A stretch of 64,000 bases of DNA from Crocinitomicaceae bacterium (GTDB lineage Bacteria > Bacteroidota > Bacteroidia > Flavobacteriales_D > Crocinitomicaceae), in contig JAJTCM010000001.1 in assembly GCA_021325675.1 (NCBI GenBank), forward strand, positions 62,001 to 126,000, in the 5' to 3' direction. Below are positions 1 through 64,000 of the stretch, piece after piece. Numbering within the stretch: position 1 is the first letter of the stretch; each line of letters starts with the position of its first letter. A program made the position numbers and the translations under genes. The notes beneath the pieces are model-generated. The model made no database searches, was not told the origin of the DNA, and saw only the letters and a program-made list of their open reading frames with translations.

Positions 1-495
1 CTGAAGATTTTACTCAGTGAGGGTTTGAATGTGCCGTTCAGGCTTCGTTTTGTAGGCGGCGATTTTGGCTGGCAAGTCAACAAAGATTTCAGGGAAGAGC
101 TGCAGCAAATAGCAAAAGCGGACGGTTTGGAACAATATGTTGTTTTCGACGGGCCTTCCGATACTATTTTCGAAGAAATAAAAAAAGCGGATATCATGCT
201 GAACTTTTCCGAATCGGAGTCCTTGTCGCGCGTAACGATGGAAGCTTTGTATTACCGCATCCCGCTGATTGCAACCGACGTGGGCGGAACCAATGAAATG
301 ATCGAAGACGGTTTTAACGGTTTCCTGGTGGAGAAAGGCAATGTGCAGCAAATGGCTGAAAAAATAAAGCAGCTGATGCTTTCCCCGGAAAAAAGATTTT
401 ATTTTTACCGCAATAATGAAAATCTGATTGCATCGAAGTTCTCCCAGGAAAAAATCAGGGAACAGCTGAAGACAATTTATAAAAGCATTTCATGA
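1..495 (+). CDS. Glycosyltransferase, GT4 family (5' end outside the window)
   Basis: The frame is open from base 1, so only the C-terminal part (164 codons) is present and the real start lies upstream; the TTG at 25 is not needed as a start. The visible part is the nucleotide-sugar-binding half of a GT-B fold GT4 transferase: an ADIMLNFSESESLSRVTME segment with the E-x7-E type motif, followed by a segment of the kind PLIATDVGGTNEMIEDG and NGFLV, which normally contacts the donor sugar nucleotide. Family knowledge says such enzymes add a sugar from an NDP-sugar to a growing surface glycan on the cytoplasmic side of the membrane. The stop overlaps the next start by 4 bases (ATGA), so the two are translationally coupled. 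Donor and acceptor cannot be told from sequence. Confidence 0.85.
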   Translation: MKILLSEGLNVPFRLRFVGGDFGWQVNKDFREELQQIAKADGLEQYVVFDGPSDTIFEEIKKADIMLNFSESESLSRVTMEALYYRIPLIATDVGGTNEMIEDGFNGFLVEKGNVQQMAEKIKQLMLSPEKRFYFYRNNENLIASKFSQEKIREQLKTIYKSIS

Positions 496-1568
496 AGAAG
501 ATCCTGTTTCTGAACCCTTACCCGGAGAACGTTGCCCCAAGCCAGCGCCTGAAATTTGAGCAATACTACCCGGTTTTTGAATCGGAAGGCTTCATCCTGG
601 ATAAAAAAGCGTTCATTTCGGAAGATTTTTGGCAGATCGTCTACAAAAAAGGCATGTTCGGCCGCAAGATTTTATACACCATCCTGGCGTATTTTCGCCG
701 TTTTTTCCAGCTGTTTACGATCCGCAAATACGATGTTGTTTATGTGCACCTGTGGGTAACGCCTTACGGGCCGCCGGTATTTGAGTTTTTCGTGTGCCTT
801 TTGGCTAAAAAAGTGGTGTACGACATCGACGATCTTATTTTTACAGGCCACACGAGCCGGGTGAATAAATTCTTTAAGTTCCTGAAAGGCAAAAACAAGA
901 TGATTTACCTGATGAAGCATGCAGATCACGTCATTACCTGCACGCCTTTCCTCGATACTTTTGTCAGAAAATACAACCAGCATACAACGGATATTTCCAG
1001 CACGGTAGATACAGCTGCCCGTTACCTTCCCACGGAAAATAAGGGAAATAAACCGGTCATAATCGGGTGGAGCGGGAGCCACAGCACTTCGCGCTACCTG
1101 CATTTGCTGGATGAAGCTTTACAAATGCTGGCGAAAGAAACCGATTTTGAGCTCGTAGTGATGGGCGACAGCTCTTTTGCAATCGAAGGCGTCCGGGTTA
1201 AAGCGATGGAGTGGCGGGAAAATATCGAAATGGATACTCTCAGAACCTTTGATATTGGCTTGTATCCCTTGCCTTACGAAGAATGGGTACTCGGGAAAAG
1301 CGGCTTGAAAGCAATCCAGTACATGGCTTTGGGAATTCCGACCGTAGCAACGGATGTAGGCACGATTCACCGGATCATTGAACACGAAAAGAACGGTTTT
1401 CTCGTAGCTGACAATCAAGCCGGATTATGGAAAGAATACCTTTTGAAGCTTATCGGGGACCATCAGCTGAGAGAGGAAATGGGCAAGCTCGCCCGCCGGA
1501 AAATTGTAGCCGAATATTCCATCGAAGCGAATAAAGATAAGTACCTGGACGTGTTCAGGGCGCTTTGA
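492..1568 (+). CDS. Glycosyltransferase, GT4-like
   Basis: 358 residues. The N-terminal half has a GT-B-like pattern (KILFLNPYPENVAPSQR, then VYDIDDLIF) and the C-terminal half carries the GT4-type donor site: GWSGSHSTSRYL, the segment IGLYPLPYEEWVLGKSGLKAI, then MALGIPTVATDVGTI and NGFLV. It overlaps the upstream glycosyltransferase by 4 bases, so the two are probably co-transcribed and work on the same polysaccharide or lipid-linked oligosaccharide. No signal peptide or clear membrane helix; it is expected to be a cytosolic or peripheral membrane enzyme. Substrate unknown. Confidence 0.85.
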   Translation: MKKILFLNPYPENVAPSQRLKFEQYYPVFESEGFILDKKAFISEDFWQIVYKKGMFGRKILYTILAYFRRFFQLFTIRKYDVVYVHLWVTPYGPPVFEFFVCLLAKKVVYDIDDLIFTGHTSRVNKFFKFLKGKNKMIYLMKHADHVITCTPFLDTFVRKYNQHTTDISSTVDTAARYLPTENKGNKPVIIGWSGSHSTSRYLHLLDEALQMLAKETDFELVVMGDSSFAIEGVRVKAMEWRENIEMDTLRTFDIGLYPLPYEEWVLGKSGLKAIQYMALGIPTVATDVGTIHRIIEHEKNGFLVADNQAGLWKEYLLKLIGDHQLREEMGKLARRKIVAEYSIEANKDKYLDVFRAL

Positions 1569-1572
1569 TTTT

Positions 1573-1617
1573 AACCATATAAGAGCTTTAAGATATTTTT
1601 GCTTAATATGGTTCAAA
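1573..1617. repeat. Palindromic intergenic element, AACCATAT type (copy 1)
   Basis: Left arm AACCATATAAG (1573-1583) pairs with right arm CTTAATATGGTT (1602-1613), followed by CAAA. It lies directly after the stop of the upstream glycosyltransferase gene. The same arms occur at 22803-22935, further apart. It may act as a transcription terminator or be a non-autonomous mobile palindrome; a U-tract after the arm is absent, although a short A-run follows. Confidence 0.6.
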
Positions 1618-1747
1618 AAACTCATTTGTAAACAGATCGTTTACCTTATTTTACATTTTACCATTGTAACTTTAACTAAAATTAACGTTAAAATCGAGGG
1701 CTTAAATGCCCGCAAAAACTATTTTTACCCCGAACAAATTGAAAAAG

Positions 1748-3016
1748 ATGAAGCATTACTTACTCGCCCTGTTTTTATTAATTCTCTCTTCTTTCCAGGC
1801 ACAAACAATGCCTAAAACCCAAAAATCGCTGGCTGTCTTTTTGGATTGTTCCAACGGTGGCGAATGCTTTTTGGATTTCATCCGCCAGGAGCTGAACATC
1901 CTTACTTTTGTGCGTGACCGGACAGACGCTGACGTACAGGTTTTAATTGCCAACCAGTACAATTCCAATGGCGGCGCAGTGAGTAATCTCATGCTGATCG
2001 GGCGGAAGCATTTCGAGCCTTTGTCTGACACGGTAAGCTATTACATCGACCCGAACCTGACGGAAGACGAGAAGCGTCACCTGCTAGCCACCCAGCTCAA
2101 GAGCGCCCTGTTTCCTTTCCTGAAGCTGACGGACATCGGCAAGGATATCCAGATTATTCTTCCATCGCGTGAAGGCGCCGTGAGCGACAGCCTGGTGAAA
2201 GATCCCTGGAACTACTGGGTTTTCCAGCTGGGTGTGAACGGCTATTCGGACGGAAATGAAAATTACTTCAACATGAGCGGATCGGGTTATTTTTCCATGA
2301 ACCGCGAAACCGAAAAATCCAGGACGGGCGTTTATTTCAACGTCAATGCTTCCCGCCAGGAATACAAAGATAACGGAGAGACCTATAGCTATGATTTTAA
2401 GAATTATTACGGCGAGCTGAACCATGCCGTGAAACTGAACCAGCATTTTGCAGCCGGGATTTCCAGTTTTTATACCAATTCGCTTTACAGCAATTACAGA
2501 CACAGGATTTCCGTGCAGCCGAGGTTCGAATACAGTATTTTTCCCTACAAGGATTTCACGACGAAACGCCTGATCCTCGGGGTAGATATTGGCCCGCAGT
2601 ACCAGGAATATATTGATACGACGATCTACCTGAAGGACAAGGAGCTGTTGATGCAGCAAAGTTTTTCCCTGATTTCGTCCTTTACCAAGCCGTGGGGAAG
2701 CATCAATGTAGGTTTTTTCTGGAGCAATTATTTCCACGATTTTTCAAAAAACCAGTTCAGCGTCAACGGTGCGATCTCAACCCGTTTGTTCAAAGGATTA
2801 AACCTGGCAATCTGGGGCAATTATTCCTTTGTTCACGACCAGATCAACATCCGGAAAGGCGATATTTCAGTTGACCAGCTCCTGGTAAAAAACAAAGAGC
2901 TTCTCTCCAGTTATAATTTCAATATCGGGATGGGATTGAGCTATCGTTTCGGAAGCAAAAACAACAACCAGGTTTTTCCGTCTTTCAAAGGCCTGAGCTA
3001 CTCGGTCAATTTATGA
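1748..3016 (+). CDS. Exported beta-barrel-like protein, unknown function
   Basis: 422 residues from the chosen ATG at 1748, which starts a clear signal peptide (MKHYLLALFLLILSSFQAQ, cleavage after Gln-Ala-Gln as is usual in Bacteroidota). The ATG at 1706 is in frame but would put a charged 14-residue leader before the signal peptide. Residues about 20-145 form a soluble domain with a cysteine pair (DCSNGGEC). The rest is rich in alternating aromatic and polar strands (NYFNMSGSGYFSMN, FNVNASRQEY, NFNIGMGLSYRFG), as in outer-membrane barrels, and the chain ends in an aromatic-rich strand. It follows glycosyltransferase genes, so a role at the outer membrane in glycan biology is possible but not shown. 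I do not recognise the family. Confidence 0.75.
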   Translation: MKHYLLALFLLILSSFQAQTMPKTQKSLAVFLDCSNGGECFLDFIRQELNILTFVRDRTDADVQVLIANQYNSNGGAVSNLMLIGRKHFEPLSDTVSYYIDPNLTEDEKRHLLATQLKSALFPFLKLTDIGKDIQIILPSREGAVSDSLVKDPWNYWVFQLGVNGYSDGNENYFNMSGSGYFSMNRETEKSRTGVYFNVNASRQEYKDNGETYSYDFKNYYGELNHAVKLNQHFAAGISSFYTNSLYSNYRHRISVQPRFEYSIFPYKDFTTKRLILGVDIGPQYQEYIDTTIYLKDKELLMQQSFSLISSFTKPWGSINVGFFWSNYFHDFSKNQFSVNGAISTRLFKGLNLAIWGNYSFVHDQINIRKGDISVDQLLVKNKELLSSYNFNIGMGLSYRFGSKNNNQVFPSFKGLSYSVNL

Positions 3017-3120
3017 TCGTCGGATTTTTTTTCAGGGAGATAGGAATCCTTGTGAGAAGGGTTTAAGGCTGAATGTTTATGCAGTTTTTTGTTAAAAAAC
3101 AGGGGCTTTTGCCTGATAAT

Positions 3121-3152
3121 TTGATGAATAACTAAAAAAAATGTATATTTGC
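3121..3152 (+). promoter_or_regulatory. Bacteroidota-type promoter ahead of the 3169-7041 gene set
   Basis: TTG at 3121-3123 and TATATTTGC at 3144-3152, with a 20-base gap; the -7 match to TAnnTTTG is exact. The predicted transcript would start about 10 bases before the small gene at 3169 and could carry all four packed genes. Confidence 0.55.
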
Positions 3153-3168
3153 CCACTTCTGAAAGATT

Positions 3169-3339
3169 ATGCACATTCCATTATATATCGACCCGGGAAC
3201 CGGTAGCCTGCTTTTACAGATGCTCCTTGGCGCTGTTGCAGCGGTAGTTTTATTTTATAAACGTATTCTTTATTATTTTTATAAAATCTTCAATAAAAAG
3301 AAATTGGAGGAAAAAATTAACAATGACGATGAAGACTGA
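3169..3339 (+). CDS. Small membrane protein with YIDPGTGS motif
   Basis: 56 codons. The N-terminus reads MHIPLYIDPGTGSLLLQML, followed by one hydrophobic helix (about residues 14-31, LLLQMLLGAVAAVVLFY) and a basic then acidic tail ending NNDDED. The short YIDPGTGS-plus-helix protein is a recurrent but uncharacterised type that I associate with surface-polysaccharide and sulfatase-like genes. It sits just downstream of an exact -7 element and its 3' end overlaps the following methyltransferase start (3323), which argues for a real, translationally coupled first gene. Expected to be an inner-membrane protein with a cytosolic tail. Function unknown. Confidence 0.7.
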   Translation: MHIPLYIDPGTGSLLLQMLLGAVAAVVLFYKRILYYFYKIFNKKKLEEKINNDDED

Positions 3340-4696
3340 ACAATCGTCTTTTCGGGACCGCGACGGCTTTATTTTTTACCAGGATGATGAAGTTTACAGG
3401 GCGATCCTCCCGAGTTACTACGAAGACTACTCCCTACTAAAAGATTCCGGTCTTTTGCACGAATTGACTGACAAACATTTGCTTGTGGGTCATGAAGAGT
3501 GTGAGAATTTCACGGATTTGGGCGATATTAAGCTCATCAAACCGCAAAAAATCCCGTTCATTTCTTACCCTTACGAATGGTCTTTCCACCAATTGAAAAG
3601 GGCGGCTTTGCTTACGCTGGATATCCAGTTGGCGAGCCTGCAGCGCGGAATGAGCCTGAAAGATGCCACAGCGTTCAATGTACAATTTCTCAACGGCAAA
3701 CCGATTTTTATCGATACGCTTTCATTTGAGAGATATAAAGAAGGTGAGCCGTGGCAGGCTTATAAGCAATTTTGCCAGCATTTCCTTGCTCCGCTTGTGA
3801 TGCAGGTATACGGCGTAGACGAGCTGAACAAGATCCAGCAGGTGTATATCGACGGTCTTCCGCTTGATCTCGCAGTGAAAGCCCTGCCATTCCGCAGCCG
3901 TTTGAACCTCAGTATTTACCCGCACATACATTTGAATGCCAAATATGAGCGCAAATACAAAGGGGATACGAAAATTAAGGACAAGAAAATCGCGCTCAGC
4001 AAAGAGAAGCTTGTTCAAATCATCAATCACCTGAAAGTCATGGTTTCCAGCTTCAAGCTGCCGAAATCAAAAACCAACTGGACGGATTATTACCAGGAAT
4101 TTTCCTACAATGACTCCAATATCCAGGAGAAAAAAGACTTTGTGCGCGAAATTGCTGAGGCCCTTAAGCCGGCTGCAATCGTAGATTCAGGCTCCAATAC
4201 AGGTGTTTTTTCTGAAATCTGCTCGCCGTATGCACAGCAGGTTATTTCCTTTGATTTTGATGCTTCCGTGATCCACAACCAATGTAAGAACATCGCGAAA
4301 AAGAAGCTCACGAACATCCTGCCGCTGATCGTCGACATGATTAATCCAACTCCGGCAATCGGCTGGGGCAACGAGGAACGCAAATCCTTCGTTGAGCGCC
4401 TTCCGCAGGACGCTGTAACCTTGTCCCTTGCGCTGATCCATCACCTGGTGCTGTCGAATAACCTCACGTTTGAAAAAATAGCTGAGTTTTACGCCCGCTT
4501 TTCCAAAAACCTCGTGATCGAGTTTGTGCCCAAAGATGATATTCAATCCCAAAGATTGCTCGTAACCAAGCGCGATATCTTTGCGGATTATACGCTGGAA
4601 CATTTCCAGTCCGTATTTGAAAAATACTATAAATTAATCCGTAAAAAGGAATTGTCAGGTTCCAAACGTATTTTATACCATTTTGAAAGACTGTAA
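3323..4696 (+). CDS. Class I SAM-dependent methyltransferase (NoeA-like)
   Basis: 457 residues. The SAM-binding motif I is VDSGSNTGVFSE (from about residue 287), followed by the acidic strand end VISFDFDAS and a motif near DAVTLSLALIHHLVLSNNLTF. The N-terminal 270 residues are a family-specific extension; proteins of this architecture are often annotated as nodulation protein NoeA-like methyltransferases, and this assignment is from memory. The start could be 3323 or the second ATG at 3329; a GGAGG at 3306-3310, 12 bases before 3323, is unusual for this phylum and slightly favours 3323. It overlaps the small membrane gene upstream and abuts the sulfatase-like gene (stop 4696, next start 4697). 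Probably methylates a sugar or another surface-glycan group. Confidence 0.8.
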   Translation: MTMKTEQSSFRDRDGFIFYQDDEVYRAILPSYYEDYSLLKDSGLLHELTDKHLLVGHEECENFTDLGDIKLIKPQKIPFISYPYEWSFHQLKRAALLTLDIQLASLQRGMSLKDATAFNVQFLNGKPIFIDTLSFERYKEGEPWQAYKQFCQHFLAPLVMQVYGVDELNKIQQVYIDGLPLDLAVKALPFRSRLNLSIYPHIHLNAKYERKYKGDTKIKDKKIALSKEKLVQIINHLKVMVSSFKLPKSKTNWTDYYQEFSYNDSNIQEKKDFVREIAEALKPAAIVDSGSNTGVFSEICSPYAQQVISFDFDASVIHNQCKNIAKKKLTNILPLIVDMINPTPAIGWGNEERKSFVERLPQDAVTLSLALIHHLVLSNNLTFEKIAEFYARFSKNLVIEFVPKDDIQSQRLLVTKRDIFADYTLEHFQSVFEKYYKLIRKKELSGSKRILYHFERL

Positions 4697-6130
4697 ATGA
4701 AAGCTGTAAAAGATTTACTGAAGCGTTTGCCGTTTCATCCTTTTTTATTCCTGCCTTATGTGATTTTTTTCACCATAACGAAGAACTATAAGGATATCAG
4801 CCTTTATATGTCCGTCAGGCCGCTGGTAATCGGTTTGGTCTGCACGCTCATTTTATTTTTCCTCATCAAGCTTTTCCTCAAAGAAAATGTCAAGACAGCC
4901 ATCATGACTTCCATTGTGCTGCTCTTTTTCTCGACTTACGGCGTTCGCTATGATATGCTCGAAGACATTTATTATGCCGGCTACTGGCCTTTCAAGCATA
5001 TTCACCGTTTCCTGGTAGCTTTTGACATGATCCTCGTGACGCTCATTTTTTTCCGGTTCAGAAAGCTGCAAAAGAAATTGTCGGGGCTCAACGCTTTTAT
5101 GAATGTCACGCTGATTTTCCTGATTTCATACAACATGTTTATTTGCCTGTACAATTACAGCCAGATGAAAAGCCACGGGGATGTAACGGTTGAGAATTCT
5201 TCTTCAAAGGAATATCCGAACATTTATTATTTCATCCTGGATGGTTACGCCAATAACATTACCCTCAAAAAGCATTACAATTTCGATAATAAAAAGTTCC
5301 TGTCTTACCTGAAATATGCAGGCTTTTATGTGCAGGATACATCTTACTCCAATTTTTACGGTACCAACCTCTCGCTGGGTTCCACGCTGAATATGGATTA
5401 CGGGACCAAAAAAGTGATTTACGACAACACAGTCTTTGAAACGCTCAAGAAAAACGGTTATCACATCAACGTCATCAAATCCGGGTATACGGTTACGGCT
5501 AACTTCAAAGATGTTGACAACCTGTTTCAGCCGGAAGGAATGAATGAGCTGGAACGGACTTTGCTTGAGCATACTATTCTGCGCCTGGACGATATTATTG
5601 GCGGAGCGGTTTACGGCAGGCTCAAAAGCCAGATGAGCTCCATCGACCTGTTTATCACCAAAAAGAAAAACCAGTTTACTTTTGTGCATATCGTTGCACC
5701 GCACCCGCCTTACGTTTTCAACCGGGACGGTAAAAAGACCTTCAATATCAACAAGAGTGTAAACAACTGGGAGCCAAAGGAAAAATACCTTGATCAGCTG
5801 ATTTATGTTTCCAGGGTGATAAAAGGTAAAATCAAAAAAATCAAGGCCGTAGATCCGGATGCGATCATCATTCTCCAGTCCGACCACGGGCCTTACATCA
5901 CGTCCAAAAAGAAAGAGGAAGTCTTTGAATCCCGCGCCCTGATCCTGAATGCGGTCTATGGCCCGGAGGAGCTCAAAAAAGAGTTCCGTAAAACAAATTC
6001 AAGCGTGAACACCTTTATTCATGTCTTCAATTATCTGTTCGATTCCAAAATTCCGCTCAGTTCCGACGAGCTGGCCGGGAAGGAAGAGTTTATGAACAGT
6101 GTAACTTTTAAGAATAAATTACTGAAATGA
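4697..6130 (+). CDS. Membrane-anchored sulfatase-like (alkaline phosphatase superfamily) protein
   Basis: 477 residues. The first 150 or so hold about five membrane helices; the rest is a periplasmic domain of the sulfatase / phosphoglycerol-transferase superfamily. Visible landmarks: IYYFILDGYAN with the first metal Asp at residue 182, a conserved HIVAPHPPYVFN segment (about residues 331-342) and the C-terminal metal site QSDHGPY (about residues 394-400). There is no sulfatase CxPxR signature; a Thr or Ser near SYSNFYGTNLSLGS would be the candidate nucleophile. The family usually transfers or removes phosphate, phosphoethanolamine, phosphoglycerol or sulfate groups on envelope molecules. It is packed between the methyltransferase and the epimerase (4-base overlap ATGA with the latter), implying one glycan-modification unit. 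Confidence 0.8.
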   Translation: MKAVKDLLKRLPFHPFLFLPYVIFFTITKNYKDISLYMSVRPLVIGLVCTLILFFLIKLFLKENVKTAIMTSIVLLFFSTYGVRYDMLEDIYYAGYWPFKHIHRFLVAFDMILVTLIFFRFRKLQKKLSGLNAFMNVTLIFLISYNMFICLYNYSQMKSHGDVTVENSSSKEYPNIYYFILDGYANNITLKKHYNFDNKKFLSYLKYAGFYVQDTSYSNFYGTNLSLGSTLNMDYGTKKVIYDNTVFETLKKNGYHINVIKSGYTVTANFKDVDNLFQPEGMNELERTLLEHTILRLDDIIGGAVYGRLKSQMSSIDLFITKKKNQFTFVHIVAPHPPYVFNRDGKKTFNINKSVNNWEPKEKYLDQLIYVSRVIKGKIKKIKAVDPDAIIILQSDHGPYITSKKKEEVFESRALILNAVYGPEELKKEFRKTNSSVNTFIHVFNYLFDSKIPLSSDELAGKEEFMNSVTFKNKLLK

Positions 6131-7041
6131 GAATATTGATTACGGGTGGCGCAGGCTTTGTGCCAAGCTCAACAGCAGATAAATTACTGGAAAACCCGGA
6201 GGTGAAAATTGTCCTCGCGGATAACTTCCTCACGGGGTTGAAAGCAAACATTCCGGACCATCCGAATTGTACTTTCATTGAATGTGACGTAAATGATCAC
6301 GACCAGCTGAAAGTGATTTTCGACACGTATCAATTTGACTATGTATTTCATTACGCTGCGGTTGTTGGTGTAAAACGTACGCTGGCACAGCCAATTGACG
6401 TGCTCCATGATATCCAGGGAATCAAAAATGTCCTTGAATTTTCCCGTAAGCAACAGGTGAAACGCGTATTTTTTTCGTCCTCATCAGAAGTTTACGGCGA
6501 GCCTGTGCATTTGCCCCAAAACGAAGAGATTACGCCTTTGAATTCCCGTTTGCCTTATGCCATTGTGAAAAATGTCGGCGAATCCTATTTCCGTTCCTAT
6601 TTCCAGGTTTACGGTTTGAAATACACGATTTTCAGGTTTTTCAACACATACGGACCGAAGCAAAGCCCGGATTTCGTCATGTCGAAATTCATCCAGTCCG
6701 CCCTGAAAGGGGAAGACATTACCATTTACGGCGACGGAAACCAAACGAGGACGTTCTGCTACATCAATGATAACGTAGAAGCTTGTTTGAATACGTTGCA
6801 CGATGACCGCTTTGCAAATGACGTGTTCAACATCGGGAATGATAAAATTACCACCATCCTCGAATTGGCGAGCACGGTGATCCGCTTAACAGGATCCAGC
6901 TCAAAAATTGTACATTTACCGGCGCTTCCGGAAGGTGACATGACCCGCCGTCAGCCGGATATCACGAAAATGAAACAATTGCTCAACAGGGACCTCGTTT
7001 CTTTGGACGAAGGCATCCTGAAAGTTTTAGAGGCGTATTGA
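6127..7041 (+). CDS. NAD-dependent sugar-nucleotide epimerase/dehydratase
   Basis: 304 residues, extended short-chain dehydrogenase fold. The N-terminal nucleotide-binding motif reads TGGAGFVPSS where most family members have GGAGFIGS: the third glycine is replaced by proline. The catalytic part is intact: SSSSEVYG, then Y144-A-I-V-K148 (YxxxK), and the RFFNTYGPKQ and GDGNQTRTFCYINDNV segments used for substrate binding. Family members interconvert NDP-sugars (UDP-glucose 4-epimerase, UDP-glucuronate decarboxylase, dTDP-glucose dehydratase types); which one cannot be settled. It is the last gene of the packed unit, sharing ATGA with the upstream gene. Confidence 0.85.
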   Translation: MRILITGGAGFVPSSTADKLLENPEVKIVLADNFLTGLKANIPDHPNCTFIECDVNDHDQLKVIFDTYQFDYVFHYAAVVGVKRTLAQPIDVLHDIQGIKNVLEFSRKQQVKRVFFSSSSEVYGEPVHLPQNEEITPLNSRLPYAIVKNVGESYFRSYFQVYGLKYTIFRFFNTYGPKQSPDFVMSKFIQSALKGEDITIYGDGNQTRTFCYINDNVEACLNTLHDDRFANDVFNIGNDKITTILELASTVIRLTGSSSKIVHLPALPEGDMTRRQPDITKMKQLLNRDLVSLDEGILKVLEAY

Positions 7042-7060
7042 TTCCATATCATGTCCGCAG

Positions 7061-7104
7061 CTGATCTAAATCAGTTCAGGTTCGCAAATTTCTTCTTATT
7101 TTTG
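7061..7104 (+). promoter_or_regulatory. Promoter with Crp/Fnr-like box ahead of the nitronate monooxygenase-like gene
   Basis: CTGAT-CTAA-ATCAG (7061-7074) is an inverted repeat of the Crp/Fnr half-site type TGAT-N4-ATCA, centred at 7067.5. A -7 element TATTTTTG lies at 7097-7104. The centre-to-(-7) distance is 29.5, exactly as at the promoters before 47136 and 48263, putting the box near -42, the class II activator position. No TTG is seen at the normal -33 place. A weaker TGAT-N5-ATCA (7039-7051) lies about 22 bases further upstream but overlaps the preceding stop codon. Confidence 0.55.
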
Positions 7105-7125
7105 CTATCTTAGTTAAGTGAAAAT

Positions 7126-8073
7126 ATGCAAAACCGGATTACCGAATTATTTAAAATTAAATACCCGATTGTGCAGGCCGGTATGATCTGGTGCTCCGGA
7201 TGGGAGCTTGCAAGCGCCGTTTCCAACGCCGGCGGATTAGGGATTATCGGCTCAGGCTCGATGTACCCTCAGGTTCTCGATGAGCACCTCCGTAAATGCA
7301 AAGAGGCAACCGATAAGCCTTTCGCAGTCAACCTGCCCATGCTTTATCCCGATATCGACAAGCACGTAGAAACGATCATCCGTCACCAGGTACCGATTGT
7401 ATTTACTTCTGCCGGAAACCCGAAAACCTGGACGAAAAAGCTCCAGGAAAACGGCATTACGGTCGTTCACGTAGTTTCCAGCGTGAAATTTGCACTCAAG
7501 GCCCAGGAAGCGGGTGTTGATGCTGTTGTTGCCGAAGGATTTGAAGCCGGGGGACACAATGGCCGCGATGAAACAACAACTTTTTGTCTCATTCCTATGG
7601 TGGCGCGTGAGATTAAAATCCCGCTGATCGCTGCCGGGGGGATCGGTACAGGCCGCGGTATGCTGGCGGCGATGAACCTCGGCGCTGACGGTGTACAGAT
7701 CGGGAGCCGTTTCGTGGCATCCCATGAATCCAGCGCCCACGATAAATTCAAGCAAATGGTTTTGGATTCCGGTGAAGGCGATACTTTGCTGACCTTGAAA
7801 GAGCTGACGCCGGTGCGCTTGCTTAAAAACCCGTTTTTTGACCAGGTAATGGCTGCCTACGGGCGCGACGCCAGTACGGAAGAGTTGCATGAGCTTTTAG
7901 GGCGTGGCCGGGCAAAAAGGGGTATGTTTGAAGGCGACCTTGAAGAAGGAGAGCTGGAAATCGGCCAGGTTTCAGGTATGATTGACGAAATCAAGCCGGC
8001 TGCCGCCATTATCGGGGAAATAATCAATGAATTTCATACTGCGAGAAACGAACAGGATAAATTTCAATTTTAA
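7126..8073 (+). CDS. Nitronate monooxygenase family FMN enzyme (2-nitropropane dioxygenase-like)
   Basis: 315 residues, a TIM-barrel FMN protein. Visible motifs: YPIVQAGMIWCSGWELASAVSNAGGLG at the N-terminus, AEGFEAGGHNG with the likely catalytic His144, IPLIAAGGIGTGRG and GADGVQIGSRF (FMN phosphate binding). The family oxidises alkyl nitronates; related FabK enoyl-ACP reductases share the fold, so enoyl reductase activity is the main alternative. The Crp/Fnr-like box in front would fit a gene responding to low oxygen or nitrogen oxides, but that link is inference. The M16 peptidase gene starts on the base after its stop. Confidence 0.85.
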   Translation: MQNRITELFKIKYPIVQAGMIWCSGWELASAVSNAGGLGIIGSGSMYPQVLDEHLRKCKEATDKPFAVNLPMLYPDIDKHVETIIRHQVPIVFTSAGNPKTWTKKLQENGITVVHVVSSVKFALKAQEAGVDAVVAEGFEAGGHNGRDETTTFCLIPMVAREIKIPLIAAGGIGTGRGMLAAMNLGADGVQIGSRFVASHESSAHDKFKQMVLDSGEGDTLLTLKELTPVRLLKNPFFDQVMAAYGRDASTEELHELLGRGRAKRGMFEGDLEEGELEIGQVSGMIDEIKPAAAIIGEIINEFHTARNEQDKFQF

Positions 8074-9318
8074 ATGGTAAAATTTGAACGCTTTACACTT
8101 GACAATGGTCTCCGGGTGATTTTCCACCAGGATGAAACGACGCCGATGGCCGTTGTCAACACTTTATATGATGTCGGTGCACGGGACGAAAACCCCGATA
8201 AAACAGGTTTTGCCCACTTATTTGAGCACCTGATGTTTGGCGGCTCGGTCAACATTCCTGATTTTGATGCGCCTTTGCAGCGGGCAGGAGGGGAGTCCAA
8301 CGCCTTTACTTCCAATGATATTACCAATTATTACGACGTTTTACCGGCTTACAATATTGAGACGGCGCTTTGGCTGGAATCCGACAGGATGCTCTCACTC
8401 GCGTTTACACCAAAAAGCCTGGAAACCCAGCGCAGCGTTGTGATCGAAGAATTTAAGCAGCGCTACCTGAACCAGCCTTACGGCGATGTTTGGCTCAAGC
8501 TGCGTCCATTGGCCTACAAAACGCACCCTTACCTGTGGGCAACCATCGGTAAGGAAATCAAGCATATCGAAGATGCCACGATGGAAGATGTGAGGGCTTT
8601 TTTCGATCGTTATTACTGTCCCGCAAACGCGATTTTATGCATTGCAGGCGACTTTGACCTGCAAGAAGTGAAGGACTATGTAAACAAATGGTACGGAGAT
8701 ATTCCTTCGGGGATCAAACACGGGAGAAATCTTCCTGTAGAGGCTGAACAAATTGAGTTCCGGGAAGAAACGATTGCCCGCGACGTTCCTTCTGATGCTT
8801 TTTATTACGCTTTTCGCATGCCGGAGCGCAAATCCCCGGATTACCAGGCGGCTGATGTCATTTCCGACGCTTTGGGAGGGGATAAATCTTCGCGCCTCTA
8901 CAATGTGATCCAGAAAAAACTGAAATTGGTAACCGAAATCCAGGCTTACGTGATGGGATCGCTTGATGAGGGACTTTTCCTGATTTCGGGTAAATTGGCA
9001 CCGGAAAAAACATTTGCCGAGCTTGACAATGCTTTATGGACAGAATTAGAAAAAATAAAAACAGAACCCGTAACGGCAAAGGAATTGGAGCGTCTCAAGA
9101 ATAAAATCCAGACAGCGCGTGAATTCCAGGACCAGGGCTTGCTCAACCGGGCAATGAACCTCAGTTTTTATGAGCTTTTAGGCGATGCCAACGGGATTAA
9201 CCTTGAAATGGATATCTATGCGATGATCACCGTTGGTGACTTGCAGCGTGTTTCCACCAGGCTCTTCCGCAAAGAAAATTGTACCTTATTAAAAGTAAAA
9301 TCCACACTCCATGCTTAA
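8074..9318 (+). CDS. M16 family zinc peptidase, catalytic subunit
   Basis: 414 residues. The inverted zinc motif HLFEH is at residues 48-52, with the downstream glutamate in SVVIEEFKQRY (residues 121-131) as third ligand. These features mark an active pitrilysin/insulinase-type (M16) subunit of the short, about 45-kDa bacterial class. No signal peptide is visible, so cytosolic or exported by another route. It starts directly after the upstream stop and overlaps the next M16 gene by 8 bases, so the two subunits should be made together. Family knowledge: active M16B enzymes are often heterodimers of one catalytic and one non-catalytic chain. Confidence 0.9.
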   Translation: MVKFERFTLDNGLRVIFHQDETTPMAVVNTLYDVGARDENPDKTGFAHLFEHLMFGGSVNIPDFDAPLQRAGGESNAFTSNDITNYYDVLPAYNIETALWLESDRMLSLAFTPKSLETQRSVVIEEFKQRYLNQPYGDVWLKLRPLAYKTHPYLWATIGKEIKHIEDATMEDVRAFFDRYYCPANAILCIAGDFDLQEVKDYVNKWYGDIPSGIKHGRNLPVEAEQIEFREETIARDVPSDAFYYAFRMPERKSPDYQAADVISDALGGDKSSRLYNVIQKKLKLVTEIQAYVMGSLDEGLFLISGKLAPEKTFAELDNALWTELEKIKTEPVTAKELERLKNKIQTAREFQDQGLLNRAMNLSFYELLGDANGINLEMDIYAMITVGDLQRVSTRLFRKENCTLLKVKSTLHA

Positions 9319-10579
9319 GCGATCCATTCAGCCGGAAATAAAAGAAGGCGAAAGCATCCATTTTGTTCAGCCGCAGGCCATAAATATAGGGCCGCATACC
9401 TCGATTTTTTACCTCGACCAGGTGAAAGATGAAACGGTGCGCATCGAATTAAGCTTCAATGCCGGACAAATCCACGGGCATAAAAACGTGGCAAGCTTCG
9501 TGTCGGCGCTTTTGCTCAGCGGTACGCCTGAAAAGACGAGTGAACAGATCCACGAAGAGCTCGATTTTCTCGGTGCTTACGTCGATCACGAAATATCCAT
9601 GGAAAGCGCTTTTATCCATTTGTTTTGCCTGCGCAAAAACGTATACGCCGCCCTTGAAATCCTCGTGGATGCGCTTGAAAATGCGTCTTTCCCGGAGCAG
9701 GAAATCCAGGACATGCTGCAGGAAAAAAAACAGCGTTACCTCGTGTCGAACGAAAAAGTCAATTTCCTGGCCCGCAAGGAATTCCAGAAACAGTTATTTT
9801 CGGGGGCAGGCGCTTATGCCCGCCAGATGGAAATGGAGGATTTCCTGGACGTCAAGCAAAGCGACCTGCTCGATTTTCACCATAAATTTTACCTGCAAAG
9901 CCTGCGCAAAGTAGTAGTTGTAGGAAATTTAGGTGCCGAGATCATTCCTTTTCTCAGCAACAAGCTTTCTGCCTGGTCCCAGCCTGAGCTGTTTGAGTTT
10001 ATTCCCGGCTTTCACAACGAGCCAGGCCGGTTCCACGTTGAAAAGAAAGGTGCGCTGCAAACCGCTATCCGCTTCGGTGTTCCGATGTTTAACAAGCAGC
10101 ACCCGGATTATTTTGACTTCGTGATCTTGCAAACCATCCTGGGCGATTACTTCGGGAGCCGCCTGATGTCAAATATCCGTGAGGACAAAGGTTATACTTA
10201 CGGGATCGGTTGTGCGCTGGTGGAATTGAAGCGAAGCGGCTATTTTGTCATTGCGACTGAGGTTGCCAAAGATGTAACTGAAGCCACAATCCGCGAAATA
10301 AAATACGAAATTGACCGTTTACAAAATGAGCTTGTTCCGCAGGAGGAGCTGGAGCTTGTGAAGAACTATATGCTGGGACAGCTCCTGAAAAGCGCCGATG
10401 GGCCGAATGCCATGATGGACCTCTTTTTAGGGGTGGAGCAGCACCAGATGACTTTGACTTTTTATAACGAATATATTAATAATATTAAATCAGTAACGCC
10501 TGAACAGCTGAAGGAAATTGCTATCCGCTGCCTGAACTGGGATCAATTTACGCTGATCACCGCCGGAGAACGCAACTAA
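9311..10579 (+). CDS. M16 family peptidase-like protein, non-catalytic partner
   Basis: 422 residues. It has the M16 fold pattern (IELSFNAGQIHGHKNVASFVSALLLSGT at the position of the zinc helix, then GDYFGSRLMSNIREDKGYTYGIG) but lacks HxxEH. The conserved C-terminal R/Y region (SRLMSNIREDKGYTYG) is present, as expected for the subunit that completes substrate binding for the catalytic partner. Overlaps the catalytic gene by 8 bases. Probable heterodimer with the upstream protein. Confidence 0.88.
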   Translation: MLKRSIQPEIKEGESIHFVQPQAINIGPHTSIFYLDQVKDETVRIELSFNAGQIHGHKNVASFVSALLLSGTPEKTSEQIHEELDFLGAYVDHEISMESAFIHLFCLRKNVYAALEILVDALENASFPEQEIQDMLQEKKQRYLVSNEKVNFLARKEFQKQLFSGAGAYARQMEMEDFLDVKQSDLLDFHHKFYLQSLRKVVVVGNLGAEIIPFLSNKLSAWSQPELFEFIPGFHNEPGRFHVEKKGALQTAIRFGVPMFNKQHPDYFDFVILQTILGDYFGSRLMSNIREDKGYTYGIGCALVELKRSGYFVIATEVAKDVTEATIREIKYEIDRLQNELVPQEELELVKNYMLGQLLKSADGPNAMMDLFLGVEQHQMTLTFYNEYINNIKSVTPEQLKEIAIRCLNWDQFTLITAGERN

Positions 10580-10605
10580 TTAACGGCTTTAACGTTTGAA
10601 TTAAA

Positions 10606-13600
10606 GTGAACAAGACCAGATATATAATAACACTTGCCTTTCTTTTGCTGTGCTTCCTGCCTCAAAAGCTATTCGCGCTCGAAGCGCTGGGAGGTGAGAT
10701 TACCTGGACCTGTACAGGACTTAACAGCTTTAACTTCAAGCTGGTGCTTTACCGCGACTGCAACTCGACGGATATTACCGGCAATTCTGAGATCATCCGG
10801 GTGTGGAACCACGGAACAACAATTGCAATTCCTGTAACGCTTACGAGCAGGGTTTCCATCACACCTGTTTGTACGCAAAATGGAGGTTCGCTTTCGCCGC
10901 TTGACTGCGGTTCGGGCGATAACGGCGGAAATGGCCTGGGTGCCGTGGAAAAATTCACCTACGAAAGCGCAGCAATATCCATCAGCGGCATCCCGCCGGC
11001 AGAAGGCTGGATTTTTACCTACGAAACTACGGCCCGGAAAGCCAGCCTGACGAATATATCCAACCCGGCTGCCAGCGGTATGACGATCGTTGCCAAAATG
11101 TTCGAAGCTTCGCCGGTGCAAAACGGCTGCCTTGATAATTCGCCCCAATTCCTTGAAAACCCATACCTGGTGGTTTGCAGCGGAACACCTTATCTCTACA
11201 TGCCGAATGTTTCCGACCAGGACCTGGATTCGCTGGCCTTCAGTTTAACCGAGCCTTTGAATAATTTTCCAACAGGAAGCTTCAATCCGCCGGTAAACCC
11301 TGTTTTCTCAACTTTCAACTCCGGGTTTTCCTATACATCGCCAACTCCCGGCGTTACCATTAATGGTTCTAATTCTAATTTTGCGATCGATCCGCTGACG
11401 GGCGATATGTCTTTTACTACCGTCTCACCGGGGGAGTTTGTAGTTAAATTTAAGGCGGTTTCTTACCGGAACGGAAGGCGAATTGCTGAAGTGGAGCGTG
11501 AAATGGTGGTTTTTGTAGTGGATTGCGCTGTGGATAACAATACGGCCCCGCTCATTGGTCCTGCGCCTGAATTGGGTGGTTTCCAGGGCTCATTTCCAGC
11601 TGGCTCGCTCGTTGAATTTACGGCCATTTCGTCCGATCCTGAGTTTTTGCACGATGGGGCGACCCCGCAGCAAAACAGCTCAACGGTTTCTGCGATCGTG
11701 CTTGCACCCGGCCCAAGTGCCACCGGATCGCAGGGAAGCTCCAATTTCGTGAGCTGGCAAAGTGCCTGTGCGGACCTTTCCAATGACTTTGGGAATGAAT
11801 TTACGAGCGTGACCTATAATTTTGTCGTGCGTGTCACGGATGATTACTGCCGCATTCCGAAAGTTTCCTACCAGCGCTTTCAAATTGAGCTGACAAGCGA
11901 TGTTCAGTTGGTGCCTGCTGAAATCCAGTGTATCCAAACACTTGCAACCGGTGATCTGATCATTAACTGGAACCAGGTAAACGATCCTGCAAGTAATTTT
12001 GTGGCCTACGAGCTGCATTCAGTCCAAAGCGGGCTGATTACCAGTATTCCTTCCATTTCAACAACAAGCTTTCTTGTTCCGGCGGTAAACGCAGAGCATG
12101 ATTTTTTCATCAAAACCTTATCAGGAAATCCTTGTACAGTGGCTCTGTCCAGTGATACGGTCAGCAATATGCACCTGACTTTGTTCAACCCGACAGACGG
12201 AACGGCGGTACTTACCTGGAATTCCCCTTTTACGGTAGATATTACGGATTTTCCGGGGACTTACGAAATCTTCCGCGAGTTTCCGATTGGCGTGTTCACT
12301 TCTGTTGGAACGCTTCCTTTCTCCACGAGACAGTTCATTGACACTGTCGATATTTGCTCTGCCAACATCAATTATTACGTCACTTTAAGCGGCTCATCCT
12401 GTTTGCACAGCTCCTCGTTCGACGGAGATTTGCTTTCTGACAGGATCGCGCCTTTTGCGCCGGTAATCAGCTCGCTTACGATTGACACCTTAACGGGTTT
12501 TGCAACCCTGACCTGGAGCCAGCCCAACAATTCAGATATCGAAGGCTATGTTATTTACCTTGATAATATGGAATACGATACTGTTTACGGATTGACGAAC
12601 ACGAGCTATACATATTCCATTGTCAACACAACCGATCCGCTGAATTTCAGTGTGGCTGCATTCGATTCCTGCACATCGCAGTTCAATCCCTTGTTTAACC
12701 AGACTTCCGGCAGGAGCGAGCCGCACACGAGTATGTTCCTGTCCCACAACTACGATGTTTGTACCCGTACTGTTAATTTGGAATGGACGGAATACATCGG
12801 CTGGGAAGCGGTGGATACCTTTTTTATCTACGGCATGCTTGAAAACGGTCCCTGGGAGAGCTTTGGCTTTGTAACAGGCGCCCGCGAGTTTGAAACGGGG
12901 CTCCAGGAGTTTTTGAATTATACCTTTGCAGTACAGGCAACGGAAGCCAATGGAAATAACAGCTCTTTTTCCAATAAGATCAGTTTTTTCACAACGTCCA
13001 CTTCCAAGCCGGGCTTCAATTACATCCGCGTAGCAACGGTCGCCAATGATATTGTTGAAATTCACCACGAAGTAGAGCTGATGTCCGGCGTTTCCGCCCT
13101 TTCACTGGAGCGCATGAATTCTTCCGGTGATTTTGAAGAGATCCAGTTAGGGGGCGCGGTTGCTTCGTCCGTTTTTTACGATGATGATGTCGACGTTTCG
13201 GAACATGCTTATGCTTATCGTGTCCGCGTTATTGACAGCTGCGGAAACCCGGGCGGTTATTCCAATATTGCCCAGACCATGTTGCTGAAAGTCCAGACCG
13301 ATCAGCTGCTGATGACCAATTTCCTGAGCTGGTCGCCTTACATAGGTTTCAACGGTTCGGTGTTATATTACAATGTTTACCGCGGAATAGAGGGTGTTTT
13401 TCCTCCGTATGCTTTCAGTACGGTGCCGGCGGATGTGCTCTTTTTTGAAGACACGATGATTTCCAACCTGGATGATTTCAACGGACAAATCTGTTATTAT
13501 GTGGAAGCAGTGGAAGCCATCAACGCGTTTGGTTACCGTGAAATGAGCTATTCCAATACGGTTTGCCCGGTGATCCAGCCTTTAATTTATGTTCCAACTG

Positions 13601-13863
13601 CCTTTACCCCGGATGATGACGGGATCAACGAGATCTTTAAGCCGGTAGTGGACATTTTCGAAATTTCAGATTATCACTTCACCGTGCTTGACCGCTGGGG
13701 CCAGGTTATATATCAGACAGAAACTTACGAAGAAGGCTGGGATGGCAAAATTGCCTTTTCCGGTAAAAGCGCCCCGATGGGGGTTTATTCCTACGTTGTC
13801 CAGGTTAAAGACGGCAACCTCCAGGAAATCATCAAACGGGGCCATGTTGTACTAAGACGTTAA
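10606..13863 (+). CDS. Large secreted T9SS type B (gliding-associated C-terminal domain) protein
   Basis: 1085 residues, GTG start at 10606 followed by a signal peptide (MNKTRYIITLAFLLLCFLPQKLFA). The start of the mature chain, EALGGEITWTCTGLNSFNFKLVLYRDCN, is a recurrent N-terminal module of Bacteroidota adhesin-like proteins. The middle (about residues 430-990) contains several fibronectin-III-like beta domains (GDLIINWNQV, GTAVLTWNSP, GFATLTWSQP, RTVNLEWTEY). From about residue 996 comes the type B sorting domain: VPTAFTPDDDGINEIF, FTVLDRWGQVIYQT, GWDGK, PMGVYSYVVQVK. It should be exported by the T9SS and attached at the cell surface. No catalytic motif was seen; likely an adhesin or structural protein. 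The TPR gene starts immediately after its stop. Confidence 0.88.
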   Translation: MNKTRYIITLAFLLLCFLPQKLFALEALGGEITWTCTGLNSFNFKLVLYRDCNSTDITGNSEIIRVWNHGTTIAIPVTLTSRVSITPVCTQNGGSLSPLDCGSGDNGGNGLGAVEKFTYESAAISISGIPPAEGWIFTYETTARKASLTNISNPAASGMTIVAKMFEASPVQNGCLDNSPQFLENPYLVVCSGTPYLYMPNVSDQDLDSLAFSLTEPLNNFPTGSFNPPVNPVFSTFNSGFSYTSPTPGVTINGSNSNFAIDPLTGDMSFTTVSPGEFVVKFKAVSYRNGRRIAEVEREMVVFVVDCAVDNNTAPLIGPAPELGGFQGSFPAGSLVEFTAISSDPEFLHDGATPQQNSSTVSAIVLAPGPSATGSQGSSNFVSWQSACADLSNDFGNEFTSVTYNFVVRVTDDYCRIPKVSYQRFQIELTSDVQLVPAEIQCIQTLATGDLIINWNQVNDPASNFVAYELHSVQSGLITSIPSISTTSFLVPAVNAEHDFFIKTLSGNPCTVALSSDTVSNMHLTLFNPTDGTAVLTWNSPFTVDITDFPGTYEIFREFPIGVFTSVGTLPFSTRQFIDTVDICSANINYYVTLSGSSCLHSSSFDGDLLSDRIAPFAPVISSLTIDTLTGFATLTWSQPNNSDIEGYVIYLDNMEYDTVYGLTNTSYTYSIVNTTDPLNFSVAAFDSCTSQFNPLFNQTSGRSEPHTSMFLSHNYDVCTRTVNLEWTEYIGWEAVDTFFIYGMLENGPWESFGFVTGAREFETGLQEFLNYTFAVQATEANGNNSSFSNKISFFTTSTSKPGFNYIRVATVANDIVEIHHEVELMSGVSALSLERMNSSGDFEEIQLGGAVASSVFYDDDVDVSEHAYAYRVRVIDSCGNPGGYSNIAQTMLLKVQTDQLLMTNFLSWSPYIGFNGSVLYYNVYRGIEGVFPPYAFSTVPADVLFFEDTMISNLDDFNGQICYYVEAVEAINAFGYREMSYSNTVCPVIQPLIYVPTAFTPDDDGINEIFKPVVDIFEISDYHFTVLDRWGQVIYQTETYEEGWDGKIAFSGKSAPMGVYSYVVQVKDGNLQEIIKRGHVVLRR

Positions 13864-15162
13864 ATGCCTATGAAAAACGTAACACTGCTATTCACTACAT
13901 TCACACTTTTTACCACACTTTCTTTCTCCCAAACGGTTTCAGAGACCAGGAGGCTGTTTTACGGCACAGACAAAGACCGTCTGAAACACGCTGAAATCCT
14001 GCGGGATTTTTACCTCGATGAAAGCCCGGATTCCATTTACGCGATCGGGAGCTTCCTGATTAAAACGGGGATCAGGCAGGAAAACCTGGCTTACCTGAAT
14101 TACGGCAAGCACATTATTTCCCGCTTTTATTTCGAGCACGGCAAAGCTGAGATCAGCCTGCAAAACCTGGGGGAATGCATGGTTTATTATGAAAGGAAAG
14201 GCGATCCTAAAAACCTGGCCGATGCGCAGAATATGACGGGTTTGGCTTACATGTACCGGCTGGGCGAAAAAGAAGCGATCCATTGGTTTCGCAAATCACT
14301 TGAAACGGCGCGTGAGCTTCCGGAAGAGAGCGAAGCATACATGGCGCAGTTCAACATGGCCGAAGCTTTCTACCGTCTCGAAGATTACGATTCCGCCGAA
14401 AAAGAGCTGCTTTCCTACTTCGATAAAGTAAAACGTAATAAGCTCAACAAAGGCTTGCGCCGCGCCTATGACTTGCTGGGAAAAATTTGTATGGCCAGCG
14501 GCCGGGAAAAAGAAGGCTTGAAATACTACCTTAAATCCGTTGACCTGGCCTGGCAAAATGGCGATAAGCTCGGGCTTTCCTTTGCGCACAATAATCTCGC
14601 CATCGCTTATTTCCAGTTAGACAAGCCTGATAAGGCCAGGGAAGCTTTTGAAAAGTCGCTGCACCTGCGCAAAGCGATCAACAAACCGGCACAAGTTTGC
14701 GAAAGCTATTTCAACCTCGGCGAATACTATTATTCAGTCGAAAATTATCCGCAAGCCATTGCTTATTATGATTCCTGCACCTACCTCGCGGAACAAAACA
14801 ATTTGCTGGTAGAGCAAGCTGACGCCTTGGGCCGGATCGGGGAATGTTACCGGAAAAGCAAGAATTTCGAACAAGCCTGTGTATACCTGGAGCGTCATGC
14901 GGCCGTTCAGCAACAGGTTTTGAGCCAAAGCAAGAAAGACGCACATACGCTGGTAGAGGACTTACAGGATTTTCAGCCCGGTGAACAGCAATTGCGCCAA
15001 AATATGCGCGAACGCAAGCTGCAGCAGCGCATCGCAACAGCAGAATTCAACTCAAAGCTCATGCTGGGACTGACACTCGGTTTTTGCCTGTTTTTCGCCT
15101 GGGTTTTATGGAAACAGAAGAGAAAAGCGGATGATGCGGCTAATACGCAAAAAAATATCTAA
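13864..15162 (+). CDS. Tetratricopeptide repeat protein with C-terminal membrane helix
   Basis: 432 residues. An N-terminal signal peptide (MKNVTLLFTTFTLFTTLSFSQ; ATG at 13864 or 13870), then TPR-type helical repeats over about residues 75-350 (for example AYFQLDKPDKAREAFEKSLHLR, CESYFNLGEYYYSVENYPQAIAYYD, AEAFYRLEDYDSAEKELLSYF). A coiled-coil stretch precedes one hydrophobic helix near residues 398-415 (LMLGLTLGFCLFFAWVLW) and a short basic tail. This is the sensor half found in many Bacteroidota TPR histidine kinases or regulators, but no kinase or DNA-binding domain follows. Probably a periplasmic scaffold anchored in the inner membrane. It abuts the T9SS gene, so they are likely co-transcribed. 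Confidence 0.82.
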   Translation: MPMKNVTLLFTTFTLFTTLSFSQTVSETRRLFYGTDKDRLKHAEILRDFYLDESPDSIYAIGSFLIKTGIRQENLAYLNYGKHIISRFYFEHGKAEISLQNLGECMVYYERKGDPKNLADAQNMTGLAYMYRLGEKEAIHWFRKSLETARELPEESEAYMAQFNMAEAFYRLEDYDSAEKELLSYFDKVKRNKLNKGLRRAYDLLGKICMASGREKEGLKYYLKSVDLAWQNGDKLGLSFAHNNLAIAYFQLDKPDKAREAFEKSLHLRKAINKPAQVCESYFNLGEYYYSVENYPQAIAYYDSCTYLAEQNNLLVEQADALGRIGECYRKSKNFEQACVYLERHAAVQQQVLSQSKKDAHTLVEDLQDFQPGEQQLRQNMRERKLQQRIATAEFNSKLMLGLTLGFCLFFAWVLWKQKRKADDAANTQKNI

Positions 15163-15230
15163 AATAGGTTCATGAAATGATCCTGAGGTGTCACATAAAG
15201 AAGTGATTTTTCGGAGCAGGAAACAAAAGC

Positions 15231-15617
15231 TTAATTCAATTTCCCAGGGTAAACAAGGTAAAAGCGCGGGATGGTAACCTTGAATTTTTTATTGTTCAGT
15301 GTATTGATGAACGTATAATTGCCTTCCATGTAGCCCATCTCGCTTTTCAGCTCGCAATAGCTTGTATAGGAATGGGATTCGTTGTAATTAAGAGCGGGCT
15401 GCTCACCGACAACTCCCAGTCCTTCAACAACATGCGGATCATCCAGGCTGTCAAACACATGCCATTCGCGGGAAAGGAGCTGCACCTTGTCAGGATTGGA
15501 ATTCTGGATATTGATATGATATTCGAACACAAAAGAATTCTCTTCCAAATAAGATAATTTCTCATTGTATTTGGCATTGACCGTGATTCGGATTCCCTCA
15601 GTTACTTTTGTGTTCAT
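15231..15617 (-). CDS. apaG: ApaG domain protein
   Basis: 128 residues from the ATG at 15617; a longer frame to 15710 adds only a low-complexity upstream stretch. Matches the ApaG family in size and motifs: ITVNAKYNE at the N-terminus, FEYHINIQN, VQLLSREWHVFDS, VVGEQP, GYMEGNYTF and the C-terminal VTIPRFYLVYP. ApaG is a small immunoglobulin-like beta-sandwich protein linked to divalent-cation and Ap4A phenotypes in enterobacteria; its molecular role in Bacteroidota is not established. Convergent with the TPR gene; transcribed away from the YfhO gene. Confidence 0.9.
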   Translation of the reverse strand: MNTKVTEGIRITVNAKYNEKLSYLEENSFVFEYHINIQNSNPDKVQLLSREWHVFDSLDDPHVVEGLGVVGEQPALNYNESHSYTSYCELKSEMGYMEGNYTFINTLNNKKFKVTIPRFYLVYPGKLN

Positions 15618-15924
15618 TCGTATTAATGTTCCGATAAAAATAAAAAAATAAATAGTACGATACGAATTTTTAACAATAATTTTTTTTACAAAGCCTTGTT
15701 CTGAAAACACTTGTCCGAAAAAGAGAAGTATTCAGGGCACTTTGTATGACTTGATTTTCAGCCGCTGCCGCTGGACGCCGTTCCGGGAAAAGAATGGAAA
15801 TGAAGCCGTCCTGAAATTCCGGATTTGAGGCAAGCCGGATGACAGGATTAGAATTTATTTTTCCCATTAATTTCTAAACTCGCGGGAAATTCTTAATTTC
15901 AGCCCGTTTTTAAAAAGAAATTGA

Positions 15925-18900
15925 ATGAAGGCTTTTTTCCAGAAAAATTGGGTACACGCGGCGATAATCGCTCTGTTTTTTATCCTGACATATTTCTATT
16001 TTTCTCCCCAGTTTGATGGCAATGGCCTCAGGCAGCATGATATTGAGCAGTATATCGGTATGTCTAAAGAATTGAAAGACTACCACGAAAAAACCGGCGA
16101 GTATTCCCTCTGGACGAATTCCATGTTTGGTGGTATGCCGAGTTTCCAGGTGTTGGTGAAATACCAGGGCAACATCGTGGGAGAAATCGTTTCCGCCTAT
16201 CTCAAAACCATTCCGCCACCGGCAGGGATCGTTTTCCTGTACATGGTCTGCTTTTATATTTTCGCTTTGTGCCTGAGGATCAATCCCTGGGTAGGCATGC
16301 TCGGCGCGATAGCCTTCGGTTTTTCGTCTTACGATATCATTATTATCCAGGCGGGCCACAACTCCAAAGCGCTGGCAGTTGCTTTTATGGCGCCGGTTGT
16401 CGGGGCTTTCATCATGGCCTACCAGCGCAATCTCCGCTGGGGGATCATTTTGTCGGCGCTTTTCATGACCCTTGAAATTTCCATGAACCACCTGCAGGTA
16501 ACCTATTATCTCGGGATCCTGATGCTTTTCCTCGGTCTCGTGATGCTCGTGGATGCGATCCGCAAAAAAGCCTACAAGAATTTTATTATCGCAAGCGCGG
16601 GTGTCCTGGTGGCTTACCTGTTGGCTGTGGGGATCAATTACGGGAACATCAGCCTGACAAATCAGTATGCAAAACACTCCATTCGTGGAGGAAACGATAT
16701 TACACTAAATCCTGACGGGACTTCCAATGCAGGCAATGCAACTACCGGTCTGGATAAAGATGATGTGACGCGCTGGAGCTACGGTATTGGTGAATCATTT
16801 ACTTTGATTTCCCCGTACGTCAAAGGCGGCGGTACGATGATACTTGCGGACAGTCCTTTTGCAGAAGACGCTGAAAAGCTGGATTTGAGCACGGATAAGC
16901 TCAATGCTGTCATGAATTACCCGGTTTATTGGGGCGATCAGCCGATGACCTCCGGGCCGGTTTACGTGGGGATTATTGTAGCTTTCCTGGCTTTCCTGGC
17001 GCTTATTTTTGTGAAAAACCCGGTGAAATGGGCTTTGCTTGCAGCAACAGTATTGACACTGGCCTTGTCCTGGGGTAAAAACTTCATGGGACTGACGGAT
17101 TTCTTCCTTGAAAACATCCCGGGCTACAACAAATTCCGTGCGGTAACGATTATTCTTGTGATTGTGGAGCTCTGTATCCCGATCCTGGGTGTACTTTTCC
17201 TCAACTACATGGTGAAGGAACGTGAATCACTGGTTGCACAGAAGAAAAAATTCTTCATCGCTTCCGGTGGGTTTTTTGCCTTTTTACTGATTATAAAAAT
17301 GGTTGGCTTAGGTGACAATTACATGTCAGCCGGTGACAAAGACCAGTTTGCCCGTATTGAAGAAGCCAAACAAAATATCAAGGATGGCATCAAGGCGCAG
17401 GTCATGCAAATGGATCCTGCCCAGCAGCAGCAATATGGCGTGAATACTGCTGACCCGGCGCAAATGGAGCAGTTCATCAACGCGCAGTATGAACAGTATG
17501 TTACGCAAAATAACCTACAGCAGCTTGAAATTTCCCAGGAAGAGATCAAAACGGTGCGCGAATCCATTTTTAATTCCAGTATGAACCGCTCTCTGCTGTT
17601 TTGTGCACTGGCGATAGGTCTGCTTTCCCTGCTGTTCCTGACGCAGCTTCCTTCCCTGGCGATTGTCGGTGGTTTAGCTGTCGTAGTAGCGCTCGACCTT
17701 ATCCCGGTTGCGAACAATTATTTAGGAAAACAGGAATTAGGCTCAGGCTACAAATACTGGGACAGCAAAGCGAATACGATGTACCCGATCAGTGCTGCGG
17801 CCGCTGATTTGCAAATTCTCGAAATCGAAACATCGCTCAACCCGTCGCTGAAAAGCAAAGTGGCCCAGGCTGAAAAAGAAGGACAAAGAAAAGCAAATGA
17901 GCTGGGCTTCTCCGGTAAAGAAAAAAACCGCGTGGTGGATTCTTACAAATTTGCCGCTCTCAACAGCGCTACCAATTACCGCGTGTTTGATGTAAACGGG
18001 AACTTCAGCAGCGCCCAGGCTTCCTATTTCCATAAATCTTTGGGAGGTTACCACGGAGCGAAACTGCGTAATGTTCAGAACGTATTTGAATATCACCTGT
18101 CTAAAAATAACAACAAGGTTTACGATATCCTGAACGTGAAATATTTCATCCAGAGTGATGATAAGGGCAACAAAATGGCTTCCCCGAACATGACAGCTAT
18201 GGGAACTGCCTGGTTTGTGAAAAACATTGATACCTACGATACGCCAAATGATGAGATCCGTGCTTTGGGCAACCAGTTCGAAGTGAAGAATATCGGGCAG
18301 GGCCAGCTGGTTGTTAACGGCGAAGTGAAAACATCTGCCAAAATATACGGCTCCGAAAGCCTGAGATACGTTTTACAGGGAGACAGCATCAACGTGCCGA
18401 TGAGCAACGGTATGAGCGAAGGGATGGAAGCTGTGTTCGTGATGGACGTAAACGGAAAAACCAACCTCGTTCCTAAAATGACACTGGACCTGGATACGGC
18501 AAAATCTTTTCTGAAGCTGACCGAGCTGAAAGTAGTAAACGAATTCCGTCCGCGGGAAGAGGCAGTGATGCTGAAATCCGAAGCAGCGAAGCTCAGCGCT
18601 AAAAAATTCAGTGGCGAAGGCAGGATCGAAATGAGCAGCTACGCACCGAATAAAATTACGTACAAAGCGGAGGCTAACGGAAAGCAGTTTGCAGTGTTCT
18701 CCGAGATTTACTACCCGGAAGGATGGTCTGCCAAAATTGACGGCAAAGAAGTGGATATCCGCAAAACGGATTATCTCCTGCGCGGTTTGGAAATTCCATC
18801 AGGTAAGCACACGATCGAATTCTCTTTTGATGTTCCGAAATTCCACAGCTCCAACAAAATGGCGCTCATCCTTTCCCTTGTACTTTTACTCGGATTGGGC

Positions 18901-18957
18901 GGAATGGCCGTATTTGAGCTGATCAAATCCCGGAAGAGCAATGGTGGAGTACAATAA
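15925..18957 (+). CDS. YfhO family integral membrane protein
   Basis: 1010 residues. Begins in a membrane helix (IIALFFILTYFYFSPQF) and has two blocks of helices, about residues 10-240 and 350-600, with soluble regions between, rich in Gln around residues 490-540. The C-terminal beta domain (EIYYPEGWSAKIDGKEV, YLLRGLEIPSGKHTIEFSFDVP) followed by one last helix is diagnostic of the YfhO family, which in Gram-positives takes part in glycosylation of lipoteichoic acid as GT-C-like membrane transferases. It overlaps the next methyltransferase by 17 bases and leads a unit of glycan genes, so lipid-linked sugar transfer is the likely job. Confidence 0.85.
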   Translation: MKAFFQKNWVHAAIIALFFILTYFYFSPQFDGNGLRQHDIEQYIGMSKELKDYHEKTGEYSLWTNSMFGGMPSFQVLVKYQGNIVGEIVSAYLKTIPPPAGIVFLYMVCFYIFALCLRINPWVGMLGAIAFGFSSYDIIIIQAGHNSKALAVAFMAPVVGAFIMAYQRNLRWGIILSALFMTLEISMNHLQVTYYLGILMLFLGLVMLVDAIRKKAYKNFIIASAGVLVAYLLAVGINYGNISLTNQYAKHSIRGGNDITLNPDGTSNAGNATTGLDKDDVTRWSYGIGESFTLISPYVKGGGTMILADSPFAEDAEKLDLSTDKLNAVMNYPVYWGDQPMTSGPVYVGIIVAFLAFLALIFVKNPVKWALLAATVLTLALSWGKNFMGLTDFFLENIPGYNKFRAVTIILVIVELCIPILGVLFLNYMVKERESLVAQKKKFFIASGGFFAFLLIIKMVGLGDNYMSAGDKDQFARIEEAKQNIKDGIKAQVMQMDPAQQQQYGVNTADPAQMEQFINAQYEQYVTQNNLQQLEISQEEIKTVRESIFNSSMNRSLLFCALAIGLLSLLFLTQLPSLAIVGGLAVVVALDLIPVANNYLGKQELGSGYKYWDSKANTMYPISAAAADLQILEIETSLNPSLKSKVAQAEKEGQRKANELGFSGKEKNRVVDSYKFAALNSATNYRVFDVNGNFSSAQASYFHKSLGGYHGAKLRNVQNVFEYHLSKNNNKVYDILNVKYFIQSDDKGNKMASPNMTAMGTAWFVKNIDTYDTPNDEIRALGNQFEVKNIGQGQLVVNGEVKTSAKIYGSESLRYVLQGDSINVPMSNGMSEGMEAVFVMDVNGKTNLVPKMTLDLDTAKSFLKLTELKVVNEFRPREEAVMLKSEAAKLSAKKFSGEGRIEMSSYAPNKITYKAEANGKQFAVFSEIYYPEGWSAKIDGKEVDIRKTDYLLRGLEIPSGKHTIEFSFDVPKFHSSNKMALILSLVLLLGLGGMAVFELIKSRKSNGGVQ

Positions 18958-19639
18958 GGAAAAAGCCAGGCAGGAATACGAAAAACGGTATTCCACCTTT
19001 ACTTTTGTCCCGGGCTATCAATACGAATTGGCCCAGGTCAACCGTTTCTGGCGGATCCTGAACGCAGCCGGTGTTTTCCGTGTGAACCCCAAGGATGCAC
19101 TGGACCTCGGCAGTGGCTTTGGCTTCAAAACATATGCACTTTCCAAAAAAATTGAGCGCGTAACCGGGATTGATATTTCTTCCAATGCTATTCTCATTTC
19201 CAATACGCTGAACGATAACCCTAACCTGGAGTTTATCTGCACGGAGCTGGAAGCATACAACCCGCAAAAGCAGTTTGATTTGGTGACGGCATTCGGCCTG
19301 TCGAATTTCAATGTGAGCGATGTCAGGAAACTGGCGGATGAAATCCACGCAACGGTGCAGCAGCTCGTAAAAAGCAACGGGGTATTTGTTTTGTATTCTA
19401 CAACAGATTTCTCCGGAAAAGCGCCTTCAGGCTGGTATTACCACAGCAAAAGCGAATTGAAGCAAGTGATCTCCCTGTTAAAAGCGAAAGATCCGTCTTA
19501 CGGGATTAAATTGATTTTCCCGCACCGCAGCCTGGTGAACTACCGTAAACAAGGTGTGCGCAACTTTCTCTTCGAATTATTTAAGCTGTTTTCCCAGCGC
19601 AAAAAAGAATATTTAATAAGCATTACCCGCCATGACTAA
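18941..19639 (+). CDS. Class I SAM-dependent methyltransferase
   Basis: 232 residues. SAM motif I ALDLGSGFGFKT (about residues 49-60), acidic residue in VTGIDISSNA, motif near FDLVTAFGLSNF and a post-motif strand VFVLYSTTDFSG. It overlaps YfhO upstream by 17 bases and the next methyltransferase by 8 bases, making a coupled unit. The substrate is probably a sugar or lipid-linked intermediate of the surface glycan. Confidence 0.85.
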   Translation: MVEYNKEKARQEYEKRYSTFTFVPGYQYELAQVNRFWRILNAAGVFRVNPKDALDLGSGFGFKTYALSKKIERVTGIDISSNAILISNTLNDNPNLEFICTELEAYNPQKQFDLVTAFGLSNFNVSDVRKLADEIHATVQQLVKSNGVFVLYSTTDFSGKAPSGWYYHSKSELKQVISLLKAKDPSYGIKLIFPHRSLVNYRKQGVRNFLFELFKLFSQRKKEYLISITRHD

Positions 19640-20291
19640 CTCCAAAGAAGCGTTTTTACAGGTATTCAAAAAAACAAAGCTTTCCCGGAAGGACGGTTTT
19701 ATCCTGGAGCTGGCTAAAGGCAAACGCGTTCTGGATGTCGGCTGCGTGGGCCAGGATTTGTCTTACAGCGAACAGGACTGGCTGCACAACAAGCTTCAAA
19801 AAACAGCGCTTTCCGTTGATGGTGTGGATATCAACCGCGAAGGGATTGCTGCGCTGAATGACAAGGGCTACAACATCCTGCACATCGACGAGCTGAAGGA
19901 AAAACAGCTGCGCTACGATTTGGTGGTGATCGGTGATGTGATCGAGCATGTCGATAACCTCTGTGAATTCCTGAATTTCTACAAAGAATTTCTCACGGAG
20001 AACGGGCGGATCGTCATTACAACGCCAAATCCTTTCAGTTTCCGTCAGAATTTATCCGTTTTTCTCTACAAAATCCCGAGTGTCAACCAGGAACATACCT
20101 GCTGGCTCGACCCGATTACTTTCGTGGAGATCGCTAATCGTTGCGAGCTGAAAATAGAGCGTTTTGCCTGGCTGGGCGAATATACCAAAGCACAGAATTT
20201 TCAGCAGAAAGTCATATATGGCATCAGCCGCCTGTTTTATGGCTGGCGTAAATATTATTCCCCGAATTTCGGCTTTTTAGTTTCCAGGTAA
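19632..20291 (+). CDS. Class I SAM-dependent methyltransferase (Methyltransf_11/23-like)
   Basis: 219 residues. RVLDVGCVGQDLS is motif I (the usual GxGxG is relaxed to GCVGQD), VDGVDINREGI carries the ribose-binding acidic residue, YDLVVIGDVIEHVDN is motif II and GRIVITTPNPF motif III. The pattern GDVIEHV is typical of methyltransferases that act on sugars or quinone-type substrates; the context favours a glycan. Starts within the end of the upstream methyltransferase and ends one base before the glycosyltransferase. Confidence 0.85.
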   Translation: MTNSKEAFLQVFKKTKLSRKDGFILELAKGKRVLDVGCVGQDLSYSEQDWLHNKLQKTALSVDGVDINREGIAALNDKGYNILHIDELKEKQLRYDLVVIGDVIEHVDNLCEFLNFYKEFLTENGRIVITTPNPFSFRQNLSVFLYKIPSVNQEHTCWLDPITFVEIANRCELKIERFAWLGEYTKAQNFQQKVIYGISRLFYGWRKYYSPNFGFLVSR

Positions 20292-20292
20292 G

Positions 20293-21351
20293 ATGGGAAA
20301 AAAGGTGTATATTTTCTTGCCGTTTTCGGTTCATTTCAACCATGCGCGGGTACACCTGGAAGAACAGATCCTTCAGAAACAAGGCTATGAAGTTCAGTTG
20401 ATTGGGAACGATGGTATTCGCGAAAGCTTGGGGCACAAAATCCTGAATTTGCTGTGTTTCAAATATTTCAACTGGCATTTGATTTTTTATTTCCGGAAAC
20501 ATTTCAAAGAAGAGGTGAAGGGACAAAACGTAATTTTTTACGACCTGAGCTTATTGCCCCTGAGCATTTATTTCAAAAAAGGAAAAACGCGGGTAATTTA
20601 CGAAACGATTGATAACAACGTTCACCTGATTTTTTACAACCTGCAGAAAAAATGGAAGTTCCTGAAGATCTTTAAGGGCTTGTTTATCACCTTCTTTTCA
20701 GGTCTTGAAAAACGCATGGCGCGTAAACGCTGCGATAAGGTAATCGTTAATTCCGATGAGCTGGCGCGTTACTTCGCTTTGCCGAATGTTGTTCTGAATT
20801 ATTATGCTTCACCGCTGGAAGAAGTACAAATTGCTGAGCTGGGACCCGAATATGCGCTGCTTTATCTCGGTTTATTTGATGAGAACAAAGGTTTTCACGA
20901 AACGCTGGCCTTGTCTGACCGCCTGCAAATTCCGTTGTATGTGCTTGGAAAAGTGCGCCCTGACAGCCTGAAACCTGAAATCGATAAGCGTCCGCTGGTG
21001 CATTACCTCGGTAAAAAAACAGTTCCGGAGATGCAAAGCGAATTGCTCGGGCTGACCAAACGCTATTCTTTTTTCGGGGTGAGCCTCATCCGGCCGGTGC
21101 ATTACAGCTACGCCACGCAGGAAGCAAACAAGGACATTGATTACCTCGCGCTGGGAATCCCGCTCATAGGAAACGGCCGCAAGCCTACCAAAGCAAAAAT
21201 CGATGCTGGATGCGGCTTGTTTGTATCCGATGTGGAAATGCTTCCTTCCCACGAAAAATACCTTGAATTTGCCGCCAATGCAAAAGCGTATTATGATCAG
21301 CATTACCGCCTGGAGCTGTTCGAAGAAAGGTTGATGAGCTGTTTCCACTAG
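20293..21351 (+). CDS. Glycosyltransferase-like protein (GT-B fold)
   Basis: 352 residues. N-terminal VYIFLPFSVHFNHARVHLEEQILQKQGYEV matches the first Rossmann half of GT4-like transferases, and ALLYLGLFDENKGFHETLALSD resembles the linker into the donor-binding half. The C-terminal part (NKDIDYLALGIPLIGNG, GCGLFVSDVE) stands where GT4 enzymes bind the nucleotide sugar, but the E-x7-E motif is not obvious, so the family is uncertain. Last gene of the YfhO unit. Cytosolic, possibly membrane-associated through the basic hydrophobic patch near residues 110-140. Confidence 0.72.
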   Translation: MGKKVYIFLPFSVHFNHARVHLEEQILQKQGYEVQLIGNDGIRESLGHKILNLLCFKYFNWHLIFYFRKHFKEEVKGQNVIFYDLSLLPLSIYFKKGKTRVIYETIDNNVHLIFYNLQKKWKFLKIFKGLFITFFSGLEKRMARKRCDKVIVNSDELARYFALPNVVLNYYASPLEEVQIAELGPEYALLYLGLFDENKGFHETLALSDRLQIPLYVLGKVRPDSLKPEIDKRPLVHYLGKKTVPEMQSELLGLTKRYSFFGVSLIRPVHYSYATQEANKDIDYLALGIPLIGNGRKPTKAKIDAGCGLFVSDVEMLPSHEKYLEFAANAKAYYDQHYRLELFEERLMSCFH

Positions 21352-21491
21352 AGCTTCAGCCACGTATTACAGTTATTTTCAGTGATCTAAGTTGTTTTTA
21401 TGATAATCCAGGGAGTAAGAGAATATTTCTTTGAGTAAATTAATGGACACCAATTTATTCGCGCCTATTAGTGCAATTCGTGGCTAAAAGA

Positions 21492-22769
21492 CTAAATCTT
21501 TGTATCGATTTTATTCGCTTTCACCCAATCCAGCAGGCGCAGGTAAAAAGCCGTAAATCCCTTGTATTTGTATTCCGTGAAAACCGTATTGTGAAAGAGG
21601 ATGGAAAAGTTGAAACTGAAGTGTTCCCTGATTTTTTCCAGCTCGCGGGTCACCATTTCAAAATTCTCTTCGCGGCTGTTTCTGAGGTAATGGGAAAGCG
21701 TTCCGTCCATGAAGAACAGCGGGATTTCCAGTAAGCTGTTTTTCTGTCCCCTGCTGAAATCGAAACTGTAAAAAGGCATACAAGTCCCGTTGCGGAAACC
21801 GGGATGTTCGGCAAATCCTAAGCTATAATCCACAGTGAAGCCACATTTTTCCTGGATTTCAGGTGTTACCTGGACGTCATATTGCAAAAAATGCTGACGT
21901 AAAATGTCAACTGGGCTGCCGAGCGCCTGTTCCAGCTTCTTTTTCTGTTCGCCGAGCCGCTGTTCGTTTTTGTACGTTTCCAGTCCCGGGTGCAGCCCGA
22001 TTTTGTGGCCGTTACCTTTGACTTGCTGCAGCAATTTTACAATCGCCTGGCTTTGAATATCATAATCCGCATCGTCCTTGTTTTGCGAAGCCAGGAAAAA
22101 GTAAAGCGCTTGGATGCCATATTGTTTTTCGATGGCGATCAGCTGCTGCATACTTTGGAAATACGGGTCTTTTTCTTTTTGAACGCGGGAGAAAAATACG
22201 CCGGTATAACTGAGAGCATGCCTGAAACTGAAATTCCGGAGCAGGTAGCCCGCTTCTTCGATCCAGCCGCAGTATAAGCGGTCAATGTCGTGTGAAAAAG
22301 CAATATTCTGCTTTTTTTTGGCCTGAATGGAATAACCTTTTGCCAAAGCTTGTTCCGCCAGGAGCTTAAAATAGATATTTACAACCGGAACTGCCGTGAA
22401 ATCATAGCGTTTTTGCAGGGAATCCCCGTAACGGAAACGTCCGTGCCGGTCACGTTCATTGCTGTTCCATTCCTGCCAGCCGGATAAAAACAAAAAGGCG
22501 TTTAAAACCGGGTCAAAGGGCAGGGGCGAAGCCGGGTTAATTTCTCCCACTGCTGAAGCCGGATCAAAGATGAAAACCGGGAAACGGTATTCTTTCCAGG
22601 TATACCAGCGCGGCTCACCGATGTTGCTAAATAACACTTCAAAATTCTCCTGTGTAACATACAAACTGCGCCAGTTTTCAGTGGCAACCGTATGCCCGTA
22701 TTCCATTTCCAGGTGCTCGTGCACATAGCTTTCAATCACGGAATAGGAAGGAAGTCGCTGCATTGTCAT
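21492..22769 (-). CDS. Polysaccharide deacetylase-like protein (DUF7033 type)
   Basis: 425 residues. The N-terminal 130 residues form a domain seen ahead of NodB-like deacetylases in Bacteroidota (FPVFIFDPASAVGEINPASPLPFDPVLNAFLFLSGWQEW). The catalytic part starts at IAFSHDIDRLY, with the Asp-Asp type metal/base motif written as SHDID, followed by GHKIGLHPGLETY (metal histidine) and RQHFLQYDVQVTPEIQEKCGFTVDYSLGFAEHPGFRNGTCMPF. Such enzymes remove N-acetyl groups from polysaccharides or act as related carbohydrate esterases. No signal peptide, so a cytosolic nucleotide- or lipid-linked sugar substrate is plausible. Minus strand, between the two plus-strand glycan units. Confidence 0.8.
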   Translation of the reverse strand: MTMQRLPSYSVIESYVHEHLEMEYGHTVATENWRSLYVTQENFEVLFSNIGEPRWYTWKEYRFPVFIFDPASAVGEINPASPLPFDPVLNAFLFLSGWQEWNSNERDRHGRFRYGDSLQKRYDFTAVPVVNIYFKLLAEQALAKGYSIQAKKKQNIAFSHDIDRLYCGWIEEAGYLLRNFSFRHALSYTGVFFSRVQKEKDPYFQSMQQLIAIEKQYGIQALYFFLASQNKDDADYDIQSQAIVKLLQQVKGNGHKIGLHPGLETYKNEQRLGEQKKKLEQALGSPVDILRQHFLQYDVQVTPEIQEKCGFTVDYSLGFAEHPGFRNGTCMPFYSFDFSRGQKNSLLEIPLFFMDGTLSHYLRNSREENFEMVTRELEKIREHFSFNFSILFHNTVFTEYKYKGFTAFYLRLLDWVKANKIDTKI

Positions 22770-22802
22770 AATTTTTCGCGGTTCGCTAAATTAAAGCTTT
22801 TA

Positions 22803-22935
22803 TTTGAACCATATAAGATTTTTTTAAGTACATGGTTGAGTGAAAGACACATGATTGATGTAAATACTTAGTTCTTATATATTCTTTATTGAGCGTATAA
22901 TTTTCACATGTCTTATATACCTGATATGGTTCAAA
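22803..22935. repeat. Long inverted-repeat intergenic element, AACCATAT type (copy 2)
   Basis: Left end TTTGAACCATAT (22803-22814) is the exact reverse complement of right end ATATGGTTCAAA (22924-22935). Inside, CATATAAG near the left end and CTTATAT near the right end extend the symmetry, and AAGACACATG / CACATGTCTT form a second imperfect inverted pair. The ends match the compact palindrome at 1573-1617. Looks like a MITE- or REP-like palindromic unit with a variable middle; no open frame inside. Confidence 0.6.
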
Positions 22936-22987
22936 AGTCCTGGCAGCTATAGAACGCCGACATGTCGAATAGTTGAAATTAAGTTCC

Positions 22988-22995
22988 TATCTTTG
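22988..22995 (+). promoter_or_regulatory. -7 element ahead of the flippase gene
   Basis: TATCTTTG, an exact TAnnTTTG match, 19 bases before the start codon at 23015. No well-spaced -33 TTG was found (the nearest, 22973-22975, is too close). Confidence 0.45.
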
Positions 22996-23014
22996 ACAGC
23001 AATAGTTTATTTAG

Positions 23015-24508
23015 ATGGGCCTGATTCAAAAAGACGCTTTACGGACAATGATCATCAATTACCTGGGTTTGCTGCTCGGGTATTTGAACAAGGGTATTTT
23101 GTTTGTGATGATCCTGTCGACGGATAAGATCGGATTGCTGAACCTGGTACTGAGCGTAGGCTTGCTTTTTGCGCAGTTTTCGAACCTCGGGGCCATCAAC
23201 GCGATAGCTAAATTCTTACCTTTTTTCCGGGAAAGCCGCGACCAGAAGCAGAGCTTCCTGATTTTCAACCTCTTTTTTGTGGTTGGCGGAATTTTGCTCT
23301 TTTCCGCCATAGCCGTGCTTCTCCAGGGGCCGATCATTCATTTTTATTCCGAAAAATCGAAGCTCTTTGTCGATTATTACTACTGGATCATCCCGATTGG
23401 GATTGCCAACGTGTTTTTCCTGGTGTTTGAAAGCTACCTCAAAGCGATTTTCAAGAATGTGCTGGCGGTTTTCCTATATGAATTTGTACTGCGGATCAGC
23501 GTTACGGTCCTTTTGCTTTTACTCGCTTTCGAACAGATCGATTTCAACTTCTTTTTCATCCTGCACTGCATGGTGTATTTTATTCCATCCGTGATCTTAC
23601 TGATATATCTCTTCCGCCTGGATGAAATTCGCTTTAACAAAAGCACGTTCAGGCTTTCCAAAAAATTCCGCAGGATCATCTTTTCCTTCAGCCTGTTCAG
23701 CTATTCCAATACGCTCGGCTCACTGATCGTCCTGACAATGGATGCCCTGATGATCGCTTATTTCCGCGGATTGAGCGAAACGGGGGTTTACACAACTGTA
23801 TTGTACCTCACGAGCGCGCTCCAGATTCCGTATAAATCGTTGTTCCGGGTGGCAAGCCCTTTGGTGCCGCAGTACTGGAAAGAACGCAATATGGATAAAA
23901 TGCAGGATTTGTACCGCAAGATGAGCAGCATTTCCGGGATCATTGCTTTGTATATGTTTTTACTGGTCTGGATCAGCCGCAATGAGCTTTTTTCCTACCT
24001 TCCGCCTGAATATATGCCGGGGATCTGGGTTTTTCTTTTCCTGATGATCGGGCGGGTTTTCGATATGTACAGCGGCCTGAACGGGATGATCTTCGTAACC
24101 TCCAAAAAATACAAATACGATATTTTCTTCACCCTGTTTTTGCTGGTTGGCGTGTTTTCAGTCAACTGCTGGCTGATCCCCGTTTACGGCATGGTTGGCG
24201 CGGCAATTTCAACGGGAATGGCTTTGGTGGTGTATAATGCGGGACGCATGTTATTCGTGCTGTTCGCTTATAAAATCCACCCTTTCCAGTGGACGCACCT
24301 CTGGTTTTTTATCTCTTTCGTCCTGGTGCTGGGCCTTTTGGAGCTTTTGCCGACAATCACGCCTTACCCGATTGCGGAGGTGCTTCTCAATTCCGTATTC
24401 GTAACGGTTTTGTTTCTCGGGTCGATTTATTTTTTACATTTAGAGCCTGAAATTAACGCGTACGTGAAAAACGGCAGTGATTTTCTACGCAAAAAATTAA
24501 AAAAATGA
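23015..24508 (+). CDS. Polysaccharide/oligosaccharide flippase (MATE-like, Wzx type)
   Basis: 497 residues, about 14 predicted membrane helices spread evenly along the chain, as in Wzx/RfbX-type flippases of the MVF/MATE superfamily. The second helix region GLLLGYLNKGILFVMILSTDKIGLLNLVLSVGLLFAQFSNLGA and the mid-protein FSLFSYSNTLGSLIVLTMDALMIAYFRGLSETGVYTTVLYL are characteristic. The family moves lipid-linked oligosaccharides to the periplasmic face for polymerisation, which fits the surrounding glycosyltransferase genes. The end (ATGA at 24505) overlaps the in-frame upstream ATG of the next open frame. Confidence 0.88.
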   Translation: MGLIQKDALRTMIINYLGLLLGYLNKGILFVMILSTDKIGLLNLVLSVGLLFAQFSNLGAINAIAKFLPFFRESRDQKQSFLIFNLFFVVGGILLFSAIAVLLQGPIIHFYSEKSKLFVDYYYWIIPIGIANVFFLVFESYLKAIFKNVLAVFLYEFVLRISVTVLLLLLAFEQIDFNFFFILHCMVYFIPSVILLIYLFRLDEIRFNKSTFRLSKKFRRIIFSFSLFSYSNTLGSLIVLTMDALMIAYFRGLSETGVYTTVLYLTSALQIPYKSLFRVASPLVPQYWKERNMDKMQDLYRKMSSISGIIALYMFLLVWISRNELFSYLPPEYMPGIWVFLFLMIGRVFDMYSGLNGMIFVTSKKYKYDIFFTLFLLVGVFSVNCWLIPVYGMVGAAISTGMALVVYNAGRMLFVLFAYKIHPFQWTHLWFFISFVLVLGLLELLPTITPYPIAEVLLNSVFVTVLFLGSIYFLHLEPEINAYVKNGSDFLRKKLKK

Positions 24509-24549
24509 GTTGCGAAACATCGCTTACTATCCTAAATAAAAAACACGTA

Positions 24550-25005
24550 ATGAAACACTGTTTAGCGCTTCTCTGTCTTAGCTTTCCGGCTTTATTTTTT
24601 GGGCAAAAGGTGGAAAAAATGGAGCTCGCCATGCGCAAGTATGCCCAGGACTCTTTGCAGGAAATCTATTTCAACCGTATCTTTTCAGATGAAATTACGG
24701 AATGTTTCCAGGCTTCACCTGAGCTTTTCCTGGCGGAATGGTCAAAATTTTCACGCGGTGTAGCAAAGTATATCCATGAAAAGAACTTTACCTGGGGACA
24801 AAAAACAACGGCAATGGTTGATGTGTATTTTAACAGGGACGAGAAAATCGACCATTTCTTTATTTCTGTCAAAGACCCGTCCTTCCCGGAGGATAAGTAC
24901 CGCAAGCTGATGGCTTTACTGGAAGACTTTTCGAAGGAATATAAATTTACCATTGATGCGGCCATTCCTTTTTCAAATTCCGGTTCCATCATTTTTTACG
25001 ATTAA
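24550..25005 (+). CDS. Small exported protein, unknown function
   Basis: 151 residues from ATG 24550, chosen because it begins a clean signal peptide (MKHCLALLCLSFPALFFGQ). The in-frame ATG at 24505 overlaps the flippase stop by 4 bases and would add a 15-residue polar leader; coupling could argue for it. The mature part is about 130 residues with no recognised motif, one cysteine (EITECFQ), and a pattern of alternating helices and strands (AMVDVYFNRDEKIDHFFISVKD, GSIIFYD). Probably periplasmic. Followed 15 bases later by the symporter gene. Confidence 0.7.
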   Translation: MKHCLALLCLSFPALFFGQKVEKMELAMRKYAQDSLQEIYFNRIFSDEITECFQASPELFLAEWSKFSRGVAKYIHEKNFTWGQKTTAMVDVYFNRDEKIDHFFISVKDPSFPEDKYRKLMALLEDFSKEYKFTIDAAIPFSNSGSIIFYD

Positions 25006-25020
25006 TTCAACATCCAGACT

Positions 25021-26484
25021 ATGAGCGCCCTTTTAGTAGCTACCATTCTTGTTGCCTATTTTTTAGTCCTGATCCTCATTTCCTATTTCACGTCACGCAA
25101 CGCTACGAGCGAGAGCTTTTTCAGCGGTAACCGCCAAAGTCCGTGGTATTTGGTTGCTTTCGGGATGATCGGGACTTCACTTTCCGGGGTTACTTTTGTT
25201 TCTGTTCCCGGAACGGTGGGCGCAGGCGGATGGTTTTATTTTCAGCTGGTACTGGGCTTTTTTATTGGTTATCTGGTTGTTGCGTACGTCTTGCTGCCGC
25301 TTTATTACCGGTATAATCTCACTTCAATCTACCGTTTCCTGGAATACCGGCTGGGCTTTCATGCCTACAAATGGGGAGCGGGCTACTTTATTTTGTCACG
25401 TACACTGGGGGCAACAATCCGTTTGTACCTGGTAATTAATGTAATGCAGATTTTTGTCCTTGACGAGCTTGGAATTCCTTTTTGGGCCACAACGCTGCTG
25501 ATTATGCTTATGATCCTGGCGTATACGTTCAAAGGCGGCGTTAAAACAATCGTTTGGACGGATACCCTGCAAACAGTTTTTATGCTCCTGGCGCTGGTCG
25601 TTTGCATTTTTGCCATCCAGGATTTGCTGGGCTGGAACTGGTCTGAGATCTGGAACAATATGGAAGCCGCTGACATGACCAAATTGTGGAGCACGGATCC
25701 TGAGCGCAAGGATTTCTTCCTGAAGCACATCATCGGCGGGGCTTTCATCACGATCACGATGACCGGGATGGACCAGGAGATGATGCAGAAAAATATCAGT
25801 GTGAAAACGCTGAAAGGCGCACAGAAAAACATGCTGACCTTCAGCGTTGTTATCCTGCTCGTTAATGCCCTGTTTTTGTTCCTCGGCGGTATGCTTTACC
25901 TGCTGGCAAAGCAAAACGGCTGGGAATTTGCGCCGGACGATATGTTTCCAACAATAATAAAAGAATATTTGCCCAAAGGCGTTTTCCTTATTTTCATCAT
26001 TGGCTTGATCTCGGCTTTGTTCCCTTCAGTAGACGGTGCGATTACAGCCCTGACTTCCAGCTTTTGCATTGATATCCTGGGCTTTGAGCGCCGGGAGAAT
26101 TTTTCAGAGAAGGACAAAACGATCCTGCGGAAAAAAATCCACCTGGGCTTTGCGCTCGTATTCATTTTGCTGGTCTTTTTCTTCAAGTGGAAAGACGATA
26201 AAAGCATCATCGACCTCGTCTTCCTCATAGCCAATTATACCTACGGGCCTTTGCTGGGATTGTTCACCTTTGCGATTTTTATGAAACGCGACCTGAAAGC
26301 AATATTTGTTCCTGTGATCTGCATCGTTTCGCCGGTTATTTGCTATTTACTCGATTTGTACGTCCCGGTTTGGTCAGGCGGCTACAAATTCGGGAACGAA
26401 ATCCTGATTTTGAACGGTTTGATCACGTTTATCGGCCTTTATCTCATTTCTCAAAAAAAACAGCATGAAATTAGTACTTTGTGA
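25021..26484 (+). CDS. Sodium:solute symporter (SSS family)
   Basis: 487 residues with about 13 membrane helices. Family landmarks: FFSGNRQSPWYLVAFGMIGTSLSGVTFVSVPGTVG (helix 1-2 with the substrate/sodium loop), RFLEYRLGFHAYKWGAGYFILSRTLG and the segment AYTFKGGVKTIVWTDTLQTVFML, typical of SSS transporters. Probably couples sodium entry to uptake of a small organic solute; the substrate cannot be predicted. Its last 20 bases overlap the start of the GlmU-like gene, so the two are probably one transcript. Confidence 0.88.
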   Translation: MSALLVATILVAYFLVLILISYFTSRNATSESFFSGNRQSPWYLVAFGMIGTSLSGVTFVSVPGTVGAGGWFYFQLVLGFFIGYLVVAYVLLPLYYRYNLTSIYRFLEYRLGFHAYKWGAGYFILSRTLGATIRLYLVINVMQIFVLDELGIPFWATTLLIMLMILAYTFKGGVKTIVWTDTLQTVFMLLALVVCIFAIQDLLGWNWSEIWNNMEAADMTKLWSTDPERKDFFLKHIIGGAFITITMTGMDQEMMQKNISVKTLKGAQKNMLTFSVVILLVNALFLFLGGMLYLLAKQNGWEFAPDDMFPTIIKEYLPKGVFLIFIIGLISALFPSVDGAITALTSSFCIDILGFERRENFSEKDKTILRKKIHLGFALVFILLVFFFKWKDDKSIIDLVFLIANYTYGPLLGLFTFAIFMKRDLKAIFVPVICIVSPVICYLLDLYVPVWSGGYKFGNEILILNGLITFIGLYLISQKKQHEISTL

Positions 26485-27595
26485 CGACGGAAAACACCTG
26501 AAATTTGCCCCGTTGACCTTAACGCGCCCGGTTGGAGACCTTCGGGTTGGGATTATGACAAATACGGAGCGCTGGGATTTTTATGTGCCCGGAGCCCACA
26601 TGTGTTATGAAACAGAAGATCATCTGTATGCCAAATTTCCGCCTGCTTACAAAGGTGAATTATGGATCAACGCAGCAGTAATCCCGGACAGGGAAGTGGT
26701 GGACGCTGCTTTGGACCTTGAGGAAGGACAGGAGCTGGTTTGCGCTTCAGGCTGGATTGCACGCAAAGGAAAAGAGAACCTGGAAAAAGTGGAATATACA
26801 GGCAAAGTTATTGTACTGGAAAACCGCTGGGATATTTTTGAGAAAAACGGGGAAATCCTGGAAATGGATTTCCGTGCGCTGACAACGAGACACCCGGGAC
26901 AGCCTTTGTCATCCAGCAATACAGTCATCGGCGACCCAAGACTGATTTTTATAGAAGAAGGCGCAAGCGTCGAAGCGAGCATCCTCAATACCAAAACGGG
27001 GCCAATCTATATCGGGAAACACGCCGAAGTAATGGAAGGCGCGATCATCCGCGGGCCTTTTGCCTTGTGCGATTACGCCGGGATTAAGATGGGCGCTAAG
27101 GTTTACGGGCCAACAACGATCGGGCCGCATTGCAAAGTGGGTGGTGAAATTTCAAACGTGGTATTCCAGTCTTACTCCAACAAGGGACACGACGGTTTCC
27201 TGGGCAATTCTGTGATCGGGGAATGGTGTAACTTAGGCGCAGATACCAATTCTTCCAACCTGAAAAACAATTACAGCAAAGTAACCGCTTATTCTTTCGA
27301 GACAGAAAGCTTCGAAAAAACCGATATCCAGTTCATGGGCCTGATTATGGGCGATCACAGCAAATGCGGGATCAATACGATGTTCAACACAGCAACGGTT
27401 GTGGGCGTTTCAGCCAATATTTACGGCGGTGATTTCCCTCCGAAATACATTCCTTCCTTTTCCTGGGGCGGGGCGGCCGGTTTCGAGAAATTCGACAAAG
27501 ACAAAGCGATCCAGGCTGCGAAAGCGATGATGGGAAGGCGCGGCGTTCCGTTTACAACTGCAGACCAGGAGATTTTCGATTACCTGGCCGGGTAG
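26465..27595 (+). CDS. GlmU-like sugar nucleotidyltransferase/acetyltransferase-related protein
   Basis: 376 residues. The C-terminal half (about residues 150-330) is a left-handed beta-helix with hexapeptide-type repeats (IGDPRLIFIEEGASVEASI, IYIGKHAEVMEGAIIRGPF, IGPHCKVGGEI, and NSVIGEWCNLGADTNSSNLKNNY near the acyl site). The N-terminal region (LVLCDDGKHLKFAPLTLTRPVGDLRVGI) is the short, modified nucleotidyltransferase-like domain of a Bacteroidota family annotated as putative sugar nucleotidyl transferase, related to GlmU. The classical GlmU signature LAAGxGTRM is absent. It may act on UDP-GlcNAc precursors, but activity is not assured. Overlaps the symporter gene by 20 bases. Confidence 0.82.
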   Translation: MKLVLCDDGKHLKFAPLTLTRPVGDLRVGIMTNTERWDFYVPGAHMCYETEDHLYAKFPPAYKGELWINAAVIPDREVVDAALDLEEGQELVCASGWIARKGKENLEKVEYTGKVIVLENRWDIFEKNGEILEMDFRALTTRHPGQPLSSSNTVIGDPRLIFIEEGASVEASILNTKTGPIYIGKHAEVMEGAIIRGPFALCDYAGIKMGAKVYGPTTIGPHCKVGGEISNVVFQSYSNKGHDGFLGNSVIGEWCNLGADTNSSNLKNNYSKVTAYSFETESFEKTDIQFMGLIMGDHSKCGINTMFNTATVVGVSANIYGGDFPPKYIPSFSWGGAAGFEKFDKDKAIQAAKAMMGRRGVPFTTADQEIFDYLAG

Positions 27596-27633
27596 ATTTT
27601 TTGCTGCCAGGCACCAGGAAACGCAAAAAAATA

Positions 27634-27660
27634 CCACATAGGACACATAGAAAGTATATA
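27634..27660 (+). repeat. Short intergenic repeat, CACATAG type
   Basis: The stretch carries ACCACATAGGACACATAGAA, a short-period CACATAG motif. A related fragment (TACACATAGATTT) lies near 35709-35721. I recall similar CACATAG-type micro-repeats between genes of Flavobacteriales. No coding potential seen. Confidence 0.4.
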
Positions 27661-27786
27661 ATTCTAAGATCATTTGTTGATACCGCAGGTAATCTGATAT
27701 CTCCTGCTAGAATATATTTAAGGAAAGAGTTTTGGCGCGTGTTTTTTTGTAAAAACCGTGCAAAAACACTTTACGAATCTTCAACC

Positions 27787-27821
27787 GCCGAAGGCAGCAG
27801 CGTAGCTAATCCGCGTAGCGG
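27787..27821. repeat. Cluster of three GNA-triloop micro-hairpins (copy 1)
   Basis: Three perfect short palindromes with a GNA loop lie in 35 bases: GCC-GAA-GGC (27787-27795), AGC-GTA-GCT (27799-27807) and CCGC-GTA-GCGG (27811-27821). The first two align with the cluster at 46912-46934 (shared core GCGTAGCTA), where the first stem is ACC/GGT instead of GCC/GGC. The site lies just past the 3' end of the minus-strand persulfide dioxygenase gene. Confidence 0.6.
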
Positions 27822-27852
27822 GTATCTTCAAATAATGAATATTCGGATTCCT

Positions 27853-29262
27853 TTACTTCTTCGATTGGCACACAAAAGTAGTCGTTTCCATCCCGGATTT
27901 TTTGATAGCGCCAAAACCTCCTGCAACGTCAACCAGGTTGTGGATTCCACGGCTTTTCAAGATCGAAGCGGCAATTACGGAGCGGTAACCGCCGGCGCAG
28001 TGCACATAAAAATCTTCGTTTTTCGGGAATTCGGCCAAATGGTCGTTGAGAAAATCAAGTGGGGCAGAGTGCGCTGCTTCCAGGTGCTCGGTTTCAAATT
28101 CGCCCGGTTTGCGCACGTCGAAAATCGCCTGCTTGTTTTCTGCTACTTCGTTTTTGAACTCTTCCGCTGAAATCGAACGGATGGAATCGGTTTCCTTGCC
28201 GGCGGCTTTCCAGGCTTCAATTCCACCTTTGAGGTAGCCGAGCGTGTGGTCAAAGCCAACGCGGGACAAGCGGGTAACGGTTTCCTGTTCGCGGCCTTCC
28301 GGCGTTACCAGGATAATATTTTGTTTTACATCTTTGATCAGTGCCCCGGCCCATGGTGCAAAACCGCCGTCGATCCCGATAAAAATGGAATTGGGAATAT
28401 GTTCTTTCACAAAGTCTTTTTCATTGCGTACATCGAGTACGATCGCTTCCGATTCATTGGCGATCAGCTCAAATTCTGTCACGGAAAGCGGGGTTGTGCC
28501 GCGGGCAATTACTTCATCAATACTGCTGTAGCCCTCTTTGTTCATCTGCACGTTCATCGGGAAATAATGCGGCGGGGGCAGTAAGCCGTCCGTTACTTCT
28601 TTCACGAATTCAGCTTTTGTCATATCGGCGCGCAGGGCGTAATTGCTTTGTTTTTGCTCGCCGAGCGTTCCTACCGTTTCCTTTGACATGTTTTTTCCGC
28701 AGGCAGAGCCAGCGCCGTGACCCGGGTAGATAATCGTTTCATCCGGAAGTACCATCAGCTTGTTGCGCAGGCTGTCGAAAAGCGTTTCTGCCAGCTGTTC
28801 CTGTGTGATACTGCCGTTTTTCTGCGCGAGGTCCGGGCGTCCGACATCACCGAGGAAAAGTGTATCGCCAGTGAAAATCGCATGTTCTTTTCCGTTTTCG
28901 TCTATCAGGAGGTAAGTCGAGCTTTCCATAGTGTGCCCCGGCGTGTGGATCACTTTGATCTGTACCTTGCCTAAGGGGAAAATTTGTCCGTCCTCAGCAA
29001 TCGTTACTTCGAATTCCGGTTTGGCCGTTGGTCCGTAAATAATAGCTGCACCGGTTTTTTCGGCCAGTGTAATATGACCGCTCACGAAGTCCGCATGAAA
29101 ATGGGTCTCAAAAATATACTTGATTTTAGCATTGTCGAGCTCTGCTTTGCGAATGTAGGAATCCACTTCCCGCAAAGGGTCAATAATTGCTGCTTCGCCT
29201 TCGCTTACGATGTAATATGCGCCTTGTGCCAGGCATCCGGTATAAATTTGTTCTACTCTCAT
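27853..29262 (-). CDS. Persulfide dioxygenase-like MBL hydrolase fused to two rhodanese domains
   Basis: 469 residues. Residues 1-210 are a metallo-beta-lactamase fold of the ETHE1/glyoxalase II type: THFHADF (His54, His56, Asp58), HTPGHTMES, and TGDTLFLGDVGRPD. The usual HxHxDH reads HFHADF, with Phe in place of the last His, as I recall from other mono-iron persulfide dioxygenases. Residues about 255-360 form a rhodanese domain with no catalytic cysteine (ILVTPEGRE). Residues about 365-465 form a second rhodanese with the loop VHCAGGYRS, whose cysteine should carry persulfide. The protein should oxidise glutathione-type or other low-molecular-weight persulfide and pass sulfane sulfur; cytosolic. 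Transcribed from the promoter at 29286-29294. Confidence 0.9.
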   Translation of the reverse strand: MRVEQIYTGCLAQGAYYIVSEGEAAIIDPLREVDSYIRKAELDNAKIKYIFETHFHADFVSGHITLAEKTGAAIIYGPTAKPEFEVTIAEDGQIFPLGKVQIKVIHTPGHTMESSTYLLIDENGKEHAIFTGDTLFLGDVGRPDLAQKNGSITQEQLAETLFDSLRNKLMVLPDETIIYPGHGAGSACGKNMSKETVGTLGEQKQSNYALRADMTKAEFVKEVTDGLLPPPHYFPMNVQMNKEGYSSIDEVIARGTTPLSVTEFELIANESEAIVLDVRNEKDFVKEHIPNSIFIGIDGGFAPWAGALIKDVKQNIILVTPEGREQETVTRLSRVGFDHTLGYLKGGIEAWKAAGKETDSIRSISAEEFKNEVAENKQAIFDVRKPGEFETEHLEAAHSAPLDFLNDHLAEFPKNEDFYVHCAGGYRSVIAASILKSRGIHNLVDVAGGFGAIKKSGMETTTFVCQSKK

Positions 29263-29285
29263 GGGTCAATTGTTCGATACGATAT

Positions 29286-29294
29286 GCAAATTTA
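29286..29294 (-). promoter_or_regulatory. -7 element of the persulfide dioxygenase gene
   Basis: On the minus strand TAAATTTGC, an exact TAnnTTTG match, 23 bases before the start codon. A -33 TTG is not clear. Confidence 0.5.
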
Positions 29295-29478
29295 CATAAA
29301 TAATTTGAAGTTCAGGCTGTGATGATTGACGCATCCTTAAAAAGCTAAACCCCGTTTTGATGATTTAAATGCGAGCTGAAAATGTGTTGACCTGAAGCTT
29401 TTATCAATTTTAATATTCCGGTAAAGTCTCAACTAAACCGTTTTATTTGACGATTAACATCTGTTTTTTATAGATAAA

Positions 29479-29510
29479 TTTGAATTTCAGGAAATTAGTA
29501 TTACTTTTGC
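29479..29510 (+). promoter_or_regulatory. Strong consensus promoter of the 102-residue secreted protein
   Basis: TTTG at 29479-29482 and TACTTTTGC at 29502-29510, separated by 19 bases: the best match to the Bacteroidota primary sigma consensus in the window. The leader to the ATG at 29538 is about 20 bases and A-rich. Confidence 0.7.
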
Positions 29511-29537
29511 GCCAATCAAATTAATAAAAACTAGTTT

Positions 29538-29846
29538 ATGAAAAAAGTAATTTTATCTGGAATGTTCCTTTTAGGAATGGGCCTGGCTTTCGGTCAGAAT
29601 GTTGAATCAATTGCACGTAAAGCTGCTAAAGATGGCGGATGTCTTCCTGAAAACGGAGCTTACGAGTACCAGGTTTCTTTCCTGGGCGGATGCGCTTTAG
29701 GTCCTGCTACAACAGGAATCTGGCAGGAAGTACTGATCGTTCCTAAAGTGAGCGCTCACGAAGCTCCATACGTACGTTTGGCTCCGGTTGCACGCGTTAC
29801 TTTGTGTGGAAATGAAGTTTTAACTGTTGAGTGCTTGGCTTACTAA
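29538..29846 (+). CDS. Short exported cysteine-containing protein, probably highly expressed
   Basis: 102 residues. Signal peptide MKKVILSGMFLLGMGLAFGQ, then an 82-residue mature chain with four cysteines (35, 52, 90, 99), enough for two disulfides in the periplasm or outside. It has a consensus promoter, an A-rich leader, a codon set dominated by GCT, CCT, GTT and CGT unlike the GC-richer neighbours, and a perfect 28-base terminator. All four suggest high expression as a single-gene transcript. No known family recognised; it lacks a T9SS sorting domain. Could be a small periplasmic or surface structural protein. Confidence 0.8.
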   Translation: MKKVILSGMFLLGMGLAFGQNVESIARKAAKDGGCLPENGAYEYQVSFLGGCALGPATTGIWQEVLIVPKVSAHEAPYVRLAPVARVTLCGNEVLTVECLAY

Positions 29847-29869
29847 GAATTTCAAACATATCTTGAAAG

Positions 29870-29902
29870 AAGGTCTCCGTCAGCTGACGGAGACCTTTTT
29901 TT
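29870..29902 (+). terminator. Rho-independent terminator, perfect 28-base palindrome
   Basis: AAGGTCTCCGTCAG followed at once by its exact reverse complement CTGACGGAGACCTT (29870-29897), ending in seven T. Terminates the 102-residue protein gene. Confidence 0.9.
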
Positions 29903-30028
29903 ATGCCTTATCTTGCCAGGTACGAATTAAATGGCGGTAGTTTTCGAAAATAATTATGCCAATCTAATTTACCCTGTGAAATTATTTCCAAATTGAGTTT
30001 ATAAGAATTCGTGGCTGAAACATATCAG

Positions 30029-32455
30029 TTAATAATTCTTTTTGCGCTTTAAGGAAGCCACATCAATGAAGTAGATAAACTTGAGGGTGATCGTATTCAG
30101 CGGGTTATCCTGGAAAACGGATTGCACATTGTAGAAATACGTTTTTGCGAGCTCTTTTTCATCGCTTACCAAAGCACTTTTGTAAACAACATTCAAGAAG
30201 CTTCCCGGTGCTACCTGCCAGGCAAATACGAGGTCCGTATTGAAAGCATTGAAATTGAAATCCGTGTTGGCGTCGATGTTGTCGTTGCGCACGAGCTCGC
30301 CTTTGGTGTTCAGGTCAGCATGGTACTGGTAAACGCCGTTCGACCAGTAATGGCGCACACGCAGGGAAAGGGAGAGGTTGTTTTTAAAGAGGTATTTTCC
30401 GGCGATAATATTGGTGAGCGTAAAAATATTCCTGCGCCCGTATACCGGGTTTCCAAAATCATCGTAGCCGCCGAAGCCCACATCGCCATCGTGGTTCAGG
30501 AATTCAATGGAAGGGCGCAGCGTAAATTTGTCCGTAAAGCGGATAATCGGCGCCAATCTTCCCTGGCGGTAATAGCTCGTTCCGTATTTTTGCCCGATCC
30601 CCAGGCCAAGGTAACCGTCAATAGCCAGTTTGCGGCGGTAATCGCTGGATATGCCAAGATTGAAATAAACATAAGCCGGATTGATAAAATGCTGGCCTGC
30701 AACGCGCGATTCAAACAGGTTAATGGCGTCGTTGGGTTGAACTTCCATGTTCATATACATCGAATGAAAGCTTTTTCGCAGGGTCGTAAATGCTTCGAAA
30801 AGAATGAGGTTTTTCAGTACCTGGTTTGTTGTATAATCCTGCTCCATCTGGTAGGAAAGCGTTGTGTACAACTGGTTCAGCTTCCAGAAAGGATTGTATT
30901 TGTTGTAATTGAAATTGGCACGATGAAAACGGTAATTGGTCTGGAAATTCACACCCAGGTCGTTCGGGTCGAAATTAGGCGAAATATTATCACTGGTCAG
31001 TGTTGCCCGGAAAGCGCCTTTGATTTTTGCCACCTGGACAACGTAAGCTGTACCGTCATTGAGCTTGTCGCCCGTAAAAGCTTTCCTGAAATCGAAGCCG
31101 TTGGCGAGCTGTGAGACTTTAAACGTTCCGTGCACGAGGTAAGAATTGCTTTTATTCACAAAAGTCCCGCCGGCAGCAGTCGTGTTAGCGTCGTAAAAAC
31201 CGCTTCCCCGGGTTGTATTGAGATTAATAAGATAAACGGAGCTATTATTCTTCAGGTTTTGGTTGAAGGTCATGATATTGTAGTTCACCGTCGGGTTGGT
31301 CATCACTTCGCGTTCTTCGCCCGTCAGGCTGTCACGAATGGTGGCAAAGGTTTCAGCGGTAATTGCATTCAGGATTCCAAGTCCCGTTCCTTTTTCCGTT
31401 CTCCCGGAAATCTTACTTACATTGATCAGCCTCGAAGTCAATGGATTGGAAACAACCTCTTCATGTATGCCGAGACTATCATAAGGGCTGTTAATCCCAA
31501 CGGGCATGCCGCCAATCCTGCGGGAATAAAACAAATCACCCTTGGTGAACAAATCAACCCCTTCCTGGAAAAACGGCCGCTGCTCGGCAAAAACAACTTC
31601 AAAAGGTGAGAGGTTTTTTACAATATTATCCGAAACCACCTGGCTGAAATCCGGCAGGAGCGTCATATCAAGCGTAAAAGCTTCGGAAAGTCCGTACTTC
31701 ATGTCTGCGCCGCCGCCATAACCGAAGTTTTGCTCACCCGCGCGGCTTTGCAGGGAAGCGGAAAGATAAGGGGAAAACTGCAGGCGGATCGGGTTTTTCA
31801 GGTTTTCCAGTCCCGTTAAATTTCCCCAATAATTGATGTCATTTTCTACGTTTTTGGAAACCAGCGCCCACTGCTGCTCGCTCCTTGTACGCCTGATCTG
31901 CCTTTCAAGCTGCAATTTCCAGACGATGGAATCGCTGTTCGGGAACCTCAGGGCGGAGAAGGGGATTTCCATTTCCACCGACCAGCCGTTCTCAAGGATT
32001 TTTACCTGGCTCTGCCACACGGCGTTGAAGGATTCGTCAGAATACCTGTAATCTATCTGTACGCCGGAAGCGGAAACCGAAAAAACAAAGGCATCCAGCT
32101 TTTGGTTATAGGTATCGAAAGAAACAGTGAAATAATCGGCGTTCAGTTCATCATCACGCTCACCAAGCTGGCGGAGAATACTGTCGGGTGAAGAATCGTA
32201 CATCATTGCGCCGACGTAAATCGCATAATCGCTGTATACAATCGAAACTTCGGTCGGAAATTGGGGAGCTTTGCCTTCAGTGGGGTTTAGCTCGAGGAAA
32301 CCACCTGCTTTTGGGGCATTTTTCCAGCTGTTTTCATTGAGAAAGCCGTCGACCTGGATTTTTTCTTCCAGCCGCACGGCCTGTAGCGATTTGAGCTGTG
32401 AATAGCCCAAAAGCGGCAAAATACCGGATAGCAGGATAAGTAACAAACCCCTCAT
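30029..32455 (-). CDS. DUF5916 outer-membrane protein with CBM9-like domain
   Basis: 808 residues from ATG 32455, chosen because MRGLLLILLSGILPLLGYSQ is a signal peptide; the longer frame to 32575 runs back over the divergent promoter. After the signal comes a carbohydrate-binding module 9-like domain (IQVDGFLNENSWKNAPKAGGF, DYFTVSFDTYNQKLDAFVFSVSASGVQID, VEMEIPFSALRFP), then a DUF5916 region (LPDFSQVVSDNIVKNLSPFEVVFAEQRPFFQEGVDLF) and a C-terminal part of alternating aromatic strands that should form an outer-membrane barrel (FTLRPSIEFLNHDGD, LSLSLRVRHYWSNGVYQYH). The family is widespread in Bacteroidota; its role is unknown, and carbohydrate or peptide handling at the surface is a guess. 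Confidence 0.88.
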   Translation of the reverse strand: MRGLLLILLSGILPLLGYSQLKSLQAVRLEEKIQVDGFLNENSWKNAPKAGGFLELNPTEGKAPQFPTEVSIVYSDYAIYVGAMMYDSSPDSILRQLGERDDELNADYFTVSFDTYNQKLDAFVFSVSASGVQIDYRYSDESFNAVWQSQVKILENGWSVEMEIPFSALRFPNSDSIVWKLQLERQIRRTRSEQQWALVSKNVENDINYWGNLTGLENLKNPIRLQFSPYLSASLQSRAGEQNFGYGGGADMKYGLSEAFTLDMTLLPDFSQVVSDNIVKNLSPFEVVFAEQRPFFQEGVDLFTKGDLFYSRRIGGMPVGINSPYDSLGIHEEVVSNPLTSRLINVSKISGRTEKGTGLGILNAITAETFATIRDSLTGEEREVMTNPTVNYNIMTFNQNLKNNSSVYLINLNTTRGSGFYDANTTAAGGTFVNKSNSYLVHGTFKVSQLANGFDFRKAFTGDKLNDGTAYVVQVAKIKGAFRATLTSDNISPNFDPNDLGVNFQTNYRFHRANFNYNKYNPFWKLNQLYTTLSYQMEQDYTTNQVLKNLILFEAFTTLRKSFHSMYMNMEVQPNDAINLFESRVAGQHFINPAYVYFNLGISSDYRRKLAIDGYLGLGIGQKYGTSYYRQGRLAPIIRFTDKFTLRPSIEFLNHDGDVGFGGYDDFGNPVYGRRNIFTLTNIIAGKYLFKNNLSLSLRVRHYWSNGVYQYHADLNTKGELVRNDNIDANTDFNFNAFNTDLVFAWQVAPGSFLNVVYKSALVSDEKELAKTYFYNVQSVFQDNPLNTITLKFIYFIDVASLKRKKNY

Positions 32456-32460
32456 AGCCT

Positions 32461-32469
32461 GCAAAAATA
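32461..32469 (-). promoter_or_regulatory. -7 element of the DUF5916 gene
   Basis: On the minus strand TATTTTTGC, exact TAnnTTTG, 5 bases upstream of the ATG at 32455. This would give a nearly leaderless transcript if the start call is right. Confidence 0.4.
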
Positions 32470-32574
32470 ACAACAACTTGGATTTAGCAGTTAAAAATTT
32501 TGATAAAGGCCTTAAAAATCCAATTGTGGAAAAAAAAGCGATTCCGCTAAATCGATATAGTAAGAATCGTTTCA

Positions 32575-32582
32575 TATATTTG
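32575..32582 (+). promoter_or_regulatory. -7 element of the lectin-domain T9SS gene
   Basis: TATATTTG, exact TAnnTTTG, 16 bases before the ATG at 32599. It overlaps the far upstream ATG of the minus-strand gene, which supports the shorter start there. Confidence 0.5.
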
Positions 32583-32598
32583 TGCCTGAAAATCTAAA

Positions 32599-34497
32599 AT
32601 GAAAAAAATACTCATCTTCAGCAGTATACTTCTGAATACTGTTATATATGCACAATTTGGCTATGAGACCGTAGGAAACACGGTGGGAGTAGCAAACATC
32701 AACAATGCCGTTTGCGGTGAGGTGGATTCCTGCTTTACGCTTACACCCAACCAGCTGAGCCAGAGCGGTGCAGTTTGGGACAACAAGCCGATCAACCTGA
32801 ATTATAGCTTTGATGCGACTTTTTGTATGACCCTTGGCGCGGAGGACATGTGGGGCGCCGATGGCTTTGCTTTCGTAATGCGCAGCGAAGAATCCGACAG
32901 CATGGGACAAGTTGGGAGCGGCCTTGGTTTCCTGGGGATTGAGCCTTCTCTTGCGATTGAATTCGATACCTACGAAAACAGCGATATCAATGATCCTGTG
33001 GCTGACCATACGGCTTTATATTTCAACGGCGATTTTCTCAATCCTTTGGTGAGCCCTGTTCCTTTGCTGCCCAATTCGGGAAATGTGGAAGACGGTGGTT
33101 ATCACCAGGCGCGCATTGTCTGGAATGCTCCGATCCACCAGCTAAAAATGTATTTTGACGGTTTCCTGCGCTTTACGTATACAGCCGATATTGTGAACGA
33201 CGTTTTTGGAGGGGATAACACCATCTTGTGGGGTTTTACGGCTTCAACCGGGGCATTGTCAAACCTGCAGCAAATCTGTTTCCCGCGTTACCAGATCGAT
33301 CTGACGGATATCCGGGAATGCCAGGGAGATTCGGCGGCAGTCCATTTTTACAACGAGAACATGACGAGCTACCGCTGGACTTTCCAGGACGGAACAGTGA
33401 TTAAAAACTGGAATACGCTCGATTTTACCGATCCTTTCGACCTGAATGATACTTTATTCTACACAACCCAGCCCGGAACGTATTACCTTGATGTGGAAAT
33501 CAACAACCAAATGGTGCAGGACAGCCTCGTTGTGAGCTTTATCCCGCTTCCGGCTGAGCCTTTTGCCGATATGTACGATATCATTTGCGTGGAAGAAGAT
33601 ACCTACACCCTCAGCGCGCTGAACAACGGAAGTACATACCAATGGTCGACAGGAGCAAGCAGCCAGCAAATTTCGGTGACAAGTCCCGGAACTTATGCCG
33701 TACGTATTTTTGAGCCGGTTTTATCCTGTTCTGCTGACGATACAATCAAAATTCTGAATTTCTGCAAAGACACGATGATCTGCGCCGGCGATATTGTGCC
33801 GATTTCCTTCTATGAGCCCGGGATCAGCTCTTATTCCTGGACGAATGATTCCGGGTTTGATTTGACGACCCAGCCTTTTGACCTGAACGATACGCTCATA
33901 TATGTTTCGGCTGCCGGGACGTATTACCTGGATTTCGTGATCAACGGGCAAGCGCTGCAGGATAGCCTGGAGCTGACTGTTATTCCTTTGCCGGAAATTC
34001 CTTTTTCTCAACAAGAAGTTACTGTTTGCCTGGATGAAAAATCACATCAGCTGGATGCTTTGAACCCGGGCGCTTTCTATTTGTGGTCAACCGGTGACAC
34101 AACGCAGCAGATCGAAGTGACCCAGCCGGGACTTTACTCGGTAGAGATTACGGAGTCGAACGAGCTTTGCTCCAGCTCCGATGCAATCACGGTAATTTCA
34201 GTGTGTAAAACCGAAGTTACATTCCCGAACATCTTCACCCCGAACGGGGACGAGGACAACGATTATTTCCAGCTGATTTTCACGAACAGCCCGGAATGGA
34301 TCGCTGATTTCGAAATGCACATTTTCAACCGCTGGGGCCAGGAAATATTCCAAACGAACGAGCAAGTGGTGAAATGGGACGGAAAAATAGAAGGAACGGA
34401 GCTGCCGGCCGGGGTTTATTTCTATACCTATAGTTTCAAAGACCTGTACAGCGGGGAATTAAACAGCGGTCACGGAAACTTTCAATTAATCAGATAA
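32599..34497 (+). CDS. Secreted L-type lectin-domain protein with T9SS type B sorting domain
   Basis: 632 residues. Signal peptide MKKILIFSSILLNTVIYAQ. Residues about 20-232 are an L-type (legume-like) lectin domain: FTLTPNQLSQSGAVW, MWGADGFAFVMRSE, GIEPSLAIEFDTYENSDINDPVADHTALYFNG with the metal-binding Asp/Asn residues, and FTASTGALSNLQQIC. Residues about 240-392 and 393-535 are two copies of one beta-rich module, each with a PFDLNDTL...PGTYYLD part and a YxWSTG...PGxYxVxI part. From about residue 541 comes the type B sorting domain (FPNIFTPNGDEDNDYF, IFNRWGQEIFQTN, KWDGK, PAGVYFYTYSF). It should bind glycans on the outside of the cell. Confidence 0.9.
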   Translation: MKKILIFSSILLNTVIYAQFGYETVGNTVGVANINNAVCGEVDSCFTLTPNQLSQSGAVWDNKPINLNYSFDATFCMTLGAEDMWGADGFAFVMRSEESDSMGQVGSGLGFLGIEPSLAIEFDTYENSDINDPVADHTALYFNGDFLNPLVSPVPLLPNSGNVEDGGYHQARIVWNAPIHQLKMYFDGFLRFTYTADIVNDVFGGDNTILWGFTASTGALSNLQQICFPRYQIDLTDIRECQGDSAAVHFYNENMTSYRWTFQDGTVIKNWNTLDFTDPFDLNDTLFYTTQPGTYYLDVEINNQMVQDSLVVSFIPLPAEPFADMYDIICVEEDTYTLSALNNGSTYQWSTGASSQQISVTSPGTYAVRIFEPVLSCSADDTIKILNFCKDTMICAGDIVPISFYEPGISSYSWTNDSGFDLTTQPFDLNDTLIYVSAAGTYYLDFVINGQALQDSLELTVIPLPEIPFSQQEVTVCLDEKSHQLDALNPGAFYLWSTGDTTQQIEVTQPGLYSVEITESNELCSSSDAITVISVCKTEVTFPNIFTPNGDEDNDYFQLIFTNSPEWIADFEMHIFNRWGQEIFQTNEQVVKWDGKIEGTELPAGVYFYTYSFKDLYSGELNSGHGNFQLIR

Positions 34498-34503
34498 TTC
34501 TTC

Positions 34504-34511
34504 TAAATTTG
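34504..34511 (+). promoter_or_regulatory. -7 element of gcvT
   Basis: TAAATTTG (followed by C), exact match, 41 bases upstream of the gcvT ATG. No good -33. Confidence 0.5.
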
Positions 34512-34552
34512 CAGCGGTTTAAGCACGAAACCGTAAACAATTTTATATTTCT

Positions 34553-35635
34553 ATGAAAAATACAGCTTTAACAGATGTTCATGTGGCGCTCGGTGCCAAA
34601 ATGGTGCCTTTTGCAGGCTATAACATGCCGGTTCAGTACGAAGGCGTCAATGCTGAGCACGAAACCGTTCGCAATGGCGTAGGGGTTTTTGACGTTTCCC
34701 ACATGGGCGAATTCCTGTTAACCGGTCCGAAAGCGCTGGACCTGATCCAGAAAGTGACGACGAATGATGCATCCACGCTGACAATCGGCCGTGCGCAGTA
34801 TTCTTGCTTACCAAACGGAAAAGGAGGAATTGTGGATGACCTGATCGTTTACCGCATCAAGGAAGAGCAGTATTTGCTGGTAGTGAACGCTTCCAACATT
34901 GATAAAGACTGGGATTGGATTTCTTCCCACAACGATATGGGCGTTGAGATGCGCAACTTGTCCGACGATTATTCCCTCCTCGCCATCCAGGGACCAAAGG
35001 CTGTGGAAGCAATGCAGTCTTTGACTTCCGTGAATTTATCCGACATTAAATATTACCATTTCGAAGTTGGTCCTTTTGCCGGCGTTGAGCATGTGATCAT
35101 CTCTGCAACGGGCTACACTGGTTCCGGAGGTTTTGAGATTTACTGCAAAAACAGCGAGGTAAAGCAGGTTTGGGAGAAGGTTTTCGAAGCCGGAGCTGCT
35201 TACGGGATCAAACCGATCGGCCTTGCTGCCCGTGATACACTGCGTTTGGAAATGGGCTTCTGCCTTTACGGAAACGATATCGACGATACCACTTCACCGA
35301 TTGAAGCCGGTTTGGGCTGGATCACCAAGTTTACGAAGGATTTCATCGATTCTGACGTTCTGAAAGCACAGAAAGAAAACGGTGTTTCGCGCAAGCTTGT
35401 CGCTTTTGAAATGATCGATCGGGGAATCCCGCGCCATGATTACCGCATCCTGGATTCCGAAGGAAATGAAATCGGAAAGGTAACTTCAGGAACGATGTCG
35501 CCCTCTATGAAAATCGCTATCGGCTTGGGTTATGTTGCGACCGGTTACAGCACGGTTGATTCGGAAATTTTCATCGAAGTGCGCGAAAAAGGCCTGAAAG
35601 CGAAGGTAGTAAAACTGCCGTTTTATAAGAAGTAA
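34553..35635 (+). CDS. gcvT: Glycine cleavage system T protein (aminomethyltransferase)
   Basis: 360 residues, the usual length. Diagnostic segments: [54 protein letters not shown] with the folate-contacting Asp, [20 protein letters not shown] and [20 protein letters not shown]. The enzyme takes the aminomethyl group from lipoyl H protein to tetrahydrofolate, releasing ammonia and making methylene-THF; cytosolic. It stands alone between two expression signals, apart from gcvH/gcvP, but about 2 kb from glyA, the other enzyme exchanging glycine and C1 units. Confidence 0.95.
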
Positions 35636-35749
35636 TCAACCACATGCACCTACGCTGAAGCTCATCGCTTTCGTATCTTCAGGGGAGCAAGTCAGCGCAA
35701 GCGTTAAGTACACATAGATTTAAGTGTCTTACTTAATAAAAGAATATAG

Positions 35750-35781
35750 ATCCTTTCGTCAGTTGGCGGAGGGATTTTTTG
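35750..35781 (+). terminator. Rho-independent terminator after gcvT
   Basis: Eleven-pair stem with three G-U pairs: ATCCTTTCGTC (35750-35760), loop AGTT, GGCGGAGGGAT (35765-35775), then TTTTTT. An additional TAAGT-GTCTT-ACTTA hairpin lies just upstream. Confidence 0.75.
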
Positions 35782-35855
35782 TTTCATGCTTTTTGCCAGA
35801 TGAAAGGAATAAGCTATACACCAAAATCTGCGATTTCTAAGCCATCAGCGGGAAA

Positions 35856-37211
35856 TCACGTATGCTCTTCGCCCATATCCACTTCATCTTTCGGTACGCG
35901 GAAAAGCATAATCAAGCCCAGCACGAAGAAGATCGCTACGGAAATCACAGAGTAGCGGATGGATCCCGTCCAGGCTTCCACGAAACCGAAAAAGAATGTA
36001 CCGAGGACAATCCCGATTTTTTCTGCAACGTCGTAAAAGGAAAAATAGCTGGCGTGGTCGGTTGTTTCCGGCAAAAATTTGGAATAAGTCGAACGGGCCA
36101 TCGCCTGAACGCCGCCCATTACTAATCCGACGCCCGCTGCGAGACAGTAAAACTGGACCGGTGTTTTCACGATGTAGGCCACGCAGCAAATCACGATCCA
36201 GATGGAAATCGATAAGCCGAGCGTTTTGATATTGCCGATGCGCCTCGAAAGCCGTGACATTAAGAAAGCGCCCACAGCTCCCAGGATCTGGATCAGCAAA
36301 ATAGCGATGATCAAACCGCTTGAGCCGCTGTCCTTGGGCCAGGAAATTTCCTTTTCAGCGAAAAATACGGCCATGAGCATCACGGTTTGTACACCGGTAT
36401 TGAAAAAGAAAAAACTGCTGAGGTAGCGTTTGAGCCTGTGTGTTTTACGGAATTCTGCAAAAACGAGCTTTAATTCCCGGAAACCACGCCAGACAATGCC
36501 TTTTTCTACTTTTTTGTTGAATACGTTGTGGGGGAGGACACGGTAGGTAAACTGGCTGAAGGTTATCCACCAAAGGCCGACGAGGATAAAACAATAACGG
36601 GCATCCACTCCAAAGCCCTGGATCAGTACGAGGCAAATCACCAATAAGATCATCGAACCGAAATACCCCATGGAAAAGCCGCGGGCAGAGATTTTGTCGT
36701 GGTCTTCCGGCTCAGCGATTTCCGGCAAAAAGGAATTGTAAAAAACAAGGCTGCTCCAGAAACCGATGCTTGCAAAGTAGACCGAAATCATGCTCAGCTC
36801 AATATGGTCGAGGTTGAAGAAAAATAAGGAAATACAGGATAAAGCGCCGAAATAGCAGAAAAATTGCAGGAAACGTTTCTTGCTGCCCGAATAATCGGCA
36901 ATCCCTGAAAGAATAGGGGAGAGAATGGAGATCGTAAGGAAAGATGCGCATAAAACGAAGCTCATCAGGGCAGTATTCGGTACATTGTAGCCCATGAAAT
37001 CAACCGTCACATTTACGTTTTCAGGCAATTCCAGTTTTTGCGCCTTAATAGTTTCGATATCCAGCCCGAAGTATTTTTCCTTGAAACGCGCTTCCGTTAA
37101 TTTGGTATAAAAAATCGGGAAAATAGCCGAGGAAATCACCAGGTTGTAAACTGAATTGGCCCAATCGTACATGACCCAGCCGCGGATGATTTTTTTGTTG
37201 CCTTTTTCCAT
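35856..37211 (-). CDS. MFS transporter, UMF1/Atg22-like
   Basis: 451 residues, about 12 helices. The N-terminus KIIRGWVMYDWANSVYNLVISSAIFPIFYT is the signature of the UMF1 (unknown major facilitator 1) family related to fungal Atg22 vacuolar amino-acid effluxers; LSPILSGIADYSGSKKRFLQFF and GVQAMARSTYSKFLPETTDHASYFSFYDVAEKIGIVLG are also typical. Between helices 1 and 2 lies a roughly 50-residue periplasmic loop. Probably an amino-acid or small-metabolite exporter in the inner membrane; substrate unknown. Its start is 9 bases past the end of the decayed transposase gene on the same strand. Confidence 0.88.
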   Translation of the reverse strand: MEKGNKKIIRGWVMYDWANSVYNLVISSAIFPIFYTKLTEARFKEKYFGLDIETIKAQKLELPENVNVTVDFMGYNVPNTALMSFVLCASFLTISILSPILSGIADYSGSKKRFLQFFCYFGALSCISLFFFNLDHIELSMISVYFASIGFWSSLVFYNSFLPEIAEPEDHDKISARGFSMGYFGSMILLVICLVLIQGFGVDARYCFILVGLWWITFSQFTYRVLPHNVFNKKVEKGIVWRGFRELKLVFAEFRKTHRLKRYLSSFFFFNTGVQTVMLMAVFFAEKEISWPKDSGSSGLIIAILLIQILGAVGAFLMSRLSRRIGNIKTLGLSISIWIVICCVAYIVKTPVQFYCLAAGVGLVMGGVQAMARSTYSKFLPETTDHASYFSFYDVAEKIGIVLGTFFFGFVEAWTGSIRYSVISVAIFFVLGLIMLFRVPKDEVDMGEEHT

Positions 37212-37220
37212 AATGTTATT

Positions 37221-37526
37221 TTAATTTGTCTTATCCCATTTTGATGGGTTTTCAGTGATATAATTATTGATAATGCTGTACCGTCTTGGAGAACGTACAA
37301 TGTGGTCATAAAATGATTTTTGCCAGGTAAAATGAATATTTCCCGCCAAATGAATGTGTTTGGATGATCGTGTTTTATACGCACCGGTCAATTCCGAAAT
37401 GGATTGGATTTTCCCGAAATGGTATTCGCGGTCCTTACAACAAATTGTGATGTAATATATGCCATCATTGGCATAATTAAAACCCGTAAGGCGCAATTTC
37501 TTTCTATTTGGATAAATTTCCGACAT
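37221..37526 (-). pseudogene. REP-associated tyrosine transposase (RAYT) remnant, internally deleted
   Basis: 101 codons. The N-terminus ([36 protein letters not shown]) matches the start of RAYT/IS200-like Y1 transposases, and the C-terminus (FTWQKSFYDHIVRSPRRYSIINNYITENPSKWD) matches their end, including the FYDHIVR helix and the N-Y-I tyrosine region. The middle of the usual 170-200-residue protein is missing, including the MPNHxH segment that supplies the HUH metal site, while the reading frame stays open. Such a protein cannot cut DNA by the normal route, so it is called a pseudogene; a retained non-catalytic DNA-binding role is not excluded. Confidence 0.75.
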
Positions 37527-37591
37527 TTTTACAATTCAAAACTAAGAATATTTTTTGCAAATTGTTCAAATTCCAAAATGAGCACGGAATC

Positions 37592-37636
37592 TGCCGCAAT
37601 TTTTCATTCTTCATTTTTCATTCTCCATTCAAAAAT
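37592..37636. repeat. Short intergenic repeat, CATTCTTCATTTTTCATTC type (copy 1)
   Basis: The stretch alternates CATTC, TTCAT and CTCCATTC words; its reverse complement shares GAATGGAGA and GAAGAAT words with the stretches at 38955-39016 and 41873-41945. It lies just upstream of the glyA -7 element. Confidence 0.45.
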
Positions 37637-37637
37637 G

Positions 37638-37645
37638 TATCTTTG
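37638..37645 (+). promoter_or_regulatory. -7 element of glyA
   Basis: TATCTTTG, exact TAnnTTTG, 22 bases before the ATG at 37668. It lies inside the longer upstream open frame, which argues that translation begins at 37668, not 37404. Confidence 0.55.
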
Positions 37646-37667
37646 TCTGAAATTTTATTCCAAAGCT

Positions 37668-38954
37668 ATGTTAGCAGAAACAAAAACAGATACGCAGATC
37701 TTTGATTTAATCGAAGAGGAGAAAAAACGTCAATTACATGGTATTGAGCTGATTGCTTCTGAAAATTTTGTCAGTGAGCAGGTGATGCAGGCCATGGGTT
37801 CCGTGCTGACCAACAAATATGCCGAAGGTTTACCGGGAAAACGCTATTACGGTGGATGTGAGGTTGTTGACAAGGTGGAACAACTGGCGATTGACCGTTT
37901 GTGCAAACTGTTTGGCGCTACCTGGGCTAACGTGCAGCCGCATTCCGGGGCACAGGCGAATGCTGCGGTTTTCCTGGCTTGCTTGCAGCCGGGTGATAAA
38001 ATTTTGGGTTTTGACCTTTCCCACGGTGGACATTTAACGCATGGTTCACCGGTGAATTTCTCCGGAAAATTATACAAGCCATTTTTCTACGGTGTAAACA
38101 AAGAAACCGGCCAGGTTGATTACGACATGCTGGAAGAAGTGGCGCGCCGTGAAAAGCCAAAAATGATTATTTGTGGTGCTTCGGCTTACTCCCGCGACTG
38201 GGACTATGCCCGGATCCGGAAGGTTGCTGACGAAGTGGGAGCTTTGGTTCTGGCCGATATTTCCCACCCGGCAGGTATGATTGCTGCAGGAATTTTGTCT
38301 GATCCATTGGAGGACTGCCACATCGTAACGACAACAACACATAAAACTTTACGCGGGCCGAGAGGTGGTGTGATCATGATGCGCCACAATTTCGATAACC
38401 CCTTCGGTTTGAAATGGAACAACGGAAACCCGAAATCCATGGCAGCTTTGCTGGATGCGGCTGTTTTCCCGGGAATCCAGGGCGGACCGCTGGAACACGT
38501 GATTGCTGCCAAAGCAGTAGCTTTCGGTGAAGCGCTGACAGACGAATACAAAACATACATGAAACAGGTTCAGAAAAATGCCGCACTGATGGCCGCTGAG
38601 CTTGTGAAATTAGGATATACCATTATTTCCGGGGGAACGGACAACCATTCCATGCTGATCGACCTGCGCTCCAAAGGCGTAACAGGAAAAGATGCGGAAA
38701 TCCACCTCGTGAAAGCCGATATTACGGTAAACAAAAACATGGTGCCTTTTGATACCGAATCACCATTTGTAACTTCCGGGATCCGTGTCGGCACACCGGC
38801 AATCACGACCCGTGGTGTGAAAGAAGCGGAAATCCCGAAAATCGTTGAGCTGATGGACCGTGTTTTGACCAACATCGGCAACGAAGACGTGATCACAGAA
38901 GTACGCCGTGAGGTCAATGCTTTGATGAGCGGGTATCCTTTGTTTCAAATGTAA
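37668..38954 (+). CDS. glyA: Serine hydroxymethyltransferase
   Basis: 428 residues from ATG 37668; an in-frame extension upstream to 37404 has no family similarity and crosses the promoter. PLP-dependent enzyme interconverting serine plus THF with glycine plus methylene-THF. Motifs: [61 protein letters not shown], and the PLP-lysine loop [14 protein letters not shown] with Lys226. Cytosolic homodimer or tetramer. Monocistronic between its own promoter and the terminator at 38978. gcvT, working on the same folate pool, is 2 kb upstream. Confidence 0.96.
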
Positions 38955-39466
38955 TTAGAATTGAAAATTAAAAATTGAAAATGGAGAATTGGGGAAAAAC
39001 TTGGTTCTCCATTTTTTATTATATCCCTTTGAATCTGATTGAAAAAAAACCTCAATTTTCGGAGTTTTATCTATTTACATGTGAGAATCGAATAATTCTT
39101 AATTTTCCATTCTTAATTTATTTTAATTCCATCTAATTGATTTAGTTGACTTTAACGCCCTATTGCCTGAAAATAAATTTGTTTAGTCTAAAAAAATAGT
39201 TTAAATTTAATTTTTAGTTATTATCTAACACATTGAATTTGCTGATGGGCCTCTCCCTAAATAATCACTCTACTTCGTAAAAAGAGCCCTGTAATTCCTT
39301 TTTTATCTTTAGCTTTTATCTGTTTCCGGGAAAATTCCTGTTTTGAAATCGATATTCCCTGGTCTGTTTCCTTAGAAACCGGACTAGCTGTAACTGTATC
39401 CCTTAAAAATTAAAATCCGGGGAAACAGGCTGCTATTTACTATTGTAACTCTTAAAACAAACAAAT
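38955..39466. other. 512-base AT-rich intergenic region between glyA and the S74-domain gene
   Basis: No convincing open frame. It begins with an AT-rich micro-repeat (GAATTGAAAATTAAAAATTG) feeding into the glyA terminator, then holds a second AT-rich micro-repeat near 39091-39135 (TTCTTAATTTTCCATTC). At 39320-39327 and 39364-39371 is CTGTTTCC, whose reverse complement GGAAACAG is at 39421-39428, so the 3' half could fold. No exact TAnnTTTG was found close to the next gene; TACTATTGT near 39439 is a weak candidate. It may be a long 5' leader for the next gene. Confidence 0.5.
38978..39018 (+). terminator. Rho-independent terminator after glyA
   Basis: AAATGGAGAA (38978-38987) pairs with TTCTCCATTT (39005-39014), followed by further T. 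The stem is made from the GAATGGAGA-type micro-repeat. Confidence 0.65.
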
Positions 39467-41866
39467 ATGAAAATGAAACACTACACGGTGTCGCTGCTAT
39501 TGGCCGCAGCACCAATCTCCGGTCTTTTTGGGCAGAATTGGCTTACAGCAGGAAATCCAGCCACTGGCGGCGAGATTCTGGGAACAACAACGAATTTCCC
39601 TCTTGATTTTTACACCAATAACGCTTTTCGGATGCGTCTTAACGGTACAGGATCTCTTTCCATTGGAACAACTTCAGCCAGCTCAACATTGCACGTTACA
39701 GGTTCGAGCGGAGAAATTTTCCGAACAGACGGTCCATCCGGTAGCAGTAATTTTTGGAGAATGCTTATGGGAGGAACCGAAAAGATGATGCTTGGTTCTT
39801 TTGGTACGGGTACTTCACAAAATGATATTGTGATGCAGGCCAGTTCATCAAACAGCACTTCTGCAGGAAATATTTTTTTCAGGACTGCAGGTACTTCAAC
39901 ATCTGCCAATAGAATGCGTATTAATGGAAATACTTTTGGGATTCATGACACAATAAATGGATATGATCAGACGAATTATGGATTCAATACTACCGGATTT
40001 GTATTAATGAGTACGGTTGGAACCAGTGGTTTATTTGGTTCTAATTCCGGCCCATATTCACAATTACATCTCAATGGTACCGGGAGTGGTATCGTAAGTG
40101 GTTACCGTCCTTGGATGAAAACCGGTGTAACCTTTACAGACAACCTGGATTTACAGTATGTAGGTAATCATGTTGTGAATGAAACCTCGGAGTTAAACGA
40201 ATTTGTCATGGCTTGGGGGAACACACCTTCTTCTCATGATGATATGGTTTTTCGTTTCATTACCGGAGGCGAAGGTGATCCCTCAGGTGATGTTATAGGT
40301 GATCCGGATTTAACGACAGACCTTGACGGCTTGAATGTTGCCCGCTTTACTCCTTCAGGAAACCTGGCTATCGGTCCTAATTTTGGTTATGACGGCTCCA
40401 GTGCTTACACAGGACCAACAGAACGAATCGATGCGGAAGGAAATGCCCGTCTGCGCTTGTTGCCGGATGCATCTTATGAAGCCGATGGTAGTGTTACTAA
40501 AAGTGTATTTGTAGACGCTGACGGGGTTTTGATGTGGAAGGAAAGCTATAATATTGCTCCCTGTAGCGATGCCACGGGAGGTGTATTACCGGCTGATGCC
40601 AAAATTGATTTGGATGATAATAGCTTTTATTTCACTAACCAGGGCGATGTGGATGAAAATATGGTGATCATTGGATATGATTGTGGTGCTACACTTGATT
40701 ATCCTGCTAAGCTAACGGCTTATCAAAACACGGCATCTGAAGTAGCGAAAGGAACAATAGCAGGGTCATTCCTTAATGAAGATATATCATCAGAAGGAAG
40801 TAAAACATTTAAAGGTATATATGCAGAATGTTCAGGAGTACAGGATCAGAGTGTTTTAAATATTGCTGGCGATTTTAAAGGAATAGGAGGAAGATCAAAT
40901 TACGGTGTGAGATCAATTGGTGATGGTGGTTCCACAGCTGCTTACGGTGGATATTTTACTGCACAAAATGGTGCGACAAATTATGGTGTTTATGGCTCTG
41001 CAGCAGTTTCAGGTGGAAATAGGGCCGGGTATTTCAATGGTGATTTAGAAACCACGGCAGCATCAGTTATCACTTCCGATAAAAGATTTAAAGAATCTGT
41101 TCGCAAGGAAGAAAACGCTCTTGAAACAATATCAAGACTGAAACCTGTAACCTATAAAATGAAAAAAGAAGCTTTCCCGCAATTCAATTTTTCAGAAGGT
41201 CTTCAACATGGTATCATTGCTCAGGAGTTGGAAGAAGTGTTACCGGAGTTAGTTCATGAAAGTTTACACCCTGCTGAACTTGATGCATCAGGTAAGGAAA
41301 TCACAGCAGCTTTTCCTTACAAATCCGTGAACTACATTGGTTTAATCACTGTTGGCTTACAGGCAACGAATGAATTGAATGCCAAAGTAGAGGAAAAAGA
41401 AGCCGTAATCGAAGAGCTGAACAAAGAAGTAGAAACGCTCCAAACGCAATTGAAAAACCAGGAAGCGCGCCTGACACAATTGGAAAACAGCTTATCTGCT
41501 TTACTTCCTTCTCTGCGCGAGCTCAACCAAACCGCAATTGAGCAAAATACACCGGAAACACAGCAGGCATTGAGACAACAGCTGGAAGTAACCCTGTCAA
41601 ACCGGAATGTGATCGTTTTATCCCAAAATGTTCCGAACCCTTTTGCTGAATCAACCATAATTCAGTACAATGTTCCTGCAAACGTAGGGCAAGCGCAAAT
41701 CCATTTCTACGATGCGCAGGGCAAGCTGATCAGCTCCGTAGAAATTCCGGGACGTGGTGACGGCGAACTGAAAGTGTTTGCGAATGACCTGAGCTCAGGA
41801 ATGTATACCTACAACCTGGTGACTGACGGAAAAATCGTGAGCAGCAAAAAAATGATGAAAAAATAA
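39467..41866 (+). CDS. Secreted tail-spike-chaperone (peptidase S74) protein with T9SS type A sorting domain
   Basis: 799 residues (ATG 39467 or 39473). Signal peptide MKHYTVSLLLAAAPISGLFGQ. The long first part (residues 25-530) is Gly/Ser/Thr/Asn-rich and beta-rich (NAFRMRLNGTGSLSIGTTSASSTLHVTG), as in trimeric fibre stalks. Residues about 536-640 are an S74 intramolecular chaperone domain: SDKRFKESVRKEENALETI, RLKPVTYKMKKEAF, GIIAQELEEVLPELV, YKSVNYIGLITVGLQ. A coiled coil follows (about 640-690). Residues about 719-799 are a type A sorting domain (LSQNVPNPFAESTIIQYNVP, ISSVEIPGRGDGELKVFANDLSSGMYTYNLV). Base composition is more AT-rich than the flanks in 39900-41100. Probably a trimeric surface fibre; the chaperone would normally self-cleave. 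Confidence 0.88.
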   Translation: MKMKHYTVSLLLAAAPISGLFGQNWLTAGNPATGGEILGTTTNFPLDFYTNNAFRMRLNGTGSLSIGTTSASSTLHVTGSSGEIFRTDGPSGSSNFWRMLMGGTEKMMLGSFGTGTSQNDIVMQASSSNSTSAGNIFFRTAGTSTSANRMRINGNTFGIHDTINGYDQTNYGFNTTGFVLMSTVGTSGLFGSNSGPYSQLHLNGTGSGIVSGYRPWMKTGVTFTDNLDLQYVGNHVVNETSELNEFVMAWGNTPSSHDDMVFRFITGGEGDPSGDVIGDPDLTTDLDGLNVARFTPSGNLAIGPNFGYDGSSAYTGPTERIDAEGNARLRLLPDASYEADGSVTKSVFVDADGVLMWKESYNIAPCSDATGGVLPADAKIDLDDNSFYFTNQGDVDENMVIIGYDCGATLDYPAKLTAYQNTASEVAKGTIAGSFLNEDISSEGSKTFKGIYAECSGVQDQSVLNIAGDFKGIGGRSNYGVRSIGDGGSTAAYGGYFTAQNGATNYGVYGSAAVSGGNRAGYFNGDLETTAASVITSDKRFKESVRKEENALETISRLKPVTYKMKKEAFPQFNFSEGLQHGIIAQELEEVLPELVHESLHPAELDASGKEITAAFPYKSVNYIGLITVGLQATNELNAKVEEKEAVIEELNKEVETLQTQLKNQEARLTQLENSLSALLPSLRELNQTAIEQNTPETQQALRQQLEVTLSNRNVIVLSQNVPNPFAESTIIQYNVPANVGQAQIHFYDAQGKLISSVEIPGRGDGELKVFANDLSSGMYTYNLVTDGKIVSSKKMMKK

Positions 41867-41874
41867 TTAGAATG

Positions 41875-41916
41875 GAGAGTGAAGAATTGAGAGTGAAGAA
41901 TTGAGAGTGAAGAATT
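41875..41916 (+). repeat. Tandem 14-base repeat, three perfect copies
   Basis: GAGAGTGAAGAATT is repeated three times without a mismatch (41875-41888, 41889-41902, 41903-41916). It supplies the 5' arm of the terminator between the two convergent genes. Confidence 0.85.
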
Positions 41917-41945
41917 ACTTTATTTCATTCTCAATTCTTCATTTT
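41895..41945. terminator. Bidirectional terminator between convergent genes
   Basis: GAAGAATTGAGAGTG (41895-41909) pairs with CATTCTCAATTCTTC (41926-41940) with one G-T pair. The loop is 16 bases. The stem is preceded by A-rich and followed by T-rich sequence, so it can serve the plus-strand S74 gene and the minus-strand phosphorylase gene. Confidence 0.65.
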
Positions 41946-42808
41946 CAAATCCTGTCAAGGACATACAATATCAACTCATCCATTTCTTTAGCATAGCCCT
42001 TCGAAAATTGCTGGTTCGGGCGGTTGGCGATCCCGAGGCAAATTGTTGTTGCTTTATGTCCGAGCGCTTTTCCTAAAAAGAACAAAGCAGAGCTTTCCAT
42101 TTCAAAATTGTTAACTTTCAGCTCCTTATGTCTGAATGCTCCCAGTTTTTCGTTCAGTTGGTCAGTTGCCAGCTTTAAGCGCAATTGACGGCCTTGCGGG
42201 GCATAAAAGCCGCTGCTCGTTACCGTAATTCCTTCAAAAGTTTTGTCTGAGCGCATCTTCGCCAGCAGGCTTTCATCCGCAGAAATGAAATAAGGCTTGA
42301 TTTTCGCCGGAAGACTCAAATGGCGGTCCAGTAAATCGTTCATTTCCTGCTCTTCAGCGGAAAGCTCCACATCATAAAAATGCGCGATATTATCCAGGCC
42401 GTAAGCATGCGACGACAAAATATACGAATGCACCGGGATTTCAGGCTGTAAAATGCCGCAGGTCCCGATCCTGACAAGGTTCAGTGAAGTGTGCGTGCTG
42501 CGGTCCTCGCGCTGCTCCAGGTCGATATTCACAAGCGCATCCAGCTCATTGATTGTAATATCCAGGTTGTCCGTTCCGATCCCGGTTGACAGCGCAGAAA
42601 TACGCTTGCCTTTATACGTTCCGGTATGGCAGGTAAACTCGCGGTGCTGCGATTCGTGTTCGATCTTGTCAAAGAATTTGGATATCATACCTACGCGGTC
42701 CTGGTCGCCCACAAGAATAACATTTGGCGCGATATGCTCAGGTGCAAGCCCAAGGTGGTAAACTTCGCCGTGTGCGTTTAATACGAGTTCAGATGCTGGA
42801 TATTTCAT
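41945..42808 (-). CDS. Nucleoside phosphorylase (uridine phosphorylase-like)
   Basis: 287 residues, PNP/UDP phosphorylase family. Landmarks: APNVILVGDQDRVGMISKFFD (phosphate-binding loop), GIGTDNLDITINELDALVN, LVRIGTCGILQPEI and VNNFEMESSALFFLGKALGHKATTICLGIANR, the ribose/base site with the conserved FEMES. Cleaves a nucleoside with phosphate to base and ribose-1-phosphate for salvage; cytosolic. Uridine or a related pyrimidine is the likely substrate, but purines cannot be excluded. Same strand as the upstream DUF4197 gene, separated by a repeat-rich gap. Confidence 0.88.
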   Translation of the reverse strand: MKYPASELVLNAHGEVYHLGLAPEHIAPNVILVGDQDRVGMISKFFDKIEHESQHREFTCHTGTYKGKRISALSTGIGTDNLDITINELDALVNIDLEQREDRSTHTSLNLVRIGTCGILQPEIPVHSYILSSHAYGLDNIAHFYDVELSAEEQEMNDLLDRHLSLPAKIKPYFISADESLLAKMRSDKTFEGITVTSSGFYAPQGRQLRLKLATDQLNEKLGAFRHKELKVNNFEMESSALFFLGKALGHKATTICLGIANRPNQQFSKGYAKEMDELILYVLDRI

Positions 42809-42832
42809 TTTTTAATGTGTAATGAATTAATG

Positions 42833-42918
42833 GGAATATGCTAATTGATTTATACGATAATATGCTAATAAAAAGTGACTAATTAAAAAATTAGCACATT
42901 AACTCATTAGCATATTAA
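42833..42918. repeat. ATTAGCAnATTA-type intergenic repeat (copy 1)
   Basis: TTAGCACATTAACTCATTAGCA-TATTAA (42891-42918) matches the stretch just before ftsY (45900-45935), which has one extra 8-base unit. Two inverted copies, AATATGCTAAT, lie at about 42836-42867, so the region can fold into a hairpin. Typical of short-period intergenic repeats in this group; no gene. Confidence 0.6.
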
Positions 42919-42922
42919 CAGC

Positions 42923-43657
42923 TTAATTCGAGACTGAGCCAAAAACCTTCACGAGGATGTCCGTTACGCGGGCCATCGGGTCTTTTCGGATTTTGTTTTC
43001 TTCGATTTCAACAAGGGTGAACAGGCCGCTAATAGCGCGTTCAGTGATATATTGGTCCAGGTCGGGATTGATTTTGTCGCCGCCCGTAAGCGTCATTGCC
43101 CCGTTGTATTTCGTGATGATCGGGTTCCAGTATTCCGTCAGCTTTACTTTTGAAATAGCGGCCTTCACTTTCGGTGAAAAAGCTGCTGTCAGTTTGGCTG
43201 TGGTATTGTCGCGTAAAAATTTCGTGGCAGCGCCGTCACCGCCTTTCAGGATCGCAAAACCATCCTGTACGGTCATATTCAGGATCGCATCGCGGAAAAT
43301 CGGCAGCGCTTCTTTTGCAGCTTCCTCGGCGGCGCGGTTCATCGTCATTTCAAACTTTTCGATTTGGGCGCCCAGTCCCCAGTCAATTGCTTTTTGGCGC
43401 ACTTTCATTGCATCTTCCGGGAAAGGAATGCGGATGAGGTCGTTTTTCCAGAAACCGTCCGTTACAGCGCTGATATCAACTGAATTTTTGATGCCGACAT
43501 TCAAGGCTTCCTTCAGGCCGTTGATTACTTCTTCGTTCGTCAGCGCAGGTTTTCCCGGCGTTGTGACACCCGTTGCCACTGTGTTGAGCACATCACAGGA
43601 TTGAACCAGTACAAGCGTAGCGCTAAAAAGTGCCGATGTAAGAAATAATCGTTTCAT
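42923..43657 (-). CDS. DUF4197 family lipoprotein
   Basis: 244 residues from ATG 43657 (MKRLFLTSALFSATLVLVQSC); a frame to 43714 adds a leader that crosses the promoter. The lipobox LVQSC predicts lipidation at Cys21 after signal peptidase II. The mature part matches DUF4197 by memory: LTNEEVINGLKEALNVGIKNSVD, NDLIRIPFPEDAMKVRQKAIDWGLG, MTMNRAAEEAAKEALPIFRDAI and the C-terminal SGLFTLVEIEENKIRKDPMARVTDILVKVFG. Helical, probably attached to a membrane facing the periplasm. Function unknown. Confidence 0.88.
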   Translation of the reverse strand: MKRLFLTSALFSATLVLVQSCDVLNTVATGVTTPGKPALTNEEVINGLKEALNVGIKNSVDISAVTDGFWKNDLIRIPFPEDAMKVRQKAIDWGLGAQIEKFEMTMNRAAEEAAKEALPIFRDAILNMTVQDGFAILKGGDGAATKFLRDNTTAKLTAAFSPKVKAAISKVKLTEYWNPIITKYNGAMTLTGGDKINPDLDQYITERAISGLFTLVEIEENKIRKDPMARVTDILVKVFGSVSN

Positions 43658-43672
43658 AATTCTTATTTTTGT

Positions 43673-43700
43673 CAAAGATATAAAAGTTTTGACACCCCAA
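43673..43700 (-). promoter_or_regulatory. Promoter of the DUF4197 lipoprotein gene
   Basis: Minus strand: TTG (43700-43698), 17-base spacer, TATCTTTG (43680-43673), 15 bases before the ATG. Both elements match. Confidence 0.6.
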
Positions 43701-43752
43701 AATACAAAAAACATTCAAAAACTTACTAAAACGATTCAAACTTTAATACATT

Positions 43753-45012
43753 ATGAAAGCTGAAATTATATCTATAGGAGACGAATTGCTCATCGGCCAG
43801 ACAATCAATACAAACGCTTCCTGGATCGGTTCCGAGCTGGCATTGATCGGTGTCAGGGTTTGCAGCGGACAAGTCGTCTCAGACACCCGTGAAGCCATTG
43901 TTGCCGCTTTCGACCTTGCTTTTGACAGAAGCGACCTTATTATAGTTACAGGCGGTCTTGGCCCCACAAAAGACGACATCACCAAGCATGTGCTTTGCGA
44001 TTATTTCAATACTACGCTGAAAATCAAAGAGGACGTATTAAAACGGATCGAAAGCTATTTTGCAGGACGCAAGCGCCCGATGCTCGACGTGAATATCCAG
44101 CAGGCCGCCCTGCCCGAAGCTTGCCAGGTGATCGATAATTTCCTGGGTACAGCTTCAGGAATGTGGTTCGAAAAAGACGGGAAAGTGCTCATCAGCCTGC
44201 CGGGTGTTCCTTATGAAATGAAGGGCATGATGCAAAATGTGCTCCTGGATAAGATCAAAGATTATTTTAAGGTAAAAGCCCTCTATCACAAAACGGTCAT
44301 GGCTACGGGAATCGGTGAATCCTTCCTCGCCGAAGAAATGAAAGACTGGGAAGAGCGGATCCTCGCAGATGGCTTTGGCCTTGCTTACCTGCCGTCGCCC
44401 GGGATTGTAAAATTAAGGCTTACCTCTTATAAGGGAGAAGAAGACAGCGAACGCATCCAGGCGTATTGCGAGGAAGTCAAAACCCGTTTGCCGTATCACG
44501 TTTTCGGGGAAGATGACATCAGCCTGGCGAAAGTAGTAGGCGACTTGCTGCTTCAAACGGGGGAAACGTTGACCACGGTAGAAAGCTGCACCGGCGGTGG
44601 AATTGCAAGTGAATTGGTGACTGCTCCCGGATCTTCCGGTTACCTCAAAGCCGGTTTGATAACATACACCGAAGAAATGAAAACGAAGCTCGCCGCTGTT
44701 CCCCCGGAAGTGATCGAAGAGTTCGGGGTTGTGTCCCAGGAAACCGCCGAAGCGATGGCCCGGGGCGGGAGGGAGCGCATCGAAACGGAATATTGCTTGT
44801 CGTGCACAGGCTTTGCCGGACCGGACGGTGGGGATGAGAAAAATCCCGTTGGTACGATCTGGATCGCTTTAGCCACACCCGAACAAGTGATTTCTAAAAA
44901 ACTAAATCTCGGCGATAACAGGGAAAGAAACATAAAAATGACTATTTTTGCAGCGTTGAATTTACTGCGCTTTACATTATTACAACGTAAGAATTTGTCG
45001 ACTGGTGGTTGA
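43753..45012 (+). CDS. cinA: CinA family nicotinamide-nucleotide amidohydrolase
   Basis: 419 residues with the two-domain CinA architecture. N-terminal molybdopterin-binding-like domain: AEIISIGDELLIGQTINTNASWI, VSDTREAIVAAFDLAFDRSDLIIVTGGLGPTKDD and LISLPGVPYEMKGMM. C-terminal PncC-like amidohydrolase: TTVESCTGGGIASELVTAPGSSGYLKAGLITYTEEMK and SCTGFAGPDGGDEKNPVGTIWIA. The enzyme deamidates nicotinamide mononucleotide for NAD recycling and, in full-length CinA, hydrolyses ADP-ribose; cytosolic. The name comes from competence induction in Gram-positives, which need not apply here. rpmB follows with its own promoter. Confidence 0.95.
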   Translation: MKAEIISIGDELLIGQTINTNASWIGSELALIGVRVCSGQVVSDTREAIVAAFDLAFDRSDLIIVTGGLGPTKDDITKHVLCDYFNTTLKIKEDVLKRIESYFAGRKRPMLDVNIQQAALPEACQVIDNFLGTASGMWFEKDGKVLISLPGVPYEMKGMMQNVLLDKIKDYFKVKALYHKTVMATGIGESFLAEEMKDWEERILADGFGLAYLPSPGIVKLRLTSYKGEEDSERIQAYCEEVKTRLPYHVFGEDDISLAKVVGDLLLQTGETLTTVESCTGGGIASELVTAPGSSGYLKAGLITYTEEMKTKLAAVPPEVIEEFGVVSQETAEAMARGGRERIETEYCLSCTGFAGPDGGDEKNPVGTIWIALATPEQVISKKLNLGDNRERNIKMTIFAALNLLRFTLLQRKNLSTGG

Positions 45013-45057
45013 TTAAACAAGGTTAATGCAGTTTTTTTAAAAAAGTTAAGAAAAGAC

Positions 45058-45089
45058 TTGCATAATTCAGTAAATCTTCTTTACTTTGC
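45058..45089 (+). promoter_or_regulatory. Promoter of the rpmB-rpmG-DUF4295 set
   Basis: TTG at 45058-45060 and TTACTTTGC at 45081-45089 (one mismatch to TAnnTTTG), 20-base gap. The leader to rpmB is about 33 bases. Confidence 0.5.
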
Positions 45090-45128
45090 ACCCGCTTTAA
45101 GAATAAGGTTTTTAAAAAATTATAGAAA

Positions 45129-45365
45129 ATGTCACGAGTTTGTCAAATTACAGGTAAGTCTGTCATGGTTGGGAACAACGTTTCTCACTCCAATAGAAAA
45201 ACAAAAAGAAAGTTTTATCCGAACTTGGTTACCAAGAAGTTCTACATCCCGGAAGAAGATTCATACATCACGTTGAAAATCTCAACTTCCGCTTTGAGAA
45301 CAATCAATAAAAACGGAATTTCAGCTTGCCTGAAAGAAGCTCGTGAAAAAGGATATTTAAAATAG
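45129..45365 (+). CDS. rpmB: 50S ribosomal protein L28 (bL28)
   Basis: 78 residues, normal length. Starts [27 protein letters not shown], the L28 signature, and continues [37 protein letters not shown]. Ribosomal large-subunit protein; basic. First of a three-gene set with L33 and DUF4295, conserved in Bacteroidota. The 73-base gap to rpmG holds two near-copies of TCATCACTCAT. Confidence 0.96.
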
Positions 45366-45438
45366 AAATGTTGATTGATGATTTTGAATGTTAATGGCAT
45401 TCATCACTCATCTTCATCACTCATAATTATTAAAAGAG

Positions 45439-45627
45439 ATGGCAAAGAAAGCAAAAGGTAATAGAATCCAGGTGATTTTGGAATGTACTGAGCACAAAGA
45501 ATCAGGACAGGCTGGAACTTCCCGTTACATCACAACTAAGAATAGAAAGAATACTCCTGAGCGTATGGAGATCAAAAAATTCAATCCTATTCTGAAGAGA
45601 ATGACTGTTCATAAAGAAATTAAATAA
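45439..45627 (+). CDS. rpmG: 50S ribosomal protein L33 (bL33)
   Basis: 62 residues. [20 protein letters not shown] and [24 protein letters not shown] are diagnostic of bL33. Only one cysteine remains (ECTEH), so this is the zinc-independent (C-minus) form. Probably co-transcribed with rpmB and the DUF4295 gene. Confidence 0.95.
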
Positions 45628-45654
45628 TAGCCACGGGCGTAAAATTTAGAAGAA

Positions 45655-45810
45655 ATGGCAAAGAAGGTAGTAGCATCCTTACAAAAAGGAGGAGGAAAAG
45701 AGCATACGAAAGTAATTAAAATGGTAAAGTCTGAGAAGTCAGGTGCTTACTCTTTTAAAGAAGAAATCGTTCACAATGACAAAGTGAAAGAATGGTTTGC
45801 TAAAAACTAA
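45655..45810 (+). CDS. DUF4295 small ribosome-associated protein
   Basis: 51 residues: begins MAKKVVASLQKGGGKEHTKV, then IKMVKSEKSGAYSFKEEIV and ends NDKVKEWFAKN. This matches DUF4295, a small basic family found after L28 and L33 in Bacteroidota. I recall it being seen as an extra, lineage-specific large-subunit protein (named bL38) in a Flavobacterium ribosome structure, which agrees with its place here; treat that as recollection. Starts 27 bases after rpmG stops and is followed by a terminator, closing the operon. Confidence 0.85.
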   Translation: MAKKVVASLQKGGGKEHTKVIKMVKSEKSGAYSFKEEIVHNDKVKEWFAKN

Positions 45811-45831
45811 GTGAAAAAATTTATATATTTG

Positions 45832-45866
45832 ACCCCGATCGTCTATGGCGCTTCGGGGTTTTTATT
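45832..45866 (+). terminator. Rho-independent terminator after the L28-L33-DUF4295 operon
   Basis: ACCCCGA (45832-45838) pairs with TCGGGGT (45853-45859), followed by TTTTATTTTTATT. A TATATTTG (45824-45831) sits directly in front of it. Confidence 0.7.
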
Positions 45867-45899
45867 TTTATTCTGTACCAGGATTCAAACAAAAACCAA

Positions 45900-45935
45900 T
45901 TAGCACATTAACGCATTAGCAAATTAGCATATTAA
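45900..45935 (+). repeat. ATTAGCAnATTA-type intergenic repeat (copy 2), abutting ftsY
   Basis: TTAGCACATTAACGCATTAG and the following CAAATTAGCATATTAA are a longer version of the repeat at 42891-42918. It ends one base before the ftsY start codon, so it forms the translation-initiation region. Confidence 0.65.
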
Positions 45936-45936
45936 A

Positions 45937-46884
45937 ATGGCATTTTTCGGATTATTTTCAAAAGAGAAAAAAGAAACATTAAATAAAGGACTGGAAAAAA
46001 CAAAGGACAGTTTTTTCTCCAAGCTGACGCGTTCCATCGTCGGTAAATCCAAAGTGGATGCCGAAGTACTTGATGAGCTCGAAGAAATCCTCATTACATC
46101 TGACGTTGGTGTTGACACGACCCTCAAAATCATTGAGCGCATCGAACAGCGTGTTGCCCGCGATAAAGTCATGAATACTTCCGAGCTGAACACCGTTCTT
46201 AAAGAAGAAATCATTGCGCTCCTGGCGGAAAACGACCAGGATGTTTTATCTGACAACTTTGAATTCAAAAACAAGCCCCACGTAATTATGGTAGTAGGCG
46301 TAAACGGTGTCGGTAAAACAACCACCATCGGGAAGCTCGCGAACCAGTTCAAAGCGCAGGGCCTCAAAGTGGTGTTGGGCGCTGCCGATACGTTTCGTGC
46401 TGCCGCTGTTGATCAGCTGATTATCTGGTCAGAGCGTGTAGGCGTACCAATCGTTCAGCAGGGAATGGGCGCCGATCCGGCTTCCGTAGCTTATGATACC
46501 CTGCAATCCGCTAAAGCTCAAAACGCCGATGTGGTGATTATTGACACTGCGGGCCGCCTGCACAATAAAATCAACCTCATGACTGAGCTGAGCAAAATCC
46601 GCCGCGTCATGGAAAAAGTAATTCCGGATGCACCGCACGAAGTTTTGCTCGTACTGGACGGCTCAACAGGCCAGAATGCCTACGAACAAGCCAAACAATT
46701 CTCCCTCGCAACACAAATCAACGCGCTTGCCATCACCAAGCTCGACGGAACAGCCAAAGGCGGCGTAGTAATCGGTATTTCCGACCAGATGCAGATTCCC
46801 GTCAAATACATTGGTGTCGGCGAAGGGATCAACGACCTGCAGTTTTTCGTCAAAGAAGAATTTGTGGACTCCCTTTTTAATTAA
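45937..46884 (+). CDS. ftsY: Signal recognition particle receptor FtsY
   Basis: 315 residues, a short FtsY with only a small acidic/basic N-terminal region before the NG domain. GTPase motifs: GVNGVGKTTTIGKLA (G1, Lys127), DTFRAAAVDQL (G2), DTAGRLHNKINLM (G3), TKLDGTAKGG (G4) and GVGEGINDLQFF. It docks ribosome-SRP complexes at the inner membrane for co-translational insertion. No clear -7 element close upstream; the start codon follows a repeat. Confidence 0.96.
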   Translation: MAFFGLFSKEKKETLNKGLEKTKDSFFSKLTRSIVGKSKVDAEVLDELEEILITSDVGVDTTLKIIERIEQRVARDKVMNTSELNTVLKEEIIALLAENDQDVLSDNFEFKNKPHVIMVVGVNGVGKTTTIGKLANQFKAQGLKVVLGAADTFRAAAVDQLIIWSERVGVPIVQQGMGADPASVAYDTLQSAKAQNADVVIIDTAGRLHNKINLMTELSKIRRVMEKVIPDAPHEVLLVLDGSTGQNAYEQAKQFSLATQINALAITKLDGTAKGGVVIGISDQMQIPVKYIGVGEGINDLQFFVKEEFVDSLFN

Positions 46885-46885
46885 A

Positions 46886-46977
46886 TCTGCGTAAGCAGAA
46901 AATCCCCGACCACCGAAGGTAACGCGTAGCTACCTCGAAAGCAGCCACGAAGTGAAGCTTCGAACCCACGCAGTGGG
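46886..46977. repeat. Cluster of GNA/GNRA-loop micro-hairpins after ftsY (copy 2)
   Basis: Successive small palindromes: TCTGC-GTAA-GCAGA (46886-46899), ACC-GAA-GGT (46912-46920), GC-GTA-GC (46924-46930) flanked by GGTA/TACC, CAC-GAA-GTG (46946-46954), and CCCAC-GCA-GTGGG (46965-46977). Three of the loops are GNA triloops identical in kind to those at 27787-27821. The first T-run after them (about 46987) could let the last stem help terminate ftsY. Confidence 0.6.
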
Positions 46978-47047
46978 AAATCCTTCAATTTTTTTTAATC
47001 CCCGGTTATTCTTCTTGCCAGCAGGGGCGGGCGTTTCGCGTTCTGGC

Positions 47048-47112
47048 TGACGAAGATCATAGAACTGTTTGATTCGGATCATCTTACGGTGAAAATTGTG
47101 ACTGTACATTTG
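47048..47112 (+). promoter_or_regulatory. Promoter with two Crp/Fnr-like boxes ahead of the 47136 gene
   Basis: Box 1 TGAC-GAAG-ATCA (47048-47059, centre 47053.5), box 2 TTGAT-TCGG-ATCAT (47069-47082, centre 47075.5) and -7 TACATTTG (47105-47112). Box 2 resembles the FNR consensus TTGAT-N4-ATCAA. Box centres are 22 bases apart, and box 2 lies 29.5 bases before the -7, near -42 from the likely start. No -33 TTG. Confidence 0.6.
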
Positions 47113-47135
47113 TCTCATACTTACAAAAACTAATA

Positions 47136-48068
47136 ATGATGAGAAAATTACACACACAATTATTGCAGAAGAAAGCGGTCATGGGAAAATTCTCCCTGCT
47201 TATGTTTGCCGCATTGCTAAGCTCGGGAAAGGCCAAGGCCCAGTGGAACGATGCGCCACCGTCTGGTAAAATCGCTGCTCCGTCCAATGTGAGGGCCTGC
47301 GGTTCGTACAAATTGCCTGCCCTGCCGGAAGGAAATTATTTTCTCTGTCCCGGCGGAAACGGCAGGGTACTGACTCCCGGGCATGTGATTACCGAAACAC
47401 AAACCCTGTATTATTACGATGAATCCATGCGTGAAAAAAGCTTTACGATAACCATAGATTCTATGCCCGCTATTAATTTTCACCTTCATGGAAGCCGTAA
47501 TTCACCGGGAACTGTCTGGCTGCAAGCTACGCCTGACGCCGGAAAAATATACTGGTACGATGTTCCCGAGAGAGGGGCAGCCCTGGGCACAGGCACGGGT
47601 TTTACAACGCCATTTATCGCACAAACAACCACATATTTCGCTCAAGCCGTCAACGGATCGTGTGTTTCTGAAAGAACACCGGTCCGGGCGATGGTTGCTC
47701 CTTTGGTTTCCGGACATCAACAAGGAAAAGGAAAAAAGGACGGACATATTTGCGCGCCAATCTGTAACAATCATGCAGCACGAAGCGTTATGAAAGAAGA
47801 AACTGCGTTGCATGTAAATGAAAGCTTACAATCGGATTTTAGCCTGGAGGCTTTTCCCAATCCCAATACGGGTGATTTTATGCTCATCGCTTCGCATGAA
47901 GGTGAATACAAAATTTTTGGTGAGCAGGGGAAGCTGATCAAAACAGTACAGATTACAAAAGAAAATGAATTAAAGATCCGGGTGGATGGGCTCAAAAGCG
48001 GCGTCTATTTCGTTGTGGGCAATATTCACAATCAAACCATCATAAATAAAGTGATGGTCATCCAATAA
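47136..48068 (+). CDS. Secreted T9SS type A sorting-domain protein
   Basis: 310 residues (ATG at 47136 or 47139). A long signal peptide: the charged start MMRKLHTQLLQKKAVMGKF precedes the core SLLMFAALLSSGKAKAQ. The mature part has a beta-rich region with a cysteine-rich stretch (GKKDGHICAPICNNH) and, in PDAGKIYWYDVPERGAALGTGTGFTTPFIAQTTTYFAQAVNG, the Ig-like module common in Bacteroidota surface proteins. The last 75 residues are a type A sorting domain (LEAFPNPNTGDFMLIA, YKIFGEQGKLIKTVQI, LKSGVYFVVG). Probable low-oxygen or stress-controlled surface protein, given the promoter boxes. A truncated copy of its transcription unit follows. Confidence 0.82.
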   Translation: MMRKLHTQLLQKKAVMGKFSLLMFAALLSSGKAKAQWNDAPPSGKIAAPSNVRACGSYKLPALPEGNYFLCPGGNGRVLTPGHVITETQTLYYYDESMREKSFTITIDSMPAINFHLHGSRNSPGTVWLQATPDAGKIYWYDVPERGAALGTGTGFTTPFIAQTTTYFAQAVNGSCVSERTPVRAMVAPLVSGHQQGKGKKDGHICAPICNNHAARSVMKEETALHVNESLQSDFSLEAFPNPNTGDFMLIASHEGEYKIFGEQGKLIKTVQITKENELKIRVDGLKSGVYFVVGNIHNQTIINKVMVIQ

Positions 48069-48104
48069 AACAACAAACTTCTATCGCTGAATGTTAGATC
48101 AGAG

Positions 48105-48132
48105 AACCTTGGTTTAGGCCAGGGTTTTTTTG
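48105..48132 (+). terminator. Rho-independent terminator of the 47136 gene
   Basis: AACCTTGG (48105-48112), loop TTTAGG, CCAGGGTT (48119-48126), then T6. Nearly the same as the terminator at 48553-48577. Confidence 0.75.
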
Positions 48133-48166
48133 TTTAACTATGTTGCTCCGCGGGTGTTTTCCTCTT

Positions 48167-48232
48167 ATGACGAAAGTCATCTGTTCCCTTGATTCGGGTC
48201 ATCATAGCCTGGCGATAAGGGGCGTAACTTTG
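48167..48232 (+). promoter_or_regulatory. Promoter with two Crp/Fnr-like boxes ahead of the 48263 gene
   Basis: Box 1 is a perfect ATGAC-GAAA-GTCAT (48167-48180, centre 48173.5), box 2 TTGAT-TCGG-GTCAT (48189-48202, centre 48195.5), -7 TAACTTTG (48225-48232). Spacings (22 and 29.5 bases) are identical to the 47136 promoter. Confidence 0.6.
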
Positions 48233-48262
48233 TATCAGGCAAATCAGAAAAACGAAGACAAA

Positions 48263-48481
48263 ATGAAAAATCTGCAAACACGTCTGCTGCAAAAAATAGC
48301 CCTTCCGGGAAAACTTTTCCTGCTTATTTTAGCTGTGTTGTTCAGTTCAGTAAAAATCAAGTCCCAGCGGGCTGATGCAAGGAGTGTGAAAGGTACATAT
48401 CATGCAGAGCTAAGTAAGCCTGCGCCGGTTTATGAGTCCTTGTCCGCAGATTTTCATGGAAAAGTATCAGGAATGCGTTAA
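48263..48481 (+). CDS. Short exported peptide, truncated paralog of the upstream T9SS protein
   Basis: 72 residues from ATG 48263 (a longer frame to 48140 runs through the promoter). The signal peptide MKNLQTRLLQKIALPGKLFL continues LILAVLFSSVKIKSQ, clearly related to that of the 47136 protein (RKLHTQLLQKKAVMGKFSLL). The short mature part, with ARSVK and VYESLSADF, aligns with AARSVMK and VNESLQSDF just before the sorting domain of that protein, so about 190 residues of the middle and the whole sorting domain are gone. Promoter and terminator are intact, so it may still be made, either as decayed gene product or as a small secreted peptide. Confidence 0.65.
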   Translation: MKNLQTRLLQKIALPGKLFLLILAVLFSSVKIKSQRADARSVKGTYHAELSKPAPVYESLSADFHGKVSGMR

Positions 48482-48552
48482 ACGATAAAAATAAAACTGC
48501 TCCCAAAAACAAATAAAAAACAAAACCTTATCACTGAAAGCTTAAATTACAA

Positions 48553-48577
48553 AACCCTGGTTTCGGCCGGGGTTTAT
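48553..48577 (+). terminator. Rho-independent terminator of the 48263 gene
   Basis: AACCCTGG (48553-48560), loop TTTCGG, CCGGGGTT (48567-48574), then TATTG. Short T-run, so weaker than its upstream twin. Confidence 0.6.
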
Positions 48578-48680
48578 TGTTTCTCACAGATTTATTCGCG
48601 GTTTCAATTCTCCTTAGATTATTCGGTTTTTAGACTGTTAGACTGCTTCAATTTGTTTGATAATCTAAATCCATCCAATT

Positions 48681-49535
48681 CTAACGAATAAGCTTAAGTA
48701 TCTCGCTCGCTTCCGCCACATCGTGCACCCGGATTACGGAAGCTTGCCGGAGCAGCGCAACTGTATTCAGTACCGTAGTCCCATTCAATGCATGCGCGGC
48801 GTCCGTACCGGATTTTTTGGAGATCATGGATTTGCGGGAAACACCCACCAAAAGCGGCTGGTTGAGGAAACGGAAATCTTCCAGGTGTTCTAGGATTTCG
48901 TAATTCTGTTCCAGTGTTTTTGCAAAGCCAAAGCCCGGGTCGAGAATGATATCATATACGCCGATTTCGTGCAGGCGGGCAAGCTTCTCAGAAAAAAAGT
49001 AGCACATTTCCTTGAAAAGCGAGCTGTATTCCGTTTTTTGCTGCATGTCCTGCGGTGTGCCGCGCATGTGCATCAGGATGTAAGGACAGCGCCATTTCCG
49101 GAGCGTTTCCAGCATGTCAGGATCAAGGTCAAAAGCGCCGATATCGTTGATGATGTGTGCACCGGCCTGCAACGCTTCGTCAGCCACCTTTCCGCGAAAA
49201 GTATCAACACTGATAAGCGCTTCAGGAAACTGGGCGTGAATTGCTTCAATTACAGGGATAACACGCTGTCTTTCTTCTTCTTCCGAAATGTTTTCCGCAC
49301 CCGGACGGGATGAATAGCCGCCAATGTCTAGAATGTCGGCGCCAGCCTTCATCTGTTTTTCACTTTCGGCCAAAACGTCTGATAACGAGCTGAATCGGCT
49401 TCCCGAATAAAAAGAATCCGGGGTGCAGTTGATGATGCCCATGATCCGGGGGCTGGAAAGGTCCAATAATTTTTCACCAACGCGGATTGTTCGCTTTGAA
49501 TAAAAATTTATATCTTCAACCCTTGATTTAAGCAT
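48681..49535 (-). CDS. folP: Dihydropteroate synthase
   Basis: 284 residues from ATG 49535; the in-frame extension to 50423 lies antisense to two plus-strand genes and has no similarity. Motifs: IMGIINCTPDSFYSGSRF (start of the TIM barrel), GADILDIGGYSSRPGAENISEEEERQRV, ISVDTFRGKVADEALQAGAHIINDI, ILDPGFGFAKT and the C-terminal VIRVHDVAEA. It joins p-aminobenzoate to the pterin pyrophosphate in folate synthesis and is the sulfonamide target; cytosolic. Divergent from the DUF1599 gene with only 12 bases between the start codons. Confidence 0.95.
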   Translation of the reverse strand: MLKSRVEDINFYSKRTIRVGEKLLDLSSPRIMGIINCTPDSFYSGSRFSSLSDVLAESEKQMKAGADILDIGGYSSRPGAENISEEEERQRVIPVIEAIHAQFPEALISVDTFRGKVADEALQAGAHIINDIGAFDLDPDMLETLRKWRCPYILMHMRGTPQDMQQKTEYSSLFKEMCYFFSEKLARLHEIGVYDIILDPGFGFAKTLEQNYEILEHLEDFRFLNQPLLVGVSRKSMISKKSGTDAAHALNGTTVLNTVALLRQASVIRVHDVAEASEILKLIR

Positions 49536-49547
49536 TTTTACCTGATA

Positions 49548-50093
49548 ATGACACAAACATCGCAACAATATTCCGAAGTTATTTCGTTTTGCCGTGAAAT
49601 TTTTCAAAAAAAGACCAAAGATTACGGGACAGCATGGCGTATTTTGAGGCCCAGCTCGCTCACCGACCAGATCTTTATCAAGGCGCAGCGCATCCGGACG
49701 ATCCAGGAAACAGGTCAGAATAAGGTAGGCGAAAACATCGAAGACGAATTTGTGGCGATTGTCAACTATTGCATCATGGCGATCATCCAGCTCAATGAAG
49801 CGGAGGGTTTGTCGATGGAGCTTTCGGAAAGCCAGGCAACCGGCTTGTATGATAAATTTGCAACCGAAGCTTACGAGCTGATGCAGAAAAAAAACCACGA
49901 TTACGGCGAAGCCTGGCGGGATATGCGCGTGAGCTCGCTGACAGACCTGATCCTGATGAAGATCCTCCGTGTAAAACAAATCGAGAACAATGCCGGAAAG
50001 ACGCTCATCAGCGAAGGAATTGACGCCAATTATTTCGATATGCTCAATTATTCGGTGTTCGCGCTGATCCACCTGAATGAAAAAGCCCAATAA
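49548..50093 (+). CDS. DUF1599 domain protein (tandem domain)
   Basis: 181 residues built of two copies of one helical domain: residues about 8-80 (CREIFQKKTKDYGTAWRILRPSSLTDQIFIKAQRIRTIQE) and about 98-178 (AYELMQKKNHDYGEAWRDMRVSSLTDLILMKILRVKQIEN). The repeated KDYG.AWR..R..SLTD pattern defines DUF1599, thought to be related to all-alpha NTP pyrophosphohydrolases; activity unproven. Position between folP and the DoxX-tpiA genes is conserved in Bacteroidota. Starts 12 bases from the divergent folP, so the promoters must overlap the coding starts. Confidence 0.9.
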   Translation: MTQTSQQYSEVISFCREIFQKKTKDYGTAWRILRPSSLTDQIFIKAQRIRTIQETGQNKVGENIEDEFVAIVNYCIMAIIQLNEAEGLSMELSESQATGLYDKFATEAYELMQKKNHDYGEAWRDMRVSSLTDLILMKILRVKQIENNAGKTLISEGIDANYFDMLNYSVFALIHLNEKAQ

Positions 50094-50127
50094 CAAAGTA
50101 TTAACACCCGAAAAAGAAATTAAGTTG

Positions 50128-50135
50128 TAATTTTG
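50128..50135 (+). promoter_or_regulatory. -7 element ahead of the DoxX-tpiA-prmA genes
   Basis: TAATTTTG, exact TAnnTTTG, 28 bases before the ATG at 50164. No well-placed -33. Confidence 0.5.
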
Positions 50136-50163
50136 TTTACGTTCTGACCAATAAAAATCTAAT

Positions 50164-52047
50164 ATGAATAACAACACTACGCTCCAGGGCCGCTCGCTCG
50201 TTTTTAACGCTGTTTTAATTGCGCTTAACCTCGCCGGCCTGGCGATGGTAACGATCGGTTTCCACGCTAATTTTGAAGATTCAAAATGGTTGTTTGCAGG
50301 CATCGGTTTTGGCTTGCTCGCCATCAGTACAGCCGGGCTTGTTGTCCTCAAAGGACGCTTGTTTATGGCGATGGTTTCCCGCTTGCTTGTCGGGGGCTTG
50401 TTCATCGTTTCCGGCTTAATCAAAGCAAATGACCCACTGGGTTTTAGCTATAAGCTCGAAGAATATTTTGAAGACGGCGCACTGGCTTTCCGGATCAAGG
50501 AATGGTTTGGCGCCCCGGGCTTTTCACTCGAATTCCTGATCGACTGGGCTTTGGTGCTTTCCGTTATCATCTGTGTAGCTGAAATTGTGCTGGGTGTTCT
50601 GGTGCTCATTGGTGGCAAGATCAAGCTGGTTTCCTGGCTTTTGGTCCTCATGATGCTTTTCTTTACTTTCCTGACCTGGCATACAGCCAACTGCGATCCT
50701 GACAAGAAATTTGTTGACCGCGATACGTATGCTATGAGCGATCCGCTGGCGCAAATCAAAATTGACGAAGCGAAAACGAATACGGAAATCAAAATTGTTT
50801 CCAAAAACACCAACGAAGTTGTGGTGGAAGAAATGAAGCTCCCGCAGTGTGTGGCCGATTGCGGTTGCTTTGGTGACGCCATGAAAGGCTCTGTCGGTCG
50901 TTCGTTAACGCCGAAAGAATCGTTGTGGAAAGACATTGTCCTGGTTTACCTTTCCATCTGGATTTTCATTGCCCAGCGCAAAATCAGGCCAAATACCCGG
51001 GAAGAAAACATGTACGTTGTTCCGGTGGCGATGGTAATTATTACCTTCTTTTCCTTTGTTTTCGGCTGGTATTTCCCGGTGGTCTTCGGATTGATCGCGC
51101 TGTTAGGCGCACTCTGGATCCTGCGGGCGGGCGGTAAATTGCTGGGCAATTATTTCGGGGCAACGGTCCTGGTGTGTGTGCTCGGCTTCGCGCTGACCTC
51201 CTACGTGCTGATGTTTGAGCCGGTGAAAGACTACCGACCGTATGCTGTTGGGTCAAACCTCAAGCAAAAAATGAACGATGGCAAGGAAGGGAAATACGAA
51301 TCCGGCTTCATGCTCAAAAACCTGAAAACAGGCAAAAACGAATTCTTCACACAGGCACAGTACACAGATACGGTGCGCAAAATCTGGGAAGACAAAAACT
51401 ACAAATACGTTTCCACCGATACCAAAGAGATCATCCCGACCAAATTGCCGTCTATTACCGGTCAGTTCAACCCGGTGGTGCAGCTTTCGGAAGTAGGAAA
51501 AGAGGAAATGGGACTCGATTATGTCCGTCGTAAAATGGAAGGGGCATCGATCAAAGGCGTTTTGCTTTATGACAAAGATAATGAAACGGATATCGAAGTA
51601 GCGGCCAACGAATACAACATGAACGACTACGATACGGCTTATTTTACCTTTAAAAAGGAAATCACAATGGCTAACCCGGAACTGGCTGAAATCAGTATCC
51701 GAGAGTACGTTATTGAAGCGCCGCAGCTCATCATTATTTTCTCCAAAAAGCTTACTGATGTGAACGATAAGGACAAAGTAAACGAGCTGAAGCAGATTTA
51801 CCACCAGGCGAAGAAAAACAAAATCCCCATGGTGCTCATTTGCAGCTCCGGCCGCGACGAAATCAACAAATGGCGCAAAAAGCACAAATTTGATATTCCG
51901 GCGTTCACGAATGACGAAACCGAGCTGAAAGCAATTGCCCGCTCCAATCCGTCGCTGATGGTGGTGAAAAATGGCGTGGTGAAAGGGAAATACCCGAGCC
52001 GCTCGCTGCCGTCTTACGATTGGCTGAAAAAACATATCTTAAACTAA
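50164..52047 (+). CDS. DoxX-like membrane protein with C-terminal thioredoxin-like domain
   Basis: 627 residues. The first 360 carry about nine helices; the second to fifth form a DoxX-type four-helix unit (MAMVSRLLVGGLFIVSGLIKANDPLGFSYKLEEYF, the hallmark SGxxKxxDPxGF). A cysteine cluster (QCVADCGCFGDAMKG, about residues 232-246) lies in a periplasmic loop. Residues about 480-627 look like a thioredoxin-fold extension (PMVLICSSGRDEINKWRKKHKFDIPAFTNDETELKAIARSNPSLMVVKNGVV) with a single Cys. This is the BT_3928-type protein of Bacteroidota. Likely inner membrane with redox or assembly function, inferred only from fold. Next to tpiA as usual in this phylum. Confidence 0.85.
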   Translation: MNNNTTLQGRSLVFNAVLIALNLAGLAMVTIGFHANFEDSKWLFAGIGFGLLAISTAGLVVLKGRLFMAMVSRLLVGGLFIVSGLIKANDPLGFSYKLEEYFEDGALAFRIKEWFGAPGFSLEFLIDWALVLSVIICVAEIVLGVLVLIGGKIKLVSWLLVLMMLFFTFLTWHTANCDPDKKFVDRDTYAMSDPLAQIKIDEAKTNTEIKIVSKNTNEVVVEEMKLPQCVADCGCFGDAMKGSVGRSLTPKESLWKDIVLVYLSIWIFIAQRKIRPNTREENMYVVPVAMVIITFFSFVFGWYFPVVFGLIALLGALWILRAGGKLLGNYFGATVLVCVLGFALTSYVLMFEPVKDYRPYAVGSNLKQKMNDGKEGKYESGFMLKNLKTGKNEFFTQAQYTDTVRKIWEDKNYKYVSTDTKEIIPTKLPSITGQFNPVVQLSEVGKEEMGLDYVRRKMEGASIKGVLLYDKDNETDIEVAANEYNMNDYDTAYFTFKKEITMANPELAEISIREYVIEAPQLIIIFSKKLTDVNDKDKVNELKQIYHQAKKNKIPMVLICSSGRDEINKWRKKHKFDIPAFTNDETELKAIARSNPSLMVVKNGVVKGKYPSRSLPSYDWLKKHILN

Positions 52048-52060
52048 GAACATACCTTTT

Positions 52061-52804
52061 ATGAGAAAAAAAATCGTTGCCGCAAATTGGAAGATGAACC
52101 TGACCAAAAAGGAAGCGCTTTATATTTACGATAAATTAGAAGAAATCCAGCTGGAGGAAAACCAGGAAGTGATCGTTTTTTCTCCTTACGTTTTCCTCGA
52201 CGCCCTGAAGCAGCGCCAGCACCACATCAAAGTGGGGGCGCAGAACTTCCACCCGGCGGCACAAGGCGCATACACAGGGAAAGTTTCCATCAATCACCTG
52301 CTCGACCTTGAGATCGAGTGTGTTTTGGTAGGCCATTCCGAGCGCCGCATCCTGTTCAACGAAAGCGACGAAGTGATCAAGCTTAAAATTGACGTAGCGG
52401 TAAACAACAAGCTCGAGACGATTTTTTGCTGTGGTGAGCCGCTTGAAATCCGCGAGCAGGGAAAACATTCATCCTATGTGCTGCAGCAAATGGAATCCAA
52501 CCTGTTCCACCTGACGCCGGAGCAAATGAAAAGCATCATCATCGCGTATGAGCCTGTGTGGGCAATTGGTACCGGGAAAACAGCCACAGCGCAGCAGGCA
52601 GAAGAAATGCACCGCTTCATCCGCATGTCCATCGAGCACCGTTATGGAAAAGCAACGGCCGAAAATATTTCAATTCTTTACGGTGGAAGCTGCAATCCCG
52701 GAAACGCTGCAGAGCTTTTTGCCTGTGAAAATATCGATGGCGGCCTCATTGGCGGCGCATCCCTCAATGCAGAAGATTTTACCAAAATTATCCAGGCGCA
52801 ATGA
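52061..52804 (+). CDS. tpiA: Triosephosphate isomerase
   Basis: 247 residues. AANWKMNLT (active-site Lys), LVGHSERRILF (electrophilic His), AYEPVWAIGTGKTAT (catalytic Glu) and ILYGGSCNPGN (phosphate loop). Interconverts dihydroxyacetone phosphate and glyceraldehyde-3-phosphate in glycolysis; cytosolic dimer. Starts 13 bases after the DoxX gene and overlaps prmA by 4 bases. Confidence 0.97.
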   Translation: MRKKIVAANWKMNLTKKEALYIYDKLEEIQLEENQEVIVFSPYVFLDALKQRQHHIKVGAQNFHPAAQGAYTGKVSINHLLDLEIECVLVGHSERRILFNESDEVIKLKIDVAVNNKLETIFCCGEPLEIREQGKHSSYVLQQMESNLFHLTPEQMKSIIIAYEPVWAIGTGKTATAQQAEEMHRFIRMSIEHRYGKATAENISILYGGSCNPGNAAELFACENIDGGLIGGASLNAEDFTKIIQAQ

Positions 52805-53631
52805 ATACGCTTGCCCTGAAAATTGAGCTCAACCCGCGCCAACCGTGGACGGAAATCCTGATCGCACAGCTTTCGGAGCTGAGCTTCGATGCGTTTGAAG
52901 AAACTGAAACAGGTTTCATAGCTTACGGCCCGGAAGATAAAATTGACAAGGAAGAGTTGCTCGAAATCACGGCGCTCAGCGGCCAGGGCTTTGAATACAG
53001 CCTGGAATTTGAAAGTATCCCGCAGCAAAACTGGAACGCTTCGTGGGAAGCTGATTTTCACCCGGTATTTGTAGGCAAAAAACTGTCGATTTTAGCGCCT
53101 TTCCACGATCAGTCGCAGGCAAAGGAGATCAATATTATCATCCAGCCCAAAATGTCTTTCGGGACGGGCCACCACCAAACGACCTGGATGATGGCTAACG
53201 CGATGCTGGAAGAAGAAAAAATGCCGGCGAGCGTACTCGATATGGGAACAGGAACGGGCGTTTTGGCGATCCTTGCCGGGAAGCTCGGTGCACAGGAAAT
53301 CCTCGCGATAGACATCGAAGAATGGTCGGTTGAAAACACGGTTGAAAATGCGGAAAGAAACGGCTGTAAGGCAATAACAGCAAAGCATGGCGATGTAGAT
53401 TTGTTAAAAAACTTAAAATTCGACCTGATTTTAGCAAACATCAACAAAAATGTACTCAAGAGCCATTTAAATTCGTATCTTTCTGCTCTAAATCCCCAGG
53501 GAAAAATCATGCTGAGCGGTTTTTTTGATTCCGATTGCGACGAAATGATCCAGGAAGCTCAAAATCTTGGATTCGTTTTTGTACACAGGCAAACTAAAGA
53601 AACCTGGGCTCAGTTAACGTTTACAAAATAA
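52801..53631 (+). CDS. prmA: Ribosomal protein L11 methyltransferase
   Basis: 276 residues. N-terminal L11-recognition domain (residues 1-95), then the SAM domain: FGTGHHQTTWMM, VLDMGTGTGVLAILAGKLGA, EILAIDIEEWSVENTVENAE and DLILANINKNVLKSHL, the NIxxxxL type catalytic loop. Trimethylates L11 in other bacteria. Translationally coupled to tpiA through ATGA. Confidence 0.94.
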   Translation: MNTLALKIELNPRQPWTEILIAQLSELSFDAFEETETGFIAYGPEDKIDKEELLEITALSGQGFEYSLEFESIPQQNWNASWEADFHPVFVGKKLSILAPFHDQSQAKEINIIIQPKMSFGTGHHQTTWMMANAMLEEEKMPASVLDMGTGTGVLAILAGKLGAQEILAIDIEEWSVENTVENAERNGCKAITAKHGDVDLLKNLKFDLILANINKNVLKSHLNSYLSALNPQGKIMLSGFFDSDCDEMIQEAQNLGFVFVHRQTKETWAQLTFTK

Positions 53632-53669
53632 ATTAAGCTGTATACCAAAAGCCAGGCGGTTACATCTGT

Positions 53670-53685
53670 TTACAACATGTTGTAA
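53670..53685. promoter_or_regulatory. Perfect 16-base palindrome TTACAACATGTTGTAA, possible operator
   Basis: A perfect inverted repeat without spacer, centred at 53677.5, 40 bases upstream of the ATG of the 1542-residue gene and just after prmA. The only other DNA before the ATG is very AT-rich, with no exact TAnnTTTG. The symmetry and position fit a dimeric regulator's site; no T-run follows, so a terminator is unlikely. Confidence 0.5.
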
Positions 53686-53724
53686 TTGCTTTATTTAATT
53701 AAATAATTACAAAATTTTAAATAG

Positions 53725-56700
53725 ATGAAATACTGTTTGTTGCTGCTTGCTTTTGCCTGCTCTTTCCAGCTCATCAAGGCACAGAACTTTCCTGCTGAGC
53801 GCGAGAAATTCATCAAGCAATTTGAAAAGGTGCTTTCCACTTTCATTCAAAAAGAACAAAAAGATTTCATCAAGGACGAATTGTCCCCGATGCTGCTCAA
53901 AACAACCGATTTCCCGGACAACTATTTCAAGAAAATGGTTGAAACCGCGAATGAAATGGAGACCAAGCGCCTGAAATACTACCCGGATATTTACAATTAC
54001 GTTTTTTCCGTTTATTCCTTTGTGAAAAACAAGCAGCCGGCTTCCAGCTATTCTGCCTGGCACAGCTCCGTGGATAAGCTTTTGGAAAAACGCGATGTGA
54101 ACAAATTTGCCGATTTCATTGAGCTTTCCGCCGGTTTCTTTTCGCGCCGCTTACTGGCCGACAACACAAACTCCCTTTGGGTTTACCGCGGCGGCTCTTA
54201 TGTTTTCGAATTTACGGACAAACCATACATGAAGCTCGAAAACGGGAACCTCGTGTGCCTGGTTGAAAATGCCGACAAGCGCAACAAAGAAAAGCCGTAT
54301 GTTGACAGTATCGTGATTTACGGCGCTACGGGAACGTACGATCCGGTAACCAAAAAATGGGTTGGCCAGGGCGGAACGATTTCCTGGGAAAAAGTAGGCT
54401 TGCCGCGTTCGGAAACTTACGCTGAGCTGACGAAATATGACATTTCAATGAAAACGTCCAACCTCGGCTGTGATACTGTAACGTTGACAACGCCGTATTT
54501 CTCCAAGCCGATCAAAGGAAAATTCTCCGACCGCGCTTTCCGGATCACCCGCGAGGAAGACAAAATTTATCCGCAGTTCTTATCCTACGAAAAACGCCTG
54601 AAGATCAAGGAAATTTACCCGAATGTGGATTATGAAGGCGGATTTTCACTGCAGGGCAAGGATTTCGTTGGTCTCGGGGCGGCCAATTTTCCATCTATCG
54701 TTCGCATCTCACGGAACAACAAGCCTTTCATCGAGCTGAAATCGCAGCTGATGGTCATCAACAAAGCCAAGCTCACCAGCCCGCTGTGCATGTCGACAAT
54801 TTATGTCGGTGCAAAAGACTCCATTTTTCACCCGGGCCTGGATTTTAGCTATGACATTGAAAAACAGGTGCTTGATTTTGTACGCGGTTCCAACGGGATT
54901 TCCCAGTCGCCGTTTTCAAACAGTTACCACAAAGTAGATATGTATGTTCCCCGGCTTTCGTGGATTTATGATTCCCAGGAGATAAACCTGACGTACAATT
55001 TCGGTTCCAGCCAGGACCAGCGTTATGCGCGCCTTGAATCACAGAATTATTTCGATATCCGGTTGTTTGAAAAATTACAGGGACTTGACAGGGTGAACCC
55101 GCTGCAGGCGATTTACGAATATTGTTTCAAATACGACGAATACTACGTCAACGAAGGAAAAATCGCCACTGCCCTCGGTAAAACGGTGGAGCAGGTGAAA
55201 CCAATGATCCTTGACCTGGCAGCTTACGGCTTCCTGAACTACGATTCCGAGTCGAAAATGGTGCAGGTGAACCAGAAACTGATCAATTTCGTGAAATCCC
55301 GCTCCGGCAAAATGGATTTTGACAACCTGATTTTCATGTCCGACATGCGCCCGAAAAAACTGGGCGGCTACAGTGATGAGCAAATCCAGAAGGAACCGTA
55401 TCTGCAGAAAATCCAGAAGGAATACGACGCCAAAAACGATTACCGCAAAGGCTTGAAGAATTTTGGTACTTTCAATCTCGGTACGATGGAAGTGAACCTT
55501 GATGCTGTTGACCTGGTGACGATTTCCGAACCTCAGCAAACAACCGTTTTCCCGCGTGACAGCAAAGTAACGATCAAGGAAAACCGCGATTTCACTTTCT
55601 TCGGCTGGATCATTGCCGGGAAAATCGAAGTGGACGCCGAGGAATCCAATTACGTTTACGCAGCCAACAAAATTAACCTTTTCAAAACGGACAATACGGT
55701 TTTCCGCGTAAGGCCGATGAAAGAAGAGGACGGAAAAGAATCCATCACGATGGTGAACACGGTAAACGGTATTACGGGAGAAATCCTTGTGGATGACCCG
55801 CTGAACCGCGCCGGGAACAACAAAAAAATCACGGATTATCCGAAAATCAATTCGTTTAAGCCTTCACACGTTTACTACAACCAGCAAACAATTTTCAAAG
55901 GAGCTTACGACAGCACCCGTTTTTACTATACGCTTGATCCGTTTGAAATGGATAGCCTGGATAATTTCAAGGAAGCGCACCAGCGTTTTGCAGGAGAATT
56001 GACATCAGCGGGGATTTTCCCGAAATTCCGTGAAGACCTGCGCATTATGCCGGATTATTCCTTCGGTTTCTCCACTAAAGCAAAAGGGGAGGGCGGTTAT
56101 AATTTCTATTCGACAACAGCGAAATACGACAACAAAATTATCCTGAGCGGAAAAGGCTTGCAGGGGGCCGGAACGATTAATTTTATCCATTCCACCTCGA
56201 TTTCGAAAGCCTATACTTTCCTGCCGGATTCAACGATGGGCTTTGCAGAGTTTTCGAACAAGCCGAACGAAGAAGGTATCCAGTACCCGGATATTGTTTC
56301 GCCGGATGCCTTTATTACTTTCGTTCCGAAAAACCAGGTACTGAAAGCGGCTTCCACACCAACCCAGGAGCTGAATATGTTCAACAAGGAAGCACGTTTG
56401 AAAGGCACTGCGATCATTACACCGCAGGGCTGTACAGGATTTGGGGTAGTTACTTTCAAAGATGCCAACCTGGGGGCGAAGAAATTCAAATTCTCGCGGT
56501 GGGACATCGATTCGGATACGGCGAACTTCAACCTGAAAAATAACTTCAGGGTCGATGACGAAGATCCGCTGGCGCTCAAAACGGAAAACCTCAACGCCCA
56601 CGTTTCTTTTAAGGAAAGGCTCGGCCAGTTCAGGTCCAACGCCGGTACTTCACGTGTGGAATTCCCCGTGAACCAGTATTTATGTAAGATGGACTTCTTT

Positions 56701-58353
56701 ACCTGGTTTATGGATAAGGAGGAAATCGAGCTCGCGACCAAAGAAGAAAAAACAGACCTCAATATCAAAACGGACCTCGACCTCGTCGGTGCGAACTTCT
56801 TCTCGCTGCACCCGGAACAGGATTCCCTGCGCTTTAAAGCACGTGAGGCGCGCTACAGCCTGAGGGAAAAGACGATTTATTGTAGAAAAGTAGACTTCCT
56901 GGAAATTGCCGATGCCCGGATTTACCCGGATTCAGGCCGCGTTACAATCCGTAAGAAAGCGAAGATGGACGTGCTTAAAAATTCTATGATCATCGCGAAC
57001 AGCGTTACGAAATATCACAAGTTTGTTAATGCGACAACGGAAGTTATGGCCCGCCGGAAATATGAATCCGAGGGAGATTACCCGTATTACGATGCGGACA
57101 GTACAATGACGATCATTAAAATGAAGACCATCCGGGTGGATTCAACCTTCCAGACAGTTGCAGTGGGTAAAATCGGTGCGAAGGACAACTTTAAGCTCAG
57201 TCCACAGTTTGAATACAACGGTGATGTAAAAATCCATGCCAATGTACCGCTGATCAGTTTCTCCGGAGCAACGCGGATTGTTCATAGCTGCGATAAGTTT
57301 AAACGAAGCTGGATGGCCTTCAACTCGGAAATCGATCCGAAGAATATCCAGATCCCGGTTTCTTCCGATATGAAGAGCCTCGACTCCCTGTCGCTGACGG
57401 CAGGTATCGTTTGGCGCGATTCTAAAAAAGCGGAAGAGATCACGCTGTACCCGACTTTCCTTTCGGAGCTGACGGATAAAGACGACCAGGTGGTATTTAC
57501 TTCGAGCGGTTTGCTGCAGTACAATGCATTTACCAGCGAATTCCAGATCGCTTCGAAGGAAAAACTGGTCAACCGTTCGGAAAAAGGAAATTACATTGCT
57601 TTGCAAACGGGCAACTGCTCGCTGAATGGTGACGGCGTGATCAAATTCGGAATGGATTATGGCCCGAGCGTTTCCGTGGATGCTGTCGGTACGGTGAACT
57701 ATTACCAGGAAACCGGCCAGACGATCATGAACGTAACGGCGAAGTATAATTTACCAATTGAAGATAAGTCTTTCGAAAAAATTGCACAGAAGATCCAGGA
57801 AATCCCGGAGCTTAAGCCAATGGATTTCGCTTCTACGACCTTTGAAAAAGCGTTGGTAGAATGGACTGACCGTAAAACTGCCGACCGCATCAAATCGGAA
57901 TATACACTCGACGGTGAGTACAAAAAAATCCCTGCTGAGGCGAAAGGCGCTATTGTTATCACAGGCCTGAAACTCTCTTCCTTCTCCAAGCCGGAGATGC
58001 CGGAGCGCGGTTTATACACGGATGTGGACGAAGCGGTGATTGTGAGTATTTTCGATAAGCCGGTGATGAAATACATGCCTGTAAAAGCTTTCTTTCAGCA
58101 GGTAAACAGCAGTGAGGGCGGTGATAAATTCGGTTTGCAGTTCATTGTTCCGGGTGGTTCTGAATACTTCCTAACGTATACCAAGGAGAAAAAGGACGGC
58201 GAATTGTTTATTTACACTTCCGATACAGAGCTGGAAGCCGATGTGAATGCCCTCAAACCGGACAAGCGCAAGGCCAAAGACTTTACGTATGAAATGACAT
58301 CGAACCGCATCTACCTAAGCAAATTTTTAAAATTATTCGGTACGGGAGAATGA
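53725..58353 (+). CDS. Giant exported protein, unknown function
   Basis: 1542 residues. Signal peptide MKYCLLLLAFACSFQLIKAQ, then a helical region (about residues 20-120), then long beta-rich stretches without membrane helices. Several segments look like LptA/OstA-type layers (SLHPEQDSLRFKAREARYSLREKTIYCRKVDFLEIADARIYPDSGRVTI), which is fold inference only. Short acidic/aromatic strands such as GATGTYDPVTKKWVGQGGTISWEKV recur. No T9SS sorting domain and no lipobox. I recall such 1500-residue proteins as conserved hypotheticals in Bacteroidota. It overlaps plsY by 4 bases; prmA-tpiA lie upstream. Likely periplasmic or outer-membrane associated. Function unknown. Confidence 0.85.
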   Translation: MKYCLLLLAFACSFQLIKAQNFPAEREKFIKQFEKVLSTFIQKEQKDFIKDELSPMLLKTTDFPDNYFKKMVETANEMETKRLKYYPDIYNYVFSVYSFVKNKQPASSYSAWHSSVDKLLEKRDVNKFADFIELSAGFFSRRLLADNTNSLWVYRGGSYVFEFTDKPYMKLENGNLVCLVENADKRNKEKPYVDSIVIYGATGTYDPVTKKWVGQGGTISWEKVGLPRSETYAELTKYDISMKTSNLGCDTVTLTTPYFSKPIKGKFSDRAFRITREEDKIYPQFLSYEKRLKIKEIYPNVDYEGGFSLQGKDFVGLGAANFPSIVRISRNNKPFIELKSQLMVINKAKLTSPLCMSTIYVGAKDSIFHPGLDFSYDIEKQVLDFVRGSNGISQSPFSNSYHKVDMYVPRLSWIYDSQEINLTYNFGSSQDQRYARLESQNYFDIRLFEKLQGLDRVNPLQAIYEYCFKYDEYYVNEGKIATALGKTVEQVKPMILDLAAYGFLNYDSESKMVQVNQKLINFVKSRSGKMDFDNLIFMSDMRPKKLGGYSDEQIQKEPYLQKIQKEYDAKNDYRKGLKNFGTFNLGTMEVNLDAVDLVTISEPQQTTVFPRDSKVTIKENRDFTFFGWIIAGKIEVDAEESNYVYAANKINLFKTDNTVFRVRPMKEEDGKESITMVNTVNGITGEILVDDPLNRAGNNKKITDYPKINSFKPSHVYYNQQTIFKGAYDSTRFYYTLDPFEMDSLDNFKEAHQRFAGELTSAGIFPKFREDLRIMPDYSFGFSTKAKGEGGYNFYSTTAKYDNKIILSGKGLQGAGTINFIHSTSISKAYTFLPDSTMGFAEFSNKPNEEGIQYPDIVSPDAFITFVPKNQVLKAASTPTQELNMFNKEARLKGTAIITPQGCTGFGVVTFKDANLGAKKFKFSRWDIDSDTANFNLKNNFRVDDEDPLALKTENLNAHVSFKERLGQFRSNAGTSRVEFPVNQYLCKMDFFTWFMDKEEIELATKEEKTDLNIKTDLDLVGANFFSLHPEQDSLRFKAREARYSLREKTIYCRKVDFLEIADARIYPDSGRVTIRKKAKMDVLKNSMIIANSVTKYHKFVNATTEVMARRKYESEGDYPYYDADSTMTIIKMKTIRVDSTFQTVAVGKIGAKDNFKLSPQFEYNGDVKIHANVPLISFSGATRIVHSCDKFKRSWMAFNSEIDPKNIQIPVSSDMKSLDSLSLTAGIVWRDSKKAEEITLYPTFLSELTDKDDQVVFTSSGLLQYNAFTSEFQIASKEKLVNRSEKGNYIALQTGNCSLNGDGVIKFGMDYGPSVSVDAVGTVNYYQETGQTIMNVTAKYNLPIEDKSFEKIAQKIQEIPELKPMDFASTTFEKALVEWTDRKTADRIKSEYTLDGEYKKIPAEAKGAIVITGLKLSSFSKPEMPERGLYTDVDEAVIVSIFDKPVMKYMPVKAFFQQVNSSEGGDKFGLQFIVPGGSEYFLTYTKEKKDGELFIYTSDTELEADVNALKPDKRKAKDFTYEMTSNRIYLSKFLKLFGTGE

Positions 58354-58967
58354 TTGAATTTATTGTGTTTTCGCTTTCAGCTTACTTGCTCGGCTCCATT
58401 CCTTCAGCGGTTTGGGTCGGGAAGGCTTTACATGGAATTGACGTCCGCGAGCATGGCAGTAAAAATGCCGGCGCTACGAACACCTTCCGGGTTTTGGGCA
58501 AAAAAGCAGGGATTATCGTGCTCCTGATGGATGTGCTGAAAGGTGTTGCGGCGGTATTCCTGCCCCGTTTTTTATCCGAGGGAAATGAAGAGCATATCAT
58601 TCAGCTGGAGCTCCTGGCCGGGGTTTTCGTATTTCTGGGACATTTATTCCCTTTATTTGCGGGTTTCCGCGGCGGAAAAGGTGTAGCGACTTCTTTAGGG
58701 ATCATTATCGGGATCCATCCTCCGGCAGCCGGGGTTTGCTTCCTGGTTTTCCTGATCGTTTTTATCAGCACACATTATGTTTCTCTCGGGGCGATTGCCG
58801 CTTCGTTCTGTTTTCCATTTGTAGTAATCCTTGTTTTTCAAGAGCATTCCCCTTACCTCGTCGTTTTTTCCATCGTTATCGGGATTACTGTTATTGCCAC
58901 TCACAAGAAAAATATCCAGCGCCTGGTCCAGGGGCAGGAAAATAAAATGAACCTTTTTAAGAAATAA
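58350..58967 (+). CDS. plsY: Acyl-phosphate:glycerol-3-phosphate acyltransferase
   Basis: 205 residues with about five membrane helices. PlsY motifs: YLLGSIPSAVWVGK, HGSKNAGATNTFRVLGKKAG and GHLFPLFAGFRGGKGVATSLG. The enzyme moves the acyl group from acyl-phosphate to glycerol-3-phosphate, the first committed step in phospholipid synthesis, in the inner membrane. Coupled to the giant exported protein by ATGA overlap, which is an odd partner. Confidence 0.94.
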   Translation: MIEFIVFSLSAYLLGSIPSAVWVGKALHGIDVREHGSKNAGATNTFRVLGKKAGIIVLLMDVLKGVAAVFLPRFLSEGNEEHIIQLELLAGVFVFLGHLFPLFAGFRGGKGVATSLGIIIGIHPPAAGVCFLVFLIVFISTHYVSLGAIAASFCFPFVVILVFQEHSPYLVVFSIVIGITVIATHKKNIQRLVQGQENKMNLFKK

Positions 58968-59010
58968 GCGTATTAAAGGGATAAATTAACATTTGGATGG
59001 GCAAACTTTT

Positions 59011-62000
59011 ATGAAACTCAGATTCATATTATTACTTTCTTTAGGTGTAAATTTTTGTTTACTCAGCACTTCTTTTTCCTTTGGCCAGGGAAATGAAGCC
59101 GAACTGAAAAGCCTGGCGGAAAAAAGCTACAGGGCGGAAAGCTTTGTGGAGGCGAGTAAATATTACTCACAATTGCTGGCCATCAACCGCGACGATCCTT
59201 TTTACAATTACCGCTACGGTGTCTGTTTGATCTACAATTCGCGCAAGAAAATTGAAGCGATCAAGCACCTGACGTATGCTTCTAAGGCAGAAAATTTTGA
59301 TCCCGAAGTGTTTTTCTATTTGGGGAAAGCCTATCACCTCAACTACGAATTCAGCGAAGCAATCAAATTTTACAATTTATACAAAACGAAAGCCGGCTCA
59401 AAGCTCAATGTCACACTGGATGTTAACCGGCAGATTGAAATGTCTGAAAGCGGAAAACGCTTGCTTTCTTCGGCCAATGAAATCATTGTTTTAGACAAAA
59501 AAGAAATCGAAAGCCAGAATTTTTTCCGGATTTACGATCTCAAGGACATTGGCGGGGATATTCTCGTAAATGCCCAGTTCCAGTCGAAAATCGATAAAAA
59601 GAACAAGCACACGCCGATCATTCATTTCCCGGCCAAGCCCACAACGATTTATTATTCCAGCTACGGCGAAGATGAGAAAAATGGCAAAGATATATTTATC
59701 CGCCGCAAATTGCCTGACGGAAGCTGGTCGCTGCCGCAAACGGTGAACGGTGGTGTGAATACCAAATTTGACGAGGATTTCCCATACATGCACCCGAACG
59801 GCAAATACCTGTATTTTTCTTCCAAAGGTCATAATTCGATGGGGGGATTTGATGTTTTCCGTTCCAAATATGATAAGGAAACCAATACGTTCAGTGCGCC
59901 TGAAAACCTGGATTTTACGATTTCGTCGCCGGATGATGATTTATTTTATGTAGTCGATTCCCTGGATAAAAACGCCTATTTTGCTTCTGCACGCCAGAGC
60001 TTAGACGGGAAAATCCATGTCTACAAGGTAAAAGTGGAACAAGTTCCGATCCAGATCGCGGTTATTAAAGCGGCGTTCAGCTCGGTCATTCGCCCGGACA
60101 ATAAAAAAGTGAGCGTTGATGTCTACGACTTCGCAAGCAATGCCAAAATCGGTACGTTCAATTCCAACGACAAAGGAAATGTGCTGCTGACCTTCCCGAA
60201 AGGCGGTAAATACGAATACCAGGTGAAAGTCGATGGTGTTGCGACAACGTTTAAATCGGTGATCAACGTGCCTTTCCTGAACGAGTTCAAGCCTTTGAAG
60301 CAAAAAATGGTCCATGAGCAGGTGGCCGACAAAGGGGAAACGGTAACGATCATCAACCAGTTTGACGAAGCGGTGGAAGACCAGGTGGCGACTTTGGCAG
60401 AAATTGCCCGCATCCGTTCGGAGCTGAACCCGAATTCAGAGCAGTTTGACCTCAAGAAACTCGATAATTCTTCCGAAAACAAACAATTATACGCAGAGCT
60501 TGGCTTTACGAAGCAGGGCGACCGCGAAGTCCAGGAAAACATCCAGAAGCTGGCAGATACGCAGGAAAAGCAAGCTGAAATCCTCGCGCTGACCCAACAG
60601 AAAGCGATTGATAAAGTGATGGGAAATGCTGCTGAAACCAAGCAATTGCAGGCAGATTTGAAGGCCACGGTTGCACAGTCTGAAATGAAGAGCGGCAATG
60701 AGAAAAAAGCATTAATTGAAAAAGCCGCCGGGATCGTTAATGAATTGAACGCTATCGATGAGGAAAACAGGAAGCTCCTCAATTTTGCAGATTCATTGAA
60801 TACGCCGATTGCGAAAAACAAAGAAGAAAGCCAGCAGGCGCGTAAGCTCGCTGATGACGTAAAAAAAGCGTTTGATGAGGGCAACACGCCGATTATGGCC
60901 CAAAAGCTCTCCGACAATAAGGTATTGATCAAGCAAATGCAGCAGGAACCGGCCGATCCGGGAGTAAAAGACTTGCTGGTAAAACGCGATGAGATCAAAA
61001 AACTGGCCGCCAAGCAAAAAGAGCTTCTCGATATGAAGATCGCGGCCAAAAACGAATTGCTCGACCTCGATATCAAGCTCGCAGAAGCGAAATCCAAAGA
61101 CCAGCCTGCGATTGAAAAGAAAATCAAAGATAAGCAGGAAGAAATTAAATACGTTGACGGTGAGCTGAAAGCCCTTGAACCGAAGATTGCCGCTAAAAAA
61201 GAAGAGCTGAAAAAAATGGAGGACAAGCTCATCTTTGCGCAGGAAATCCTGAATTCCAAAGACCCGGCTTCCAAAACGAGCGCTGCTGATGCCGTGAAGG
61301 CCCTGACAGCTTTGGATAACCAGAATACACGTACGTTGAAATCTTACGTTGCCGAGCAATCCAGGCAATTGGGGGTTGACATGGCGGCGCAGAAAGTAGT
61401 TAAAACCGATACGCAGGGTTCTGCATCAACATCTGCTTCTACAGACCGAAAAGAGCTCAACGCAGGCCAGAAAGATTTAGCTTCTCAGCTCACACCGGAT
61501 TATTTTAAAAACAAAGAAGCAATCAAAGGTGACAAAGAGCTGACGGAAGAACAGCGCCTGAAATTTGATCAGAAAGAAGATAAAAACCTCAAATTCCAGG
61601 TTTCCAAAGAAATAAACGCCGTCCAGGAAGCGCTGAAGCAAAACCCGAATAATGCCAACCTGAAGGCTAAGCTGAAATCGCTTGAAGAACTGAATGATGC
61701 GCTCAACCAGAATATTGCGGCTGCCCAGAACGAATTGCACCAGAAATTCCCGGAGAGCAACCCGGAGAAGAAATTGACGGACAAGCAACTGGCAAACCGG
61801 GTAAAACCAAATCATTTTGCGATGCTGCTGACGATCGAGGACAACAGCGAGCTGTCAGAAAACCAGCGTTTGGACAAAGCACAGAAAGAAGACCAGGAAT
61901 TTATCCGCCTGCTCAACCTCGAGAAAAACAAAGCTGAAGAAAAGCTGAAGAAAAACCCGGCCGATGAAACTGCGGCGCATGAGCTTAACCTCCTGAAGAA

Positions 62001-64000
62001 TCTCATCAAAGAAAGCGGTGACCGGATTGAGCGCCGTACGATGGGAATGGCTTCTTTCCAGGTGCCTGATAATAAAACAGATGAAACGTATATTCCGAAA
62101 ACAAGCAAAAGCGACAGCCTGAATGCTGAAAATAACCTCGCCGATACTAAAACAGACAACAAAACACCGGAAAATACTTTAGCGGATAACAAAACCGACA
62201 ACAAGACGGACAATAAAACACCGCTGAACGGAACGGACAATAAAGTCGATCCAAAAACGGACACTAAAACGCCTGAGAATACATTAACGGATAACAAAAC
62301 CGACAACAAGACGGATAATAAAACCCCGCTGAACGCAACCGACAATAAGGTAGATCCAAAAACGGACACTAAAACGCCTGAGAATACTTTAGCGGATAAC
62401 AAAACCGATAACAAGACAGACAACAAAACCCCGCTGAACGGAACCGACAATAAGGTAGATCCAAAAACGGACACTAAAACGCCTGAGAACACTTTAACGG
62501 ATAACAAAACCGATAATAAAACACCGCTGAACGGAACGGACAATAAAATTGATCCTAAAACAGACAACAAAACACCGGAAAATACTTTAGCGGATAACAA
62601 AACCGATAACAAGACGGATAATAAAACACCGCTAAACGGAACAGACAATAAAGTCGATCCTAAAACAGACAACAAAACACCGGAAAATACTTTAGCGGAT
62701 AACAAAACCGACAACAAGACGGATAATAAAACCCCGCTGAACGGAACGGAAAATAAAGTTGATCCAAAAACAGACACCAAAACACCTGAGAATACTTTAG
62801 CAGTTCATAAAACAGTGCTTACACCTTCGGATTTGGAGGCGATCAAAAAAGTCAGTCCAACGTATGAAAAAACGACTGCTTCCATTGAAAATAACCCGTC
62901 TTACGACCAGAAAGTGAAAAACGAAAAGCTGGTTATGGAGGAAAATAAGCTGCAAAAAAGCATAGATACCAAAATCAGTGAGCTTGATGCCCAATTAACA
63001 AAAAATCCTTCGGATACAGCTGCTACCGGACAGAAAGAGCGTTTAACGGCCATGAAGCAGGACAGCGAAAACCGCGAGAATGAATCCAAGCAGATTGTCG
63101 TAAGTGAAATTAAGGAAACAATTAAAAAAGACCAGCTGATCACTGCTGCGGATAAAAAATACAGCAAGGAGATTGCGGCGTTAACCCCAGAACAAAGCAC
63201 TGCCAGGGAAGAAAAGCTGCAGGAGAACCTGAAAAAACGTGTTGCAGCTAACGAAAAACGCATGGCTGCTAATGAAAATCTCGATCTGCAAGCCGAAAAC
63301 CAGGTATTGAACGAGCTCATCGATGAATCCCAGGGCCGAATCGAAACGATCAAAAACCCGGCAACCGCCAATACAACGAATCAAGGGGAGAAAAATCCTG
63401 TGGATGGCACAAACGGCACAAATAGCAGTGCGAATAACACAAACAGCGACGCTAAAACAGATAATTTGGCTGTTACAGCAGGAACGGATGCTAAGACCAT
63501 TGAGCTGAACAGCCTGCAAGCCCGCGAAACGGAGCTGGCAGCGCAGTTGGCTGATTCGAAATTACCCAAGGCCGACAAGCAAAAACTGGCTTTGGAATTG
63601 GCGGATAACCAGCAAAAGCAGCTGACAATTCTCAGTGAAAAAACCGGTGAGCAGGCTAAGCTGATCAGCTTCATGCCGGCAAATAAAACCGCACTTTCCA
63701 AAACAGATCTGCCGGTTGCACAAAATGACTCACTGGCTTTAGGAATGGCCGCTCAAAATGATGAAAGAATTGCAGCTTTGCAAAAAGAGCTGGTAAAAAC
63801 CAAAAAAGAAAGCAAAAAAGCGGAATTGATTGCTGAGATCAAATCGCTTCAGGCTCAAAACGCGGCCACTTATGAAGATGTTGCCTATTCGAAACAGCTG
63901 ACAAGTGATGCTTCACAATTACAAGCCATTGATCCGAAAGCGGGTAGCTTGACGCTGGAAAGCAAAAGCTCCCTTGAGAGGCGGAAAGCGGCTGTGAGCG
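59011..64000 (+). CDS. Giant exported TPR/PD40 coiled-coil protein with 105-bp repeat (3' end outside the window)
   Basis: At least 1663 residues; no stop before the window ends. Signal peptide MKLRFILLLSLGVNFCLLST then SFSFGQ. Domains in order: TPR-like helices (about 25-140, SYRAESFVEASKYYSQLLAINRDDPFYNY); a PD40/WD40-like propeller region (about 210-330, TTIYYSSYGEDEKNGKDIFI, FPYMHPNGKYLYFSSKG); a carboxypeptidase-regulatory-like beta domain (about 359-410); charged coiled coils (430-810); about 75-residue helical repeats starting near 827, 931, 1280 and 1376; and a Lys/Thr/Asp/Asn tandem repeat (1051-1256). The order TPR-PD40-CRD resembles PorE-type OmpA-family proteins of the T9SS and related Bacteroidota proteins; an OmpA domain, if any, lies beyond the window. 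No lipobox. Confidence 0.85.
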   Translation, partial: MKLRFILLLSLGVNFCLLSTSFSFGQGNEAELKSLAEKSYRAESFVEASKYYSQLLAINRDDPFYNYRYGVCLIYNSRKKIEAIKHLTYASKAENFDPEVFFYLGKAYHLNYEFSEAIKFYNLYKTKAGSKLNVTLDVNRQIEMSESGKRLLSSANEIIVLDKKEIESQNFFRIYDLKDIGGDILVNAQFQSKIDKKNKHTPIIHFPAKPTTIYYSSYGEDEKNGKDIFIRRKLPDGSWSLPQTVNGGVNTKFDEDFPYMHPNGKYLYFSSKGHNSMGGFDVFRSKYDKETNTFSAPENLDFTISSPDDDLFYVVDSLDKNAYFASARQSLDGKIHVYKVKVEQVPIQIAVIKAAFSSVIRPDNKKVSVDVYDFASNAKIGTFNSNDKGNVLLTFPKGGKYEYQVKVDGVATTFKSVINVPFLNEFKPLKQKMVHEQVADKGETVTIINQFDEAVEDQVATLAEIARIRSELNPNSEQFDLKKLDNSSENKQLYAELGFTKQGDREVQENIQKLADTQEKQAEILALTQQKAIDKVMGNAAETKQLQADLKATVAQSEMKSGNEKKALIEKAAGIVNELNAIDEENRKLLNFADSLNTPIAKNKEESQQARKLADDVKKAFDEGNTPIMAQKLSDNKVLIKQMQQEPADPGVKDLLVKRDEIKKLAAKQKELLDMKIAAKNELLDLDIKLAEAKSKDQPAIEKKIKDKQEEIKYVDGELKALEPKIAAKKEELKKMEDKLIFAQEILNSKDPASKTSAADAVKALTALDNQNTRTLKSYVAEQSRQLGVDMAAQKVVKTDTQGSASTSASTDRKELNAGQKDLASQLTPDYFKNKEAIKGDKELTEEQRLKFDQKEDKNLKFQVSKEINAVQEALKQNPNNANLKAKLKSLEELNDALNQNIAAAQNELHQKFPESNPEKKLTDKQLANRVKPNHFAMLLTIEDNSELSENQRLDKAQKEDQEFIRLLNLEKNKAEEKLKKNPADETAAHELNLLKNLIKESGDRIERRTMGMASFQVPDNKTDETYIPKTSKSDSLNAENNLADTKTDNKTPENTLADNKTDNKTDNKTPLNGTDNKVDPKTDTKTPENTLTDNKTDNKTDNKTPLNATDNKVDPKTDTKTPENTLADNKTDNKTDNKTPLNGTDNKVDPKTDTKTPENTLTDNKTDNKTPLNGTDNKIDPKTDNKTPENTLADNKTDNKTDNKTPLNGTDNKVDPKTDNKTPENTLADNKTDNKTDNKTPLNGTENKVDPKTDTKTPENTLAVHKTVLTPSDLEAIKKVSPTYEKTTASIENNPSYDQKVKNEKLVMEENKLQKSIDTKISELDAQLTKNPSDTAATGQKERLTAMKQDSENRENESKQIVVSEIKETIKKDQLITAADKKYSKEIAALTPEQSTAREEKLQENLKKRVAANEKRMAANENLDLQAENQVLNELIDESQGRIETIKNPATANTTNQGEKNPVDGTNGTNSSANNTNSDAKTDNLAVTAGTDAKTIELNSLQARETELAAQLADSKLPKADKQKLALELADNQQKQLTILSEKTGEQAKLISFMPANKTALSKTDLPVAQNDSLALGMAAQNDERIAALQKELVKTKKESKKAELIAEIKSLQAQNAATYEDVAYSKQLTSDASQLQAIDPKAGSLTLESKSSLERRKAAVS
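62161..62802 (+). repeat. 105-bp coding tandem repeat, six units plus a partial one
   Basis: Units start at 62161, 62266, 62371, 62476, 62569, 62674 and (partial) 62779. Five are exactly 105 bp (35 codons); the fourth is 93 bp because one KTDN quartet (12 bp) is missing. Consensus protein unit: KTPENTLADNKTDNKTDNKT followed by PLNGTDNKVDPKTDT. Differences are mostly synonymous (for example ACG/ACA, CCT/CCG) with A/T, G/A and V/I swaps. In-frame length change keeps the giant protein open. Confidence 0.9.

Follow-up and report, generated by a model that had tools for sequence, protein, structure and literature searches.

Why do two neighbouring genes for secreted-looking proteins carry promoters built to the same plan, and which regulator reads that plan? 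Both genes lie in the window, the whole 64-kb stretch of Crocinitomicaceae DNA analysed here. The first gene (47136 to 48068, plus strand) encodes a 310-residue protein with a signal-peptide-like N-terminus, as judged by eye, an Ig_7 domain and a type IX secretion sorting tail (PF19081 and PF18962, both above the Pfam cut-off). The second (48263 to 48481, plus strand) encodes a 72-residue protein, also judged by eye to be secreted, for which no Pfam family was found at E 0.1. Each gene is preceded by two Crp-type boxes of the form TGAY-N4-RTCA with a gap of 10 bp, and by a -7 element, TAnnTTTG, 23 bp after the proximal box. The palindrome TGA-N6-TCA is present in both promoters. In the first promoter, the distal box TGACGAAGATCA (47048 to 47059, centre 47053.5) has imperfect arms, TGAC/ATCA, and is followed by the proximal box TGATTCGGATCA (47070 to 47081, centre 47075.5) and the -7 element TACATTTG (47105 to 47112). 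In the second, the arms of the distal box TGACGAAAGTCA (48168 to 48179, centre 48173.5) form a perfect palindrome, followed by the proximal box TGATTCGGGTCA (48190 to 48201, centre 48195.5) and the -7 element TAACTTTG (48225 to 48232). All of these elements are on the plus strand, and the interval from 47048 to 48232 takes in the whole first gene.

The geometry that the initial annotation had described was right to the base, with box centres 22 apart and the nearer centre 29.5 bases before the first base of the -7 element in both promoters. In mapped promoters of Flavobacterium psychrophilum, TAnnTTTG occupies -12 to -5, according to the accessible part of PMC9723704. Carried over to the window, this predicts starts near 47117 and 48237 and places the box centres at about -41.5, the class II activator position, and about -63.5. 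A scan for sigma-70-type promoters found no promoter-like pair at either window promoter beyond a chance-level match at 47110-47137, and Rfam gave zero matches within the 64-kb window.

The spacing stands well above its controls across the genome. A single box is mildly enriched in the window (7 matches against a shuffle mean of 3.42, with 7 or more in 3 of 100 shuffles). Genome-wide, a box followed after 8 to 38 bases by TAnnTTTG occurs 17 times, 12 of them at a gap of 23 and the remaining five at 26, 30, 33, 37 and 37; the reversed-pattern control gave 3. Two boxes separated by 0 to 30 bases occur at 5 sites, all at gap 10, against a control of 0. Four of these five strict double sites have TAnnTTTG at 23 bp, and the fifth, the promoter of a histidine kinase gene, has TATTTTTA at that distance. 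If the window pair is counted as one event and the 31 gaps are taken as equally likely, the chance of four out of four at one gap is about 3e-5; for the box-to-minus-7 pairs, counted in the same way, 11 of 16 at one gap comes to about 5e-12. Allowing up to three mismatches, the full architecture has 14 matches, six with 0-1 mismatch and eight with 3, the latter possibly due to chance, and the control has 0. The earlier expectation of a genome-wide enrichment was thus borne out. The proposal that a Crp/Fnr-family protein acts at the predicted class II position gains from this enrichment and from the presence of such proteins in the genome, where PF00027 is found in 5 places, all above the cut-off, and PF13545 in 3, two of them above it.

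Sites in this genome precede secreted proteins, a second kinase, the regulatory system itself and an ORF-less stretch that ends in a terminator-like hairpin. Beyond the window pair there are three strict double sites. One precedes the gene for a 1,823-residue protein whose start resembles a signal peptide (C1:142290), another a PAS histidine kinase gene (C1:148011); the third lies 3' of a regulator gene (C1:150627), so that two of the five flank the kinase-regulator operon. A sixth full-architecture site, on the minus strand at C9:139746-139810 (L129), has a distal box, TGAGGACAATCA, with one base changed and precedes a GAF/PAS-like histidine kinase gene (named by eye); this gene probably begins at the MTHP codon further downstream. 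Close to the site lies the start of a divergent kinase-like gene, also named by eye. At C1:150627-150849 (L057:5127-5349), beside the kinase-regulator operon, the double-box promoter leads into a candidate small RNA. No ORF of 45 or more residues was found behind this site. The predicted start is 150696, and 121 bases further on an imperfect hairpin (C1:150817-150840) is trailed by nine T, which makes a transcript of about 154 nt (C1:150696-150849) likely. The region folds somewhat better than shuffled sequences (z -2.0; 7 of 200 shuffles as good). The hairpin contains bulges and is missed by a simple terminator scan, and a search of 267 loci gave no convincing homologue of the candidate.

The operon between the two flanking sites consists of the PAS histidine kinase gene (C1:148011-149219) and, overlapping it by 4 bp on its 3' side, a gene (C1:149216-150271) for a 351-residue protein in which Pfam places a receiver, a cNMP-binding domain and HTH_Crp, each above its cut-off. 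The fusion gene is about 40 kb from the window promoters on the same contig. In a structure model of the monomer (mean pLDDT 80, pTM 0.48), receiver, beta-roll, long helix and winged helix follow in order, with weak packing of the domains, as the pTM indicates. Receiver and Crp regulator are one polypeptide, and a separate FixJ is absent from this arrangement. The only cysteine of the fusion, C51, is in the receiver domain; the Crp part has none, and so lacks the FNR-type cluster cysteines; the fusion is therefore not an FNR-type sensor. Among the regulators of 80 relatives' loci, the last 215 residues hold no cysteine in 50, one in 24, and two or three in 6. All 80 contain D[IV]MMP, with the phospho-acceptor Asp of the receiver, 78 have the ExxIR core in the recognition helix, and 77 have a kinase-like match immediately 5'; E316, R320 and D52 are invariant across 54 aligned regulators. 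The initial annotation had proposed a Crp/Fnr-family regulator, with reference to the binding site of FNR/DNR-type proteins. The Crp/Fnr family stands, but the likely regulator is a receiver-Crp fusion with its own kinase and not a plain FNR or DNR, and sensing would accordingly sit in the kinase.

Our main reading, to which we give a probability of roughly 60%, is that the tandem boxes are operators for the kinase-controlled receiver-Crp fusion in a low-oxygen-type circuit. Low oxygen or a linked redox signal would cause the kinase to phosphorylate D52 of the receiver. The regulator would then bind the two palindromes, which are two helical turns apart: a dimer at -41.5 would touch RNA polymerase in the manner of a class II activator, and another would sit at -63.5. 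The promoters would be switched on, including that of the regulator's own operon, giving positive feedback. We infer direct binding by the fusion, activation as opposed to repression, phosphorylation and the oxygen or redox signal from sequence.

Conservation was followed at the kinase promoter, because a search of 40 relatives with the first window protein gave matches in 38 but, among the matches listed, no full-length orthologue to follow; these were partial and mostly in larger frames. Of 30 fusion loci (L095-L124, one per genome, the genomes being akin and their counts not independent), 13 have the gap-10 double box 5' of the kinase gene: our own genome and 12 of 29 relatives, made up of three g15 genomes, eight g11 genomes (G102, G075, G118, G094, G147, G126, G014, G085) and one g10 genome (G084). 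Box scores in these 13 promoters are 6-8 of 8, the distal boxes of the g15 loci being imperfect (6 of 8). In 12 of the 13, at least five of the six fixed bases of the -7 element are present 23 bp on. The match is 6/6 in G075, G118, G147, G126 and G014, 5/6 in our own genome, the three g15 loci, G102, G094 and G084, and 3/6 in G085. In the other 17 loci no double box was found before the kinase within 1,500 bases, which counts against the main reading. The same design also occurs 3' of the fusion gene, before a universal stress protein gene, in G003, and a row of three boxes lies 3' of the fusion gene before the gene for a BON-like protein (named by eye) in G014. Two g11 genomes (L103, L106) have three boxes with 10-bp gaps, the last imperfect, 1062-1118 bases after the regulator start.

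A wider scan covered the best 80 of at least 587 loci around the regulator in Bacteroidota, including Dyadobacter, Runella, Rufibacter, Pontibacter, Fluviicola and others; the Fluviicola relatives belong to a family that we take to be Crocinitomicaceae. Strict pairs in these loci are mostly at gap 10 (44); gap 11 has 5, every further gap up to 60 has 2 or fewer, and the reversed-box control has 0. The distance from box to -7 element peaks at 23 (35 cases) and 45 (54), with 5 or fewer at any other distance up to 79. A relaxed form of the architecture gives 162 sites, against 17-22 when only the -7 gap is wrong, 7 when both gaps are wrong and 2-5 when only the box gap is wrong. Across 150 family genomes, the strict full pattern with at most one mismatch is found at 127 sites in 69 genomes, and its control at 0. 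Without the -7 element, a looser double box is present in 117 of the 150; among the 75 plus-strand matches listed, gap 10 is commonest (25), followed by gaps 16 (9) and 15 (6), and the reversed control gives about 48 matches in 34 of the 150 genomes. Gap 10 therefore dominates, yet the box pair alone is unspecific away from the regulator. The site is present in 37 of 51 genomes with a full-length regulator, as against 32 of 99 without one (Fisher p 2.6e-6, an indicative value as the genomes are related), in a regulator search that scored up to 13 candidates per genome. In the regulator-bearing genomes, 43 of 89 sites are within 25 kb of the regulator gene, where about 1.3 would be expected.

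The genes behind the sites in the relatives point to low oxygen. There, 132 relaxed sites, less 3 without an ORF and 9 in four duplicate loci (L254, L261, L265, L266), left 120 site-ORF pairs in 31 groups; one box pair can be counted in both directions. The largest groups are the kinase itself (21), DoxX (15) and universal stress proteins (15), along with fused cbb3 oxidase subunits with a FixO domain (12) and P-type ATPases with a CcoI-type N-terminal metal-binding domain (9). Three groups are uncharacterised families, of 120 (11 members), 126 (4) and 590 residues (2). Smaller groups are ATP-cone/Mrr (3), HemA (3), YgaP-like (3), Hsp20 (2) and rhodanese-thioredoxin (2), and 18 are single genes. 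When the 80 loci were queried with target families, a site lay upstream of 9 of 10 CcoNO, 11 of 14 CcoI-type, 10 of 10 DoxX, 19 of 50 Usp and 25 of 75 kinase genes (0.5-2.5 expected in each case), a comparison that favours these families because the queries were picked from genes with sites. In F. psychrophilum, oxygen limitation induces the cbb3 oxidase and haem-synthesis enzymes, as far as the available portion of PMC9723704 goes. The set of site-driven genes in the relatives reads as a low-oxygen regulon. With the shared design before the kinase operon, this suggests that the two secreted proteins of the window probably belong to a low-oxygen-type regulon as well.

Low oxygen or nitrogen oxides had both been proposed as the signal. 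The relatives' target genes favour low oxygen, indirectly, and offer next to nothing for nitrogen oxides. One representative was annotated for each of 20 of the 31 groups, the other 11 all being single genes; these representatives include one ScdA/hemerythrin-type protein and no denitrification enzyme, which weakens the case for a DNR/NnrR nitrogen-oxide regulon.

It is possible, though we consider it somewhat unlikely, that the fusion is the regulator but answers to another signal, such as membrane redox state, energy stress or nitric oxide, or that its binding represses. The PAS domain of the kinase can be argued both ways. FixL and DosP are its nearest solved relatives after 10jx, which is named only as a multi-sensor kinase. 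In FixL the haem-ligand His is H200 and the distal Arg is R220; the residue of note in DosP is M95. At the FixL haem-His position, this kinase and 72 of 77 kinases have His, a few by misalignment, which speaks for oxygen. At the distal-Arg position, however, this kinase has Ile, and the 77 kinases are mixed (M 26, L 11, I 11, T 10, R 8, others). At least three rows of this alignment (L187, L190, L192) are out of register over the PAS stretch but stay in the counts. A haem sensor in the kinase is plausible on these residues. The Usp, Hsp20 and DoxX genes would fit a general stress regulon as well, but the frequent sites before CcoNO and CcoI-type genes in the relatives speak against a signal other than oxygen, and the predicted position at -41.5 favours activation over repression. 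This genome itself gave no good match to cbb3 subunit I with the one CcoNO query used, the only match being an oxidase with 24% identity over part of the query, and this too suits a non-oxygen signal. To judge by that query, the classical cbb3 target is gone or too divergent here, and the low-oxygen label comes from the relatives.

Operators of this kind could also be bound by the genome's stand-alone FNR-like Crp protein (C1:509149-509835), alone or in competition with the fusion, and this protein would itself sense oxygen through an Fe-S cluster. The two recognition helices are nearly identical (GTATENLIRLL in the stand-alone protein, GTATETVIRTL in the fusion), and the stand-alone protein has six cysteines, at 10, 13, 38, 59, 112 and 206. 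The sites in the 32 genomes without a full-length fusion could be explained in this way; 7 of 38 such sites have a stand-alone Crp gene no further than 25 kb away, against about 0.6 expected, and the same-genus genome G002, which has only a stand-alone match at E 1e-30, has a site 2.1 kb from that gene. In our genome, by contrast, none of the five double sites on the contig comes closer than 358 kb to the stand-alone gene, whereas the fusion operon has its own two at either end, and both the frequency and the location of sites follow the fusion gene. We rate control by the stand-alone protein as unlikely, yet as a serious rival reading. In Rhizobium leguminosarum, FixK and FnrN share anaeroboxes, in the part of PMC7888657 that was accessible. 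By analogy, the fusion and the stand-alone FNR-like protein may both share operators.

The two window units look duplicated, to judge by their sequences. The N-terminal 39 residues of the two proteins align with a score of 86 (300 shuffles: mean 26.5, maximum 62), and the boxes of the two promoters are identical at 21 of 24 positions. Each gene also has a GC-rich hairpin with T after it on its 3' side, at 48100-48135 and 48552-48575, and the two hairpins are alike, as would be expected if the whole unit had been duplicated; the terminator scan lists the one at 48552-48575 and not the one at 48100-48135. The initial annotation had allowed that the exact spacing was simply inherited from this duplication, an idea that falls with the three further sites, before unrelated features, that share it. 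That the common architecture is nothing but a relic of gene duplication, or chance, is very improbable and was rejected, since the spacers between the conserved elements have diverged (12 of 33 positions identical), the same gaps recur before unrelated genes, the 80 loci peak at gap 10, and the controls are zero for the double box and the full architecture genome-wide and for the full strict pattern in the 150 genomes.

With the receiver-Crp fusion as the preferred regulator, the best reading of these sequences is a low-oxygen circuit like FixL-FixJ-FixK, with receiver and Crp regulator fused, that appears to have been rewired here onto secreted proteins; the rewiring is suggested by the missing cbb3 match and by sites before secreted and signalling proteins. 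The likeness to FixL-FixJ-FixK, and to hFixL-FxkR-FixK, extends to a FixL-related PAS kinase, a receiver, a Crp-type regulator and TGA-N6-TCA operators. Unlike FixL-FixJ-FixK, the fused polypeptide leaves no separate step from FixJ to fixK. Rhizobia with FnrN, as described in the accessible text of PMC7888657, also have cbb3 genes behind such operators, as the relatives do here, and a co-existing FNR-like protein that possibly shares the boxes. The rhizobial anaerobox is single, however, while here there are two boxes with centres fixed 22 bp apart; also unlike rhizobia, the promoters have Bacteroidota -7 elements, and in this genome secreted proteins lie behind the sites and the CcoNO query gave no good cbb3 subunit I match.

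Class II promoters of FNR, ANR and DNR resemble those described here in having TGA-N6-TCA at -41.5 (predicted in our case) and a regulator with a Crp fold and an E-x-x-x-R recognition helix. The fusion differs from FNR, ANR and DNR in its receiver domain and its cysteine-free Crp part. The FNR recognition-helix residues are E209, S212 and R213, and the fusion has isoleucine in place of the serine. Multi-site promoters of E. coli CRP likewise combine a class II site at -41.5 with one further upstream, close to the class I position of -61.5, in the portion of PMC5957442 available. Here the upstream site is at -63.5 instead, and its distance is the same across many promoters, as though two dimers were bound as a linked unit and not in free combination. 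MalR motifs have been applied to Crp homologues of Flavobacteriales and others, according to the accessible part of PMC8510549. Titles and abstract openings of the literature matches listed, from a collection with most subscription journals outside it, held no description of a receiver-Crp fusion with tandem boxes in Bacteroidota.

It is tempting to speculate further. In Bacteroidota, FixL/FixJ/FixK may have been condensed such that a phosphorylated receiver-Crp tetramer, in which receiver dimers join two Crp dimers, reads tandem palindromes exactly 22 bp apart. In this lineage the circuit may have outlived its cbb3 target and come to control a small RNA and surface proteins secreted by the type IX route. 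We hold this extended version only tentatively and think it unlikely to be right in full. If the low-oxygen circuit is real, there are several implications. First, low-oxygen control in Bacteroidota would gain an operator code and a regulon that can be put directly to the test. Second, a microaerobic two-component system could be compressed into two proteins. Third, a regulon could shift to secreted surface proteins once its classical oxidase target is lost. The double box with its -7 element is specific enough for targets to be predicted from sequence alone, given the 127 sites and zero control matches in the 150 genomes.

Several further matches were found in this genome. At C1:251326 (L007) and C9:127402 (L011), a single TTGAT-N4-ATCAA box stands 23 bp before TAnnTTTG; each adjoins a small Crp-like gene and is followed by a related short gene (FDKWRQAYDAAEEF / FKQWHEAFAAN). 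These two, single boxes beside small Crp genes, were rejected as members of the system and look like a separate, repeated local circuit. Single-box matches at C6:58400, C9:24029 and C9:74344 are within ORFs, may be chance and were also set aside. Finally, three partly degenerate boxes with 10-bp gaps occur on the minus strand at C8:351683-351769 (L136/L137), before a gene that resembles, by eye, the phenylacetyl-CoA epoxidase subunit PaaC.
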